Part shown: positions 1-51,585 of the stretch, in pieces
Numbering within the stretch: the first letter of the stretch is position 1
How the letters are laid out: every line of letters begins with the position of its first letter
Program-made: the position numbers and the translations under genes
The notes under the pieces: generated by a model
The model's database searches: none
What the model was told of the DNA's origin: nothing
What the model saw: only the letters and a program-made list of their open reading frames with translations
DNA from: Chitinophagaceae bacterium
Lineage (GTDB): Bacteria; Bacteroidota; Bacteroidia; Chitinophagales; Chitinophagaceae
NCBI GenBank assembly: GCA_947450165.1
Contig: CANFUJ010000003.1
Span: forward strand, 1-51,585
Reading direction: 5' to 3'
DNA: 51,585 bases

Positions 1-1
1 A

Positions 2-70
2 CATGTTGAAGAAAAAGTTGTCTGGCATTCATATAAAATAATGATTAAAAAACAAAATCGGTTTATGTAA
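2..70 (+). CDS. possible C-terminal end of a gene cut by the window edge
   Basis: Frame 2 is open from the first bases to a TAA at 68-70 and would encode about 22 residues ending NRFM. It could be the tail of an upstream gene. It is too short to assign to a family, and a second frame also stays open to position 41, so this is only a possibility. Confidence 0.25.
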   Translation, partial: HVEEKVVWHSYKIMIKKQNRFM

Positions 71-162
71 TTTTACGCAAGTTATACCTTTATCAAGAAA
101 TAATATTTTCAATTGAATTTGGTAAATATGAAATGAAAATGATAAAATAAAATTTATTCAAT

Positions 163-681
163 ATGGCATATATTTTCCCAGTAAATGACAAACATCCTCA
201 AATGGGTGAAAATTGTTTTATAGCCCCAAATGCAACAATTGTTGGCGAAGTAACAATGGGAAACGATTGCAGTGTTTGGTTTAATGCAGTAATTAGAGGT
301 GATGTAAATAAGATCACCTTAGGCAATAAAGTTAATGTTCAAGATGGGGCAATTATTCATTGCACCTATCAGAAATGTGGCACTATTGTCGGAAATAATG
401 TAAGTATTGGGCACAATGCCATTGTACATGGGTGTGTTATCCATGAAAACGTGTTGGTGGGAATGGGTGCTATTATTATGGATAATGCTCAAATAGGAAG
501 CAACAGCATCATTGCAGCAGGTGCCGTGATATTGGAAAACACCATTGTAGAACCCGGTAGTATTTATGCAGGCGTTCCCGCAAAAAAAGTAAAAAACATC
601 AGCGAAAATTTAATCAGTGGGGAGATAAATCGCATTGCAGACAATTATGTGATGTACAGCGAATGGTTTAAGAAAATTTAA
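163..681 (+). CDS. gamma-carbonic anhydrase-like hexapeptide-repeat protein
   Basis: This 172-residue protein is a left-handed beta-helix of the gamma-carbonic anhydrase/YrdA/PaaY family. Hexapeptide repeats run from about residue 20 to 145. The three histidines that bind metal in the family are present as H66 (in DGAIIH), H84 and H89 (IGHNAIVH), together with the RGD at 45-47 and Q60-D61. The length is normal and the ATG start gives the conserved N-terminus. It should be a soluble cytoplasmic trimer. Carbonic anhydrase activity in this subgroup is often undemonstrated, so the substrate is left open. It stands alone, followed by a 7-bp-period T-rich repeat. Confidence 0.9.
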   Translation: MAYIFPVNDKHPQMGENCFIAPNATIVGEVTMGNDCSVWFNAVIRGDVNKITLGNKVNVQDGAIIHCTYQKCGTIVGNNVSIGHNAIVHGCVIHENVLVGMGAIIMDNAQIGSNSIIAAGAVILENTIVEPGSIYAGVPAKKVKNISENLISGEINRIADNYVMYSEWFKKI

Positions 682-686
682 AAATC

Positions 687-727
687 ATCTTATTTGATTT
701 TAACTTTTGATTTTCGACTTTTAACAT
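687..727. repeat. T-rich 7-bp-period repeat
   Basis: The gap between the first two genes reads as variants of a 7-mer such as gactttt, aactttt and gattttc in tandem. It is one of several copies of a 7-bp-period family in the window (also near 7068-7166, 8158-8250 and 51484-51518). Confidence 0.5.
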
Positions 728-769
728 AGTATTTAATAAAAAATAATCAACTTCAAAAAAAATTAAAAA

Positions 770-958
770 ATGAAAAATATTTTACTCTATTTGTGCGTTA
801 TTGGTTTATTAAGCAGCTGTTCGATGTTGCGACCACGTAAAACGGGTTGTCCTGCAAGTGGCGCAGCTATAGGAGCAGAAAGATTAGCTTCTGGAGACCC
901 TAAAGCTATTCGAGCATCAAACAAATCAAAATTTAAAGGCAAACGAAAAATTTATTAA
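770..958 (+). CDS. small lipoprotein, function unknown
   Basis: This 62-residue protein starts with a lipoprotein signal whose lipobox is LSSC, giving the acylated cysteine at residue 17. The mature part is very basic and contains GCPASGAAIGAERLASGDP. I recall similar short Gly/Cys motifs in small Bacteroidota proteins of unknown role, but could not check this. It probably sits on a membrane facing the periplasm. The next gene on the same strand follows after 40 bp and may be co-transcribed. No function is assigned. Confidence 0.65.
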   Translation: MKNILLYLCVIGLLSSCSMLRPRKTGCPASGAAIGAERLASGDPKAIRASNKSKFKGKRKIY

Positions 959-998
959 TTCAAATAATTAATTTTTAACCAATATAAAACCATACACT

Positions 999-1304
999 AT
1001 GTCGTACCAACTAAAAACCAAATCTGGAGGAACCGAAGCTGTAATTGATGACAACTGCGGTATTTCCAAGTTTTATGCTATTGCACATTTACTTTCAGAA
1101 GATTTGCAAGTGATTTTTTTGAATCAAATTGATGATGCTGAAACATTGGATTGGGATTTTAAATACAAAGAACAGTTCCTCACGTTACACTACAATATTT
1201 TTGAGGGTGTGCGCATTTTTCCTCAAGAATTAAAAAGCAATACATATAAAAACGAAAATGCTGTTATGGAAGTTGCACATTTTCTGGAAAGGAACATTTA
1301 TTAA
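999..1304 (+). CDS. conserved hypothetical protein, 101 residues
   Basis: This is a soluble, acidic 101-residue protein with no signal peptide or membrane segment. The pattern suggests a small alpha/beta fold, with helices around residues 24-33 and 88-98. I do not recognise the family. It is probably co-transcribed with the small lipoprotein upstream. Its TAA stop lies directly next to the TGA of the convergent rsgA with no spacer, so the two transcripts probably overlap at their ends. Confidence 0.6.
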   Translation: MSYQLKTKSGGTEAVIDDNCGISKFYAIAHLLSEDLQVIFLNQIDDAETLDWDFKYKEQFLTLHYNIFEGVRIFPQELKSNTYKNENAVMEVAHFLERNIY

Positions 1305-2228
1305 TCAATAATTCTTTTGCTGAATAGAATCTAAAATATTTAAATAACTCACATATCTATTATAATCAATGCTGTTATCATTAACAGCATTTTTTATTGC
1401 ACATGAAGGCTCATTAATATGAATGCAATTATTAAACTGGCATTGGTTCATTAAGGCCTTCATCTCTGGAAAATAATGGGCCAACTCATATTTATCAATT
1501 GCAAATAATCCAAGTTCTCTTATTCCCGGTGTATCAATCACTTTTCCGCCAATGGGCAAATCAAACATTTCAGCAAATGTTGTCGTATGCATTCCCTTTC
1601 CACTCCATTCACTAACATCTTGTGTTCTTAATTCAAATTCGGGAAAGAGCATATTGATAAAAGTTGATTTTCCTACACCCGAATGGCCGCTTAGTAAAGT
1701 GGTTTTATTTTGTAAAACTGATTTCACCTCTTCTATTCCTTCATTGGTGTGCAAACTGATGGATTTGATTTGATATCCAATTTGCTCATATACATTTTTT
1801 ACATGCTCTAGTTTTAATTGATCATTCTCATCCAACAAATCAATTTTATTAAAAACAATAATTGCAGGTATTTGATACGCTTCTGACGTTACTAAAAAAC
1901 GGTCCATAAAACCCGTAGATGTTTTGGGGTCTTTTATTGTGGCAAACAACAACGACTGATCTAAATTAGAAGCAATGATGTGATGCTGATTTTTGTTGTG
2001 TGGAGAGGTTCTAGTGATGTAATTTTTTCTTGGAAATATTTCTGTGATAATGGTACTTTCTATGTCTTCTTCATTTTCTATATTCACCACATCCCCCACT
2101 GCCAAAGGATTTGTAGATGTGAAACCATCAATTTTGAATTTACCCTTTATACGTGCATTATATACTTTTCCGGATTCATCTTTTACAATGTACCAGCTTC
2201 CTGTTGATTTATATACGGTTGCAATCAT
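1305..2228 (-). CDS. rsgA: ribosome small-subunit-dependent GTPase A
   Basis: RsgA is a circularly permuted GTPase that assists late maturation of the 30S subunit. The 307-residue protein has an N-terminal OB fold (about 1-70). Its GTPase motifs are in permuted order: G4 NKID at 127-130, G1 GHSGVGKST at 181-189, and G3 DTPG at 232-235. The C-terminal zinc knuckle uses C263, C268, H270 and C276. Length and motif order are typical. The start lies 9 bp after the nadE stop, so the two genes form an operon with nadE first. Confidence 0.97.
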   Translation of the reverse strand: MIATVYKSTGSWYIVKDESGKVYNARIKGKFKIDGFTSTNPLAVGDVVNIENEEDIESTIITEIFPRKNYITRTSPHNKNQHHIIASNLDQSLLFATIKDPKTSTGFMDRFLVTSEAYQIPAIIVFNKIDLLDENDQLKLEHVKNVYEQIGYQIKSISLHTNEGIEEVKSVLQNKTTLLSGHSGVGKSTFINMLFPEFELRTQDVSEWSGKGMHTTTFAEMFDLPIGGKVIDTPGIRELGLFAIDKYELAHYFPEMKALMNQCQFNNCIHINEPSCAIKNAVNDNSIDYNRYVSYLNILDSIQQKNY

Positions 2229-2237
2229 GAATTAATT

Positions 2238-3920
2238 TTATGAAAGATATTTTCCAACTATGGGCATTCTTCGTCCTACACCAAAAGCTTTTGATGATAT
2301 CCTAATTATTGGACAGAATTGATTTCGCTTGTATTCATTTACATTTACCATTTTCAAAATCCGATCCACTAACGTTGTATCGTACCCTAAGTTTTTAATT
2401 TCCTGAGGACCTTTTACACGTTCAATGTATTGATACAAAATATTGTCGAGAGCTGCATAATCAGGCAAACTATCAATATCTTTTTGATTAGGACGTAGTT
2501 CTGCACTTGGCGCTTTTGTAATGATATTGTTTGGAATAATTTCCTGGTTTCTATTGATGTAATGCGCCAATGCATAAACCTGCATTTTATAACAATCGCC
2601 CAATACGCCAATTCCTCCAGCCATATCACCGTAAAGGGTTCCATATCCTGTAGCCAACTCGCTTTTGTTAGAGGTATTGAGTAAAATAAAACCAAATTTA
2701 TTCGCAATGGCCATCAATAAATTTCCACGCGTTCTACTTTGAATGTTTTCTTCTGCGATGCCAAATTCCGTTCCAGTAAAAAGCGGATTCAATTCGTTTA
2801 AAAATGCGTCATTGATATTTTGTATGGGAAATACATGATAAGGATTTTCAAGATTTTTACTGAGTTGAATGGCATCATCAACAGAATGTGTACTCGAAAA
2901 GGTTGAAGGCATTAATACCGCAGTTACATTTTCTTTCCCTAAAGCATCTACCGCTATAGCTAAAGTAACCGCACTGTCTATTCCACCACTACTTCCCAAA
3001 ATCGCTTTTTTGAAACCCATCTTTGAAAAATAATCTTTGATGCCTAAAACAAGTGCTTTGTGTATCAAATCGATGTTTAAAGTTGGCATTAGATTTTCTG
3101 GAAATAATTGCTGATCTAAAATCGGAATATTTTCAATTGGTGTTTGAGCACTAATGCTATTGTCATCATTTAACTGAAACGATTTTAAATCAGTTTCAAA
3201 AGATTTTAACTGTCCGTAAACTTGTGCGTTTTTATCCATCACTATTGAGCCGCCATCAAATACAATTTCTGTTTGACTGCCAACCGCATTACAATAAAAC
3301 ATTGGAATTCCGTACTTCAACACATTCGCTTTTATGATGGAAAGTCGGTCTTCCTGATGGGTGTAATCAAAAGGCGAAGCGGATAAATTAATCATCAAAT
3401 CTGGTTGTTGATGAATCATCATATCCATAGGACAAATTTTATACAATGGATTTTCATCGATGTTCCAAATGTCTTCACAAATGGTCACAGCAATTCTCTT
3501 TCCTTTAAAATGAATTACATTCCATGCTGTAGCTGGCTCAAAATACCGGTTTTCATCAAATACATCATACGTAGGCAAACAAGTTTTTTGAATCACTTGT
3601 TGAATTTTTCCATCGAATAAAAAATATGCTGCGTTATATAAATCCTTACCTAATTTACTCGGATTTTTTTGAGGAGCCCCAATCAATACCGCAATACCAT
3701 TGGATTCTTTGCAAATCAATTCAATGCTTTGCAAACATTTTTCTATAAAGTCATTAAAATATAAAAAATCTCTTGGCGGATAACCACATATACAAAGCTC
3801 ACTAAACACGATTAAATCACCTTGATTCGATTTGGCTTCTTTTATCGCTTCAATGATTTTGTTGGTGTTGCTTTCGAAATTACCGATGTGATAATTTTGT
3901 TGCGCTAAAAATATTTTCAT
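2238..3920 (-). CDS. nadE: glutamine-dependent NAD+ synthase
   Basis: This enzyme makes NAD+ from deamido-NAD+, ATP and glutamine-derived ammonia, the last step of NAD synthesis. The 560-residue protein has an N-terminal nitrilase-type glutaminase domain with a Glu-Lys-Cys triad at E41, K112 and C148 (VTICEDIW). The C-terminal synthetase domain carries the ATP-binding SGGIDS loop at 311-316. This is the long two-domain form, so it should not depend on free ammonia. It is first in an operon with rsgA and divergent from gldB across a 57-bp gap. nadC at 7.3-8.1 kb supplies an earlier step of the pathway. Confidence 0.97.
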   Translation of the reverse strand: MKIFLAQQNYHIGNFESNTNKIIEAIKEAKSNQGDLIVFSELCICGYPPRDFLYFNDFIEKCLQSIELICKESNGIAVLIGAPQKNPSKLGKDLYNAAYFLFDGKIQQVIQKTCLPTYDVFDENRYFEPATAWNVIHFKGKRIAVTICEDIWNIDENPLYKICPMDMMIHQQPDLMINLSASPFDYTHQEDRLSIIKANVLKYGIPMFYCNAVGSQTEIVFDGGSIVMDKNAQVYGQLKSFETDLKSFQLNDDNSISAQTPIENIPILDQQLFPENLMPTLNIDLIHKALVLGIKDYFSKMGFKKAILGSSGGIDSAVTLAIAVDALGKENVTAVLMPSTFSSTHSVDDAIQLSKNLENPYHVFPIQNINDAFLNELNPLFTGTEFGIAEENIQSRTRGNLLMAIANKFGFILLNTSNKSELATGYGTLYGDMAGGIGVLGDCYKMQVYALAHYINRNQEIIPNNIITKAPSAELRPNQKDIDSLPDYAALDNILYQYIERVKGPQEIKNLGYDTTLVDRILKMVNVNEYKRNQFCPIIRISSKAFGVGRRMPIVGKYLS

Positions 3921-3977
3921 TTAAACTAACTTTACCCTGAAATTTAAATTCACTGATTGTAAAGTTAATTCATTTGT

Positions 3978-4988
3978 ATGCGATTAATAAGAAGTTTGCT
4001 TTTATGTTTATTATTTTTTTCTTGTGGTTCAAAAAAAAATAGCCCTGATGTTTCTGACATAAAAATCAACATCAATACCTTAAGGTTTGAAGAAGCATTT
4101 TTTAAAATAGATACAACGAATACGATGGTGGAATTGGAAAAAATTGCAAATAATGCTTCTAATTTCAATGCATTTTTTTTATCCAACTTATTAAATCTTG
4201 ATCCTAAATGGCCTGATTCAATTTCTTCAAAATATATAAATGAATATATTGGCGCATACAAACCAATTTATGACACCAGTCAAATCATTTTTAAAGATTT
4301 TAGCAAATATGAAAACGAAATAAAATCTGGGTTGCAATATTTAAAGTATTATTATCCAAATTATAAAGCACCAAATCAAATCATTACTTATCTCGGACCA
4401 CTTGATGGGTATGGCGATATCATTACACCAAATGCATTTGTTATTGGTCTACAACATCATCTGGGGAAAAATGCATCATATTACAACAGTAGTATCGTAT
4501 CGGAAACATATCCACCATACATTTCAGCAAGATTTGAGCCAAGTTATATTTCAATCAATTGTATGAAAAATATAGTTTTAGATTTATATCCTGAAGGATC
4601 TGAAGAAAAATCTTTGGTGATTCAAATGATTGAGAAAGGCAAAAGGCTATACATGCTTGAAATGTTGCTACCCGAAAAACCAGCATACCAACTGATTGGT
4701 TATACCCAAAAACAAATGGAAGATTGTGATGCACATGAAGCTTCGATTTGGGACTTATTTATTCAAAATAATTTATTGCAAAGCACCGACAATAATATGA
4801 TTAGAAATTATATCGGTGATAGTCCTAAAACACAGGAATTGGGCGATGCTTCTCCAGGAAACATCGGTTCTTATGTAGGTTGGCAAATAGTAAGAAAATA
4901 TATGTCAAAACATTCGGAAATCAAACTCAACGAATTAATGACAAAAGATGCTGATGAGATTTTAAGTGAGGCAAAATATAAGCCTTAA
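3978..4988 (+). CDS. gldB: gliding motility lipoprotein GldB
   Basis: This 336-residue lipoprotein has a short signal ending at a lipobox cysteine, C16 (FFSC). The body matches GldB in layout: an N-terminal stretch of the NTLRFEEAFF type, a central GYGDIITPNAFVIGL segment, and a C-terminal QELGDASPGNIGSYVGWQIV block. GldB is needed for gliding in Flavobacterium, where its exact role is unclear; it resembles inactive metallopeptidase folds. From memory, gldB often lies near nadE and gldC in flavobacteria. Here nadE is adjacent but divergent, and no gldC was found in the window. The 3' end overlaps the convergent desaturase by 4 bp. Confidence 0.85.
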   Translation: MRLIRSLLLCLLFFSCGSKKNSPDVSDIKININTLRFEEAFFKIDTTNTMVELEKIANNASNFNAFFLSNLLNLDPKWPDSISSKYINEYIGAYKPIYDTSQIIFKDFSKYENEIKSGLQYLKYYYPNYKAPNQIITYLGPLDGYGDIITPNAFVIGLQHHLGKNASYYNSSIVSETYPPYISARFEPSYISINCMKNIVLDLYPEGSEEKSLVIQMIEKGKRLYMLEMLLPEKPAYQLIGYTQKQMEDCDAHEASIWDLFIQNNLLQSTDNNMIRNYIGDSPKTQELGDASPGNIGSYVGWQIVRKYMSKHSEIKLNELMTKDADEILSEAKYKP

Positions 4989-6097
4989 GCTTGCGCCAAA
5001 TCAAAGTTTTTCTTATTTAACACTGGCGATTTACCTAATTGATACATTACCCTAAAATGTGATGCTAAAGCATCGAACATAGTTGGATAATAATTATATG
5101 GCAAATTAAATTCTTTGCATTTTTGCTGAACAATTTTACTAATTGCTGGATAATGAACATGGCTAATTTTTGGAAAAAGATGATGTTCTATTTGAAAATT
5201 TAATCCGCCTACAAACCAAGAAATCATTTTATTATTCATTGCAAAGTTTGCGGTAGTTTTTATTTGATGTTCTGCCCAAGCTGTTTCAAGATGCTTTGTA
5301 GTATCTAATGGGATGTGTTCAAACTCTGTATTTTCAACTACATGAGCCAATTGGAATACAAAAGACAAGGTCAAACCCATTGCCATATTCACCGCAAAAA
5401 AACCTATCAACCAACCTAGCCATCCGAAAGATATAATTGGAATGATGATAAAAACGGTTAAGTAATACAATTTTGTAACCCAAAAAATGATATGCTCTTT
5501 GGTGTTCATTTCCCAAGCATCTGTGGTATATATTTTACGTTTGAAATATTTTGTAAAATCCATTACAAAAATCCAAAAAATAGAAGATAGTGAATAAACT
5601 GGCGTAAGATAGATGTGCTGGATTTTATGCATTGGAACCCAAGTTTGCGATTCGCATTGACGTATAATTGGGCTTTTGGCTATGTCATCATCAATGCCAT
5701 CAACATTGGTGTAGGTATGATGAATGATGTTGTGTTTTTGTTTCCAGAAAAATGAATTAGCCCCTAAACCATTTGAGGCAATTAATCCTAAAAAATCATT
5801 GAGTTTACTGTTTGTGCTATAACTTCCATGATTTGCATCGTGCATAACAGAAAAGCCAATACAAGCAAAAAGAAATCCGAGTAACATCGCCAATAAAATA
5901 GAAACGTAAACGGGCATGCTCACAAAAAACAAACTGAAATAAATTGAAATGACTGAAGAAATTAAAACAATGGTTTTGATATATAACCGATAATCGCCTG
6001 TTTTTGAAACATTTTTGCTTTTAAAATATTGATCAACCTCAGATTTTAAACTAATAAAAAATTGATTGTTGCTATTATTGAAAGTTAGTTTGGACAT
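4985..6097 (-). CDS. membrane fatty acid desaturase (acyl-CoA/lipid type)
   Basis: This 370-residue integral membrane di-iron desaturase has the three histidine boxes of the family: HDANH at 86-90, HNIIHH at 122-127, and QIEHH at 302-306. Four or more hydrophobic segments lie between them (about 40-80 and 205-255). The Q in the third box is typical of front-end and linoleoyl-type desaturases. It should place double bonds in membrane acyl chains, probably for fluidity control. It is transcribed alone and ends 4 bp inside gldB, so the two convergent genes overlap tail to tail. Substrate position cannot be read from sequence. Confidence 0.9.
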   Translation of the reverse strand: MSKLTFNNSNNQFFISLKSEVDQYFKSKNVSKTGDYRLYIKTIVLISSVISIYFSLFFVSMPVYVSILLAMLLGFLFACIGFSVMHDANHGSYSTNSKLNDFLGLIASNGLGANSFFWKQKHNIIHHTYTNVDGIDDDIAKSPIIRQCESQTWVPMHKIQHIYLTPVYSLSSIFWIFVMDFTKYFKRKIYTTDAWEMNTKEHIIFWVTKLYYLTVFIIIPIISFGWLGWLIGFFAVNMAMGLTLSFVFQLAHVVENTEFEHIPLDTTKHLETAWAEHQIKTTANFAMNNKMISWFVGGLNFQIEHHLFPKISHVHYPAISKIVQQKCKEFNLPYNYYPTMFDALASHFRVMYQLGKSPVLNKKNFDLAQA

Positions 6098-6151
6098 ATA
6101 GTAAATTAGACAATGGGTTAAAATCCGAAAATTTTCTGAGGATAAAGGTAG

Positions 6152-6538
6152 TTAATTCAATTTCATGGGAGCTGTTAAATAAAACGGATCTATTTCGGCA
6201 ATAAACATTGCTTTGGTGTGCATGTTTTGAAGCACATAATTTCCTTGCATTCTTCCCAATTCTGATTTCAAATTACAACCACTTACATATTGATATTTTT
6301 CTGAAGGCTGAATTACTGGTTGAATACCTACAACACCTTCCCCTTCAACTTCTTTTACCATTCCATTACTATCTAAAATATGCCAATATCTACTTAATAA
6401 TTTTACTGGAAAAAGGTTTGAATTCTGTATGGTGATTTTGTAAGCAAACATAAAATCATGATTTTTTGGATTGCTATATTCCTGCTGATAAAATGTTTCA
6501 ACAGAAATAACAATACCAGTCGATAATTTTGAATGCAT
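6152..6538 (-). CDS. apaG: ApaG domain protein
   Basis: This 128-residue protein is a single ApaG (DUF525) fibronectin-like beta sandwich. Conserved parts are FAYKITIQNSN, LLSRYWHILDSNG, GEGVVGIQPVIQPSEKYQY and the final LQNMHTKAMFIAEIDPF. ApaG has been linked to Co2+/Mg2+ homeostasis in enterobacteria, but its biochemical role is unclear. The length matches the family. It stands between the desaturase and a SUI1 protein, all on the minus strand and with gaps over 50 bp, so co-transcription is uncertain. Confidence 0.93.
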   Translation of the reverse strand: MHSKLSTGIVISVETFYQQEYSNPKNHDFMFAYKITIQNSNLFPVKLLSRYWHILDSNGMVKEVEGEGVVGIQPVIQPSEKYQYVSGCNLKSELGRMQGNYVLQNMHTKAMFIAEIDPFYLTAPMKLN

Positions 6539-6706
6539 GGCTTGAGGTTTGAATTAAAATTAAGGAAATAATTTGATGCTTGTGTCAACTTATTATTCAA
6601 AATAAAAAATAAAATGTGACCATTTTAGACAATCTGTTTACTCAAAGCTCATCTTTAATTCGCTCTTTTATTTATTAGCCACTGGGAAATGAAATTATCA
6701 ATAAAA

Positions 6707-7045
6707 TCAAATTTTTTTTGATTGCGAATAGCCATTTTTTAATAGCCATTGAAGTATTTTATCTCTTTGGTCGCCTTGAATCAGCATTTCTCCATCTTTT
6801 GCCGAACCGCCTGTACCACAATGGTTTTTAAGCTTTTTTACCATCTCTTCTTTATCCAATTGCGCACCAATAAATCCAATAATTAAGCTTACTGCTTTTC
6901 CAGCTCGATGCTTGGTTTCTAGTCGGATTTTTAATTTTTGTTGATGGGGTAAAAGCGTTTCTTCTTCTATTTCTTGTTCAACTTCTGGCTTAAAATTTGG
7001 ATCTGTAGAATAAACAAATCCTATTGTGTTGGGTTTCTTTTTCAT
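6707..7045 (-). CDS. SUI1/YciH-family translation factor
   Basis: This 112-residue protein has a basic, disordered N-terminus and a SUI1 domain from about residue 38 (LKIRLETKHRAGKAVSLIIG), including the conserved KNHCGTGGSAKDGEMLIQGD block. It corresponds to bacterial YciH, a homologue of eukaryotic initiation factor eIF1. It probably binds the 30S subunit and affects start-site fidelity. Length and motifs are normal. It is followed on the minus strand by apaG. Confidence 0.92.
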   Translation of the reverse strand: MKKKPNTIGFVYSTDPNFKPEVEQEIEEETLLPHQQKLKIRLETKHRAGKAVSLIIGFIGAQLDKEEMVKKLKNHCGTGGSAKDGEMLIQGDQRDKILQWLLKNGYSQSKKI

Positions 7046-7067
7046 TTAAATGATGTTGAATGGTTAA

Positions 7068-7166
7068 GTCAAAATTAAAAAGTAAAAAAGCTTACCCGCA
7101 TTATAGGAACAAAGTAGTTTACGCCTTTTTTAAATTTTGACTTTTTAATTTTTAATTTTTTGTTCC
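7068..7166. repeat. A/T-rich 7-bp-period repeats arranged as an inverted pair
   Basis: The left part (from 7068) is A-rich in 7-bp steps (gtcaaaa, ttaaaaa, gtaaaaa). The right part (to 7160) is the T-rich counterpart (gactttt, taatttt). An inner inverted repeat GGAACAAA at 7106-7113 and TTTGTTCC at 7159-7166 encloses the right part. A similar A-rich/T-rich pair lies on the other side of nadC at 8158-8250. Confidence 0.5.
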
Positions 7167-7190
7167 ACTAAATAATCAGCTTTTATTGTC

Positions 7191-7212
7191 GCCCACCGTT
7201 GAAACGGTGGGC
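7191..7212. repeat. REP-like palindrome with 10-bp arms
   Basis: This is a perfect inverted repeat, GCCCACCGTT then AACGGTGGGC, around a central GA. It lies 51 bp downstream of the nadC stop. A nearly identical palindrome in the opposite orientation (central TC) lies at 38904-38925, with a degenerate relative at 38790-38810. The shape is that of an extragenic REP element, and it may also act as a weak terminator for nadC. Confidence 0.75.
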
Positions 7213-7263
7213 TATGAAAAAATGCAAAAAATGTTCAAAATGCGAAATCGTAAATTAATTTAA

Positions 7264-8115
7264 CTAAATAATCACAGCCTTCAAACTTAAATCTACGCTT
7301 TGAGCTTGATGAATAATGGCACCACATGAAATAAAATCTACACCGGTTGCTGCATAAGATTCAATGTTGTCAAGATTTATTCCACCGCTTGCTTCTGTTT
7401 CAAATTTTCCGTCAATAATTTTCAATGCATCAACTATTTGAATGGGTGAAAAATTATCCAACATAATACGATTTACTTTTCCAATAGCAACCACTTTTTG
7501 TACATCTTCTAAAGTTCTGGTTTCTACTTCAATTTTTAATTCGGGATGGGATTTTTCAACGTAATCTGCCGCCATCATTATGGCTTTTTCTATTGAACCA
7601 CAATAATCAATATGATTGTCTTTCAGCATAATCATATCATAAAGTCCAAAACGATGATTTGTACCTCCTCCTATTCTAACAGCTTCTTTTTCCAATAGTC
7701 TGAAATTAGGTGTGGTCTTTCTTGTATCTAGCAATTTGGATTTATATGGCTTTAATTTTGCAACGTATTTGTTGGTGAGTGTAGCAATTCCACTCATCAT
7801 TTGCATGGTATTTAGCACAAGTCTTTCGCAAGATAAAATAACATGAATTGGCGCTTTAATTTCAAAAGCAATATCCCCAGATTTGGCAAACGCGCCATCT
7901 TTAATGAAGGGATTAAAAACAGTACTAGCATCTACTCTAGAAAAAATAATGGAAGCAATTTCTACACCTGCAAGTACACAATCTTGCTTGACTTTTAAAA
8001 TAGCTTTACCCATTGCATTTTTATCAATACAGCACAATGTTGAATGGTCGCCGTTTCCAATATCTTCTTTTAATCCAGCATCAATTAATGGCATCAAATC
8101 TTTATGAATAATCAT
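7264..8115 (-). CDS. nadC: nicotinate-nucleotide diphosphorylase (carboxylating)
   Basis: NadC converts quinolinate and PRPP to nicotinate mononucleotide in de novo NAD synthesis. The 283-residue protein has the family signatures in order: EDIGNGDHST near residue 18, RKTTPNFRLLEKEAV and GGGTNHRFGLYDMIMLKDNHI in the middle, EVETRTLEDV, and ASGGINLDNI near the end of the barrel. Length is typical. It is transcribed alone and is bracketed by A/T-rich 7-bp repeats on both sides. With nadE in the same window it covers two steps of the pathway; nadA and nadB are not here. Confidence 0.96.
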   Translation of the reverse strand: MIIHKDLMPLIDAGLKEDIGNGDHSTLCCIDKNAMGKAILKVKQDCVLAGVEIASIIFSRVDASTVFNPFIKDGAFAKSGDIAFEIKAPIHVILSCERLVLNTMQMMSGIATLTNKYVAKLKPYKSKLLDTRKTTPNFRLLEKEAVRIGGGTNHRFGLYDMIMLKDNHIDYCGSIEKAIMMAADYVEKSHPELKIEVETRTLEDVQKVVAIGKVNRIMLDNFSPIQIVDALKIIDGKFETEASGGINLDNIESYAATGVDFISCGAIIHQAQSVDLSLKAVII

Positions 8116-8157
8116 AAAACAAATGTACTGATTGAAATGGAAATGAGGGGGAGAAGA

Positions 8158-8250
8158 ATTAAAAAGTAAAAAGTAAAAAATTTAAAAAATATACCATGCA
8201 CTTTTAAAATTATTACTTCAAACTATCGATTTTTTTGACTTTTGAATTTA
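8158..8250. repeat. A/T-rich 7-bp-period repeat pair
   Basis: The A-rich left arm near 8158-8190 (attaaaa, agtaaaa, agtaaaa) and the T-rich right arm near 8230-8250 (tttgacttttgaatttaac) face each other across about 40 bp. The layout copies the pair at 7068-7166, so nadC is flanked on both sides. Confidence 0.45.
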
Positions 8251-8257
8251 ACTTAAT

Positions 8258-8638
8258 CTATTTCGGATCAAATCTAATTTCTTGTAAAATGGTTTTTTGA
8301 CCAGCTTGTTTGATGTAAAGTGTAGTTCTAAACGTACCGTTTCGGGTGTATAAATTGCCGATGCAATATTGAGCTCCAATATTATCGCCGGTATGTACAA
8401 CTTCAAAATGTTTTACCTGATGTAGTTTGAAAAAATCTTTTAATATTAGTTCAGCCTGAACTTTACTGTAGTTGTTGCTTTTATCGGGTAAAGAAATCTC
8501 TAAATTAGAATCAAAAAATGCGGATAACCGATTTGAATTTCCAGATTCAATAGACATGATAATACTATCTAAATTGTTACTTCCTTTAAATGAAAAAAGG
8601 AAAAACAAAATGACTATATATTTTAAATTGGCTTTCAT
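8258..8638 (-). CDS. DUF4783-like exported protein
   Basis: The ATG at 8638 is preferred over the upstream one at 8776 because it places a proper signal peptide (MKANLKYIVILFFLFSFKG) at the N-terminus. The protein is then 126 residues. The mature part looks like a small NTF2-like fold: SIESGNSNRLSAFFD, LKDFFKLHQVKHFEVVHTG, a YCIGNLYT strand and a final LQEIRFDP strand. This pattern fits DUF4783, a Bacteroidota family of unknown role. It is divergent from gpmI. No function is claimed beyond export. Confidence 0.75.
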   Translation of the reverse strand: MKANLKYIVILFFLFSFKGSNNLDSIIMSIESGNSNRLSAFFDSNLEISLPDKSNNYSKVQAELILKDFFKLHQVKHFEVVHTGDNIGAQYCIGNLYTRNGTFRTTLYIKQAGQKTILQEIRFDPK

Positions 8639-8818
8639 AAATAAACATTTTAATTGTAAAAAACCAGCTTTATGTATCAACAATAACGATTCAGTGGGTA
8701 AAAAATTGTTTGTGATATGAAATAAATTACAATAAAAACAGCATGCATTAAGTAAATTGCGTGATAAACAAAACACTAATTTTTAATTAGCATAACTCAA
8801 TTATTGAAAAAATAAAAA

Positions 8819-10336
8819 ATGAATAATAAAAAAATAGCCTTAGTAATTATGGATGGTTGGGGACTTGGGAAAGTAAAAGAAAGTGATGCCATACAACACG
8901 CAAATGTTCCATTTGTAACCAGTTTGTATAAAAAATATCCCAATACTACTTTGATAACCTGTGGCGAAGAAGTAGGATTACCTGCGGGACAGATGGGTAA
9001 TAGTGAAGTTGGGCATTTGAATTTAGGCGCTGGACGTATTGTATATCAAGAGTTAGAACGCATCAATGTGGCCATCAAAAACCATACTATCGAAGAAAAC
9101 AATACTTTTAAAGCGGCAATAAATGAAGCAAAAAACAACAACAAAACACTTCACTTATTGGGTTTGGTTAGTGATGGAGGTGTTCATGCGCATATCAATC
9201 ATTTAAAAGCAATTTTGTCCATCTGTAAAGAAAATGGATTAACGGACGTGTTGGTACATGCGTTTACAGATGGAAGGGATACTGATCCTAAATCTGGGGT
9301 AGAATTCATCAAAGACTTACAAAATCATATGAAGATATCTACTGGAAAAATTGCTACAATTACGGGAAGATATTATGCAATGGATAGAGATAAAAGATGG
9401 GAAAGGGTGAAAATTGCTTATGATGCTTTGGTAAATGGATTGGGAAATAAAACCATTGATTTTGAAGCCGCAATACAAGATTCTTATAACAATGGTATAA
9501 GTGATGAATTTTTAATGCCGATGATAAATGGCAACATTGAAAAAACAACCATTTCACCAGATGATGTGGTAATCAGTTTTAATTTCAGAACAGATAGATG
9601 CCGCGAAATTACTGAGGTGCTTACTCAAATTGAAATTCCTGAGTTTGAAATGAAACCTTTGAAATTACATTATACCACCATGACTCAATACGATCATTCA
9701 TTTAAAAATGTGCACGTGATTTTTGAAAATGATGATTTAAAAAATACACTTGGAGAAGTATTAGCTACAAATGGTAAAACACAAGTTAGAATGGCGGAAA
9801 CGGAAAAATATCCGCATGTAAGTTTCTTTTTTAGTGGCGGCAGAGAAAAGCCATTTGAAGGGGAAAAACGCATCATGATTCCATCTCCAAAAGTAGCCAC
9901 TTACGATTTAAAGCCTGAAATGAGTGCTATTGAACTTACAGATGCTGCGGTAAAAGAAATTGCAGAAAACAAACCAGATTTCATTTGTTTAAATTTTGCA
10001 AATGCAGATATGGTAGGCCATACCGGTGTTTGGAATGCTGTGATAAAAGCAGTTGAAACGGTAGACCAATGTGTTGAAAAAGTAATATCTGCAACATTAG
10101 AAGAAGACTATACCATTTTCCTAACGGCAGATCATGGAAATGCAGATTATGAAATCAATGCAGATGGCACGCCCAATACAGCTCATACAGTTAACCCTGT
10201 TCCTTTGTTTATAATAGACAACCATTGGAACGGACAAATTAAATCGGGCAAACTTGGAGATATTGCACCAACCATTTTGCACATGATGGATATTGAGATA
10301 CCAGAAGAAATGAAGGGGGAGGTTTTGACGAAATAA
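8819..10336 (+). CDS. gpmI: 2,3-bisphosphoglycerate-independent phosphoglycerate mutase
   Basis: GpmI interconverts 3- and 2-phosphoglycerate in glycolysis without the bisphosphate cofactor. The 505-residue protein belongs to the alkaline phosphatase superfamily. The first metal ligand D12 lies in VIMDGWG, and the catalytic serine S62 in GQMGNSEVGHLNLGAGR. The substrate loop DGRDTDPKSG and the second metal site (ADMVGHTG and TADHGNADYE) follow. Length is normal. It is transcribed alone. Directly after its stop the sequence becomes a 9-bp-period repeat block. Confidence 0.97.
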   Translation: MNNKKIALVIMDGWGLGKVKESDAIQHANVPFVTSLYKKYPNTTLITCGEEVGLPAGQMGNSEVGHLNLGAGRIVYQELERINVAIKNHTIEENNTFKAAINEAKNNNKTLHLLGLVSDGGVHAHINHLKAILSICKENGLTDVLVHAFTDGRDTDPKSGVEFIKDLQNHMKISTGKIATITGRYYAMDRDKRWERVKIAYDALVNGLGNKTIDFEAAIQDSYNNGISDEFLMPMINGNIEKTTISPDDVVISFNFRTDRCREITEVLTQIEIPEFEMKPLKLHYTTMTQYDHSFKNVHVIFENDDLKNTLGEVLATNGKTQVRMAETEKYPHVSFFFSGGREKPFEGEKRIMIPSPKVATYDLKPEMSAIELTDAAVKEIAENKPDFICLNFANADMVGHTGVWNAVIKAVETVDQCVEKVISATLEEDYTIFLTADHGNADYEINADGTPNTAHTVNPVPLFIIDNHWNGQIKSGKLGDIAPTILHMMDIEIPEEMKGEVLTK

Positions 10337-10337
10337 A

Positions 10338-10443
10338 AAAGGTTTGTGAGGTTTGAGAGGTTTGTGAGGTTCAAAACGTTCAAGTAGGGGTTGAATATTT
10401 TCAACCCTTACAAAAATTCATCCTTTGCGGGCTTTGCGTGAAA
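10338..10443 (+). repeat. mosaic 9-bp-period repeat block A with hairpin
   Basis: From 10341 the sequence reads in 9-bp steps: ggtttgtga, ggtttgaga, ggtttgtga, ggttcaaaa. It then forms a hairpin at 10384-10411 with 12-bp arms (GTAGGGGTTGAA and TTCAACCCTTAC, one G-U pair, loop tatt). It ends with a tcctttgcgggctttgcg module. The same modules recur in blocks B to E of the window. Confidence 0.8.
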
Positions 10444-10458
10444 CAAAAAACAAAAACG

Positions 10459-10896
10459 ATGATAAAAAAATCAATCTTCTTCCTTGGAATTGTATTTATT
10501 GCCATACAATTTTACCCACGAAACAATAATAATGTTGCAAAAAATAGCAGCACCTATACGTTAGCGTTATCAGAAACTACATCCGATAGTGTATTACAAA
10601 TTTTTAAAACCAGTTGTTATGATTGTCATAGCAACAATAGTGTTTATCCATGGTACACCAACATCCAACCCTTTTCATGGTGGATAAATCATCACATCTA
10701 CGAGGGCAAAGAATCATTAAATTTTGATGAATGGGGAACGTACACCTTAAAGAAAAAAAATCACGTACTCCATGAGATTGAAGAGCAAATTCAAAAAGGG
10801 GAAATGCCATTAGAATCTTACACATTGATTCATAAAAATGCGGTATTAACAGAGCCGCAAAAAAAATTGATTTTTGATTGGGTGAAGAGGAATTAA
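10459..10896 (+). CDS. haem-binding domain protein (cytochrome-like)
   Basis: The ATG at 10459 is chosen; an in-frame GTG at 10438 lies inside a repeat module and is unlikely. The 145-residue protein has an N-terminal membrane anchor (residues 4-19) and one haem attachment motif C53-x-x-C56-H57 in the context TSCYDCHSNNSVYPWY. The following WINHHIYEGKESLNFDEW region and the late M-P pair (KGEMPLESY) match the Bacteroidota haem-binding domain family, where the Met would be the second axial ligand. It should face the periplasm. Partner and redox role are unknown. Confidence 0.88.
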   Translation: MIKKSIFFLGIVFIAIQFYPRNNNNVAKNSSTYTLALSETTSDSVLQIFKTSCYDCHSNNSVYPWYTNIQPFSWWINHHIYEGKESLNFDEWGTYTLKKKNHVLHEIEEQIQKGEMPLESYTLIHKNAVLTEPQKKLIFDWVKRN

Positions 10897-10926
10897 GAGA
10901 ATAGCCCCCAACCCTTCCCAAGATAT

Positions 10927-10967
10927 GTTCAAGAGGTTCAATGAGTTCAAGAGGTTCAATAAGTTAG
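10927..10967 (+). repeat. 9-bp-period repeat block B, first part
   Basis: Four tandem 9-mers (gttcaagag, gttcaatga, gttcaagag, gttcaataa) are followed by gttag. This is the left part of the 362-bp non-coding gap between the haem-binding gene and the sigma factor gene. Confidence 0.85.
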
Positions 10968-11018
10968 CGCAATTCTGAAGTTCATGATAATCTATTCATT
11001 CAAAAGTTTCATAAAGCA

Positions 11019-11065
11019 AAAATGGAAAATACTTCCAACCGTTAAGCCATTAATCCAGCGAAGCT
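11019..11065 (-). repeat. inverted copy of the 'cttcgctgg...ggttggaagt...tttcca' module
   Basis: Read on the minus strand, this stretch gives cttcgctggattaatggc, a short spacer and ggttggaag followed by ttttccattt. It aligns with 32428-32479 on the plus strand, which reads cttcgctggtttaatag, then ggttggaagtgatttccat. The same gene-free module is therefore present twice in opposite orientation. Confidence 0.7.
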
Positions 11066-11162
11066 CTTTAAAACTTTCATGTTTTACGTTAGGACGCGGA
11101 AGAATTGAAACAAGCAAAGGCATCCGTTTTTTTTAGAAAAGGATTTTAAATGAAAAATAATT

Positions 11163-11203
11163 CCAACCTTTTGAACGCATTGAACGCATTGAACCTTTTG
11201 AAC
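11163..11203 (-). repeat. 9-bp-period repeat block B, second part (minus strand)
   Basis: On the minus strand this reads gttcaaaag, gttcaatgc, gttcaatgc, gttcaaaag and then gttgg. It is the same 9-mer family as the first part of block B but in the opposite orientation. Nothing else was recognised in the 10897-11258 gap. Confidence 0.85.
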
Positions 11204-11258
11204 ATTTCAAATGTCTTTTTCCAAATTTTATCCTTACATTTAGTAAAATAATTTTTCC

Positions 11259-11816
11259 ATGACAGAAGAAGAATTACTTGATGGCAGTAAAAAAAATAAT
11301 GCTGTTGCACAGGAGTTTTTGTATCAAAAATACAGTCCAAAAATGCTGGGCGTTTGCTATCGTATTGCAAAAAGTAAAATGGATGCAGAAGATATGTTAC
11401 AAGAAGGATTTATAAAAGTATTTTCACAGCTACACCAATATCAAAATTCAGGTTCTTTTGAAGGTTGGATTAGAAGAATTATTGTAAACACATGCATTAA
11501 TGTACTCAAAAAAAACAAGCGATTTTCGGATTGTGTAGATATTTCATTTGCAGAAAATTTACACAGTTTAGAGAAAAACATCCCTTCTATTATTCAATCC
11601 AAACAAATTGTAGAATGTATTCGTTTATTGCCGATTGGATATCGTACGGTTTTAAACCTTTATGCCATTGAAGGATACTCGCATAAAGAAATTGGAGACC
11701 TCCTGGATATTCAAGAAAGCTCAAGCAGGAGTCAATATTTTAGAGCAAAAGCTATGCTTGAATTGGTGTTGATAAAAAATGGTATTTTAGATCAAACAAA
11801 AAAAGAATTGGCATGA
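11259..11816 (+). CDS. ECF-family RNA polymerase sigma factor
   Basis: This 185-residue protein has sigma region 2 at about residues 18-90 (YQKYSPKMLGVCYRIAKSKMDAEDMLQEGF, with the core-binding DAEDMLQE signature). Region 4 lies at about 120-175 (LPIGYRTVLNLYAIEGYSHKEIGDLL, with its helix-turn-helix). It lacks regions 1 and 3, as expected for ECF factors. Its TGA overlaps the ATG of the next gene (ATGA), so the two are translationally coupled. The downstream protein is probably its membrane regulator. The target promoters are unknown. Confidence 0.95.
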   Translation: MTEEELLDGSKKNNAVAQEFLYQKYSPKMLGVCYRIAKSKMDAEDMLQEGFIKVFSQLHQYQNSGSFEGWIRRIIVNTCINVLKKNKRFSDCVDISFAENLHSLEKNIPSIIQSKQIVECIRLLPIGYRTVLNLYAIEGYSHKEIGDLLDIQESSSRSQYFRAKAMLELVLIKNGILDQTKKELA

Positions 11817-13027
11817 TGGAGCATTTTTCAACAGACCAATTTGAATCATTTTTAAAATCTTCTACAGAAAATTTTAAAATGCAACCGTCTGCGCGTGTAT
11901 GGAATAGCCTTTTCAATAAAATGCATCCAGGTAGTCGTTTTCCATCTATAAGCACTTCGATTTTGTTTTTCTTTTTATTTTGTTTTTTAGGTTCTAATAA
12001 AAATAATTTATCTAAAGAAATATTTAAAACATCAACGCAAATTTCAAAAATTAATAAAAAGAAAAATATCTCATCTATTACAAATCTTCAAACAAAAATA
12101 AACAAAACAAAATCTGATAAAATTCAGTCCCAATCTATTACAGGCAGTGTCGAATCCAATTTTTCAGATGACATAATTTTAAATAAAACTATCGATTCAA
12201 ACAAAAATTCTACTTCAGAAATATGTGTAATTAAAAATGAAAACAAAGCAGATAAACAATGGCAAGAATATGATTTGATAAAAAACATTGGGCAACATTT
12301 TATTTATTTAATTCACCATAAAGATTTTGATAAAAATGAAATTAATGTTGTAAAAGTCAATGAAAAAAGAAACCAATTTTCATATCAGATTTATGCAACG
12401 CCATCTATGAATTACCGTTATGACAACAATACTAATATACAAAACCCAATTGATAGCAATAAAGGCAATCTGCATTTAAATTTAGAAGCTGGCGGTGCCA
12501 TAATAATGAATGTATCTAAAACCATTCGGATAAAAGCTGGTATGCAATTGAATTTCAGCCAATTGGAAAATAATGCTACAACTAACAATAACGATAAATC
12601 TGATGCTACTAAGATGTATAATTCTGTTGCAATGGTTAACAATAAATTCAACAATACTTCTAATATTTTCAAAAACACCACATATCAAGTTTCTATTCCA
12701 ATTGGTACAGAATTTGAAATCATGAGTCATAATAAATTGAAATGGTTTGCTGGTGCAACTATTCAACCCAGTTATTTATTTGTAAACAACGACCAATCAG
12801 TTTTTACAGAATTAAATAATCAAGTATATCAACAGTCGATGATGCGCGAATGGAACGTAAACTCGAGCATTGAAACGTTTATAAACTATGATTTAAAAAA
12901 CAATATTGAATTAAATGTTGGTCCCCAAATCAGGTATCAATTTTTATCCACGTATAAAAATGCATACCAGCAAAATGAACGCTTGTATCAATTTGGACTT
13001 AAAATTGGTATTTGTAAAAAATTATAG
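11813..13027 (+). CDS. probable anti-sigma-like N-terminus fused to an outer-membrane-type beta-barrel
   Basis: This 404-residue protein starts with about 45 polar residues containing FKMQPSARVWNSLFNKMHPG. A single membrane helix follows (about 46-61), then a long Ser/Asn/Lys-rich linker (about 62-185). From about residue 188 alternating strands begin (FSYQIYATPSMNYRY) and continue to the end in the style of a small outer-membrane barrel. The gene overlaps the sigma factor by 4 bp. In Bacteroidota such pairs often form ECF sigma/anti-sigma units, so the N-terminus may hold the sigma factor at the inner membrane. The barrel-like C-terminus is unusual for that role. Both halves are inferred from layout. 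Confidence 0.65.
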   Translation: MMEHFSTDQFESFLKSSTENFKMQPSARVWNSLFNKMHPGSRFPSISTSILFFFLFCFLGSNKNNLSKEIFKTSTQISKINKKKNISSITNLQTKINKTKSDKIQSQSITGSVESNFSDDIILNKTIDSNKNSTSEICVIKNENKADKQWQEYDLIKNIGQHFIYLIHHKDFDKNEINVVKVNEKRNQFSYQIYATPSMNYRYDNNTNIQNPIDSNKGNLHLNLEAGGAIIMNVSKTIRIKAGMQLNFSQLENNATTNNNDKSDATKMYNSVAMVNNKFNNTSNIFKNTTYQVSIPIGTEFEIMSHNKLKWFAGATIQPSYLFVNNDQSVFTELNNQVYQQSMMREWNVNSSIETFINYDLKNNIELNVGPQIRYQFLSTYKNAYQQNERLYQFGLKIGICKKL

Positions 13028-13071
13028 GATTATACATTCATCATGCGTCACAAAAGAATTAATTTTACGCA

Positions 13072-13638
13072 ATGCGGAACTTTACTATTATCATCATTCT
13101 TGTTAGTCTAATTGCGTCTTGTTCACAGAAAAAATCTGAAAAATTAACTATAGAAGAATCAGACTCTGAATCAAGTTTTTTTCCTGTTGGCAGTTATTTA
13201 TTGGGAGATATTTCATCCATAAAACAAAACGGAATCAGCCCTAAATACTTTCATGTAAAGAATGGAATTTCGGATAGTTCATTCTTGCAAATTCAAAACA
13301 TCGAATCTAATTTATCCGATTTCTTATCTCCAATGATTGATTCAACAAACATGGGTGCTTGGGTTAAAGAATCTAAATTTTACGACGAAAGCATTGCATC
13401 TTTTACATTAAGTTATGATGTGCAAAAAGATTACTTCGATAAAACAGCTTGGAGAAAATGGGATGTATACGTTGATCCAGAATCACAAAAAGTAAATCGA
13501 ATATTTTTGGTAAAAAACATTTCCGATTCCACGATAGCACAACTTACTTGGATACCAAATTCATACGCAAAGATTGTAATTATAAACAATCAAAATTCAT
13601 CCGTAGTTGAAGAGAAAACATTTATTTGGAATTATTAA
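13072..13638 (+). CDS. lipoprotein, function unknown
   Basis: This 188-residue protein has a lipoprotein signal with lipobox IASC and acylated C17. The mature part is acidic at first (EESDSESS) and then beta-rich, with WRKWDVYVDPESQKVNRIFLVK near residues 125-146. It starts 45 bp after the barrel gene and ends 6 bp before uvrC, so it may share a transcript with both. A sequence close to a Bacteroidota -7 box (taattttacg) lies just before the ATG. The family is not recognised. Confidence 0.75.
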   Translation: MRNFTIIIILVSLIASCSQKKSEKLTIEESDSESSFFPVGSYLLGDISSIKQNGISPKYFHVKNGISDSSFLQIQNIESNLSDFLSPMIDSTNMGAWVKESKFYDESIASFTLSYDVQKDYFDKTAWRKWDVYVDPESQKVNRIFLVKNISDSTIAQLTWIPNSYAKIVIINNQNSSVVEEKTFIWNY

Positions 13639-13644
13639 TCCACT

Positions 13645-15447
13645 ATGACGAAAACTGAATTTTTAGAAGTTTCTTCTCGAATCCCTAGCTTGCCAGGCAT
13701 ATATAAATACTTTGATAAAAACGAAGTGCTTATCTATGTTGGAAAAGCAAAGCATCTAAAAAAAAGAATCAGTAGTTATTTCAATAAAAACATACCTAAC
13801 CAAAAAACAATTGAGCTTGTTAAAAAAATTTGCAGAATAGAATATACCATTGTAGACAATGAAGCAGATGCTTTTTTTTTAGAGAACTCTTTGATTAAAG
13901 AATATCTACCGCAATACAACATCAATTTAAAAGATGATAAAACATACCCCCACCTAGTCATTAAAAATGAAAACTTTCCGCGAGTCTTTTTTACTCGAAA
14001 AGTTTATAAGAATAACGACTTTTATTTTGGGCCTTATACTTCTATTGCGAATGTGAAAGAAATGCTCGATTTTATAAAAATATTTTTTCCTTTACGAACA
14101 TGCACATTGAATTTAAATCAAGCAAATATTGAAAAGAAAAAATTTAAAGTTTGTCTTGAATATCATCTTGGAAATTGTAAAGGCCCATGTGAAGCTTTGC
14201 AAACAAAAGCTGAATACGATGAAGGGTTAGACCGATTAAAAGCCATGTTAAAAGGGAATTTAAGCCCTTTAATGCAGCATCTAAAAGAATTACAAAAACA
14301 TCACATTGAATTGTTGGAGTTTGAAAAAGCGTCTGTTATTCAACAAAAAATTGAAAACCTTCAAACATTTAAAGCCAAATCAACCGTAGTAAATACTAAG
14401 ACAGGAACAGTAGATGTATTTACCATTTTAGAAGAAGGCAATGTGGCTTATGTAAATTATTTAGCGGTTAATGATGGCAGTATTTATAGAACCAAAACGA
14501 TTACAATAGAAAAAAAATTAGAAGAATCTCCTGCTGAAATTCTAACGTTTGCGGTTGCACAATTGCGTCAATCTTTTAATAGTGAAGCAAAAGAATTGAT
14601 TTTACCATTTCCTATTCATTATCCTGAAGCAAATATTTTAATTACAATTCCTAAAGCAGGTGACAAAAAAAAGTTGCTCGATTTGTCTCAAAAAAATGTG
14701 GATTATTTTATAGACGAAATCAGGCGAAATAAAATGCTGCATCTTGAAGAAAAATCCAGTGATGAAGTGGAAGCGATATTGCATCAGTTACAAAATGATT
14801 TAAATTTAGAAAGCTTGCCTTTGCATGTAGAATGTTTTGACAACTCCAATCTACATGGTACAAACGCAGTAGCTGCAATGGTTTGTTTTAAAAATGGTTT
14901 GCCTAGCAAAGGGGATTATCGACATTTTAATATAAAAACTGTAGAAGGCATAGACGATTTTGCTTCAATGAAAGAAGTGGTTTTTAGGCGCTATAAAAGA
15001 TTGGTTGATGAAAATAAACAACTACCTAATCTGGTGATAATTGATGGCGGAAAAGGGCAGTTAAACGCCGCTATGGAAAGTATTGTAGAATTAGGGTTAA
15101 CAGGCAAACTTACTTTAGTGGGTTTGGCAAAAAATAAAGAGGAAATTTTCTTTGTTGGCGATTCCGAATCTATTGAGCTTCCTTGGGCTAGTGAAAGTTT
15201 AAAATTAATCCGTCGTATTAGAGATGAAGTACATCGATTTGGCATAACGCATCATCGTCAAAAAAGAAGTAATGCAGCATTTGAAAATGAATTGGAAAAG
15301 ATAAAGGGAATTGGTTCAGCTACTGCTGAAATGTTACTTAAAAAGTATAAATCAGTTAAGAAAATCAAGCAATTAAATCTTGATACATTAACTGAACTAA
15401 TTGGCAAATCAAAAGCAGAATTGGTTTTCAAAAGTTTGCACCAATAA
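13645..15447 (+). CDS. uvrC: excinuclease ABC subunit C
   Basis: UvrC makes both incisions around a DNA lesion in nucleotide excision repair, working with UvrA and UvrB. The 600-residue protein has an N-terminal GIY-YIG nuclease (LPGIYKYF, LIYVGKAKHLKKRI). A Cys-rich stretch (CLEYHLGNCKGPCEA) and a UVR motif follow near residues 190-235. The C-terminal RNase H-like nuclease begins at HVECFDNSNLHG, with IIDGGKGQL later, and helix-hairpin-helix motifs close the protein (IKGIGSATAEMLLKKYKSV). Length and order are normal. It starts 6 bp after the lipoprotein gene and ends in a shared terminator with gldN. Confidence 0.97.
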   Translation: MTKTEFLEVSSRIPSLPGIYKYFDKNEVLIYVGKAKHLKKRISSYFNKNIPNQKTIELVKKICRIEYTIVDNEADAFFLENSLIKEYLPQYNINLKDDKTYPHLVIKNENFPRVFFTRKVYKNNDFYFGPYTSIANVKEMLDFIKIFFPLRTCTLNLNQANIEKKKFKVCLEYHLGNCKGPCEALQTKAEYDEGLDRLKAMLKGNLSPLMQHLKELQKHHIELLEFEKASVIQQKIENLQTFKAKSTVVNTKTGTVDVFTILEEGNVAYVNYLAVNDGSIYRTKTITIEKKLEESPAEILTFAVAQLRQSFNSEAKELILPFPIHYPEANILITIPKAGDKKKLLDLSQKNVDYFIDEIRRNKMLHLEEKSSDEVEAILHQLQNDLNLESLPLHVECFDNSNLHGTNAVAAMVCFKNGLPSKGDYRHFNIKTVEGIDDFASMKEVVFRRYKRLVDENKQLPNLVIIDGGKGQLNAAMESIVELGLTGKLTLVGLAKNKEEIFFVGDSESIELPWASESLKLIRRIRDEVHRFGITHHRQKRSNAAFENELEKIKGIGSATAEMLLKKYKSVKKIKQLNLDTLTELIGKSKAELVFKSLHQ

Positions 15448-15477
15448 AAAAGCCTTTTCGAAAGAAAAGGCTTTTTT
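15446..15477. terminator. bidirectional intrinsic terminator between uvrC and gldN
   Basis: Perfect 14-bp arms (aaaaaagccttttc and its complement) surround a gaaa loop. The arms end in a T run on both strands. The hairpin overlaps the uvrC stop and lies 21 bp from the gldN stop, so it can end both convergent transcripts. Confidence 0.93.
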
Positions 15478-15497
15478 ATTAAAATATTTTTTTGGAA

Positions 15498-16529
15498 TTA
15501 GTAACTCCATTGATCTTGTTCGTAAGTAAAGATTTTCTCTTTAATGCTTTCACCTTCGAAAAGTTGATGTAGCGGATTTTCTTTTAAGTCTGGATAATTT
15601 TTTATGTCCAAATCTTTTGGATTATCCATTGAACTTTTGATAATTCTACCTGAGAACATTCTACTTTCAAATAATTCTTCCCAACTCATTCTTCCGCCAA
15701 AATTCTTCCCATTGTAAACTTCATACGTAGCAAAAATGGGACGTAAATCTGGGTAGTACAACCAGAATAATGGAGCTGGACCTAAGTCAATTCCACTAGA
15801 AGTTACTACATTTTTTACAGGTGCAATTCCAAGAATTCTCCAAAATAATCTAGAACTTTCTTTATCGAAAATTACTTCTTCTTTTATTTGGAAACGATAA
15901 AAAGAATCTAAATTGATGTCGTTATTTTTCTTTTTTGTACCAATTAAATTACCAGCTGAATCATAGTCAGGCACATCTACTGGGTCACCAACTATTCTTT
16001 TAACCAAATCTGCTTTTGTCATCGGAGTTGTAAATCGGTCATCTACGTTGTCAAATGCAGTGATTTGTTTTGTACTGTCTTGTAATGCTTGGAACAGAAT
16101 TGAAATAAAGCGTTGGTTACCATTATCAGCATCAGCAGAATATGTAAACGTCTGGTTCATTTTTTCTCTTGTATCAATTTCTCTCCAAATTCTATGACGA
16201 TAAACTGCATCATCAGCCCTTAAATGCTCGTATGCCAATGGAGATCTTTCTCTTAAAACAGATGTTTCAACAGCCTCATCAGGACGCAAAGACCTTTTAG
16301 GCATTTTGACAGGTAAACTATCATTTGCTTTTTCTTCTACCACAGCTGCTTTTGGCGCTTCTTCTACTACAGGGTCTTCAGTAGGCGTAGTACTTTGAAT
16401 ATTAGCTTTTGTTTTCTTAGGTGTTGTTCTTTTAGAAGAGGATTTCTTCTTTTTTTGCGCTTCTGCAACATTGCCAATACCGATAAAGATAACAGCTAAA
16501 AATAAGTACTTGAAGATGTTGATTTTCAT
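15498..16529 (-). CDS. gldN: type IX secretion / gliding protein GldN
   Basis: GldN is a periplasmic component of the type IX secretion core that forms a ring with GldK under the outer membrane. The 343-residue protein has a signal peptide (about 1-24, ending VAEAQ) and a Lys/Pro-rich linker to about residue 75. The conserved GldN domain follows, with AYEHLRADDAVYRHRIWREIDTREKMNQ, FWRILGIAPVKNV and WLYYPDLRPIFATYEVYN. Length is typical. It is the last gene of the gldKLMN operon, 68 bp after gldM, and ends at a terminator shared with uvrC. Confidence 0.95.
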   Translation of the reverse strand: MKINIFKYLFLAVIFIGIGNVAEAQKKKKSSSKRTTPKKTKANIQSTTPTEDPVVEEAPKAAVVEEKANDSLPVKMPKRSLRPDEAVETSVLRERSPLAYEHLRADDAVYRHRIWREIDTREKMNQTFTYSADADNGNQRFISILFQALQDSTKQITAFDNVDDRFTTPMTKADLVKRIVGDPVDVPDYDSAGNLIGTKKKNNDINLDSFYRFQIKEEVIFDKESSRLFWRILGIAPVKNVVTSSGIDLGPAPLFWLYYPDLRPIFATYEVYNGKNFGGRMSWEELFESRMFSGRIIKSSMDNPKDLDIKNYPDLKENPLHQLFEGESIKEKIFTYEQDQWSY

Positions 16530-16597
16530 ATTAAATTTTAGTTTTTACATTAATTAAAAATGGTAAAACTTTTTTTCGATTCCTAAATAAATATCTT

Positions 16598-18133
16598 TTA
16601 GTATAGAGTTATTGATTTTGCATCAATTGATCTAACGCCATCAGGACCTTGAACTTTGATATTATCAAAAGTAATCGAAGAACCTGGTCCACATCTTTGT
16701 ACATATTGATTTAAAGATGAAAAATTATTTCCTGTTAATTGTCCTACAGCTGGATTAGGGAAATTTGCACCAGAAAAATAAACAGTTGCACTAACTACAT
16801 TAAATTTCAAATCAAAATCAAAGTTTTCTAAATCTGCACGGCAGAAAGATTGACTTTTAAATTCTACAGACGGCATTCTAGCTTTACCAGAAGCCACTTT
16901 GAAAATTGGATCAGGAATTTTTTTACATCTAAATTCGAAAGTTGTTGCTTTTTTATCTGCATTTACTGTAATGGTTGCTTTTCCTAAAGCAGATACCCTA
17001 ACTACTCTGTTTGATCCATTTCCAGTAATCGTGCCACCAGTCATAGAAACTTGTGTTTTATCCCAACCAGTTGGCGAACCAATTGTGATTGGATTATCTA
17101 CACCAATATAAAACACGTTCATTTTATCAGGCATAACAGCAGCTCCACCTGGAGTACCTACAGTATATTTTACATCAAATGTTTTAGTTTCTACAGTTCC
17201 ATCAGGTTTTGTATAAGTTACATTTACTGGTACAGATCTTGAACCAGAACCACTTGCTACAAATTTAGAACTAGCTCTTCCGTCTTCTGCTAAAGGCATT
17301 GAAGAACCATTAATTGTAATTTTTGGTTGAGCTGCTTTACTGTAAGCACCAACACCTGCAGTAATTTCAACCTCTTCACCTGGCATTACGTAATTAGAAC
17401 TTTGTCCTACCAATGCAGCAAATTGATCGTAAACAACTTTTACTGCACCAACTTGATTATGGCAATAAGTAACAACTTGATTTTCTGCATTTTTCACATT
17501 GTTTTGAAACTTACTTAATAATGTAAGTGCAGCCACTGTTGGCGTCATGTGAAAATATCCATAAGTGAAATCTTTTTCCTTTCCATCTTCTCCAACTGTA
17601 GTGTATTTATCTTCTACTGGAAAAGATTTTTCGAATTCCTTACGAATTTCAGGATCGATGTCTAACATTTTTTTTCTGAATTCTTTAAGTTTAGCTTCGA
17701 ATTCAGGACCTTTATTTTTTCCACCTTTTTCATTTCCAAATAAGCGAGTAGCTGCTTCAAGATCGTCTTTTTTGAATTCTTCAACTTGCTTTCCATCAAC
17801 TTCAACCATTTTAGCACCTGCTTCAGCTTTTAAGTCTGTCTTTAATTGATTGATATAAATATCCATCTCTTCAGACAACTTTTTTGCTAAAATAGCTTTT
17901 TCATTCCAAGGTTTAGCTTTTTCAGCAGTCATTGGATCTTTAAGCTTATTCTCTAAAGAAGTATAGAGTGTTTGATTTGCTGATTTAATATTGCCATTAG
18001 AAGTTATTAAACTTTTGTCTACAACTTCAAATGCATTTAAAATTTGTGATGATACGTTCAATGCCAATAGCGCTGTTAACACCAAGTACATGAGGTTGAT
18101 CATCTTCTGCCGGGGCTCTGCGGGTAAAGCCAT
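16598..18133 (-). CDS. gldM: type IX secretion motor protein GldM
   Basis: GldM spans the periplasm and couples the inner-membrane motor to GldK/GldN. The 511-residue protein has one N-terminal membrane helix (about 12-33) preceded by RQKMINLMYLVLTALLALN. R8 is in the place of the arginine described as essential in Flavobacterium GldM. The long periplasmic part carries helical and Ig-like domains (for example YVMPGEEVEITAGVGAYS) and a C-terminal domain with ARMPSVEFKSQSFCRADLEN. Length matches the family. It lies between gldL and gldN with 68-bp gaps on each side. Confidence 0.96.
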   Translation of the reverse strand: MALPAEPRQKMINLMYLVLTALLALNVSSQILNAFEVVDKSLITSNGNIKSANQTLYTSLENKLKDPMTAEKAKPWNEKAILAKKLSEEMDIYINQLKTDLKAEAGAKMVEVDGKQVEEFKKDDLEAATRLFGNEKGGKNKGPEFEAKLKEFRKKMLDIDPEIRKEFEKSFPVEDKYTTVGEDGKEKDFTYGYFHMTPTVAALTLLSKFQNNVKNAENQVVTYCHNQVGAVKVVYDQFAALVGQSSNYVMPGEEVEITAGVGAYSKAAQPKITINGSSMPLAEDGRASSKFVASGSGSRSVPVNVTYTKPDGTVETKTFDVKYTVGTPGGAAVMPDKMNVFYIGVDNPITIGSPTGWDKTQVSMTGGTITGNGSNRVVRVSALGKATITVNADKKATTFEFRCKKIPDPIFKVASGKARMPSVEFKSQSFCRADLENFDFDLKFNVVSATVYFSGANFPNPAVGQLTGNNFSSLNQYVQRCGPGSSITFDNIKVQGPDGVRSIDAKSITLY

Positions 18134-18201
18134 AACTTGTTATATTAATTTTTTTAAAAAATATTGTTTGGAACTAAATTATATTATGTAAAATGCAATA
18201 A

Positions 18202-18963
18202 TTATTTTACTTGCATTGCAGTAAGCATGTTGCCATAAACAGAATTCAATTTGCTTAAGTTTACTGCTAAGTTTGAAATTTGATCTTTTACTTTTGTTGC
18301 ATCTTCTACACTAGAAGTCATTGCGCTACTTGCTTCAGCTAATTTACCATAGAAAGTATTCAATGCTTTCAAATGATTATTGCTTTCTTTTAATTCCAAT
18401 TCATAGATTGTATTTAAAGAACCTAAGTTTTTAGTTAACACTTGTACTTGCTCATGGAATCCTTTTGCACTTTCAGCTGCATTGTTAAATGAACCCATAG
18501 TAGTAGCACTTGCTGAAAATGCTGCTGACATTGATCCAATAGCATTTGTAGCTTCTTTAGTTTTTGCACCAAAATCACTTGTAGATTTTACTACATCGCT
18601 TACATCAGCGATACCTGCAACAGAAGTTCCTAATTTTTGGAAACCTTCGCTTAATTTCTTAAGATTTGCTGGAGTAATATCTGCATCTTTCATCATTTTG
18701 TCCATTGACTCTAATGCATTAGCTGATTTTGGAGCTTTATCAGAAGGTGTATGTCCAGTGTAATCAATCTCCGAAACAATATAAATTATACCATAAATAG
18801 CAAAAATTCCTGCTTCAGAATACAATCCAATTTGAAGAAATAAATCTGCTATTGGCGTGTGAAGAATTTTTTGTAACGCTCCAAAGATAACTACGGCAGC
18901 AGCTAATGATACTGCAACATCTAACCATTTACTTGTTTTCGGGTTAATTTTAACTGATGACAT
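18202..18963 (-). CDS. gldL: type IX secretion motor protein GldL
   Basis: GldL forms the inner-membrane ring that, with GldM, converts the proton gradient into rotation for type IX secretion and gliding. The 253-residue protein has two membrane helices (about 14-34 and 41-63). E50 in GLYSEAGIFAIYG corresponds to the membrane glutamate described as essential in Flavobacterium GldL. The rest is a cytoplasmic, Ala/Ser-rich helical region with heptad-like spacing. Length is close to the family norm. It follows gldK after 118 bp and precedes gldM by 68 bp. Confidence 0.95.
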   Translation of the reverse strand: MSSVKINPKTSKWLDVAVSLAAAVVIFGALQKILHTPIADLFLQIGLYSEAGIFAIYGIIYIVSEIDYTGHTPSDKAPKSANALESMDKMMKDADITPANLKKLSEGFQKLGTSVAGIADVSDVVKSTSDFGAKTKEATNAIGSMSAAFSASATTMGSFNNAAESAKGFHEQVQVLTKNLGSLNTIYELELKESNNHLKALNTFYGKLAEASSAMTSSVEDATKVKDQISNLAVNLSKLNSVYGNMLTAMQVK

Positions 18964-19081
18964 TTTTTTTGTTTTTAGATTTTATGTTTGAAAAAAAAAT
19001 TGAATCTTGTGTGTAATATAATCTCTTCTTGAATTCTATCAAGTTAAGAATGTTTTAAATTAAATTTTTTGGATAAAAATA

Positions 19082-20380
19082 TTATCTACGTCTGATTGGT
19101 TGAGTTGGTAAATCAATCACACAACGGAATCCGATATAAGATTTAGCTGTATCTTGATATTCGTAACATCTTGTACTTGTTTCCAAATAATGACCAACAT
19201 CTTTCCAGCTTCCTCCACGTGTTACTTTACGCTTCATTCTTGGAGGATCTGAATCTTTAGCATTCCAACGAATATCCGGATTCATGTCATGTTGAAAGTT
19301 ATATCCGCCTTCGTAATATAAAGATGAAGTCCATTCTGCAACATTACCAGCCATGTTATACAAACCATAATTGTTTGGCCAATATGCATCTGCTCTTACT
19401 GTGTAGAATCCTCCATCTTCAGGATAATTTCCACGACCAGGTTTGAAATTTGCAAGTAAACATCCTTTTTTGTTTCTTAAATATGGTCCACCCCAAGGAA
19501 ACTGAACTTGTGATTTTCCACCTCTTGCAGCATATTCCCATTGTGCTTCAGTAGGAAGTCTGAAATCTGATTCAGATGTTCTTTTTTTAGATTCTAAGAA
19601 TGAGTTCAAATAAATTGTACGCCATTCGCAGAATGCAGTGGCTTGTTTCCAATTTACCCCTACTACAGGATAATTTCCAAAAGCGGCATGGCAATAATAT
19701 TTTTTTGACATTGGCTCATTGTAAGAATATGCAAAATCCCTCACCCAACATAATGTATCTGGGTAAACCATGATTTCTTTTTTAATAATAAAAGCAGATC
19801 TTGGAATGGTTGCATCTTTATTTTGTGCTGCTGCTTTATAATCAAATATCTCTGATTTGAATTTGATTTTTGTAGCATCAATTTCTTTTTTACCAAAAAT
19901 TCTATTATCTGGTGTTACTATAATAGCGTCAATTTTTTCAATTGTACCTTTATCTGACCATTTAATTGTTTTTGCTTTTGGCCAATCCACATATTCATTG
20001 CCATCAGAGCCGGTTTTGATATAGCCCATCAATTTTGCTGCAATTGAATCGCGAACCCAGTTTGTAAACTGACGGTATTCATTGTTGGTTACTTCAGTAG
20101 CATCCATCCAAAAACCACTTATTGAAACAGATTTGTTTCTAGCAGTAAATGAATAGTTCATGTCCTCATCACTTGGGCCCATGTGAAAAGTCCCTGGTGG
20201 TACGTATACCATTCCAATTGGTCGAGTTGGGATCCATTTTGCTTCAGTTGATACACCATGAAGTTGACCATCATTAGGTAATGCATTACCAGAGTTGTTT
20301 TTTCCTCCGAGCATGCTACAACTGCTTGCAAAAATAGAAACAGCTACGATGGCTGTTGATAGTAAATTACGATTAGTCAT
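19082..20380 (-). CDS. gldK: type IX secretion lipoprotein GldK
   Basis: GldK is an outer-membrane lipoprotein of the type IX secretion ring. The 432-residue protein has a lipoprotein signal with the acylated cysteine at residue 21 (FASSC). The body is a formylglycine-generating-enzyme-like fold: GMVYVPPGTFHMG, GFWMDATEVTNNEYRQF, LPTEAQWEYAARGG, NMAGNVAEW, RGGSWKD and YIGFRCV. The fold is used structurally here. It is the first gene of the operon. A TACATTTG box 24 bp upstream may be its promoter. Confidence 0.96.
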   Translation of the reverse strand: MTNRNLLSTAIVAVSIFASSCSMLGGKNNSGNALPNDGQLHGVSTEAKWIPTRPIGMVYVPPGTFHMGPSDEDMNYSFTARNKSVSISGFWMDATEVTNNEYRQFTNWVRDSIAAKLMGYIKTGSDGNEYVDWPKAKTIKWSDKGTIEKIDAIIVTPDNRIFGKKEIDATKIKFKSEIFDYKAAAQNKDATIPRSAFIIKKEIMVYPDTLCWVRDFAYSYNEPMSKKYYCHAAFGNYPVVGVNWKQATAFCEWRTIYLNSFLESKKRTSESDFRLPTEAQWEYAARGGKSQVQFPWGGPYLRNKKGCLLANFKPGRGNYPEDGGFYTVRADAYWPNNYGLYNMAGNVAEWTSSLYYEGGYNFQHDMNPDIRWNAKDSDPPRMKRKVTRGGSWKDVGHYLETSTRCYEYQDTAKSYIGFRCVIDLPTQPIRRR

Positions 20381-20403
20381 TTTTTTTACTTTGTGAGTAT
20401 TGG

Positions 20404-20411
20404 CAAATGTA
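20404..20411 (-). promoter_or_regulatory. candidate -7 box (TACATTTG) for the gldKLMN operon
   Basis: On the minus strand this reads TACATTTG, an exact match to the Bacteroidota TAnnTTTG box. It would give a leader of roughly 20 nt before gldK. The only TTTG-like -33 element lies about 15 bp further upstream, shorter than usual, so the call is tentative. Confidence 0.4.
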
Positions 20412-20558
20412 ATGATAAATTTAATTCAAAATTAAATTTCAATAAGTCTTCGTGATTTTTTTTTATCCCGTAAAACAAATCGAAACCTAGAACGTGTAAA
20501 TTATATAAATATTGTAAATGAAAATGTTAAAAACTATTTAATATGGTTTTATTTAAAA

Positions 20559-22589
20559 TTATTTTTCAAAATAAACCTCTGGAGCCGAACAAGTATAATC
20601 TTTGCAAACATATACCAGTGCTGTATTTGAATATTTTTTCCCTAACAAAAGAGGATATTTTTTTTCAACAAAACTAGATTGTAAAATTCTGTTCGGTTCG
20701 TAATTTGAAAGGTGGTATTCTACACATTTTTCAATTTTTGTGCCTGTTATGGCCATTTCTTTAGCGCCGACGTACCGCCATAAAATTGACGAAGCCCAGC
20801 ACGAAAACGATTGCGGAAATTTTTCAACTTGATTCGAAATACTTGCTAACATATTCAATGATAATGTTTTCCAATCTTTTTTATTCAATAACACAGAAAG
20901 ATAGTGTAGATTTTCTACCATCACACTGTTTGCAGAGGGTAAAGCACTATCAAAAACTTCAATTTTCCTCAATACTACATCTGTTTGTACAGCACTAGTG
21001 TAATAAAATAAAAAGCCTTCCTCTGATTTAAAGTTATCCAGTACCAATGACGTATTTGTTTCTGCTTCTATGATGTATTTTTCATCCCCAGTCAACTCTT
21101 GTAATTGTATACAAGCACTAATAAAATAGGCATAATCATCCAAAAATGCAGAAAATTTGGCCGTTTCATTTTTGTAAGTATGGTAACAAATTATGCCATT
21201 TTGTGAGAATGCATTTTTTATGAAATCAAATTGTTTTATAGCGATTTTTTTATAGCCTTCGTTTTTTAAAGTGGCTGAAGCTTTTGTTATTGCCTTTAGC
21301 ATCAGTGCATTCCAACTCAAAATTATTTTATCATCTATCGCAGGATGCAGTCTTGTTTTTCTTGCGGCTAGCAATTTCTGGTTGGACTTTTCTAGTATTT
21401 CTGCCCATACTTCAGGTGTTAATCCATTTTCCTCAGCAAATATTTCGGATGACTTGCTGATGTGTAAGATATTTTTACCTTCCCAATTGCCTTCTTTCAC
21501 TACTCCATAATACTTACAAACTAATGCAGCATCATTCCCTAATAATGTTTCTATTTCCAATTGAGACCATACATAAAATTTACCCTCCTCCCCTTCACTA
21601 TCCGCATCAATTGCTGCATAAAAACCACCATTTTCGCAACCCAATTCATTCAAACAAAAATCTATCGTTTTTTCAATGGCTATTTGATACTTTTTGTCTT
21701 TGGTGATTTTAAATGCATCGCACAATACATCAATCAGTAACGCATTGTCGTAAAGCATTTTTTCAAAATGAGGTGCTAACCATTTGTCATCCGTACTGTA
21801 TCTCGCCAAACCGCCATTCAAATGATCGTAAACACCTCCATTTAATAAGGCATTTAAAGATTTTAAAGCATGATTTGTAGATTTTTCATCATTTAAAAAA
21901 TAACCGAAACCCAATAAATACGCAATTGAAAAAGTTTGCGGAAATTTAGGTGCCCTGCCGAATCCACCGTTTTCAATATCCGCATTTGCCATCAGCTTTT
22001 CTTTGATGTTTATACATGATTCTCGGGTAAATATTTCTGAAGGCTCATTTAAATTAAAAGAAGATTTATAGGGTATGCTTAATTCATTTAGATGGTTCAT
22101 CAATTGATTTACTTGGGTTTCAACCAAGCTTCTTTTGTTTTGCCAAAGATCATGAATGAAAGTCAATACCTCAATCCATGATGAACGATTGTATAGCTTT
22201 ATCGGCGGAAAATAAGTGCCTCCGTAAAATGGCTTTCCGTTTGAATTTAAAAATACATTTAAAGGCCAACCACCGGAACCAGAAATAACTTGGACAGCTT
22301 CCATGTAAATATGGTCTAAATCTGGTCGTTCTTCGCGATCAATTTTTATGTTCACATAATTTTCGTTCATGAACTTCGCTATGTTTTCATCTTCAAAACT
22401 TTCTCTTTCCATTACATGACACCAATGGCAAGCGGCATAACCAATGCTCACTAAAATCGGCTTATCCAATTCTTGCGCAAGCGATAAGGCTTTTTCACTC
22501 CAAGACATCCAATTCACTGGATTGTGGGCATGTTGAAGCAAATACGGACTTGATTCATGAATCAAATCATTGGTAAATTGATGTGCCAT
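20559..22589 (-). CDS. DUF255 thioredoxin-like protein (YyaL/SPATA20 family)
   Basis: This 676-residue protein has an N-terminal thioredoxin-like domain (about 1-165). Its CHWC motif lies in [17 protein letters not shown], and [13 protein letters not shown] and GGWPLNVFL follow, all hallmarks of the family. The rest is an alpha/alpha six-barrel of the kind found in glycoside hydrolases and epimerases ([30 protein letters not shown]). There is no signal peptide, so it should be cytoplasmic. The biochemical role of the family is not established. It is last in the minus-strand operon, 33 bp after hemD. Confidence 0.93.
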
Positions 22590-22622
22590 AAAAATTGAAA
22601 ATGAATGATAAAAAAAGAACCC

Positions 22623-23411
22623 TTATTTCTTTTTAGGTTTGAGGTAATTTTCAAGCGCCGTAACCATGCTGGGACTTTGTGGTAAAGGTGCTTTAATATC
22701 TAAGACCAAACCTGCTTCTTCAACTGCTTTAATGGTGTTTTCTCCAAAAGCTGCAATTTTGGTTGAATTTTGTTTGTATTTGGGGAAGTTTTCTATTAAA
22801 CTTTTTATGCCTCCTGGCGTGAAGAAACAAATAACATCGTAGTTTTTTGCAATAATTTCTTTAATGTCATTGCTTACAATTTTATAAAGAACAGGTGTTG
22901 CAAATTCGCAATGATGACTTTTTAGCCAGTTGGTAATTTCGCTATCAAAAGATTCAGAACATGGATACAAAAACTTTTCATTGTCTTTGTGTTTATTTAT
23001 AACGTCAAATAAACTTTTGTTTAAACCATCAGCACCATAAAAAACCTTCCGTTTTCTATATAGAATAAATTTTTGTAAGTATAATGCCACTGATTCCGTG
23101 ATACAGAAATATTTCGTGTCTTGAGAAACAGTTACTTTCATTTCTTCACAAATACGAAAGAAATGATCAATAGCATTTCTGCTGGTAAAAATAACAGCAG
23201 AAAATAATGAGATGTCGATCTTTTGTTTTCGAAAATCTTTTGCAGGTATGCCTTCAACTTTTATAAATGGTTGAAAATCCAGTGTTAATCCATATTTCGC
23301 AGCCAAATCAAAATAAGGAGATTTAGTTCCTTCAGGTTTGGGCTGTGTTATAAGTATTTTTTTTACTGATAATTTTTCTGAAGTAACTTTTTTAGCCGTT
23401 TTTTTAATCAT
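22623..23411 (-). CDS. hemD: uroporphyrinogen-III synthase
   Basis: HemD closes and inverts ring D of hydroxymethylbilane to give uroporphyrinogen III in tetrapyrrole synthesis. The 262-residue protein has the two-lobed pattern of the family: ILITQPKPEG, then FSAVIFTSRNAIDHFF in lobe one. Lobe two has YPCSESFDSEITNWL, YDVICFFTPGGIKSL and KIAAFGENTIKAVEEAG. HemD is poorly conserved in general, so the call rests on these blocks and length. The first 15 residues are a basic extension. It follows the DUF4271 gene by 27 bp, an arrangement I associate with Bacteroidota. Confidence 0.88.
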   Translation of the reverse strand: MIKKTAKKVTSEKLSVKKILITQPKPEGTKSPYFDLAAKYGLTLDFQPFIKVEGIPAKDFRKQKIDISLFSAVIFTSRNAIDHFFRICEEMKVTVSQDTKYFCITESVALYLQKFILYRKRKVFYGADGLNKSLFDVINKHKDNEKFLYPCSESFDSEITNWLKSHHCEFATPVLYKIVSNDIKEIIAKNYDVICFFTPGGIKSLIENFPKYKQNSTKIAAFGENTIKAVEEAGLVLDIKAPLPQSPSMVTALENYLKPKKK

Positions 23412-23438
23412 ACTTATAATCTGATAAGAATGACAAAA

Positions 23439-24359
23439 TTACAAATTTTTATCAATAATATTCAAGCCTATTTTAAGTAACAATAAAACTGGAATAAATT
23501 CTACTGCTAAAATGTAAAGCAAAAAATGAAATTTTCCCAAGCTTAATTTATTTTCAAAGATGCCATAAGACCTAAAACATCTTAATAAATAAAATACGCC
23601 AACTGCCAATAATGAAATTTTATATGCAAATATCCCAATATTATGACTAGAAAATACAAGTATACAAGTTGCAGGCAGTAAGACTATTGCCAATAATTTA
23701 TTCACTAAAAAAATAAGAAATGTGTAGGAAACCGCTTCGTTTTTAAAGCCAGAAATCCAACCTGCAATTTGAATGATAAAATACTTTCCAATGTATATAA
23801 GCAATACAGCCAAACAAGAAAAAAACAACACATTTAATTGATTAAAGGCAATTACTTTTTTATAATTCAATAACGTAAAAATGTAAAAACCTGTAACCAA
23901 GACAGAAAATATGTTTAAAAATAAAGAAGGCAGTTTTGCCTGCATCAGCTGATCCGTTAACTGACTTTGTCTTAACGAAGTTTTAAAAAACACTCGAATC
24001 ATAGTGTTGAAATAATTTTTAAACACCGTATTTAAAATACCTAAAAATAAAAATAAAATCATGATAAAATAAAATACAAAGTCTTTAGAAACAGTTTGTT
24101 TTTTTATTCCTGAAAAAGAACTGATATTATTTGATGCTAATTCATTTTTTAAAGAAATAAATGCAGCATTGAATGGAGTTAATATAGAATCCCATCCAAC
24201 TTGAACACTACTGTTTTGTACTGTATCCGAAATAGGTAATAATAAAATATTTTGTGTCGATTTTTCCTTAACAAAAAGATCATCTTTTGAAGTTTGACCC
24301 ATCAAGTTGTTGATCCCTGCAAAGCAGATAAATACCAATATTAGATGCCTTATGTTCAA
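23439..24359 (-). CDS. DUF4271 membrane protein
   Basis: This 306-residue protein has a signal-like N-terminus (about 1-21), a periplasmic stretch, and then six or so membrane helices from about residue 92. Conserved parts include FKTSLRQSQLTDQ and FLVNKLLAIVLLPATCILVF, and it ends with FLLYILAVEFIPVLLLLKIG. The layout and the position next to hemD fit DUF4271, a Bacteroidota family without known function. It lies 27 bp before hemD and 46 bp after the BamA-like gene, so all four genes are probably one transcript. Confidence 0.85.
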   Translation of the reverse strand: MNIRHLILVFICFAGINNLMGQTSKDDLFVKEKSTQNILLLPISDTVQNSSVQVGWDSILTPFNAAFISLKNELASNNISSFSGIKKQTVSKDFVFYFIMILFLFLGILNTVFKNYFNTMIRVFFKTSLRQSQLTDQLMQAKLPSLFLNIFSVLVTGFYIFTLLNYKKVIAFNQLNVLFFSCLAVLLIYIGKYFIIQIAGWISGFKNEAVSYTFLIFLVNKLLAIVLLPATCILVFSSHNIGIFAYKISLLAVGVFYLLRCFRSYGIFENKLSLGKFHFLLYILAVEFIPVLLLLKIGLNIIDKNL

Positions 24360-24405
24360 TTTGTTTTTTTTGATTTTGTAAATTTAATTGGGTTTTTCTA
24401 AACTT

Positions 24406-26205
24406 CTAAAAGTAATTCACATAACCGAAATGCAATTTTGAAGACTCTCTAAAATTAAATGCTTCATTTTGCTTCAAACCGAAAGAATAACTCAAATTTA
24501 ATAACCCCGTTTTTGTTTCAAATACCATCCCTACCCCAAGCGATTTGTATTGTTCATTTTGCTTAATTTTAGAATATACCGTTTTCACAAATCCCCAATC
24601 TCCAAAAAAAGATAAATAAGCATTTAATCCCAATACTATTCGATATTCTGAAGTAAATACAGCGTAATTTTTTGCATAAATACTTTCTTCGTTAAATCCC
24701 CTTAATGTTTTGAACCCACCAATTTGAAACAACTCGTTTCTAAATAAATTGGGACTGTTCATAAAACCACCTTTAAAAGAGGTTTTCAAAACAGTAAACT
24801 TTGATAATTTAAAATAATGGGCATAAGCTGCTTTAAATTTTATTTGGTATGTTTTTAATTTCAAAGAATCGTATAGCGACGTGTAGGGATAACGGTTATC
24901 TTTTATTTCTAAAATTTTATTGTTTTTAATAATGGTTTTTGTTCCAGCTTGTGCCGTTATGTCTAGTTCCGATCCGGTTTGTGGATTCATTTTATAATTC
25001 GTGGTATTCCATTCCATGTTCAAACCGAGGTTTGTATTTTTTATATCCAAATTAATAGGAAGTGATTTTTGTAATTTTATTTTTGTAGTATCAATGGCGC
25101 CGGAAAGCAATTTATTATTTTGCCATTGTAAAAATATTTTTCCTTTTTGATTGGTTGTTTGTAAAAATTGCAAACCCAATTGTGCATTAATTTGAATAAA
25201 ATTTGAATCTTTTTTAAACAACTCAAATAAGAAATCTGTTCCTAATGAAGAGCGAAATACATAAGGTTGATTGTAGTTCAATATCAAGCGTGGAGAAGCA
25301 GGTTGTAATTGTTGCCATTTTAAAATAATGTTTTCTCCCGAAGAAAAATTGTTTTTTAAATCCAAATTAAAATCTCCGGTGAGCTGTAATTTTTTATTGT
25401 TGTTGGTTGTTGGTTGTAAGCCAATTAAAAAATTAATTTGACTAGATTTTTTTTTCTTCAAATAGAGATTTAAAATAGAACCCGTTCCCAACATCGTTAA
25501 ATCGGAAGGCTGAACAACTTTAATAAAACCCAACTCAGATAAACGTTTATCTACTTTTTGAAGTTTTAATTTATTGTAATTGCTGCCATTTTCAATTTGA
25601 AGATGTTTATTGAAAAAATATTTTTTTACATCAGTTTCGCCAAACACGCGAATGCTATCAATGGAGTATCGAATTCCTTTTTCTACAAATAATCGTGCAC
25701 TTACTTGATCATTTATAATTGAAATGCTATCCATTTCAACAACAGCAAATGGATAGCCTATGCTCATATAAAACTGTAATAATTTTTGTTGTAGCTGTTG
25801 TAATTGAGATAAATTAATTGATTTCCTTTTTTTTACCAACCGATCAAAACCAACTATTTCATTTGCCAACTGATCAATATTTGTGGTTTTAAGTTTGACT
25901 AATTGATATTTTAATCCAGTAAATAAAAAAACAATTGCTGATGAATCATTGTATTGTACACTATCAATTGAAGCGGAAGAAAAGCCTTTATTTATCAATA
26001 ATGAAGGTATAGCTTGTATGTATTTTTTTGCAACAGTTGATGATGAAAATATTGTTTGAAAATTATGATTTATTCCTGTACTGTCTATATTTTTAAAAAC
26101 CACTTTAAATGATTTATTCTCTTGAGCAATTGTTGAAAACCCAATAAAAAAAAGCCCAATAAAAAACAACGTCGTTAATTTTATGGGATTAGGTTTAAAT
26201 TGCAT
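24406..26205 (-). CDS. BamA/TamA-family outer membrane protein
   Basis: This 599-residue protein has a signal peptide (about 1-27) and POTRA-like units over about residues 30-265, for example VEKGIRYSIDSIRVFGETDVKKYFFN. A C-terminal 16-stranded-type barrel runs to the final aromatic residue (HFGYVNYF). The barrel holds the conserved RGF motif of the Omp85 superfamily, here in GGFKTLRGFNEESIYAKNY. The short POTRA region suggests a TamA-like or accessory Omp85 protein rather than the main BamA, which would be about 800 residues. It is first in the operon leading to hemD and is divergent from hemW. Confidence 0.85.
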   Translation of the reverse strand: MQFKPNPIKLTTLFFIGLFFIGFSTIAQENKSFKVVFKNIDSTGINHNFQTIFSSSTVAKKYIQAIPSLLINKGFSSASIDSVQYNDSSAIVFLFTGLKYQLVKLKTTNIDQLANEIVGFDRLVKKRKSINLSQLQQLQQKLLQFYMSIGYPFAVVEMDSISIINDQVSARLFVEKGIRYSIDSIRVFGETDVKKYFFNKHLQIENGSNYNKLKLQKVDKRLSELGFIKVVQPSDLTMLGTGSILNLYLKKKKSSQINFLIGLQPTTNNNKKLQLTGDFNLDLKNNFSSGENIILKWQQLQPASPRLILNYNQPYVFRSSLGTDFLFELFKKDSNFIQINAQLGLQFLQTTNQKGKIFLQWQNNKLLSGAIDTTKIKLQKSLPINLDIKNTNLGLNMEWNTTNYKMNPQTGSELDITAQAGTKTIIKNNKILEIKDNRYPYTSLYDSLKLKTYQIKFKAAYAHYFKLSKFTVLKTSFKGGFMNSPNLFRNELFQIGGFKTLRGFNEESIYAKNYAVFTSEYRIVLGLNAYLSFFGDWGFVKTVYSKIKQNEQYKSLGVGMVFETKTGLLNLSYSFGLKQNEAFNFRESSKLHFGYVNYF

Positions 26206-26240
26206 GCGGTTTATTTATTAATGTTGTAAAACTACAATCT

Positions 26241-27374
26241 TTGGCGGGTATTTATCTTCATATTCCATTTTGCAAACAAGCATGTACGTATTGTAATTTT
26301 CATTTTTCTACGAATTTGAGCAGAAAGTCCGAATTTTTGGATGCTTTATCAAAAGAGATTTGGCAACAAAATAATTTTATCGCTAAAGATGAGCTCATTG
26401 AAACCATTTATTTTGGAGGAGGCACGCCAAGTTTGTTGACATCAGTAGAATTGCAAAAAATCATTTCTTTACTACATGATAATTTTCTGGTTTCAAATCA
26501 TGTAGAAATCACATTAGAAGCCAATCCTGATGATATCAATCCAACTACGCTAAAAACTTGGTTATCATTGGGCATCAACCGTTTAAGTTTGGGTGTACAA
26601 TCATTTTCTGATGATGAACTGCTTTGGATGAATCGTGCGCACAATTCTAATCAATCATTGAATAGCATCGAACAAATAATAGAGGCGGGGTTTGATAATT
26701 TTTCTGTGGATTTAATTTTTGGAAGTCCATTTTTAACCAACGAAGTGCTTGAAAAAAGCATTGAAAAATTGTCAAATTTAAACGTGCCACATATTTCATG
26801 TTATGCATTAACGGTGGAAGAAAAAACAGCATTACATCATTCCATAAAAAAGAAAAAATCACCTGAAATAAAAAGTGAAAAACAAGCGGAGCAATTTTTA
26901 ATTTGTTCTGAAAAGCTAACGAAATTGGGTTACGAGCATTATGAAATCAGTAACTATGCAAAGCCAGGAAAGCGAAGTAAACACAACAGTAGCTACTGGA
27001 AAGGCAAACCATACTATGGATTTGGACCATCTGCACATGGGTTTAATGGGAAAAATATTAGAAAGTGGAATATCTCAGACAACGTTTTATACAATCAACG
27101 TGTCTTAAATAATGAAATTAGTTTTGAAGTGGAAATGCTCACTGAAACGCAACTTCTAAATGAATTTATAATGACATCCATTAGAACTATGGAAGGATTT
27201 ACAATTCAGGAAGTGAAGAATAAATATGGTGATGAGAAAGCAAAAGAATTAGAAGGGAAAATTAAAAATTTAAAGATTACAAATTATTTTCAAAACATTG
27301 ATGACAATCAAATTGTATTGTCGCCATTGGGTAAACTATATGCAGATGGAATTACTGTTGAATTATTTTTTTAA
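26241..27374 (+). CDS. hemW: radical SAM haem chaperone HemW
   Basis: HemW is a radical-SAM-fold haem chaperone often misnamed as oxygen-independent coproporphyrinogen oxidase. The 377-residue protein starts at a TTG, which gives the conserved MAGIYLHIPFCKQACTYCNF with the cluster cysteines C11, C15 and C18. The motif continues CxxxCxxCxF, as in HemW; HemN-type oxidases have CxxxCxxCxC. Other blocks are YFGGGTPS, RLSLGVQSF and GFGPSAHGF. No in-frame ATG lies close upstream. It is divergent from the BamA-like gene by 35 bp. hemD is in the opposite operon, so haem genes are clustered here. Confidence 0.93.
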   Translation: MAGIYLHIPFCKQACTYCNFHFSTNLSRKSEFLDALSKEIWQQNNFIAKDELIETIYFGGGTPSLLTSVELQKIISLLHDNFLVSNHVEITLEANPDDINPTTLKTWLSLGINRLSLGVQSFSDDELLWMNRAHNSNQSLNSIEQIIEAGFDNFSVDLIFGSPFLTNEVLEKSIEKLSNLNVPHISCYALTVEEKTALHHSIKKKKSPEIKSEKQAEQFLICSEKLTKLGYEHYEISNYAKPGKRSKHNSSYWKGKPYYGFGPSAHGFNGKNIRKWNISDNVLYNQRVLNNEISFEVEMLTETQLLNEFIMTSIRTMEGFTIQEVKNKYGDEKAKELEGKIKNLKITNYFQNIDDNQIVLSPLGKLYADGITVELFF

Positions 27375-27436
27375 AACGATAAAGCATTACATTTGCCTAT
27401 CATAAGTTGAATTTTATATTTTAAATCAAATCTCAG

Positions 27437-28234
27437 ATGAAAAAAATCATTTTAATGTTGTTGATGACCATTCCGGTTTTTGCAATTGCACAAAGCAACT
27501 CAAAAGATACGGTGATTCGAATAGAATTAGATCATAGTAAATATGATAAAAAAAATAAAAAAGCAAGCACAGAAAAAAACATCATCAAATTTTCTCCCCT
27601 TGGATTTTTAACTGGATCATTTCCTATTTATTATGAGCGTGTGGTAAATGATTTTTTTTCAGTACAAACAGGTTTGGGTTTTACCAGCAGAAATTACATG
27701 AGATCGATTATTCAACAAGCCTCTGAAAATAATAATATAGATTTCAGCTACCCTTGGGACCCTAGTGCAAACATTACAGACCAAACAGAAGAGTCTTATT
27801 ATTTTCAATACAGAAGCGCAACTCCTGGCTTTATGTTTAATATCCAACCAAGACTTTATTTTGAAAGTGATGCACCTGATGGCGCATACTTAGGCGTTTC
27901 ATATGACTTTTTAAGATACAATTTCAAAACAACAGGTATGAGAGACGACCCTTTTAATCCTGGAATCAAAACCCAAGTAGGTGGACCTACAAAAAAAGAG
28001 CATGAAAACATTTCAGATTTAATGGCAACATTTGGTTACCATGATGTATATGATCATTTAAGTGTTGATTATTCTATCGGTATGGGCATAAGAAATGTAA
28101 AAGGCATAAAATACTATTATGCTACTGGTTATGATATTAATTCAAATCCAATTACTCCTTTAGAAGGTTTTGCTAATTACAAGCAAACCACATTTAATTT
28201 CAACTTAGGTATAAAAGTGGGATATCATTTTTAA
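27437..28234 (+). CDS. outer membrane beta-barrel protein, function unknown
   Basis: This 265-residue protein has a clear signal peptide (MKKIILMLLMTIPVFAIAQ). The mature part is a basic Lys-rich stretch to about residue 45 and then alternating strands with aromatic girdles (FFSVQTGLGFTSRNYM, YLGVSYDFLRYNF, HLSVDYSIGMGIRN). It ends in LGIKVGYHF, with a terminal Phe as in outer-membrane barrels. It is probably a small barrel in the outer membrane. The substrate or partner is unknown. It ends in a hairpin shared with gpsA. Confidence 0.75.
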   Translation: MKKIILMLLMTIPVFAIAQSNSKDTVIRIELDHSKYDKKNKKASTEKNIIKFSPLGFLTGSFPIYYERVVNDFFSVQTGLGFTSRNYMRSIIQQASENNNIDFSYPWDPSANITDQTEESYYFQYRSATPGFMFNIQPRLYFESDAPDGAYLGVSYDFLRYNFKTTGMRDDPFNPGIKTQVGGPTKKEHENISDLMATFGYHDVYDHLSVDYSIGMGIRNVKGIKYYYATGYDINSNPITPLEGFANYKQTTFNFNLGIKVGYHF

Positions 28235-28238
28235 TATC

Positions 28239-28279
28239 ATATTGGTATAACCTAGATTCATGCTGGGTTATACCAATAT
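28239..28279. terminator. hairpin between the barrel gene and gpsA
   Basis: The 14-bp arms ATATTGGTATAACC and GGTTATACCAATAT enclose a 13-nt loop. The right arm includes the gpsA stop codon and its last codons. It can terminate both convergent transcripts, although the U tracts on either side are weak. Confidence 0.75.
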
Positions 28280-29281
28280 TTCTTCAATCTTTTTGAATCC
28301 TTCTTCAGCGGAGATTTTATTCCATAATATATTGTAGATGGTTTCTGCAATGGGCATGTTTGCGTTAATATGTTTGTTGATATTGTAAATACATCTACTG
28401 GCATTATAACCCTCTGCAACCATATTCATTTCGAGTTGTGCAGATTTTACAGAATAGCCTTTGCCAATCATGTTTCCAAAGGTTCGGTTTCGGCTAAATA
28501 AGGAATAGCAAGTTACCAGCAAATCGCCCAAGTATACAGAAGCTTTATAGTTTTGAGGTGTTGAATCAATTTCAAATTCAACATTTGGCTTTCCAGATTT
28601 TGTTATAAAACGCGCCATTTCATCGGCACAATTTGCAATTAATACACTCAAGAAATTATCGCCATAATCCAGGCCATGTGCAATGCCTGCACCTACAGCA
28701 TAAATGTTTTTTAATACCGCTGCATATTGAACACCATAGATATCATCATTAGAAATTGTTTTGAGATAATCGGTTTTAAAATATGTCGAAATTTCTCTTG
28801 TAGTATTGATGTCAATCCCTGAAAATGTTAGGTAAGATAATTTTTCTGCAGCTACTTCTTCAGCATGACAAGGCCCCATCACAGAAAAATAGTTTGAAAT
28901 AGGAACATTAAAATTTTTACTTAAAAAATCATTTAATAAAATATCGATATCAGGCAAAATGCCTTTTACTGCAGAAATGATCTTTTTTCCAGATAAAGTT
29001 TCGTTTGAAATCTTTGAAAACAAATCAATAATATAAGCAGAAGGTACAACAATCAATAGAACTTCAGATTTCTCAATAACTTCATTGATATCAGCAGACA
29101 AGCTTAGCTGATTCATATCAAATTTAGCAGAAGTTAAGTATTGTGGATTATGCGCACGAATTTTAAATTGTGCAATGGCTTGTTCATTACGGTTCCACCA
29201 ATTAATGTGTTGACCATTATCTGTCAATATTTTCGCAAGGGCTGTGCCCCAGCTTCCACTTCCTATTATACCAAAAGTCAT
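28268..29281 (-). CDS. gpsA: glycerol-3-phosphate dehydrogenase [NAD(P)+]
   Basis: GpsA reduces dihydroxyacetone phosphate to sn-glycerol-3-phosphate, the backbone of phospholipids. The 337-residue protein has the N-terminal Rossmann motif GSGSWG at 7-12. The conserved SVMGPCHAEEVAAE follows, and the catalytic lysine lies in QYAAVLKNIYAVGAGIAHGL. The C-terminal helical domain has SRNRTFGNMIGKG and MVAEGYNASRCIY. Length is normal. It follows rnc after 70 bp and is probably the last gene of the acpP-fabF-rnc-gpsA group. The stop codon is part of a hairpin. Confidence 0.96.
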   Translation of the reverse strand: MTFGIIGSGSWGTALAKILTDNGQHINWWNRNEQAIAQFKIRAHNPQYLTSAKFDMNQLSLSADINEVIEKSEVLLIVVPSAYIIDLFSKISNETLSGKKIISAVKGILPDIDILLNDFLSKNFNVPISNYFSVMGPCHAEEVAAEKLSYLTFSGIDINTTREISTYFKTDYLKTISNDDIYGVQYAAVLKNIYAVGAGIAHGLDYGDNFLSVLIANCADEMARFITKSGKPNVEFEIDSTPQNYKASVYLGDLLVTCYSLFSRNRTFGNMIGKGYSVKSAQLEMNMVAEGYNASRCIYNINKHINANMPIAETIYNILWNKISAEEGFKKIEEILV

Positions 29282-29351
29282 GTGTTGAATAAATAAGTTT
29301 TAAAATACAATGATTTATTGAATCAAGTTTTATTCTAAATAACACCTCAAG

Positions 29352-30065
29352 TTATATAAGTCCAAGTTTTTCAACAGCCATTTGAGCTGCTAAATGACTT
29401 GCATCTTTTTTATTGAAACCTTTTGCCTGTGCAATGATTTGTCCATCAACCGTAGCAGCAATGGTAAAAAGTCTGCGTCCTTTTTCCAAAGATTCGTTTA
29501 ATGTAGCAAACTCAACAGACTTGCCATTTTTACTAGCCCAACCGTATAATTTGTTTTTGATATTGATTTCAATATTTTCTAATTCATTGATGAATAAATG
29601 GGGCAAAATGATGTAATCCTCTACCCATTTCTGCGTTTTATTGTATCCTTTATCTAGGAACACCGCTCCTATCAATGCTTCTAAGGTATTTCCAAAAATC
29701 TGTGAAATTTTAAGGGCATGATCATTTTTATTATACAATGAAATTTTTTTGAGTCCCATTTTTAAAGCAATTTCATTGAGCTTCTGCCTGTTAACCATTT
29801 TACTTCTCATTTCAGTTAAAAATCCTTCATCTTTATACGGATATTTTTTAAACAGATAATGGGCGATAATAGAACTCAGAACGGCGTCTCCTAAAAACTC
29901 CAGCCTTTCATTATTTTCTTCTGAAAACTCTTTAATTGATCTATGGCTTAGTGCAATTTTATATAAATCTATATTTCCTGGAATGAATCCCAAGATATTT
30001 TTAAGCTGTTTTTTAAACGTGCTTTGCGCTTTATTGGAGGAGAAAAAATTAATTAGAAATTGCAA
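29352..30065 (-). CDS. rnc: ribonuclease III
   Basis: RNase III cuts double-stranded RNA in rRNA processing and in antisense regulation. The 237-residue protein has the signature NERLEFLGDAVL at 52-63 with the catalytic acids E56 and D60, and the second acidic site in FGNTLEALIGAVFLDKGY. A double-stranded RNA-binding domain makes up the last 70 residues, ending QAKGFNKKDASHLAAQMAVEKLGL. Length is normal. It lies 85 bp after fabF in the cluster acpP-fabF-rnc, a common Bacteroidota order. Confidence 0.97.
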   Translation of the reverse strand: MQFLINFFSSNKAQSTFKKQLKNILGFIPGNIDLYKIALSHRSIKEFSEENNERLEFLGDAVLSSIIAHYLFKKYPYKDEGFLTEMRSKMVNRQKLNEIALKMGLKKISLYNKNDHALKISQIFGNTLEALIGAVFLDKGYNKTQKWVEDYIILPHLFINELENIEINIKNKLYGWASKNGKSVEFATLNESLEKGRRLFTIAATVDGQIIAQAKGFNKKDASHLAAQMAVEKLGLI

Positions 30066-30150
30066 AATAAAAATTCTTGTTGTAAATCGAAATTATACTT
30101 TTCTTTTTTAAAAAGTTTGAATAATTCTAAGTAAACCGCATTTATGAAAA

Positions 30151-31404
30151 TTATGCAGAATATTTTTTTACAATTACTGAAGCGTTGTGGCCACCAAATC
30201 CAAACGTATTGCTTAATGCAGCACGAATTGTTTTTTGTTGAGGCTTATGAAATGTAAAATTTAGATTGGGATCTAAATCAGGATCATCGGTAAAATGATT
30301 GATGGTTGGCGGAACGATATCTTGAGTTACCGCCATGATACAAGCAAGAGCTTCAAGCGCGCCTGCAGCTCCAAGACAATGTCCGGTCATACTTTTGGTA
30401 GAACTGATATTTAAGTTATACGCATGTGGGCCAAAAACATTCAGGATGGCTTTAGTTTCGGCGATATCACCTAAAGGTGTAGAAGTACCATGAACATTGA
30501 TGTAATCAATATCTTCTGGGTTCATGCCAGCATCTTTTAAGGCAACGCGCATTACGTTATTAGCGCCTAATCCTTCTGGATGTGGTGCAGTAATGTGGTG
30601 CGCATCGGCAGTAGCGCCTCCACCAGCGATTTCGCAATAAATTTTTGCACCTCTTGCCAAAGCATGTTCTAGACTTTCGAGCACCAAGACACCAGCACCT
30701 TCTCCCATAACAAAACCATCACGGTCTTTATCAAATGGTCGACTTGCTGTTTTTGGATCGTCATTTCTTTCGCTCAAAGCTTTCATGGCATTGAAACCTC
30801 CTAAGCCTGCTGCACTTATTACAGCTTCGCTACCGCCCGTAATAATTACATCTGCTTTATTTAATCTAATGTTGTCAAAAGCATCAATAATAGCGTTGGT
30901 AGATGAAGCGCAAGCACTAACAACGGCATAGTTTGGACCGCGAAATCCGTGGCGCATAGAAATTTGACCGGCTGCGATATCCAAAATCATTTTTGGAATG
31001 AAAAAGGGATTGAAACGAGGTGTCCCATCTCCTGCTGCAAAATTCATTACTTCTTCTTGGAAAGTAATAAGTCCACCGATACCACTTGCAAAAATTACAC
31101 CTACACGATCAGGGTTTACATTCTCATTGGTAATTCCTGAATCTTTAACGGCTTCGTCGCTGGCAATTAATGCAAACTGACAATAGCGATCCATTTTGCG
31201 GGCTTCTTTTCGATCAAGATACTCGGTAGCATCAAAATTTTTAACCTCACAGGCAAATCTAGTTTTGAATTTAGAAACATCGAATTGCTGAATAAAATCA
31301 CAGCCGCTTACTCCATCTTTTAAACCCTGCCAATATTCATCAACAGTTTTTCCCAATGGGGTAAGTGCTCCAAGTCCAGTTACTACAACTCTTTTTAAAT
31401 CCAT
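30151..31404 (-). CDS. fabF: beta-ketoacyl-ACP synthase II
   Basis: FabF condenses malonyl-ACP with a growing acyl-ACP in fatty-acid elongation. The 417-residue thiolase-fold protein has the Cys-His-His active site: C165 in VVSACASSTNA, H305 in INVHGTSTPLGD and H342 in SMTGHCLGAAG. The GFGGHNAS block near the C-terminus is also present. Length is typical. The gene starts 31 bp after acpP, its protein partner, and precedes rnc. Confidence 0.97.
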   Translation of the reverse strand: MDLKRVVVTGLGALTPLGKTVDEYWQGLKDGVSGCDFIQQFDVSKFKTRFACEVKNFDATEYLDRKEARKMDRYCQFALIASDEAVKDSGITNENVNPDRVGVIFASGIGGLITFQEEVMNFAAGDGTPRFNPFFIPKMILDIAAGQISMRHGFRGPNYAVVSACASSTNAIIDAFDNIRLNKADVIITGGSEAVISAAGLGGFNAMKALSERNDDPKTASRPFDKDRDGFVMGEGAGVLVLESLEHALARGAKIYCEIAGGGATADAHHITAPHPEGLGANNVMRVALKDAGMNPEDIDYINVHGTSTPLGDIAETKAILNVFGPHAYNLNISSTKSMTGHCLGAAGALEALACIMAVTQDIVPPTINHFTDDPDLDPNLNFTFHKPQQKTIRAALSNTFGFGGHNASVIVKKYSA

Positions 31405-31435
31405 ACGATTTGCCTGTGAAAATTAAAAGATTAAA

Positions 31436-31672
31436 TTACTTTGCATTTTCTTCTAGATAAGAAACAGCTTGACCAACAGTAGTGATGGTTTCAGCTTGCT
31501 CATCTGGAATAGAAATGTTGAATTCTTTTTCAAATTCCATAATAAGTTCAACGGTGTCCAAGCTATCGGCACCTAAATCATTAGTGAATGAAGCTTCTGG
31601 AGTTACCTCTGCTTCATCAACACCTAATTTGTCAACAATAATTTTCTTTACTCTTGTTGCAATGTCTGACAT
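31436..31672 (-). CDS. acpP: acyl carrier protein
   Basis: AcpP carries growing acyl chains on a 4'-phosphopantetheine arm. The 78-residue acidic protein has the attachment serine S37 in the signature [13 protein letters not shown], and the usual four-helix pattern follows. It starts the acpP-fabF-rnc group. A good promoter match with a TACTTTTG box and an upstream TTTG lies 28-57 bp before the ATG. Confidence 0.98.
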
Positions 31673-31699
31673 GATAATAGTATTTAGTTAAAACTGACG

Positions 31700-31729
31700 C
31701 AAAAGTATATAATTTGTATCAAATGCAAA
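31700..31729 (-). promoter_or_regulatory. promoter of acpP-fabF
   Basis: On the minus strand TTTG (31729-31726) is followed after 18 bp by TACTTTTG (31707-31700). This matches the Bacteroidota -33/-7 consensus (TTTG, about 18-20 bp, TAnnTTTG). Transcription would begin near 31693, about 20 nt before the acpP ATG. Confidence 0.6.
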
Positions 31730-31850
31730 TAAATAGTACAAACTAATTAATTAATAAAAAAAATGCCCTTATATTTTACTAGCTTGAAAATTGATTTTTT
31801 AAAAAATCGTGTATATTTATCCACTTTAATAAACTTTTTATACAAATATT

Positions 31851-32285
31851 ATGGGACTAAAGCAGATTGACCACGGCAGTGCTGAATATATACAAATGGT
31901 ATCATTAAGAAACGAGATACTTAGAAAGCCTTTAGGACTTGATTTTAGCGAAGAGGAATTGGCAAATGAAAAAAATGATATATTAATTGCCGCTTTCGAC
32001 GACGACGAAATGGTTGGCTGCTGTATGCTTTGTAAGATCACTGACGAAAGGGTAAAACTTAGACAAATGGCCGTGCATGAAAATGTACAAGGTAAAGGTT
32101 TAGGAGCAGCAATTTTAAATTTTGCCGAAAATATTGCTAGAGATAAGGGATATAAAACGCTATTTATGCACGCTAGGGAATCTGCCGTTGGTTTTTACGA
32201 AAAATTGGGCTATCAAATTAATAGCGATGTTTTTAAAGAAGTGAATATTCCACATTATGTAATGGAGAAAACATTAGAGGTTTGA
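31851..32285 (+). CDS. GNAT-family N-acetyltransferase
   Basis: This 144-residue single-domain GNAT protein has the acetyl-CoA loop in VHENVQGKGLGAAILNFAE (motif Q/R-x-x-G-x-G/A). The preceding strand is VKLRQMAV and the C-terminal part has LFMHARESAVGFYEKLGY. It is similar in layout to the ElaA/YjcF-type small acetyltransferases. Substrate cannot be predicted. It is divergent from acpP, and a long repeat region begins directly after its stop. Confidence 0.92.
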   Translation: MGLKQIDHGSAEYIQMVSLRNEILRKPLGLDFSEEELANEKNDILIAAFDDDEMVGCCMLCKITDERVKLRQMAVHENVQGKGLGAAILNFAENIARDKGYKTLFMHARESAVGFYEKLGYQINSDVFKEVNIPHYVMEKTLEV

Positions 32286-32690
32286 GAGGTTGTAGGGGTT
32301 GAAGATGTTCAACCCTTACGAAGATTGTTTTGACGTTCAAAAGGTTCAATAAGTTCAATGCGTTCAAAATGTTGGGATTTTCCTTTGCCGATGTTGGTGC
32401 TTTCACCAATTGCAAAGGTTTAAAACGCTTCGCTGGTTTAATAGTTTAATGGTTTAAGGTTGGAAGTGATTTCCATTTATTAGCATCTTAGTTTTATAAA
32501 AAACTTCGTGTCTTTGCGCCTTTGCGTCTTCGTGTTTCAAATTCTTCGTGTCAATAAAGGTTCAAGACGTTCAATAAGTTCAATGCGTTCAAAAGGTTGG
32601 AAGCATTGTCCATTTTATTTGCATCTTTGTTTTAAAAAAACTTTGTGCCTTTGCGTCTTCGTGACTTCGTGTTTCAACTCCTTCGCGGCA
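32281..32690 (+). repeat. mosaic repeat region C: two 9-bp blocks, hairpin and 'ctttgcg/cttcgtg' tails
   Basis: This gene-free stretch holds, in order, several modules. A hairpin lies at 32292-32319 (the same 12-bp arms as at 10384-10411, loop gatg). Four 9-mers from 32335 (gttcaaaag, gttcaataa, gttcaatgc, gttcaaaat) precede gttgg. A cttcgctgg...ggttggaagtgatttccat module lies at 32428-32479, and a ctttgcgcctttgcgtcttcg tail at 32510-32532. A second 9-mer block at 32560-32600 and a second tail at 32641-32677 follow. The gap 32286-32754 has no gene. Confidence 0.85.
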
Positions 32691-32696
32691 AACAAA

Positions 32697-32722
32697 AATC
32701 CCCCGTGATTAAACGAGGGATT
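32697..32722 (-). terminator. intrinsic terminator after atpC
   Basis: On the minus strand the arms AATCCCTCG and CGGGGGATT (one G-U pair) are followed by a T run. It lies 33 bp beyond the atpC stop and should end the atpD-atpC transcript. Confidence 0.8.
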
Positions 32723-32754
32723 AAAATTATTTGACTAGATAAATCCTTTTAAAA

Positions 32755-33006
32755 TTATTTTTCTTCAGCACCTTCAATTAATACAGTTGTATTGTTGTTC
32801 AACACCTCCACAAATCCACTTTGAATGGTATAGCTTTTAGTGTTGTTTTTGTCGGTAAGAATTTTAAGTGTGCCGCTTTTAAGTGCACTAACCAAAGGCG
32901 CATGTTTATCTAGCACTTCAAACAATCCATTTATTCCTGGAAGTTGAACGCCGTATACATCTGCGCTGTAAATTTTTTTCTCTGGTGTTAATATTTCTAG
33001 TTTCAT
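32755..33006 (-). CDS. atpC: ATP synthase F1 epsilon subunit
   Basis: The epsilon subunit links the gamma stalk to the c-ring in ATP synthase. The ATG at 33006 is chosen because it gives MKLEILTPEKKIYS, the usual family start. An in-frame ATG at 33084 only adds 26 residues encoded by the 9-bp repeat. The protein is then 83 residues and contains just the N-terminal beta sandwich (YGVQLPGINGLFEVLDKHAPLVSAL). The C-terminal helical hairpin that inhibits ATP hydrolysis in other bacteria is missing, as is common in Bacteroidota. It pairs with atpD upstream. Confidence 0.93.
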   Translation of the reverse strand: MKLEILTPEKKIYSADVYGVQLPGINGLFEVLDKHAPLVSALKSGTLKILTDKNNTKSYTIQSGFVEVLNNNTTVLIEGAEEK

Positions 33007-33032
33007 TTTATTCTTTTGAATTTTTGTAAACG

Positions 33033-33119
33033 GTTCAAAAAGTTCAATACGTTCAATGTGTTCAATAGGTTTTAAACTTCTCAAACCTCATAAACTGCTC
33101 AAACCTCCAAAACGTTTTA
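33033..33119. repeat. 9-bp-period repeat block D between atpD and atpC, changing orientation midway
   Basis: On the plus strand 33033-33068 reads gttcaaaaa, gttcaatac, gttcaatgt and gttcaatag. From 33069 the 9-bp step continues, but the units are the complement of gtttgagNN/gtttaaaac types (gttttaaac, ttctcaaac, ctcataaac, tgctcaaac, ctccaaaac, gttttaaac). The block fills almost all of the 121-bp gap inside the atpDC operon. Confidence 0.85.
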
Positions 33120-33127
33120 AACCTCTC

Positions 33128-34642
<1,515 letters not shown>

Positions 34643-34669
34643 TTAAAATTTGATATATTTTATTGGGCG

Positions 34670-34677
34670 CAAAGGTA
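34670..34677 (-). promoter_or_regulatory. candidate -7 box (TACCTTTG) for atpD
   Basis: The minus strand reads TACCTTTG followed by CG, 37 bp before the atpD ATG. It matches TAnnTTTG exactly, but no convincing -33 TTTG is seen. Confidence 0.4.
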
Positions 34678-34768
34678 AGGGTTGAAATTTGTATTGAAAA
34701 ATCGAAATTGTATTTTTTTACGCGTATTAAACCTAAAATCCTGAATTTGCTATAATCTGGGTTTAAAA

Positions 34769-35656
34769 TCAAGTTTTCGTTACTTGAGGATTTCGATTTG
34801 CCCAATAAACCCCCAATAAAATAATTAAAAGACTCTCGATTTTCATCAATCCAACAGCTTCTCCAAAAAAATATCCCCAAGAAATGGCCACAAATGGAAT
34901 TCCATAGGTTACCATTGAAGAAAATATGGCACCAGCGTTTTTAATTAAAATATAAAATAAAATGTTAGCCAAAGAAGTACCCACCGCGCCAAGCAAGCAG
35001 GAAAATCCAATTGAATAAAGCACTTGATTATTATGAAAATTAATTTGAAAAAAACCAGAATAAGCCAATACAATTAAAGCAGGTATTGCATTTAAAGCCA
35101 ATGCCATGGAAACAATTTGTAAAGAAGGGATTCCTTTTAAATGTTTTTGAACAAGATTTACATTGAAGCCATACATTATGGTTGCCATGATAATCAATAT
35201 CAAATACCACAGATTTGAGCCCAACGATAAATTAGATTGACTTAAAAATAAAAAAACACAGCCGCAAAAAGCAATCAGTACACCGATAATTTTTTGCCAA
35301 GAAGTGATATTTTTAAAAAACAACGCTCCAGTAATGATTACGAAAATTGGCGTAAGTGCGTTAAGCATTCCCGCAAGTGAACTATCAATGCCCGTTTCTG
35401 CAATACAAAACAAATAGGCAGGCAACAAACTTCCTAATGACCCAGATAGAAAAACAATTGGGATTTTATTAGTTGGGATTATTTTAAAGCTCTTATAAAG
35501 CATTGGCACAAGAACCAATCCCGATGCAATAATTCTAACAGAGGCTACTTGAAAGGCATTAAGTCCCATCAAACCTGCTTTCATTAAGATAAAACTACTT
35601 CCCCAAATAAAAGACAAAACGATGAATAATAGAATATTGCCCAATTTGGTTTCCAT
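34769..35656 (-). CDS. EamA/DMT-family transporter
   Basis: This 295-residue protein has ten hydrophobic helices arranged as two EamA repeats. The first repeat holds FIWGSSFILMKAGL and ASVRIIASGLVLVP, and the second begins near residue 145. The conserved GSLGSLLPAYLFCIAETG and NALTPIFVIITGALFF blocks are typical of drug/metabolite transporters. Substrate is unknown. It is divergent from mscL and lies well upstream of atpD. Confidence 0.92.
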   Translation of the reverse strand: METKLGNILLFIVLSFIWGSSFILMKAGLMGLNAFQVASVRIIASGLVLVPMLYKSFKIIPTNKIPIVFLSGSLGSLLPAYLFCIAETGIDSSLAGMLNALTPIFVIITGALFFKNITSWQKIIGVLIAFCGCVFLFLSQSNLSLGSNLWYLILIIMATIMYGFNVNLVQKHLKGIPSLQIVSMALALNAIPALIVLAYSGFFQINFHNNQVLYSIGFSCLLGAVGTSLANILFYILIKNAGAIFSSMVTYGIPFVAISWGYFFGEAVGLMKIESLLIILLGVYWANRNPQVTKT

Positions 35657-35778
35657 AGCTACTAAAATTTACTGCAAAAGTGCATTAAAAGGGAATAGGA
35701 TCTCTATAAATTTTTAATCAAATATTTTAATGCTATTTTTCTTTATTTTTAAATATCAAATCATTAAAAATATTTTTT

Positions 35779-36150
35779 ATGTCATTTATCAAAGAATTTA
35801 AAACATTTGCCACATCGGGCAACATTGTAGACCTAGCGGTAGCGGTAATTATTGGTGGTGCTTTTGGATCGATTGTATCATCACTTGTAGATGATATTAT
35901 TACGCCATTGTTGTTAACTCCTGCATTACAAGCTGCACACGTAAATGACATCACCAGTTTGAGCTGGGGTGCCGTAAAATATGGTAATTTCTTGTCTTCT
36001 GTTATTAAATTTACCATAATTGCATTTGTATTATTTGCATTAATAAAAGCAATGAATGCCCTTAAAAAGAAAGAAGAAGCAAAATCAGAACCTGAAGTTT
36101 CTTCAACAGAAAAATTATTAACAGAAATTAGAGACGCACTTAAAAAATAA
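35779..36150 (+). CDS. mscL: large-conductance mechanosensitive channel
   Basis: MscL opens a wide pore at high membrane tension and protects cells from osmotic downshock. The 123-residue protein has the short N-terminal helix (MSFIKEFKTFATSGNIVDLA). The first membrane helix follows with the gate motif VAVIIGGAFGSIVSSLVDDIITPLL, then a periplasmic loop, a second helix (about 73-93) and a charged cytoplasmic bundle ending LTEIRDALKK. All parts are present at normal length. The next gene starts 3 bp after the stop and is probably co-transcribed. Confidence 0.97.
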   Translation: MSFIKEFKTFATSGNIVDLAVAVIIGGAFGSIVSSLVDDIITPLLLTPALQAAHVNDITSLSWGAVKYGNFLSSVIKFTIIAFVLFALIKAMNALKKKEEAKSEPEVSSTEKLLTEIRDALKK

Positions 36151-36153
36151 AAC

Positions 36154-37092
36154 ATGAAGTTTTTTGTACTGATAAATTTGTTTATTGGAATATCGCTTGT
36201 TACTTTTTCGCAAGATGCTGAAATTGTTGACTTAAAAAAAGATGCAGAATCTATAAAATTAGAAATAGACTCATCAAATAGAACTTGGAAGCTTGGAGGT
36301 AAATTTAATTTGAATGTAAACCAAGGCACACAAAGCAATTGGTCGGCAGGTGGAGAAGAATTTTCATTTTCTCTAAATACTTACCTGAATCTTTATGCGT
36401 ATTACAAAAAAAACAAACATGCATGGGATAATAATTTAGAGCTTGGTTTTGGATTGGTGCAAACCACCAGTTTGGGTAGACGAAAATCCAGTGATAGAAT
36501 AGATTATACCAACAAATACGGATATGCATTAAGTAAAACCATTAACCTTACCTCACTTGCCAATCTTAGAACACAATTTGCAAATGGTTACTCATACACA
36601 AAAAATAGTTTGGGCGTAGACACTAGCTCGTTAACATCTAAACCATTTACCCCTGCTTACATTTTATTTTCACAGGGATTTGATTTTAAACCAAAAGAAA
36701 ACATCTCTTTATTTTGTTCGCCCATTACATCAAGATTAATAGTTGTTTCTGATAAAAAACTTGGTGCATTATATGGTATAGATTCTGGGAAAATAGTTGC
36801 ATCTCAATTGGGTGCTTATTTTTCTGGAAATTACAGCGGAAAAATTGGAAAAAAATTCATGTATAAAACAAAGCTCGATTTGTTTTCGAATTACAAAAAG
36901 AATCCTGGAAATATTGATATTTTTTGGACGAATGCGATATCTGCAAAAATTACCAAGTTCATCAATTTTAGTTTTAATGTAGATATGATTTATGATAATG
37001 ACATAAAAAACATCAACCCTAAAAAAGGACCTGCACCACAATGGCAGCAGCTAATGGGTATTGGATTTGCCTATACGTTTAAGAAAAAATAG
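36154..37092 (+). CDS. DUF3078 outer-membrane-type protein
   Basis: This 312-residue protein has a signal peptide (about 1-19). An N-terminal block TWKLGGKFNLNVNQGTQSNW with SAGGEEFSFSL is typical of the Bacteroidota family DUF3078. Beta strands follow (HAWDNNLELGFGLVQT, RIDYTNKYGYAL) up to a terminal FAYTFKKK. It is probably an outer-membrane barrel of unknown function. It starts 3 bp after mscL, so the two are likely expressed together, but whether they work together is not known. Confidence 0.88.
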   Translation: MKFFVLINLFIGISLVTFSQDAEIVDLKKDAESIKLEIDSSNRTWKLGGKFNLNVNQGTQSNWSAGGEEFSFSLNTYLNLYAYYKKNKHAWDNNLELGFGLVQTTSLGRRKSSDRIDYTNKYGYALSKTINLTSLANLRTQFANGYSYTKNSLGVDTSSLTSKPFTPAYILFSQGFDFKPKENISLFCSPITSRLIVVSDKKLGALYGIDSGKIVASQLGAYFSGNYSGKIGKKFMYKTKLDLFSNYKKNPGNIDIFWTNAISAKITKFINFSFNVDMIYDNDIKNINPKKGPAPQWQQLMGIGFAYTFKKK

Positions 37093-37169
37093 CAGAAACT
37101 TGTTTCTATATCTTTGCTTAACTGTTTGAATGTTTTACCTTTAATCTTCATTTTTAAAATCATTTTACC

Positions 37170-37976
37170 TTGAGTAATATTCCATCTTATCAAATAAAGC
37201 TTGAACAATTTGAGGGACCTTTTGATTTATTGCTGTTTTTTATTGAGCGTGATGAATTGGATATTTATAACATCCCCATTACCAAAATAACGAATGAGTT
37301 TTTAGATCATATCCACATCACGGATAAGTTGAACATTGAATTAAGCAGTGAATTCATTTTGTTCATCAGTACATTAATGCGCATCAAAGCAAAAATGCTA
37401 TTACCAAGAAAAGAAATTGATGCTGATGGCAATGAAATAGATCCGAGAATGGAGTTGGTAGACAAAATTCTTGAATACAAGAAATTTAAAGAGGCCTCTT
37501 TAAAAATGGCAGAAATGGAGGCAGAAAGGATGTTGATGCTGAAGCGAGGCAACGTGCAAAAAGAATTATCTCAAATTGGGGAAGAATCGGGCGAGGGCAC
37601 TGAAATACAAGCCGTTACTATGTTTAAGTTGATGAAGGCATTTGAAAAAGTAATTCAACGCATTCAGCAACGAAATTTCAAACCAGTGCATACTGTGGTG
37701 CAATACAATTATACTATGGAAGATTGCAGAACACACATGCTTGACTTAGCATCGAAAGAAAAATCATTGTCGTTTGAGAAAGTATTTGAAATTTGTAACG
37801 ATCGTATACACGCCATTTTTCTGTTTTTGAATATGCTTGAATTGGTACAACAAAAATATCTTCAAATATTAATTGGTGAGGGAAGAAATAATTTTATTTT
37901 AACGTATAATGAGAACCGTGAGGAAGACATTGTGAACCAACTTACTGATGAAGATTTCAGTCATTTGAATGGATAA
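37170..37976 (+). CDS. scpA: segregation and condensation protein A
   Basis: ScpA is the kleisin subunit that joins SMC heads and ScpB in chromosome condensation. The 268-residue protein opens with the conserved YQIKLEQFEGPFDLLLFFIERDELDIYNI block and continues with an SSEFILFISTLMRIKAKMLLP stretch. It ends in a winged-helix-like C-terminus. The best start is a TTG at 37170, which gives MSNIPSYQIKL. The stop overlaps the pirin gene by 8 bp. smc and scpB are not in the window. Confidence 0.93.
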   Translation: MSNIPSYQIKLEQFEGPFDLLLFFIERDELDIYNIPITKITNEFLDHIHITDKLNIELSSEFILFISTLMRIKAKMLLPRKEIDADGNEIDPRMELVDKILEYKKFKEASLKMAEMEAERMLMLKRGNVQKELSQIGEESGEGTEIQAVTMFKLMKAFEKVIQRIQQRNFKPVHTVVQYNYTMEDCRTHMLDLASKEKSLSFEKVFEICNDRIHAIFLFLNMLELVQQKYLQILIGEGRNNFILTYNENREEDIVNQLTDEDFSHLNG

Positions 37977-38700
37977 AAAAACACGAATGGAAAAATTACT
38001 TTTTAAATCTACTGAAAGAGGAACAGCCGATTATGGATGGTTGAAACCCAATTATTATTTCAGTTTTGCACAATACCACAATCCGTCAAAAGTACATTTT
38101 GGGATGTTGCGTGTTTTAAATGACGATTACATCTTGGGCGGTGGAAAATTTCCAACACACCCGCATGATAACATGGAAATTGTGACTATCCCTTTAACGG
38201 GAGCGGTAGAACATAGAGACAATACGGGAGGTCATGGTATTATCCAATCTGGGGATATTCAAATCATGAGTGCGGGTTCTGGCATTCAACATTCTGAAGC
38301 AAACGCTTCTGAAACAGAGCCACTTACTTTATTTCAAATCTGGCTTTTTCCAAAAATAAAAAATATCCAACCTCGATACGATCAGCGCACATTTGATGTG
38401 GCCAATAGATTAAATAGTTGGCAAATTGTAGTATCTCCACGAGAAGAAGATAATGCGCTTTGGATAAATCAGGATGCAAGATTTGTATTAGCCAATTTAG
38501 AAGCAGGGAAACAACTAGAATATAAAAATGGATTTGAAGGAAATGGTGTTTTTCTTGTTGTGATTAATGGTAGTGTTGAAATTGATGGCACAAAATTAAA
38601 TAAGCGAGATGCTTTAGGAATAAGCAAAACGGATCTGTTTAATATTACTGCGAATGAAGATGCGGAGTTATTGGCGATAGAGGTGCCGATGGGGTTTTAG
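37969..38700 (+). CDS. pirin-family bicupin protein
   Basis: This 243-residue protein has the pirin signature in its N-terminal cupin: DYGWLKPNYYFSFAQYHNP, FGMLRVLNDD and FPTHPHDNMEIVT. The metal site HPHD and the following EHRDNTGGHG match the family, as does MSAGSGIQHSEANAS. It resembles the YhhW type, for which quercetinase activity has been shown in E. coli. The ATG lies inside the end of scpA, so translation is probably coupled. Confidence 0.93.
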   Translation: MDKKTRMEKLLFKSTERGTADYGWLKPNYYFSFAQYHNPSKVHFGMLRVLNDDYILGGGKFPTHPHDNMEIVTIPLTGAVEHRDNTGGHGIIQSGDIQIMSAGSGIQHSEANASETEPLTLFQIWLFPKIKNIQPRYDQRTFDVANRLNSWQIVVSPREEDNALWINQDARFVLANLEAGKQLEYKNGFEGNGVFLVVINGSVEIDGTKLNKRDALGISKTDLFNITANEDAELLAIEVPMGF

Positions 38701-38789
38701 GGGGAATAGCATCAACCCCAATTGAGCGTAATGAAAAATAATATTGGTTGCTAAATTAGCTGCCATTTTTTTGCAATTATCTCATATAT

Positions 38790-38810
38790 CCCACGGTTGA
38801 AACCGTTAGC
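38790..38810. repeat. degenerate REP-like palindrome
   Basis: The sequence cccacggttgaaaccgttagc keeps 6-bp arms (ACGGTT and AACCGT) around GA. It lies 94 bp before a better copy in the opposite orientation. Confidence 0.55.
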
Positions 38811-38903
38811 TCATAATGAAAATATAGGACACTCTTTAGCATGGTTTTTAATGGGGAATTTACTGCACATTTTTAAAAGCCAATCTTTTAGAAAATTTTA
38901 TTA

Positions 38904-38925
38904 GCCCACCGTTTCAACGGTGGGT
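38904..38925. repeat. REP-like palindrome, orientation opposite to the one at 7191
   Basis: The arms GCCCACCGTT and AACGGTGGGT enclose a central TC. It is the reverse complement of the 7191-7212 copy apart from the last base. Together with 38790-38810 it makes an inverted pair in the pirin-amidase gap, which holds no gene. Confidence 0.75.
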
Positions 38926-38959
38926 GGAAGATGGGTAAAGAAATCGAAATCCCTCACCC

Positions 38960-40705
38960 CTACCTACAACCACTCAGAAAATCCTTCACCCCTAACACAA
39001 TTTTTTCTGATAATTTTTCTTGAAATGTAGGATCTAATATTTTCATTTCTTCTTCAGGATTGCTGAGGTAAACGGTTTCGATTAAAGCATTGGGGTACTC
39101 TATTGGACTGTTGAGCATAAAATTAAATGAACCATTATTGCCGCAATCTTTTAATCCCAATTCAAGCATTCTATTTTGAATGGCATTGCTTAAATTTTTA
39201 AAACCATCATAACGGTAAAACGTACTCGTTCCCGAAGTATGGATTGGATCAGCAGATGAATTTAAATGAACGCTGAGTAATAAGTCGGGCGTGCTATCTC
39301 GATAAAATAAAATTCTTTCTTTATTGTCAAAAAAGGTTTCTGTAGTTCTTGTCATTATTACTTTAGCACCTTCTTTCTCAAGTAATTTTTGCAGTTTTAA
39401 AGCAATAGGTAAAGTGATTTCTTTTTCTGCAACACCAGTCGGGCCTGCAGCTCCAGTATTGGTTCCACCATGTCCAGCATCAATCGCAATAGTAAGGTCT
39501 TTTAATAATAATGATTGGGGTTGAGGTTTGATTTTTATTATCAGATTGTTGCCACTATAATAAATTTGATGGCCCCAATGTTGTTGATGATTCAAACTAA
39601 TGTACACCCTGAAAATATCATCAGCTATTTGTTCGTAATTTACTTTTTTAACTTCTTTAAGATTGCTTAATTGATCAATCCAATTGGTATTGCTGGTTGC
39701 GCCAAAAATATCAACAACAATTTTGGATGGATCTGTAAGGTGAAAACTTTGATAAGGCAATTTTGAAAACAATTGTATTTGCACTACATCAAAAATAGAA
39801 TCGTTAAATACTTTTATTTTTCCAGTTAATGAAGAAGGTGTGAAAGTTCCTGGTGGTAAAGGGTTGACCAATTCATCGGGAATGTATGCTGTTCTGGAAG
39901 GTGCAAGTTTAACTTTAAAATGAGACCCTACTTTTCCAATAATTTTCAATGGAATTAAGCTGTCGATATAACCAATTTTTGCCCCTCCCAAACGATCTTC
40001 ACCCAAACCATATTCTAGATGCGCCAATCTGCCTTTGGTAATATATACATCCGACATTGAGCTGATTAACACAGAAAAATTTGCATTTGTTTCTTTTATA
40101 AATGTGGTTCCATCTTGAGCGGTTAGGATAACCGAAAACTTTTTATTTACAAATGTATCTGTAGGCTGAACAATGTATTTGCCTTGATAAATGCCTATCA
40201 TTCCTTTAGAAACAGAATCGGGCATTTCAAAAAATCGGGTATTGCCAAAAGTAGTGATGGTGCAACCGGATTTTGCTTTAACCCTAAAAGAGATGGCTTC
40301 TCCGGGCTTTAAAATTAAATTGCCTTCCGGTAATGTTTGAATTCGATCTATACTAATATTTTGTGTGGGTTGCTCTTCTTTTGGAATTGAATAATTAAAC
40401 GTAAGCGTTTTTGAAATGGTTTTTCCTGCAGATGATTTAGCCGAAATGGTATAAATAGATTCACCTTCAGGAAGTGCTAATTCATAAGCAAAAGCCCCGG
40501 TTGGATATACTTTTACATCATTATTATTTATTGTTACCGTACAAGTTTTACAAGTGCTTCCTATAATAAATTTTTGTGCAGATGTAACTGAATTCACTTC
40601 ACTTAGTGGATCAGTTAATTTGATGAAAGGGTCAGATTTTATCTGTGTAAATCCAATAAAATAAAAAAGAAAACAGAATGTAAAAAAGAAAAAAAATCTT
40701 TTCAT
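38960..40705 (-). CDS. N-acetylmuramoyl-L-alanine amidase (Amidase_3)
   Basis: This 581-residue exported enzyme should cleave the amide bond between muramic acid and the stem peptide. It has a signal peptide (about 1-20), two or more beta-sandwich regions, and an AMIN-like segment near residues 300-340 (LFSKLPYQSFHLTDPSKIVVDIFG). The C-terminal Amidase_3 domain starts at TIAIDAGHGGTNTGA, with the zinc histidine in DAGHGG, a second in LLSVHLNSSAD and the glutamate in ALIETVYLSN. It is longer than E. coli AmiC because of the N-terminal domains. It is divergent from a glycosyltransferase gene. Confidence 0.92.
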   Translation of the reverse strand: MKRFFFFFTFCFLFYFIGFTQIKSDPFIKLTDPLSEVNSVTSAQKFIIGSTCKTCTVTINNNDVKVYPTGAFAYELALPEGESIYTISAKSSAGKTISKTLTFNYSIPKEEQPTQNISIDRIQTLPEGNLILKPGEAISFRVKAKSGCTITTFGNTRFFEMPDSVSKGMIGIYQGKYIVQPTDTFVNKKFSVILTAQDGTTFIKETNANFSVLISSMSDVYITKGRLAHLEYGLGEDRLGGAKIGYIDSLIPLKIIGKVGSHFKVKLAPSRTAYIPDELVNPLPPGTFTPSSLTGKIKVFNDSIFDVVQIQLFSKLPYQSFHLTDPSKIVVDIFGATSNTNWIDQLSNLKEVKKVNYEQIADDIFRVYISLNHQQHWGHQIYYSGNNLIIKIKPQPQSLLLKDLTIAIDAGHGGTNTGAAGPTGVAEKEITLPIALKLQKLLEKEGAKVIMTRTTETFFDNKERILFYRDSTPDLLLSVHLNSSADPIHTSGTSTFYRYDGFKNLSNAIQNRMLELGLKDCGNNGSFNFMLNSPIEYPNALIETVYLSNPEEEMKILDPTFQEKLSEKIVLGVKDFLSGCR

Positions 40706-40820
40706 TAATGATTAAATTGATGTTTAATAAAGTTAGTAATTAGATTCAATGTTAAATAATTAAATTTGTTTTGCAACCAATTGATTTCTTTCATTTGTCA
40801 AAATAAGTTGTACTTAATTT

Positions 40821-41966
40821 ATGCTGTCTATTTTTTATGCTTTATGTGGGTTGCTTTTTATAGGATATTTCTGTTTACTTATTTTTTACAGAAACGGGTG
40901 GGTTTCAATTCAGCAAAAAAAAGGTGTTGAAAATCATCAAAACACTTTTGTATCTATTATAGTTCCTGCAAGAAATGAAGAAGATAATATTTCAAATCTT
41001 ATTCATTCCATTCAAAACCAAACTTATCCGAAATCGTGTTTTGAATTAATTATTATAGACGATTGTTCTACAGATAGAACTGCGGAGATTGTAAAAAAAC
41101 ATTCAGATTCAAATATCAAGTTGATTGCATTGTCTGATTATTTAGACGAAAAAAATATAAACGCGTATAAAAAAAAGGCCATTGAAATTGGAATAAAAGC
41201 ATCAAGTGGAACGCTGATCATTACTACAGATGCAGATTGTACAATGGGTAAAAATTGGTTGCAAGAAATTGTGCATTGCTTTGAAACCAATCAGCCCAAA
41301 ATGATGGTGATGCCAGTTCAGATAAATTATAGCAACCGATTTATTGAAATGTTTCAATCATTGGATTTTATGTGTTTGCAAGGAATTACGGGCGCTTCGG
41401 TACAAAAAAAATTTCATGGAATGTGTAACGGTGCAAATTTGGCTTATACAAAAGCGGTATTTGAAGAAGTGGGTGGATTTTCAGGAATCGACCATATTGC
41501 CAGCGGAGATGATTTATTGCTGATGCATAAAATAGCCAAGAAGTATGCAAATGAAATTATGTATTTAAAATCAGTTGAAGTAATTGTAAAAACGATACCA
41601 GCAAATACAGTAAAAGCTTTTTTTAATCAAAGAATTCGTTGGGCCAGTAAGGCGGAGAAATATGAAGACAAGCGAATGCTTCCTGTGTTAATGTTGGTTT
41701 ATTTTTTTAATCTGGGTTTGTTTATCATGATGGTATTAGCATTGATGAAACATACGCAAACAACAATCAATTTTTTTCTAATATTCATTACACTAAAAAC
41801 CGGAATAGAATTAATATTTCTATATCCGGTAGCAAAATTTTTTGGAAAAAGAAAGCTGCTTTGGCTTTTTCCTATTTTTCAGCCCTTCCATATTGTGTAT
41901 ACAGTCATGGCTGGTTTTCTCGGCAAGTTTGGCACGTACAATTGGAAAGGCAGAACTGTAAAATAA
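40821..41966 (+). CDS. family 2 glycosyltransferase, membrane-bound
   Basis: This 381-residue protein has one N-terminal membrane helix (about 2-22). A GT2 domain follows with SIIVPARNEEDNISNLIHSI, IIDDCSTDRT, the DxD motif TTDADC and the acceptor-side RIRWASK. Three C-terminal membrane helices close it (about 292-375). This layout is that of processive-type GT2 enzymes such as those for exopolysaccharides or glycolipids. Product is unknown. It stands between the amidase and the Lrp regulator, which is convergent. Confidence 0.9.
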   Translation: MLSIFYALCGLLFIGYFCLLIFYRNGWVSIQQKKGVENHQNTFVSIIVPARNEEDNISNLIHSIQNQTYPKSCFELIIIDDCSTDRTAEIVKKHSDSNIKLIALSDYLDEKNINAYKKKAIEIGIKASSGTLIITTDADCTMGKNWLQEIVHCFETNQPKMMVMPVQINYSNRFIEMFQSLDFMCLQGITGASVQKKFHGMCNGANLAYTKAVFEEVGGFSGIDHIASGDDLLLMHKIAKKYANEIMYLKSVEVIVKTIPANTVKAFFNQRIRWASKAEKYEDKRMLPVLMLVYFFNLGLFIMMVLALMKHTQTTINFFLIFITLKTGIELIFLYPVAKFFGKRKLLWLFPIFQPFHIVYTVMAGFLGKFGTYNWKGRTVK

Positions 41967-41981
41967 AATAACAAATCTTAA

Positions 41982-42455
41982 TTAAGATTTTGGTGCAACA
42001 GGAACATTTCTTGAGAATCCTTCTTCCAAAGAAATAAATGTTTCCGTTCTTTCTATTCCTTTAATTTTTTGAAGTTCGTCGTGTAATACAAAACGAAGTT
42101 GAGTGATGTCTTTACAAACAATTTCTAAAAACATGCTGTAATTACCAGTAATATAGTTGAGACGAATGATTTCGGGAATGCGCATTAGTTCTTTAGCAAC
42201 ATTATCATAAAGAGAACTTTTTTCTAAGTAAATACCAACGAAAGCTGTAATATCGTAACCGAGTAATTTCAGATCTACGTTTAAGCGTGTGCCTTTTACA
42301 ATATTGAATTCATGAAGTTTTTTAATTCTAACGTGAATGGTACCACCACTAACGAATAGTTTTTTGCCCAACTCTGCATAAGAGATTTCGGCGTTTTCCA
42401 TCATTGCTTCAATGATTTGCAAATCTAATTTGTCAAGATTTAATTTAGCAGCCAT
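41982..42455 (-). CDS. Lrp/AsnC-family transcriptional regulator
   Basis: This 157-residue regulator has an N-terminal winged helix-turn-helix (LDLQIIEAMMENAEISYAELGKKLFVSGGTIHVRIKKL). A C-terminal RAM ligand-binding domain (about 65-150) includes GYDITAFVGIYLEK and NYITGNYSMFLEIVCKD. It usually forms octamers and senses an amino acid or similar ligand. A perfect 14-bp palindrome lies 36 bp upstream of the ATG and may be its own operator. The gene is convergent with the GT2 gene. Confidence 0.94.
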   Translation of the reverse strand: MAAKLNLDKLDLQIIEAMMENAEISYAELGKKLFVSGGTIHVRIKKLHEFNIVKGTRLNVDLKLLGYDITAFVGIYLEKSSLYDNVAKELMRIPEIIRLNYITGNYSMFLEIVCKDITQLRFVLHDELQKIKGIERTETFISLEEGFSRNVPVAPKS

Positions 42456-42490
42456 TTTTTTTCTGATTTTAATTTATTTTTAATAATCGG

Positions 42491-42504
42491 TACAAATATT
42501 TGTA
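42491..42504. promoter_or_regulatory. 14-bp palindrome upstream of the Lrp gene, candidate operator
   Basis: TACAAATATTTGTA is a perfect palindrome ending 36 bp upstream of the Lrp start. Position and symmetry suit an autoregulatory site, since Lrp proteins commonly bind such AT-rich dyads. No binding data exist here. Confidence 0.4.
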
Positions 42505-42589
42505 TTATTTCTATAATTTCAAAATTTTTGTTGAATTATTTTCAACTTTAGGTCAAATTAATTAGTTTTAAGTATTAGAAGTTCTAAAA

Positions 42590-42606
42590 CGATATTGTAA
42601 ATATCG
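42590..42606. promoter_or_regulatory. palindrome just upstream of the tRNA-like RNA
   Basis: CGATATT and AATATCG flank a gta spacer. The element ends 8 bp before the 5' end of the tRNA-like fold, in the place of a core promoter. It could control that RNA or be a second Lrp site. This is inferred from position only. Confidence 0.35.
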
Positions 42607-42613
42607 GAAAAAA

Positions 42614-42760
42614 TGTGGGGTGATGAAATTTTTGGCAGACATGCCCTCTTGTCTCGGGGGTGAGGAAAAAAGGATAAACTCGGCCCAAATGGTTTATGAA
42701 AGATAAATCATTTGGGTTATGGCTAACTACCTCGTGAAGGTTCGAACCCTTCCCCTACAG
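42614..42760 (+). tRNA. tRNA-like RNA: class II fold, GUC anticodon, giant variable region
   Basis: A full cloverleaf can be drawn. The acceptor is TGTGGGG (42614-42620) with CCCTACA (42753-42759), seven pairs with one G-U. The D stem is ATG/CAT (42623-42625, 42640-42642) with a Leu-like loop ending TTGGCAGA. The anticodon stem is CCCTC/GGGGG, and loop TTGTCTC puts GTC at 42651-42653. The T arm is GAAGG-TTCGAAC-CCTTC (42736-42752). The discriminator is G42760 and CCA is not encoded. The variable region (42661-42735) is about 75 nt, with GAGG/CCTC at its base and a 14-bp hairpin (42684-42716). Class II tRNAs are normally Leu, Ser or Tyr, yet GUC is an Asp anticodon. It may be a noncanonical tRNA, a decoy-like RNA or a relic. 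Confidence 0.6.
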
Positions 42761-42777
42761 CGGTTTTTATTTTACAG

Positions 42778-42807
42778 AAACCCTTGCAGCGTGAGTTGTG
42801 AGGGTTT
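42778..42807 (+). terminator. intrinsic terminator after the tRNA-like RNA
   Basis: AAACCCT and AGGGTTT arms (16-nt loop) are followed by a run of T at 42805-42810. It lies 18 bp after the discriminator base, which suggests the RNA is transcribed as its own unit. Confidence 0.7.
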
Positions 42808-42810
42808 TTT

Positions 42811-43037
42811 GTTTTAGGGATTTTTTGTGAAATAGTTTCAAAACTACTTTAGCGAAACTAGGGGAAATAGAAGCTCAAACTGGCCTGAGTTCGAACATAC
42901 TTGTCTACTATGTTTTTTTATTTTTTTATCTGGCCTAGAAACAAAAATCAATGATGATTTGTAGGCTGTTATTCCTCTCTAAACTACGTCATCAAAAAAT
43001 TATTTTAATTCTTCAACATCAATACTTTCGTATTGTT
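42811..43037. other. gene-free stretch beside the tRNA-like RNA
   Basis: No open frame of note is seen. There is a small inverted repeat, TAGTTTC at 42833-42839 and GAAACTA at 42854-42860. The word ctggcct occurs twice (near 42880 and 42932). It resembles the degraded edge of an inserted element, but no integrase gene is present. Confidence 0.35.
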
Positions 43038-43187
43038 TCAATACCACCAGGAATTGTTTTTTAATCCAAAATCAAAATTCTTGAAATAACACTTTACTTC
43101 AGCCTTATGTAAACTATAAATCTTATCGCAATCACTAAGCTTTTGATATAGCACTCTTTGATATAATTTTAAATTGGCAAAACTTTT
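43038..43187 (-). pseudogene. remnant of an IS5-family-like transposase
   Basis: A minus-strand frame of about 49 codons reads KSFANLKLYQRVLYQKL, then DKIYSLHKAEVKCYFK, then NFDFGLK before a TGA. This matches, from memory, the IS5-family block KxYSLHxPEVxCIxKGKxxxPYEFGxK. The GK-rich piece between the Cys and the FDFG part is missing. No start, terminal repeats or remaining domains were found. It is a short decayed fragment that overlaps the last codons of the neighbouring membrane gene only in a different frame. Confidence 0.5.
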
Positions 43188-43194
43188 GTTTATT

Positions 43195-44715
43195 TTATTG
43201 CCCAGATTTTTTAATGCTCAAGAAGTTGAAAAGTTCATTAACGGATATTATTATCGCTGCAATTGTTCCAATGTGCATTGTTACAGCGTGCCGAATAAAA
43301 CAAGTAGCAGCAAAAGATTGAAAAAGCATAAAACTAATAATAAAAAATATTAAAGCCTTATATAAATTATTTTGATTTTTATTGTAACACGACTTTCTGG
43401 TTGTTACAACTTTTGTTATAATGGAGAGAAAAAATACTATAGTAAGAATCAATCTTTGTAACGGCAAATATTTTGAAACCTTCCCTATTAGTGAACTATT
43501 TGAATAAAAAGAACTTTCTGTTTCAATATCAAACCAGTTTTTTATTAATTCTTTTGAGAAAGTGTTTGTTTCATATTCAGGTAACACATCATCATATCTT
43601 GGATAAAAAACACCTGCCATATTTGGTAATAAATAATACCTAAGATATTCAATCGGATAATGAAACATTATAAAAGTTCCAAACTTGCTATATACGTTTT
43701 TACCCAAATAAGTCCATTCATCTAAATAGGATGTGTTCCTATTTTCGTTAAGTTGAAAATAAAGATATTTCTTCAGCGCAGCTTCTTTAGTCCAAATATA
43801 TTCTGGTGTGGTATTAAGATGAGGTACTGGTAAAAACTTATTGTAACGTATTACAAACTGAGTAAATTTTTTAACCTCTTCATTCTCAATACTATTGGTG
43901 TCTATTTTAATGTATTGTACTACATGCATTGCATTATTTGCCATTTGCCATCCCGAAAAACCACTAAAAGTACTTACCCCAGTAAGTTCTTCAGTTGTGT
44001 TTGTCTGCTTGTTATACAAGCCAAAAATTAGCATGATTGGAAGTAAACAAAAAAGTAAAAATCTAATTTTGCTAATTTTAAATAATGCAAAAAAAGCAAA
44101 TAAAATTGTGATGAAAAGATAAAAAAGTGCGGTAAATCTAATACTAAATAAAAAGCCCAAGAGGACTAAATGAATAAGAAAAAAAATTGTTTTTTTTGAA
44201 CTACTTGAAGTATGAATAAACCCAAGCCCAGTCAAAATCCAAAAATACGTCAAACTTGTAAACAAAGAATCACTAAGTAGACAATTGGATAAATAGATGC
44301 TTGTGATAGAAAATACTGAAAGGAATTCAAGTGATAACTTCAAATATCTTTTCTCTATTTTAAACAAATATTTTATTCCTTGAATAAACAAAATAGAAGA
44401 AAATGCATTTAGCCAAAATTGGACTAGAACTACAAAAGAAATGCTATTTGAATAATTATGAAGTAGAATTAAAAACTCAGAGTAACCAAATGGTCGGTAA
44501 CCGGTATATTGACCCTGAATTGCCGCATCAATATATCCATTTGAATCACTTATTCCATCAGGATATGGATATAAATAGATTAATATAAAATATATAAAGA
44601 GATAAGTTAGCAACAAATACAAAGTGCTTTTGATTTGAACTTTCTCTGTTAGAAAATGAAAAAAAGTTTTCGTTATTTTTTTTTCATTTTCTATATTACT
44701 TCTAATATCAGTCAT
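43195..44715 (-). CDS. polytopic membrane protein, GT-C glycosyltransferase-like
   Basis: This 506-residue protein has about ten membrane helices, beginning at 30-50 and ending at 480-497. The first long loop has PYPDGISDSNGYIDAA and then TGYRPFGYSEFLILL. An acidic pair (D53, D57) near the first helix followed by RP-GY is the style of GT-C enzymes that use polyprenyl-phosphate sugars. A large extracytoplasmic loop follows at about 245-395. It is probably a sugar transferase acting outside the inner membrane. A decayed polyprenyl-phosphate-sugar synthase lies directly upstream on the other strand. The gene is very A/T-rich and sits in a small island with IS debris, so transfer is likely. Family assignment is from layout only. 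Confidence 0.65.
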   Translation of the reverse strand: MTDIRSNIENEKKITKTFFHFLTEKVQIKSTLYLLLTYLFIYFILIYLYPYPDGISDSNGYIDAAIQGQYTGYRPFGYSEFLILLHNYSNSISFVVLVQFWLNAFSSILFIQGIKYLFKIEKRYLKLSLEFLSVFSITSIYLSNCLLSDSLFTSLTYFWILTGLGFIHTSSSSKKTIFFLIHLVLLGFLFSIRFTALFYLFITILFAFFALFKISKIRFLLFCLLPIMLIFGLYNKQTNTTEELTGVSTFSGFSGWQMANNAMHVVQYIKIDTNSIENEEVKKFTQFVIRYNKFLPVPHLNTTPEYIWTKEAALKKYLYFQLNENRNTSYLDEWTYLGKNVYSKFGTFIMFHYPIEYLRYYLLPNMAGVFYPRYDDVLPEYETNTFSKELIKNWFDIETESSFYSNSSLIGKVSKYLPLQRLILTIVFFLSIITKVVTTRKSCYNKNQNNLYKALIFFIISFMLFQSFAATCFIRHAVTMHIGTIAAIIISVNELFNFLSIKKSGQ

Positions 44716-44799
44716 TATTAATAATTTATTAAATATTCATCTACTGCTAAATTAAAAGAAAAAAATAAAATTTTTAATCCCTAGACGAGAAATTATATT

Positions 44800-45088
44800 T
44801 TTGATCAGGGGGGCCGTCTTCATAGAATATTTTTTTCTGTCATTCTATTGGAAACAAGGTGCTAACTACTTTATCTAATATGTTTACGAATCTAAACTTA
44901 ACAGATATGGAAACTTGTTACAAGTTATTCAAAGCAGACATAATAAAATTAAAAAAAATAGATTCGGTTTTGAACCCGAAATTACAGCCAAAATCTCTCG
45001 TGAAGCTTGGGTTTTGCGTGTTTTTTTAAATTTTACCTCAAATGAAAATGTCGTACATCGCTTTACGAATTGTACGACACCTAGATGA
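44800..45088 (+). pseudogene. frameshifted GT2 polyprenyl-phosphate sugar synthase (DPM1/GtrB-like) fragment
   Basis: Three frames together read GGRLHRIF, then [18 protein letters not shown] with [17 protein letters not shown], then [17 protein letters not shown]. This is the diagnostic central block of dolichol/undecaprenyl-phosphate mannosyl- and glucosyltransferases. One frameshift lies in a T run (44830-44836). Another lies in an A run (44951-44958), where one extra A would restore the frame. The N-terminal catalytic half and the C-terminal part are absent; similarity fades near 45010. The gene is dead. It would have made the lipid-linked sugar donor for a GT-C enzyme such as its neighbour. 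Confidence 0.75.
45050..45078. terminator. hairpin downstream of glyS
   Basis: GTCGTACA (45050-45057) and TGTACGAC (45071-45078) form perfect 8-bp arms with a 13-nt loop, 42 bp beyond the glyS stop. The following U tract on the minus strand is weak (ATTTTC). It may end the glyS transcript. Confidence 0.4.
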
Positions 45089-45119
45089 AAATACGCTCAA
45101 AAAGATTATAAAATCCCAA

Positions 45120-46568
45120 TTACATACAACCCTTAGCAACAATGTTTTTTACCTCGCTAATCGGTATTCTTTCCTGAGTCATCGTATCTCTATATCTTAT
45201 GGTAACCGTATTGTCTTCTTTGGTTTGATGATCAATGGTTACACAGAAAGGCGTTCCAATGGCATCCATTCTTCTGTAGCGCTTTCCAATGGCATCTTTC
45301 TCTTCGTAGAAACAATGGAAATGTGGTTTACATTCATTTAATAATTCCGTTGCAATCTCTGGCAAGCCATCTTTTTTTAATAATGGAAGAATTGCCAATT
45401 TTGTAGGTGCAATCTTTGCTGGAATTTTCAACACCACACGACTATCTTCTGTACCATCTTCTTTTGTCCATTTTTCTTCCTGATAAGCCAATGATATAAC
45501 GGTGAGGAATAAACGATCTAATCCAACAGATGTTTCCACCACAAAAGGCGTATAGTTGCCGTATGCTTTTCCTTCTGCATTTAAATCATTATCGAAATAT
45601 TGAATTTTCTTTTTGCTGTATTTAGCATGTTGACTCAAATCAAAATCGGTGCGACTATGTATCCCTTCCAATTCTTTCCAACCAAATGGAAATTCAAATT
45701 CAATATCCAATGCAGCATCAGCGTAATGCGCTAATTTTACATGGTCGTGAAAACGTAGTTTTTCTGTTGGAATGCCAATACTTTCATGCCATTTTTTGCG
45801 GGCATCTTTCCAATAATTATACCATTCCATTTGTGTACCAGGGCGAACAAAGAACTGCATTTCCATTTGTTCAAATTCACGCATGCGGAATATAAATTGA
45901 CGTGCTACAATTTCATTTCTAAACGCTTTCCCTGTTTGTGCAATACCAAAAGGAATTTTCATTCTTCCCGTTTTTTGCACATTTAGAAAGTTTACAAAAA
46001 TACCTTGCGCCGTTTCTGGTCTTAAATAAATGGTATCCGCTTCTTCGGCTACGCTACCTATTTGTGTGCTAAACATCAAGTTAAACTGACGAACATCTGT
46101 CCAGTTGCAAGTTTTGCTGATGTTACATTTTATTTTATTGGTTTCGATTAATGTTTTTAATCCAGCTAAATCATCTGCAGCTAATAATCTATCCATTTCG
46201 GCAATCATGGCTTCTCCAGCTTCTTTTTCTAAAGTTGCTACATGTGCTTCAATCAAATGGTCAACACGATATCTTTTGTTACTGTCTTTATTGTCAATCA
46301 TCGGATCGCTGAAATTATCCACGTGTCCGCTGGCTTTCCACACGGTAGGATGCATAAAAATAGCTGCGTCAATGCCTACGATATTGTCGTGCATTTGCGT
46401 CATGCTTTTCCACCATTCGTCACGAAGATTCTTTTTTAACTGCGCACCCATTTGTCCGTAATCATACACAGCACTTAAGCCATCATATAATTCAGAGGAT
46501 TGAAAAATATAGCCATACTCTTTACAATGAGAGATGATTTCTTGGAAGTTGTTTATTTCGTTTGCCAT
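45120..46568 (-). CDS. glyS: glycine--tRNA ligase (alpha2 type)
   Basis: This single-chain class II glycyl-tRNA synthetase is of the dimeric type. The ATG at 46568 (MANEINNFQEIISHCKEYGY) is preferred over the one at 46595, which adds nine residues without homology. The protein is then 482 residues. Motif regions include RPETAQGIFVNFLN, FRNEIVARQFIFRMREFEQMEMQFF (motif 2) and VETSVGLDRLFLTV (motif 3). The C-terminal anticodon-binding domain starts near LKIPAKIAPTKLAILPL. A TATCTTTG box lies 7-14 bp upstream of the ATG, so the leader must be very short. Confidence 0.96.
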   Translation of the reverse strand: MANEINNFQEIISHCKEYGYIFQSSELYDGLSAVYDYGQMGAQLKKNLRDEWWKSMTQMHDNIVGIDAAIFMHPTVWKASGHVDNFSDPMIDNKDSNKRYRVDHLIEAHVATLEKEAGEAMIAEMDRLLAADDLAGLKTLIETNKIKCNISKTCNWTDVRQFNLMFSTQIGSVAEEADTIYLRPETAQGIFVNFLNVQKTGRMKIPFGIAQTGKAFRNEIVARQFIFRMREFEQMEMQFFVRPGTQMEWYNYWKDARKKWHESIGIPTEKLRFHDHVKLAHYADAALDIEFEFPFGWKELEGIHSRTDFDLSQHAKYSKKKIQYFDNDLNAEGKAYGNYTPFVVETSVGLDRLFLTVISLAYQEEKWTKEDGTEDSRVVLKIPAKIAPTKLAILPLLKKDGLPEIATELLNECKPHFHCFYEEKDAIGKRYRRMDAIGTPFCVTIDHQTKEDNTVTIRYRDTMTQERIPISEVKNIVAKGCM

Positions 46569-46574
46569 AGGTCG

Positions 46575-46582
46575 CAAAGATA
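46575..46582 (-). promoter_or_regulatory. candidate -7 box (TATCTTTG) for glyS
   Basis: The minus strand reads TATCTTTG followed by CG, 7 bp before the ATG. It matches TAnnTTTG exactly and would give an almost leaderless mRNA. The -33 element is poor. Confidence 0.4.
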
Positions 46583-46614
46583 GAAAATGTAGCATTTAAA
46601 AGTGTAAAATATTG

Positions 46615-46780
46615 TAGAGAGGTTTGGGTAGGGGTTGAGAGGTTTGTGAGGTTTCAGAGGTTCAATATGTTCAATGTGTTCAATATGTTCAATGTGTTCA
46701 AAAGGTTGGAAGTATATTCCAAGTAAATGCTACTGTATTTTCAAAAAAACTTTGTGCCTTCGAGTCTTTGTGACTTCGTG
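46615..46780 (+). repeat. mosaic 9-bp-period repeat block E
   Basis: The block starts with gaggttt-type units and gtaggggttgaga. Five 9-mers then run from 46660 to 46704 (gttcaatat, gttcaatgt, gttcaatat, gttcaatgt, gttcaaaag), followed by ggttggaagtatattcc. It ends in a ctttgtgccttcgagtctttg module at 46750-46770. The first four 9-mers are an exact 18-bp repeat in two copies. No gene lies in 46569-46913. Confidence 0.88.
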
Positions 46781-46864
46781 ACAAAAAAATGCTGTAAGCA
46801 TTTCGTTTTCATGCCTTCTTGTTTCCATTTCTTTGTGTCTTAGGGTTCTTGCGTGTCAAAAAAA

Positions 46865-46891
46865 ATCCCGACTGCTATTAACAATCGGGAT
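46865..46891 (-). terminator. intrinsic terminator after the metalloprotease gene
   Basis: ATCCCGA and TCGGGAT arms are followed, on the minus strand, by a long T run. It lies 23 bp after the protease stop codon. Confidence 0.9.
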
Positions 46892-46913
46892 CTTTTATTT
46901 TTTATGTTTTAAA

Positions 46914-49900
46914 TTATTCTTTTATGATTTTTTTCGTAACCATAACATTTGAATTTCTATCCATCACTTTTACCAAATAAATTCCTTTGCTCAATTTTGA
47001 AACATTCAATTGATTGTTTGACAAACTCGCTTTTTGATTGATTACTTGATTACCATTTATATCAAATAAACAAATTTGTGAAGCTGCTTTAAAACCAGAC
47101 AAATCAACATTTATTAAACGTTGTGCTGGGTTTGGATATATGGTTACATTATTTCCATTGTTTAAGTTTATACCTTCTGCTTTTGTAGCTGTTCCCAATG
47201 CAACTTTTAAAGTGTAGCATGATGTAGCATTAAAAGCTGTGTTTGGTGCATATACACGCGCATAATAAATACCTGGAGTAGCCGTATAATTTATGGTTTC
47301 GTTGGTAGTTCCCGAGTTTGCAGAGGTGACTAAAACTGTACCTGCACTATTTACCAAACGAAGATTATAATTTGTAGGTAATGTTGTAAGCGTTAAAGTA
47401 ATAGTACCCCCTGTAGTAATGGTAAATTTATAATGATCCACATCATTTGCAGCTTCAATTTGACCTGTAATGTTGGTATTAAATGGAATTACAGCTGCGC
47501 CGGTTGTTGCATTATTGGTGCTGGTGTCTTTGCTGCTTTTGCAACTTAATGATGCTGTAGTAAATTGTGCTGATGTAAATCCACTTGCTCCATTTACGCC
47601 ACAATTTGTACTTACTCTGTAATCATATAGACTACTCGCTGTTAATCCAGTTACAGAAACTGAAGTTGATGCTGTTGAAGTTGTAGCGCTTATCCATGTT
47701 GCGCTTGTGCTCAATTTGTAATCTACTGCATAAGTTGATGCGCCTGTAACTGCCGCCCAATTTAATGTTGCACTTGTTGAAGTAATTGCGGTAGCATTTA
47801 ATCCTGTTGGTGCATTACATACAAATGGAACTGTTGTTGTAAAGTTTGCACTTACATAATTACCACTTCCTCCAGCACAAGTTGCTAATACTCTCCAGTT
47901 ATAAAATGAGCCTTGAGTTAAGCCAGTTAAATTAGCTGTAGTTGTTGCTTGAGCTGTTGATAGGCTTGTCCAAGTAGTTGCCGTATTTAATTTATAATCT
48001 ACTGCATAGCTTATAGCGTTTGGTACAGCAGTCCAACTTAAAGTGGCTACATTATCTCCAATAGCAGAAGTAGTTAATCCAGTTGCATCTCCGCATGCAG
48101 CAGCACCTGTAATGGTGAAGTTTGCATTGCTGATATCAAAGAAAATATTACCTACCGCTTCTACTTTTATTCTTGCAGTGGTTGTAGGTGTATTTGGTAT
48201 CACCAATGCTTCCGTTCCATCATTTGGTGTGCTTGCAGCCAATACTGTTGGGAAGGTTTGTCCACCATCTGTACTTAAAGAAATTTTTACGTTTGCACAA
48301 CTTACAGGTGCTGCTGTTGTACTCGCAACGCTCCATGTAATTGTTTGTGTTGATCCTCCAGCATAACTTACGGCTGTATTTGGAACAGATACTGCAAATG
48401 GACCAGAAGCCGAACTAACGGTTACCACCATGTCCGTAAATTGTGTTTGTCCAACATTTACTGGAGCTGTTGAAACATATGGAGCATTGTCTCTAACGGT
48501 CAATCTGAAATTCAATGTTCTGGCTACTGAACTTAATGCCTCAATATTTGTACCTGCATCACCTCCGGTTATTGGACCAGTTACTAAACCACCTGCTAAT
48601 ATTGTTGATAATTGAGGGAAATATCTTGTTGGTGAAGCGGTCGGTCTGAATGAAATCCAATTCGGACCAGTTGCTTTTGTAGCACTTGCTACACTACTTG
48701 CATTTGTTTGTGAAGTTGATGCATTATCATTTTGTTCCCAACAATACGTAAGTGCATCACCGTTTGCATCTGTTGCAGATCCTGTAAGTGCAAAAGGTGT
48801 ACTTTTTGGAATCGTATAATTGCTAACAGCTGCAACTACAGGCGTAGCATTTGTTGTTGCAATGTTCGTTGTAACAGGGCAAGTTTTTGTAGCTAAGTTT
48901 GCTTGAATTTGAGCAATTGAAGCTTGATGGTATATATCTATTGAATGAGGTGCAACGTCTTGGCTGGTAATTCCTGCATAACCCATGATGGTAATACCAG
49001 AACCAACTTCTTTATTTACACCTGTTCCTTCATTGGTCATTGAAAAAGTATGGTTAGCACCAAGTTGATGACCTACTTCATGAACCACGTAATCAATATC
49101 AAAATTATCTCCTTGTGGAATTCCATCGGCAGGAGACGTGATGCCGCTACCTTTAGAACCATTGGTACAAACGCAACCAATACAACCTGCGTTTCCACCA
49201 CCACCAGTAGAACCAAACATGTGCCCGATATCATAATTGGCCTCGCCGATTACTGAAGTAAGTGTAGACTGAAGTGAAGCATTCCAACTAGATAAAGTTG
49301 TACTATATGGATCAGTAGATGGATTATAATAAATTACTGAGGTCGTATTCGCAATCAAATTTAAATGTAAAGCAAGATCTTTTTCATAAACGCCATTACA
49401 ACGTGTAAGCGTTGCATTAAAAGCAGCAAGAACTAAAGATACTTGAGCAGAACTTGTTGCCCCAAAATAATTAGAATACTCTGCATTACAAGATTGTGCC
49501 AAACGCATGGTTTTTAAATCAGCGCCCGATCTTGAAGTGGTATTCGAATTTTGAACTTGATTATTTAAAGAGGTAGCATAATTTTCATCAACAGTAGAGC
49601 AAGTCCAAGGTAATGTGCCCGCTTTTCTTTGTGATTTAAATACGGCATATACGCTATGATCTTGAGAATATGCTTCAATAAATTCATTTTCTTTATCGGT
49701 TCTGAAAACCATTGTTTGTATGCCTTTAGGAGAAACGCTTAATTTAAGCATGGCATATTTATCTGAAACACCTTTACCAGAAAACGCTCTAATTTCAGGG
49801 AAACGCGCTTGAAGTGCTGGCTCAAAATTTGACGCCTCAAATACTTCAAACTGTTCAATATCACCATCTGCATTGGGCAATGAAATGATTGTTGAATGGG

Positions 49901-50117
49901 CATTTCCACGGTTATCAACTATTGAAAACAATTGCTGTCTTAATGGTTCAATATTTAAATCATATAATTTAAATGTAGTTGGAAAACTCAATCTAGAAAC
50001 TGCTTTGTCGGTTACAATGTTTTCTTTAGTTAAGTGTTGAAACCAATAAGACTTTTGTTGAGCGGTTAGCACATTGATTAATGCAAAAGTTAATAATGTG
50101 AATAGAATTTTCTTCAT
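46914..50117 (-). CDS. secreted reprolysin-like zinc metalloprotease with type IX sorting tail
   Basis: This 1067-residue exported protease has a signal peptide (1-19) and a propeptide-like region to about 195. The metzincin domain follows, with zinc site H346-E-x-x-H350 and H356 (HEVGHQLGANHTF) and the Met-turn IMGY at 377-380. A region with GSATDANGDALTYCWEQ follows (430-670). Two fibronectin type III domains share the unit SYAVDYKL/TYAVDYKL (about 672-862). A pre-peptidase C-terminal domain lies near 880-972 (NDVDHYKFTITTGG). The final 75 residues are a type A sorting domain (IYPNPAQRLINVDLSG, ending VTKKIIKE). It should be exported through the GldKLMN system and attached to the cell surface. 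Its target is unknown. Confidence 0.95.
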   Translation of the reverse strand: MKKILFTLLTFALINVLTAQQKSYWFQHLTKENIVTDKAVSRLSFPTTFKLYDLNIEPLRQQLFSIVDNRGNAHSTIISLPNADGDIEQFEVFEASNFEPALQARFPEIRAFSGKGVSDKYAMLKLSVSPKGIQTMVFRTDKENEFIEAYSQDHSVYAVFKSQRKAGTLPWTCSTVDENYATSLNNQVQNSNTTSRSGADLKTMRLAQSCNAEYSNYFGATSSAQVSLVLAAFNATLTRCNGVYEKDLALHLNLIANTTSVIYYNPSTDPYSTTLSSWNASLQSTLTSVIGEANYDIGHMFGSTGGGGNAGCIGCVCTNGSKGSGITSPADGIPQGDNFDIDYVVHEVGHQLGANHTFSMTNEGTGVNKEVGSGITIMGYAGITSQDVAPHSIDIYHQASIAQIQANLATKTCPVTTNIATTNATPVVAAVSNYTIPKSTPFALTGSATDANGDALTYCWEQNDNASTSQTNASSVASATKATGPNWISFRPTASPTRYFPQLSTILAGGLVTGPITGGDAGTNIEALSSVARTLNFRLTVRDNAPYVSTAPVNVGQTQFTDMVVTVSSASGPFAVSVPNTAVSYAGGSTQTITWSVASTTAAPVSCANVKISLSTDGGQTFPTVLAASTPNDGTEALVIPNTPTTTARIKVEAVGNIFFDISNANFTITGAAACGDATGLTTSAIGDNVATLSWTAVPNAISYAVDYKLNTATTWTSLSTAQATTTANLTGLTQGSFYNWRVLATCAGGSGNYVSANFTTTVPFVCNAPTGLNATAITSTSATLNWAAVTGASTYAVDYKLSTSATWISATTSTASTSVSVTGLTASSLYDYRVSTNCGVNGASGFTSAQFTTASLSCKSSKDTSTNNATTGAAVIPFNTNITGQIEAANDVDHYKFTITTGGTITLTLTTLPTNYNLRLVNSAGTVLVTSANSGTTNETINYTATPGIYYARVYAPNTAFNATSCYTLKVALGTATKAEGINLNNGNNVTIYPNPAQRLINVDLSGFKAASQICLFDINGNQVINQKASLSNNQLNVSKLSKGIYLVKVMDRNSNVMVTKKIIKE

Positions 50118-50255
50118 GATGTTGTTTTAGGATGTTTTTGAGGGCCTGAAATTATAAAAAAATTATTACAAAACACAATACACTTTTTGATATGCAGATT
50201 ATTTTAAATGCAAATTCGAATTCTAACAGTAAACTGTAAAAAATGATGGTTTAAA

Positions 50256-50669
50256 CTAGATTTCTTCTTCTGTTTCAAATTCATCATCAACATCTTTCAT
50301 TACAAAATCATCTGATGAATTGCGACCCATTATGTTCAAATCTTTTAAAGTTAAATTATCCAATCCTGAGGTTTGGCACCATATTCCATTTTCTAGTTTG
50401 AATACTTGGATTGGTATGCCAATTTTATTTTGAAATTCATTTTCAAGATTTGACACCCGTTCCGTGGGCTTCAATTCAATTGTGGTTGAAATGTTCTTTT
50501 TTGAAACCTCCCCTACTGTTTTTTCAATATCTAATTCATCAACCTTTTTTGATTCTTCATATTTATTATGTGGCTTTTTATAAAACTTCATTAATAAAAA
50601 GGGATAATAATCTGAAAATGTTTTTTGAATTTCTTTCAAAACTGTTTTGTCGTTAATGTCGATATGCAT
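50256..50669 (-). CDS. hypothetical acidic protein, 137 residues
   Basis: The ATG at 50669 is chosen; the open frame extends 21 bp further to a TTG. The protein has an N-terminal segment MHIDINDKTVLKEIQKTFSDYYPFLLMKFY, a charged linker, and a C-terminal module. This module reads ERVSNLENEFQNKIGIPIQVF, then LENGIWCQTSGLDNLTLKDLN, and has the look of a small ubiquitin-like or beta-grasp fold. It ends in an acidic tail (DVDDEFETEEE). I believe related short proteins occur in other Bacteroidota, but have no name for them. It is soluble with no signal. Confidence 0.6.
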   Translation of the reverse strand: MHIDINDKTVLKEIQKTFSDYYPFLLMKFYKKPHNKYEESKKVDELDIEKTVGEVSKKNISTTIELKPTERVSNLENEFQNKIGIPIQVFKLENGIWCQTSGLDNLTLKDLNIMGRNSSDDFVMKDVDDEFETEEEI

Positions 50670-50828
50670 AATTGAAAATTTAGAACTCAATTACAATAAA
50701 ATATAAATTTTAACCCATGATAATGCACATATCGATTGATGATCCACAAAATATTTTTTAATATTTCTATCTAACCAACATCATCTGATTTAATGCTATA
50801 CAACATTTTAAACAGTTGCTCAACGGTT

Positions 50829-50836
50829 TATTTTTG
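50829..50836 (+). promoter_or_regulatory. candidate -7 box (TATTTTTG)
   Basis: TATTTTTG matches TAnnTTTG and lies 14 bp before the ATG at 50851. It supports the small gene there being real. No clear -33 element is seen. Confidence 0.35.
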
Positions 50837-50850
50837 TATTGTATTAATCA

Positions 50851-51051
50851 ATGAAAAGTCGACAGACGAAGGTTTTAGACATAACTATTTCAAAAGGTAG
50901 TAAACTAAACACTCAAAATAGCAAAATAGAAATTGCTCAATCTGTTAGGACGCTTATTGCATTAATTGAGATAGAAATAGGACTAAATTTTAAAAGATTA
51001 AATACTATTTCACAAGATTTGGGGGAGGAAGTAGCATTCCTCCCTTTTTAA
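50851..51051 (+). CDS. small hypothetical protein, 66 residues
   Basis: This short basic protein (MKSRQTKVLDITISKG at the start) has a probable amphipathic helix in the middle (EIAQSVRTLIALIEIEIGL). No family is recognised. An ATG start, a possible promoter box 14 bp upstream and the 126-residue gene 51 bp downstream on the same strand speak for a real gene, but coding status is uncertain. Confidence 0.4.
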   Translation: MKSRQTKVLDITISKGSKLNTQNSKIEIAQSVRTLIALIEIEIGLNFKRLNTISQDLGEEVAFLPF

Positions 51052-51102
51052 TAAAAACAAACTTTAAGAACGATATATTATTCATCAAAAAAATTAAATG
51101 TC

Positions 51103-51483
51103 ATGACATACACTACTTCACTTAAACTAGGAAACGAACATCAAGAAATAATGAACATCCTTGAATTTTATGGTTCCGATATTAAATTTCTTGAAAAATT
51201 ACTTAAAGAAGTACTAGAAAAAAATAGCAATCATGACTTTAAAACACAAGCTGAACATTTTCAAAACCAGTTTATTATTCAACTAAAAAATATTGATGAA
51301 ATAAGAAGTAAAATTCTAATCAATAAACATGAATCTGCATCAGAAGCTAAGGTGCATGCTGGAAAAGTAGATGAGCGTTTGGTTACAGATATTCATCAAA
51401 TAAAGCTTGATGCCAATCAAATTGAAAAATCGATTGAAGAAATTAGATCTGCGTTTAAAAAATTTGTAGCAAAGTGGTTGTGA
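51103..51483 (+). CDS. hypothetical all-helical protein, 126 residues
   Basis: The sequence is rich in Lys, Glu, Ile and His and is predicted to be almost wholly helical. Helix 1 is HQEIMNILEFYGSDIKFLEKL, helix 2 lies around residues 44-67 (FKTQAEHFQNQFIIQLKNID), and a last long helix covers 90-125. The spacing suggests a coiled coil or a small four-helix bundle. It has no signal or membrane segment. The family is not recognised. A 7-bp-period A-rich repeat follows directly after the stop. Confidence 0.65.
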   Translation: MTYTTSLKLGNEHQEIMNILEFYGSDIKFLEKLLKEVLEKNSNHDFKTQAEHFQNQFIIQLKNIDEIRSKILINKHESASEAKVHAGKVDERLVTDIHQIKLDANQIEKSIEEIRSAFKKFVAKWL

Positions 51484-51518
51484 AAAGTAAAAATTAAAAA
51501 GTTAAAAGTTAAAATATC
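51484..51518. repeat. A-rich 7-bp-period repeat
   Basis: Units aaaagta, aaaatta, aaaagtt, aaaagtt and aaaatat run in tandem directly after the preceding gene. It is the same family as at 687, 7068 and 8158. Confidence 0.6.
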
Positions 51519-51534
51519 AAATGCTTTTTTATAA

Positions 51535-51585
51535 CTATTTTATCTTTAATTGTAAACCAACTGAAGTTGAAATTTTTTCTGCAAG
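51535..51585 (-). CDS. possible C-terminal end of a gene entering from the right edge
   Basis: On the minus strand the last bases read LAEKISTSVGLQLKIK and then a TAG at 51535-51537. The amino-acid mix is protein-like, but 16 residues are too few to name a family. Confidence 0.35.
   Translation of the reverse strand, partial: LAEKISTSVGLQLKIK

Follow-up and report, generated by a model that had tools for sequence, protein, structure and literature searches.

We found that a 51,585-nucleotide stretch of DNA from a Chitinophagaceae bacterium (the window, i.e. the whole stretch that was analysed) encodes, at positions 42614..42760 of the + strand, a tRNA-like RNA that is a member of a real, conserved class II family. 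The family is apparently an undescribed RNA family; a literature search, at the level of search results, returned no such tRNA-like RNA in Bacteroidota and no dedicated asparagine-synthesis RNA. We consider it likely that this RNA, tRNA-like but non-decoding, is dedicated to serving as a scaffold for tRNA-dependent asparagine synthesis: it would probably stand outside the reading of the genetic code and act as a carrier on which asparagine is made.

The RNA spans nucleotides 1-73, as delimited by the drawn stems, covariation and a covariance model. The 5' strand of its 7-bp acceptor stem (42614..42620) pairs with 42753-42759, pair 1-72 being T-A in the DNA (U1-A72) and pair 2-71 G-C, and the discriminator is G73. 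The D arm (42623..42642; 3-bp stem, 42623-42625/42640-42642) carries a Leu-like GGCAGAC loop, and this region finds its closest likeness in the tRNA-Leu of the same genome. The anticodon arm (42644..42660; 5-bp stem) exposes the loop TTGTCTC at 42649-42655, with GTC at 42651-42653, then U37 and C38. A giant variable arm (42662..42733) stands on a covarying 4-bp base stem (42662-42665/42730-42733, GAGG/CCTC), above which lie a second stem with an internal loop (42671..42728; GATAAA at 42673-42678, CTAA at 42723-42726) and an inner hairpin (42682..42718). The T arm (42736..42752), defined by the drawn stem and by covariation, has a 5-bp stem and a TTCGAAC loop. A strong hairpin typical of an intrinsic terminator follows at 42776..42809 (z -5.71, reached by 0/200 shuffles), in keeping with the terminator that the earlier note had placed there, and the RNA is probably transcribed. 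That note had also taken the missing CCA as an oddity: CCA is indeed not encoded, position 74 being the C at 42761, but this is the rule here, as 4 of 28 distinct tRNAs recovered from the genome encode CCA and ARAGORN gives the other 24 without CCA, most often with C74 as the last nucleotide.

We then compared the RNA with homologues found in relatives. In an alignment of 13 of them, the structure drawn from the window pairs in 312/312 cells (100%), both sides have changed at 7/24 pairs, such pairs occurring in all five helices, and the covariation score was reached by 0/500 shuffles, which ignore relatedness. The tRNA arms read from the single sequence in the earlier note are thus all borne out, and their stems covary in relatives. 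Energy folding is weaker support than covariation: the window RNA folds with z -2.47 and 2/200 shuffles fold equally well. The acceptor and T stems are recovered both by the minimum-energy fold of the window RNA and by RNAalifold, which additionally recovers the variable-arm stems; the D arm is not given by energy folding alone, both programs pairing the D/anticodon region otherwise. A chance fold is ruled out by the pairing and covariation over the 13 homologues, and a relic, which the earlier note had considered, by this covariation together with conservation across the host order and presence in phage contigs.

The covariance model built from these 13 homologues scores the window RNA at 152.4 bits, the window being itself one of the 13 model-building sequences. 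Standard annotation by ARAGORN in default mode and by Rfam at gathering score misses the family. ARAGORN gave no match in the window and, in default mode, none in 24 relative loci; Rfam (release 15) at gathering score gave 0 matches in the window and 0 in 20 loci whose members are mostly compact; and a search of the whole genome with RF00005 returned 31 tRNAs, the window RNA not among them. Weak Rfam matches to the window, such as PyrR (E 0.43), lie below gathering and were discarded. The intron mode of ARAGORN called 2/24 relative loci with differing isotypes, and at a lowered score threshold the isotypes disagree as well; a tRNA with an intron was rejected on account of both. A tmRNA was likewise rejected, the ARAGORN tmRNA search calling 0/24 loci.

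For counts over the whole family, we examined 185 distinct host members, after setting aside L135, L136, L024 and L141; the last but one (L024:1509-1646) has an intact 3' half and an unrecognisable 5' half and is probably a relic. The members measure 108-211 nt, with a median of 147. Their variable arm consists of the 4-bp stem, a second stem of 3 bp, the internal loop GAYAAA/CTAA and then lineage-specific hairpins; a GGGTYGACCAC-like motif is additionally present in many of the long forms. The second stem is paired in 320/351 cells (over the 117/185 members in which the two flanking motifs could be located; shuffles give a mean of 252 and a maximum of 267) and is also recovered by RNAalifold, with only 2 bp in the window. 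The window RNA is a compact form, most same-genus relatives having a larger variable region with a longer domain in place of the inner hairpin. In L147, L142, L324, L342 and others, the D loop holds an extra ~10-30 nt, some of which seem hairpin-capable. Several lineages carry two to three RNA copies per locus (L019:1507-1896, L121, L113, L184, L291), the second copy of L019 having A73 and an altered acceptor.

The distribution of the family was determined in three genome samples. In a sample of the host order, a strong match to the covariance model (E <= 1e-18) is present in 238/396 genomes; this family cut was used because ordinary tRNA-like matches of ~77-85 nt also pass E 0.001, at which 274/396 genomes match, and the 36/274 below the cut were treated as weak and not counted (one is G018, whose real RNA is truncated by the end of a contig). 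The class sample gave 67/395 genomes at E <= 3.6e-18 and 171/395 at E 0.001. The phylum sample gave 41/395 at E <= 1e-12; three of them lie outside the class, and one match (G472) is a doubtful one of 77 nt. Note that up to 7 candidates were scored per genome in samples of more than 40 genomes, so that the sets without the RNA may include misses. With 80 of 120 host stretches searched with the model, among the matches listed, the confirmed named hosts include Chitinophaga, Dyadobacter, Spirosoma, Cyclobacterium, Algoriphagus and Pedobacter. A strong member also lies in a contig labelled Ignavibacteriales (L169:3131-3241), by transfer or mis-binning.

The RNA occurs in viral contigs too. The core pattern of the family matches at least 120 viral stretches, and the RNA is present in 80/80 viral loci among the matches listed, two of them cut by contig ends. 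Two RNA-bearing contigs are marked as phage by terminase and portal genes. Scanning 18 RNA-bearing viral loci by ARAGORN, we found 1-26 tRNA or tmRNA genes in 12 and none in 6; three of the 18 have a tmRNA (L352, L377 and L397, the first and last of which also hold >20 tRNA genes). Against cultured phages, the window RNA gave weak partial matches only, none covering 80% of the query, and three phage members and one array element gave no match.

The conserved positions of the family include several that matter to two enzymes. Bacterial Asp identity, as summarised in PMC9976931, is made of G73, G10, G34, U35, C36 and C38, with G2-C71 as a minor element; U1-A72 confers amidation of Asp-tRNA-Asn by bacterial GatCAB, and tRNA-Asp is shielded from amidation by G1-C72 and U20a (PMC9976931, PMC4206432). 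Some of our alignments come from pattern searches, those fixing GTCTCG (A4 and A5) or the acceptor tail (A6) being biased at these places, and the anticodon loop was counted on an alignment of model-found loci picked among the matches listed (A3), which is free of pattern bias. Among these 95 distinct host members, again among the matches listed, the anticodon is GTC in 92, U35 and C36 are present in all 95 and C38 in 94, in line with the noncanonical class II tRNA-like RNA with a GUC anticodon that the earlier note had described. G73 is found in 184/185 distinct host members, G2-C71 in 185/185 and U1-A72 in 184/185, while acceptor pairs 4-7 vary, mostly with compensation, in host and phage members alike. 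Among the phage matches listed, 67/68 distinct full-length members have U1-A72, the acceptor being free in the search, and 67/68 have G2-C71. When the search was made by a T-arm pattern, which puts no constraint on the anticodon (80/91 viral stretches, among the matches listed; 72 matches at E 1e-10, 58 distinct, 52 of at least 90 nt counted), GTC is found in 52/52 phage members and C38 in 48/52; the 6 shorter matches dropped have GTC (one), GTT (four) and CTTAGGA (one). Two of the four with a GTT anticodon, 76-nt phage tRNA-like genes (L470:2191-2266, L509:7632-7707), share the acceptor ends of the family, TGT...ACAGC.

The family carries the U1-A72 pair of a GatCAB substrate in place of the G1-C72 of tRNA-Asp, which is absent from it, as is G10: most members have A or T at position 10, and the window RNA has A. 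In the set of 28 distinct tRNAs from this genome, which contains no tRNA-Gln or tRNA-Ile, tRNA-Asn alone has U1-A72, and C38 is limited to tRNA-Asp and tRNA-Glu. In family f70, two members (L150 and L134, in genomes G599 and G773, which have no GlnRS match) carry a CUC anticodon, which suggests, from the sequence, that the cargo there is Glu rather than Asp. Elsewhere, one more diverged member (L131) has a TTC anticodon; these members may mark a switch from Asp to Glu. A further f70 locus (L135) holds a 77-nt form without a variable arm.

In a decoding tRNA, U33 and a purine at position 37 are expected. Position 33 of the family is T in 153, G in 21 and C in 10 host members, the window having U33, and position 37 is T in 173/184, with a purine in 5/184 and not in the window; these loop counts are over 184 since the loop of one of the 185 members (L224) was not aligned to 7 nt. 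Among the 95 model-found host members from the matches listed, the figures are T 80/95 at position 33 and T 85/95 at position 37, and the 52 phage members, among the matches listed, have T 29, C 21 and A 2 at position 33. Judging by these sequences, the decoding features are not kept, which agrees with the non-translational role that the earlier note had raised as an alternative. We infer that U33 and purine 37 were dropped, and the AspRS and GatCAB signals kept, because an Asn-charged RNA would misread Asp codons.

The loss of constraint at positions 33 and 37 also counts against the reading that the earlier note had put first, a class II suppressor-type tRNA charged through its variable arm by SerRS (or LeuRS) and inserting Ser or Leu at Asp codons. 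SerRS charging would fit G73 and the large variable arm, and GUC is listed among the commoner anticodons of 8/4 allo-tRNAs (PMC7609411), but the acceptor/T stems here are 7/5, not 8/4 or 9/3, so that the RNA is not built like an allo-tRNA, and the family has A72 where bacterial Ser identity includes C72 (PMC9976931). G73 counts against LeuRS charging, as bacterial Leu identity needs A73 (same source). A suppressor tRNA would moreover leave the near-invariant GUC-N-C loop, the near-invariant U1-A72 and the link to GatB described below unexplained, and we regard it as extremely improbable.

If the RNA is a substrate of GatCAB, the two should occur in the same genomes. We scored GatCAB by GatB alone, first in 55 hand-chosen genomes, in which absence of the RNA means no match at E <= 1e-12, some having weaker matches; all these co-occurrence counts ignore kinship. 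GatB is present in 27/28 genomes with the RNA vs 1/27 without. AsnRS is found in 54/55 and GlnRS in 52/55 of these genomes, and with both present tRNA-Asn and tRNA-Gln should not need GatCAB. Restricted to GlnRS-bearing genomes, the contrast is GatB in 25/26 with the RNA vs 0/26 without; the GlnRS match is absent from G434, the lone genome with GatB and no RNA, and from the RNA-bearing G599 and G773. In the order sample of 396 genomes, GatB is present in 230/238 with the RNA vs 63/158 without a strong RNA match; of these 63, 22 match the RNA weakly and 41 not at all. The 8 RNA-bearing genomes without GatB are all in at least 237 contigs and include the window genome, in which neither GatB nor AsnRS was found; we read this as a gap, though an unproven one, because that assembly is in 237 contigs and its glnS match begins at the very end of a contig. 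For the host family, the figures are GatB in 109/111 genomes with the RNA vs 4/22 without, one of the four being G018 with its RNA cut at a contig end. Within each of four genera (g1, g20, g24, g43), some species have both RNA and GatB and others have neither; in one g43 genome (G391), GatB is accompanied by no more than a weak match to the RNA.

This joint presence or absence within single genera bears on the classical route, in which a non-discriminating AspRS and GatCAB would make asparagine on tRNA-Asn while the RNA, with a separate role, merely shared the same lineages. The tRNA-Asn of this genome also has U1-A72, and Bdellovibrio sets the precedent of a non-discriminating AspRS acting on tRNA-Asn (PMC4206432); a discriminating AspRS, for its part, is reported to disfavour tRNA-Asn 500-2,250-fold (PMC4206432). 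Against this stands, besides the joint pattern, the combination of an Asp anticodon and the GatCAB pair on one RNA, for which there is no obvious other use, and we hold the classical route to be very unlikely. It is rather unlikely, in turn, that the RNA is a regulatory decoy or sensor of AspRS/GatCAB, controlling these enzymes or AsnC without supplying asparagine. A divergent AsnC gene and conserved variable-arm motifs would suit a sensor, as would phage contigs that carry the RNA with or without tRNA genes nearby, but among the chosen genomes with AsnRS and GlnRS, GatB is found only where the RNA is, and a decoy leaves the retention of the enzyme unexplained. A dedicated scaffold for asparagine synthesis would account for it.

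The genomic neighbourhood points to asparagine as well. On the - strand, at 41982..42455, lies a divergent Lrp/AsnC-family regulator of 157 aa, identified as AsnC-like by its NCBIfam match: the best model is AsnC, with 153 bits vs 53 for Lrp, the curated AsnC cut-off of 227 not being reached. Such a regulator is the nearest upstream gene, in divergent orientation, at 105/166 loci, at a median distance of 152 nt over the 105; of the 114 loci for which 800 nt or more of upstream sequence is available, 82 have the divergent AsnC-like gene and 32 do not, some loci in both sets being the same genome place twice (e.g. L117/L120, L109/L140). In 27 chosen host-family genomes (hand-picked, 32 searched), an AsnC orthologue is present in 15/15 with the RNA, adjoining it in 14, vs 4/12 without (Fisher p 2e-4, kinship ignored), and these 4 keep AsnC without the RNA nearby. 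In E. coli, AsnC is described as activating asnA, an activation that asparagine lowers or abolishes.

The AsnC-like gene and the RNA share the intergenic region 42456..42613 (+ strand), for which promoter patterns were counted over relatives. The motif TTG-N17..24-TAnnTTTG, the Bacteroidota promoter consensus, occurs on the RNA strand in 37/102 distinct intergenic regions (mononucleotide-shuffle mean 2.6, maximum 6) and on the AsnC strand in 6/102; the window's own region, 42456-42613, shows no clear match to it. The next commonest neighbour family, which we read as an acyl-CoA-ligase-like gene, lies beside 16/166 loci. A glycine-tRNA ligase gene lies ~2.4 kb away from the RNA in the window (45120-46595); with two genes per side examined, glycine-tRNA ligase is not among the 14 commonest neighbour families.

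The genomes with the RNA also differ in their asparagine synthetases. AsnA or an E. coli-type AsnB is found in 1/28 chosen genomes with the RNA vs 19/27 without, the type being read from the match pattern: E. coli-type AsnB was called from split matches in 15 genomes without the RNA, of which G576 splits differently, and the typing was verified on 2 proteins from genomes without the RNA and 5 from genomes with it. In two RNA-bearing genomes (G199, G207), neither AsnA nor AsnB was matched at the limits applied. Asparagine-synthase-like proteins of TIGR01536 occur in most RNA-bearing genomes of the 55, and the RNA therefore need not be the sole asparagine source there.

The neighbouring genes and the asparagine synthetases weigh on a further alternative, in which the Asn-charged RNA would serve as a donor for peptide, lipid or cell-envelope modification and not for free asparagine. 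Dedicated non-coding tRNAs for envelope work exist, which favours a donor. AsnA or E. coli-type AsnB is nevertheless found mainly where the RNA is absent, and the AsnC-like gene is the sole widely shared neighbour, the acyl-CoA-ligase-like gene reaching only the 16/166 loci given above. We therefore think a donor role unlikely and retain asparagine synthesis as the preferred function.

For that function, we propose the following mechanism. An ordinary, discriminating AspRS would read GUC, C38, G2-C71 and G73 and load Asp on the RNA; GatCAB would read U1-A72 and amidate Asp to Asn in place; and asparagine, released by simple hydrolysis or with help, would then feed AsnRS. The giant variable arm likely bars the RNA from the ribosome or helps enzyme docking. 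The divergent AsnC-like regulator may tune the RNA to asparagine, as E. coli AsnC does with asparagine synthetase A.

The closest known system is tRNA-dependent asparagine synthesis by a non-discriminating AspRS and GatCAB on tRNA-Asn, with which the proposed route would share Asp loading on a U1-A72/G73 RNA, GatCAB and AsnRS-bearing organisms. It would differ in that the RNA is separate, has an Asp anticodon, could be served by a discriminating AspRS and is seemingly excluded from decoding. With bacterial tRNA-Asp, the RNA has in common the GUC anticodon, C38, G73 and G2-C71, and departs from it by U1-A72 instead of G1-C72, the lack of a fixed G10, U37, a free position 33, a Leu-like D arm and the giant variable arm. 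It shares a long variable arm and an odd anticodon with allo-tRNAs and class II tRNAs (Ser, Leu, Tyr, Sec), but has 7/5 stems, an internal loop and a variable arm of up to >100 nt, and lacks the A73 of Leu and the C72 of Ser. Like tmRNA, beside which it lies in some phage contigs, it is tRNA-like and non-standard; unlike tmRNA, it has an anticodon arm and no recognisable tag reading frame. For the pseudo-tRNA tRNAOther of Bacillus cereus, we know of no link to GatCAB or AsnC. That RNA, which belongs to a different clade, is also tRNA-like and is said to be non-functional in translation (PMC3399842).

Phage contigs hold a second kind of tRNA-derived element. Six copies in L366 (5129-8251) and four in L341 (4212-5100 and 11993-12117), as well as elements in L380, L385, L389 and L335, have constant tRNA-Leu-like halves, AGTCAGG...ACAGGTTCGAATCCTGTCCTGACTAC, around a strongly variable middle at the expected place of the anticodon arm; the pattern matches at least 120 viral stretches, and one match falls inside an ARAGORN tRNA-Pro (L341:4017-4096). 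From their sequences, these elements resemble tRNA scaffolds on which RNA payloads of varying sequence are displayed.

Taking the family as a whole, we think it fairly probable, with somewhat less assurance than for the scaffold function itself, that asparagine is made, in a large part of Bacteroidota and by many phages, on an AsnC-regulated RNA cofactor via a discriminating AspRS and GatCAB, replacing or complementing asparagine synthetase; the structure of this cofactor would bar it from the ribosome and so protect the genetic code. If true, this would explain why GatCAB is retained in many bacteria that have both AsnRS and GlnRS. The question was raised in 2014, with a count of 18 genera that combine AsnRS, GlnRS and GatCAB while lacking an asparagine synthetase, the Bacteroidetes being one of the clades concerned, and the answer offered there was a non-discriminating AspRS acting on tRNA-Asn (PMC4206432). 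With a dedicated RNA, an ordinary AspRS would be enough to solve this problem. Phages would then be predicted to bring their own asparagine-making RNA, and the family would represent an RNA devoted to amino-acid biosynthesis rather than to decoding, a living aminoacyl-RNA metabolic cofactor.
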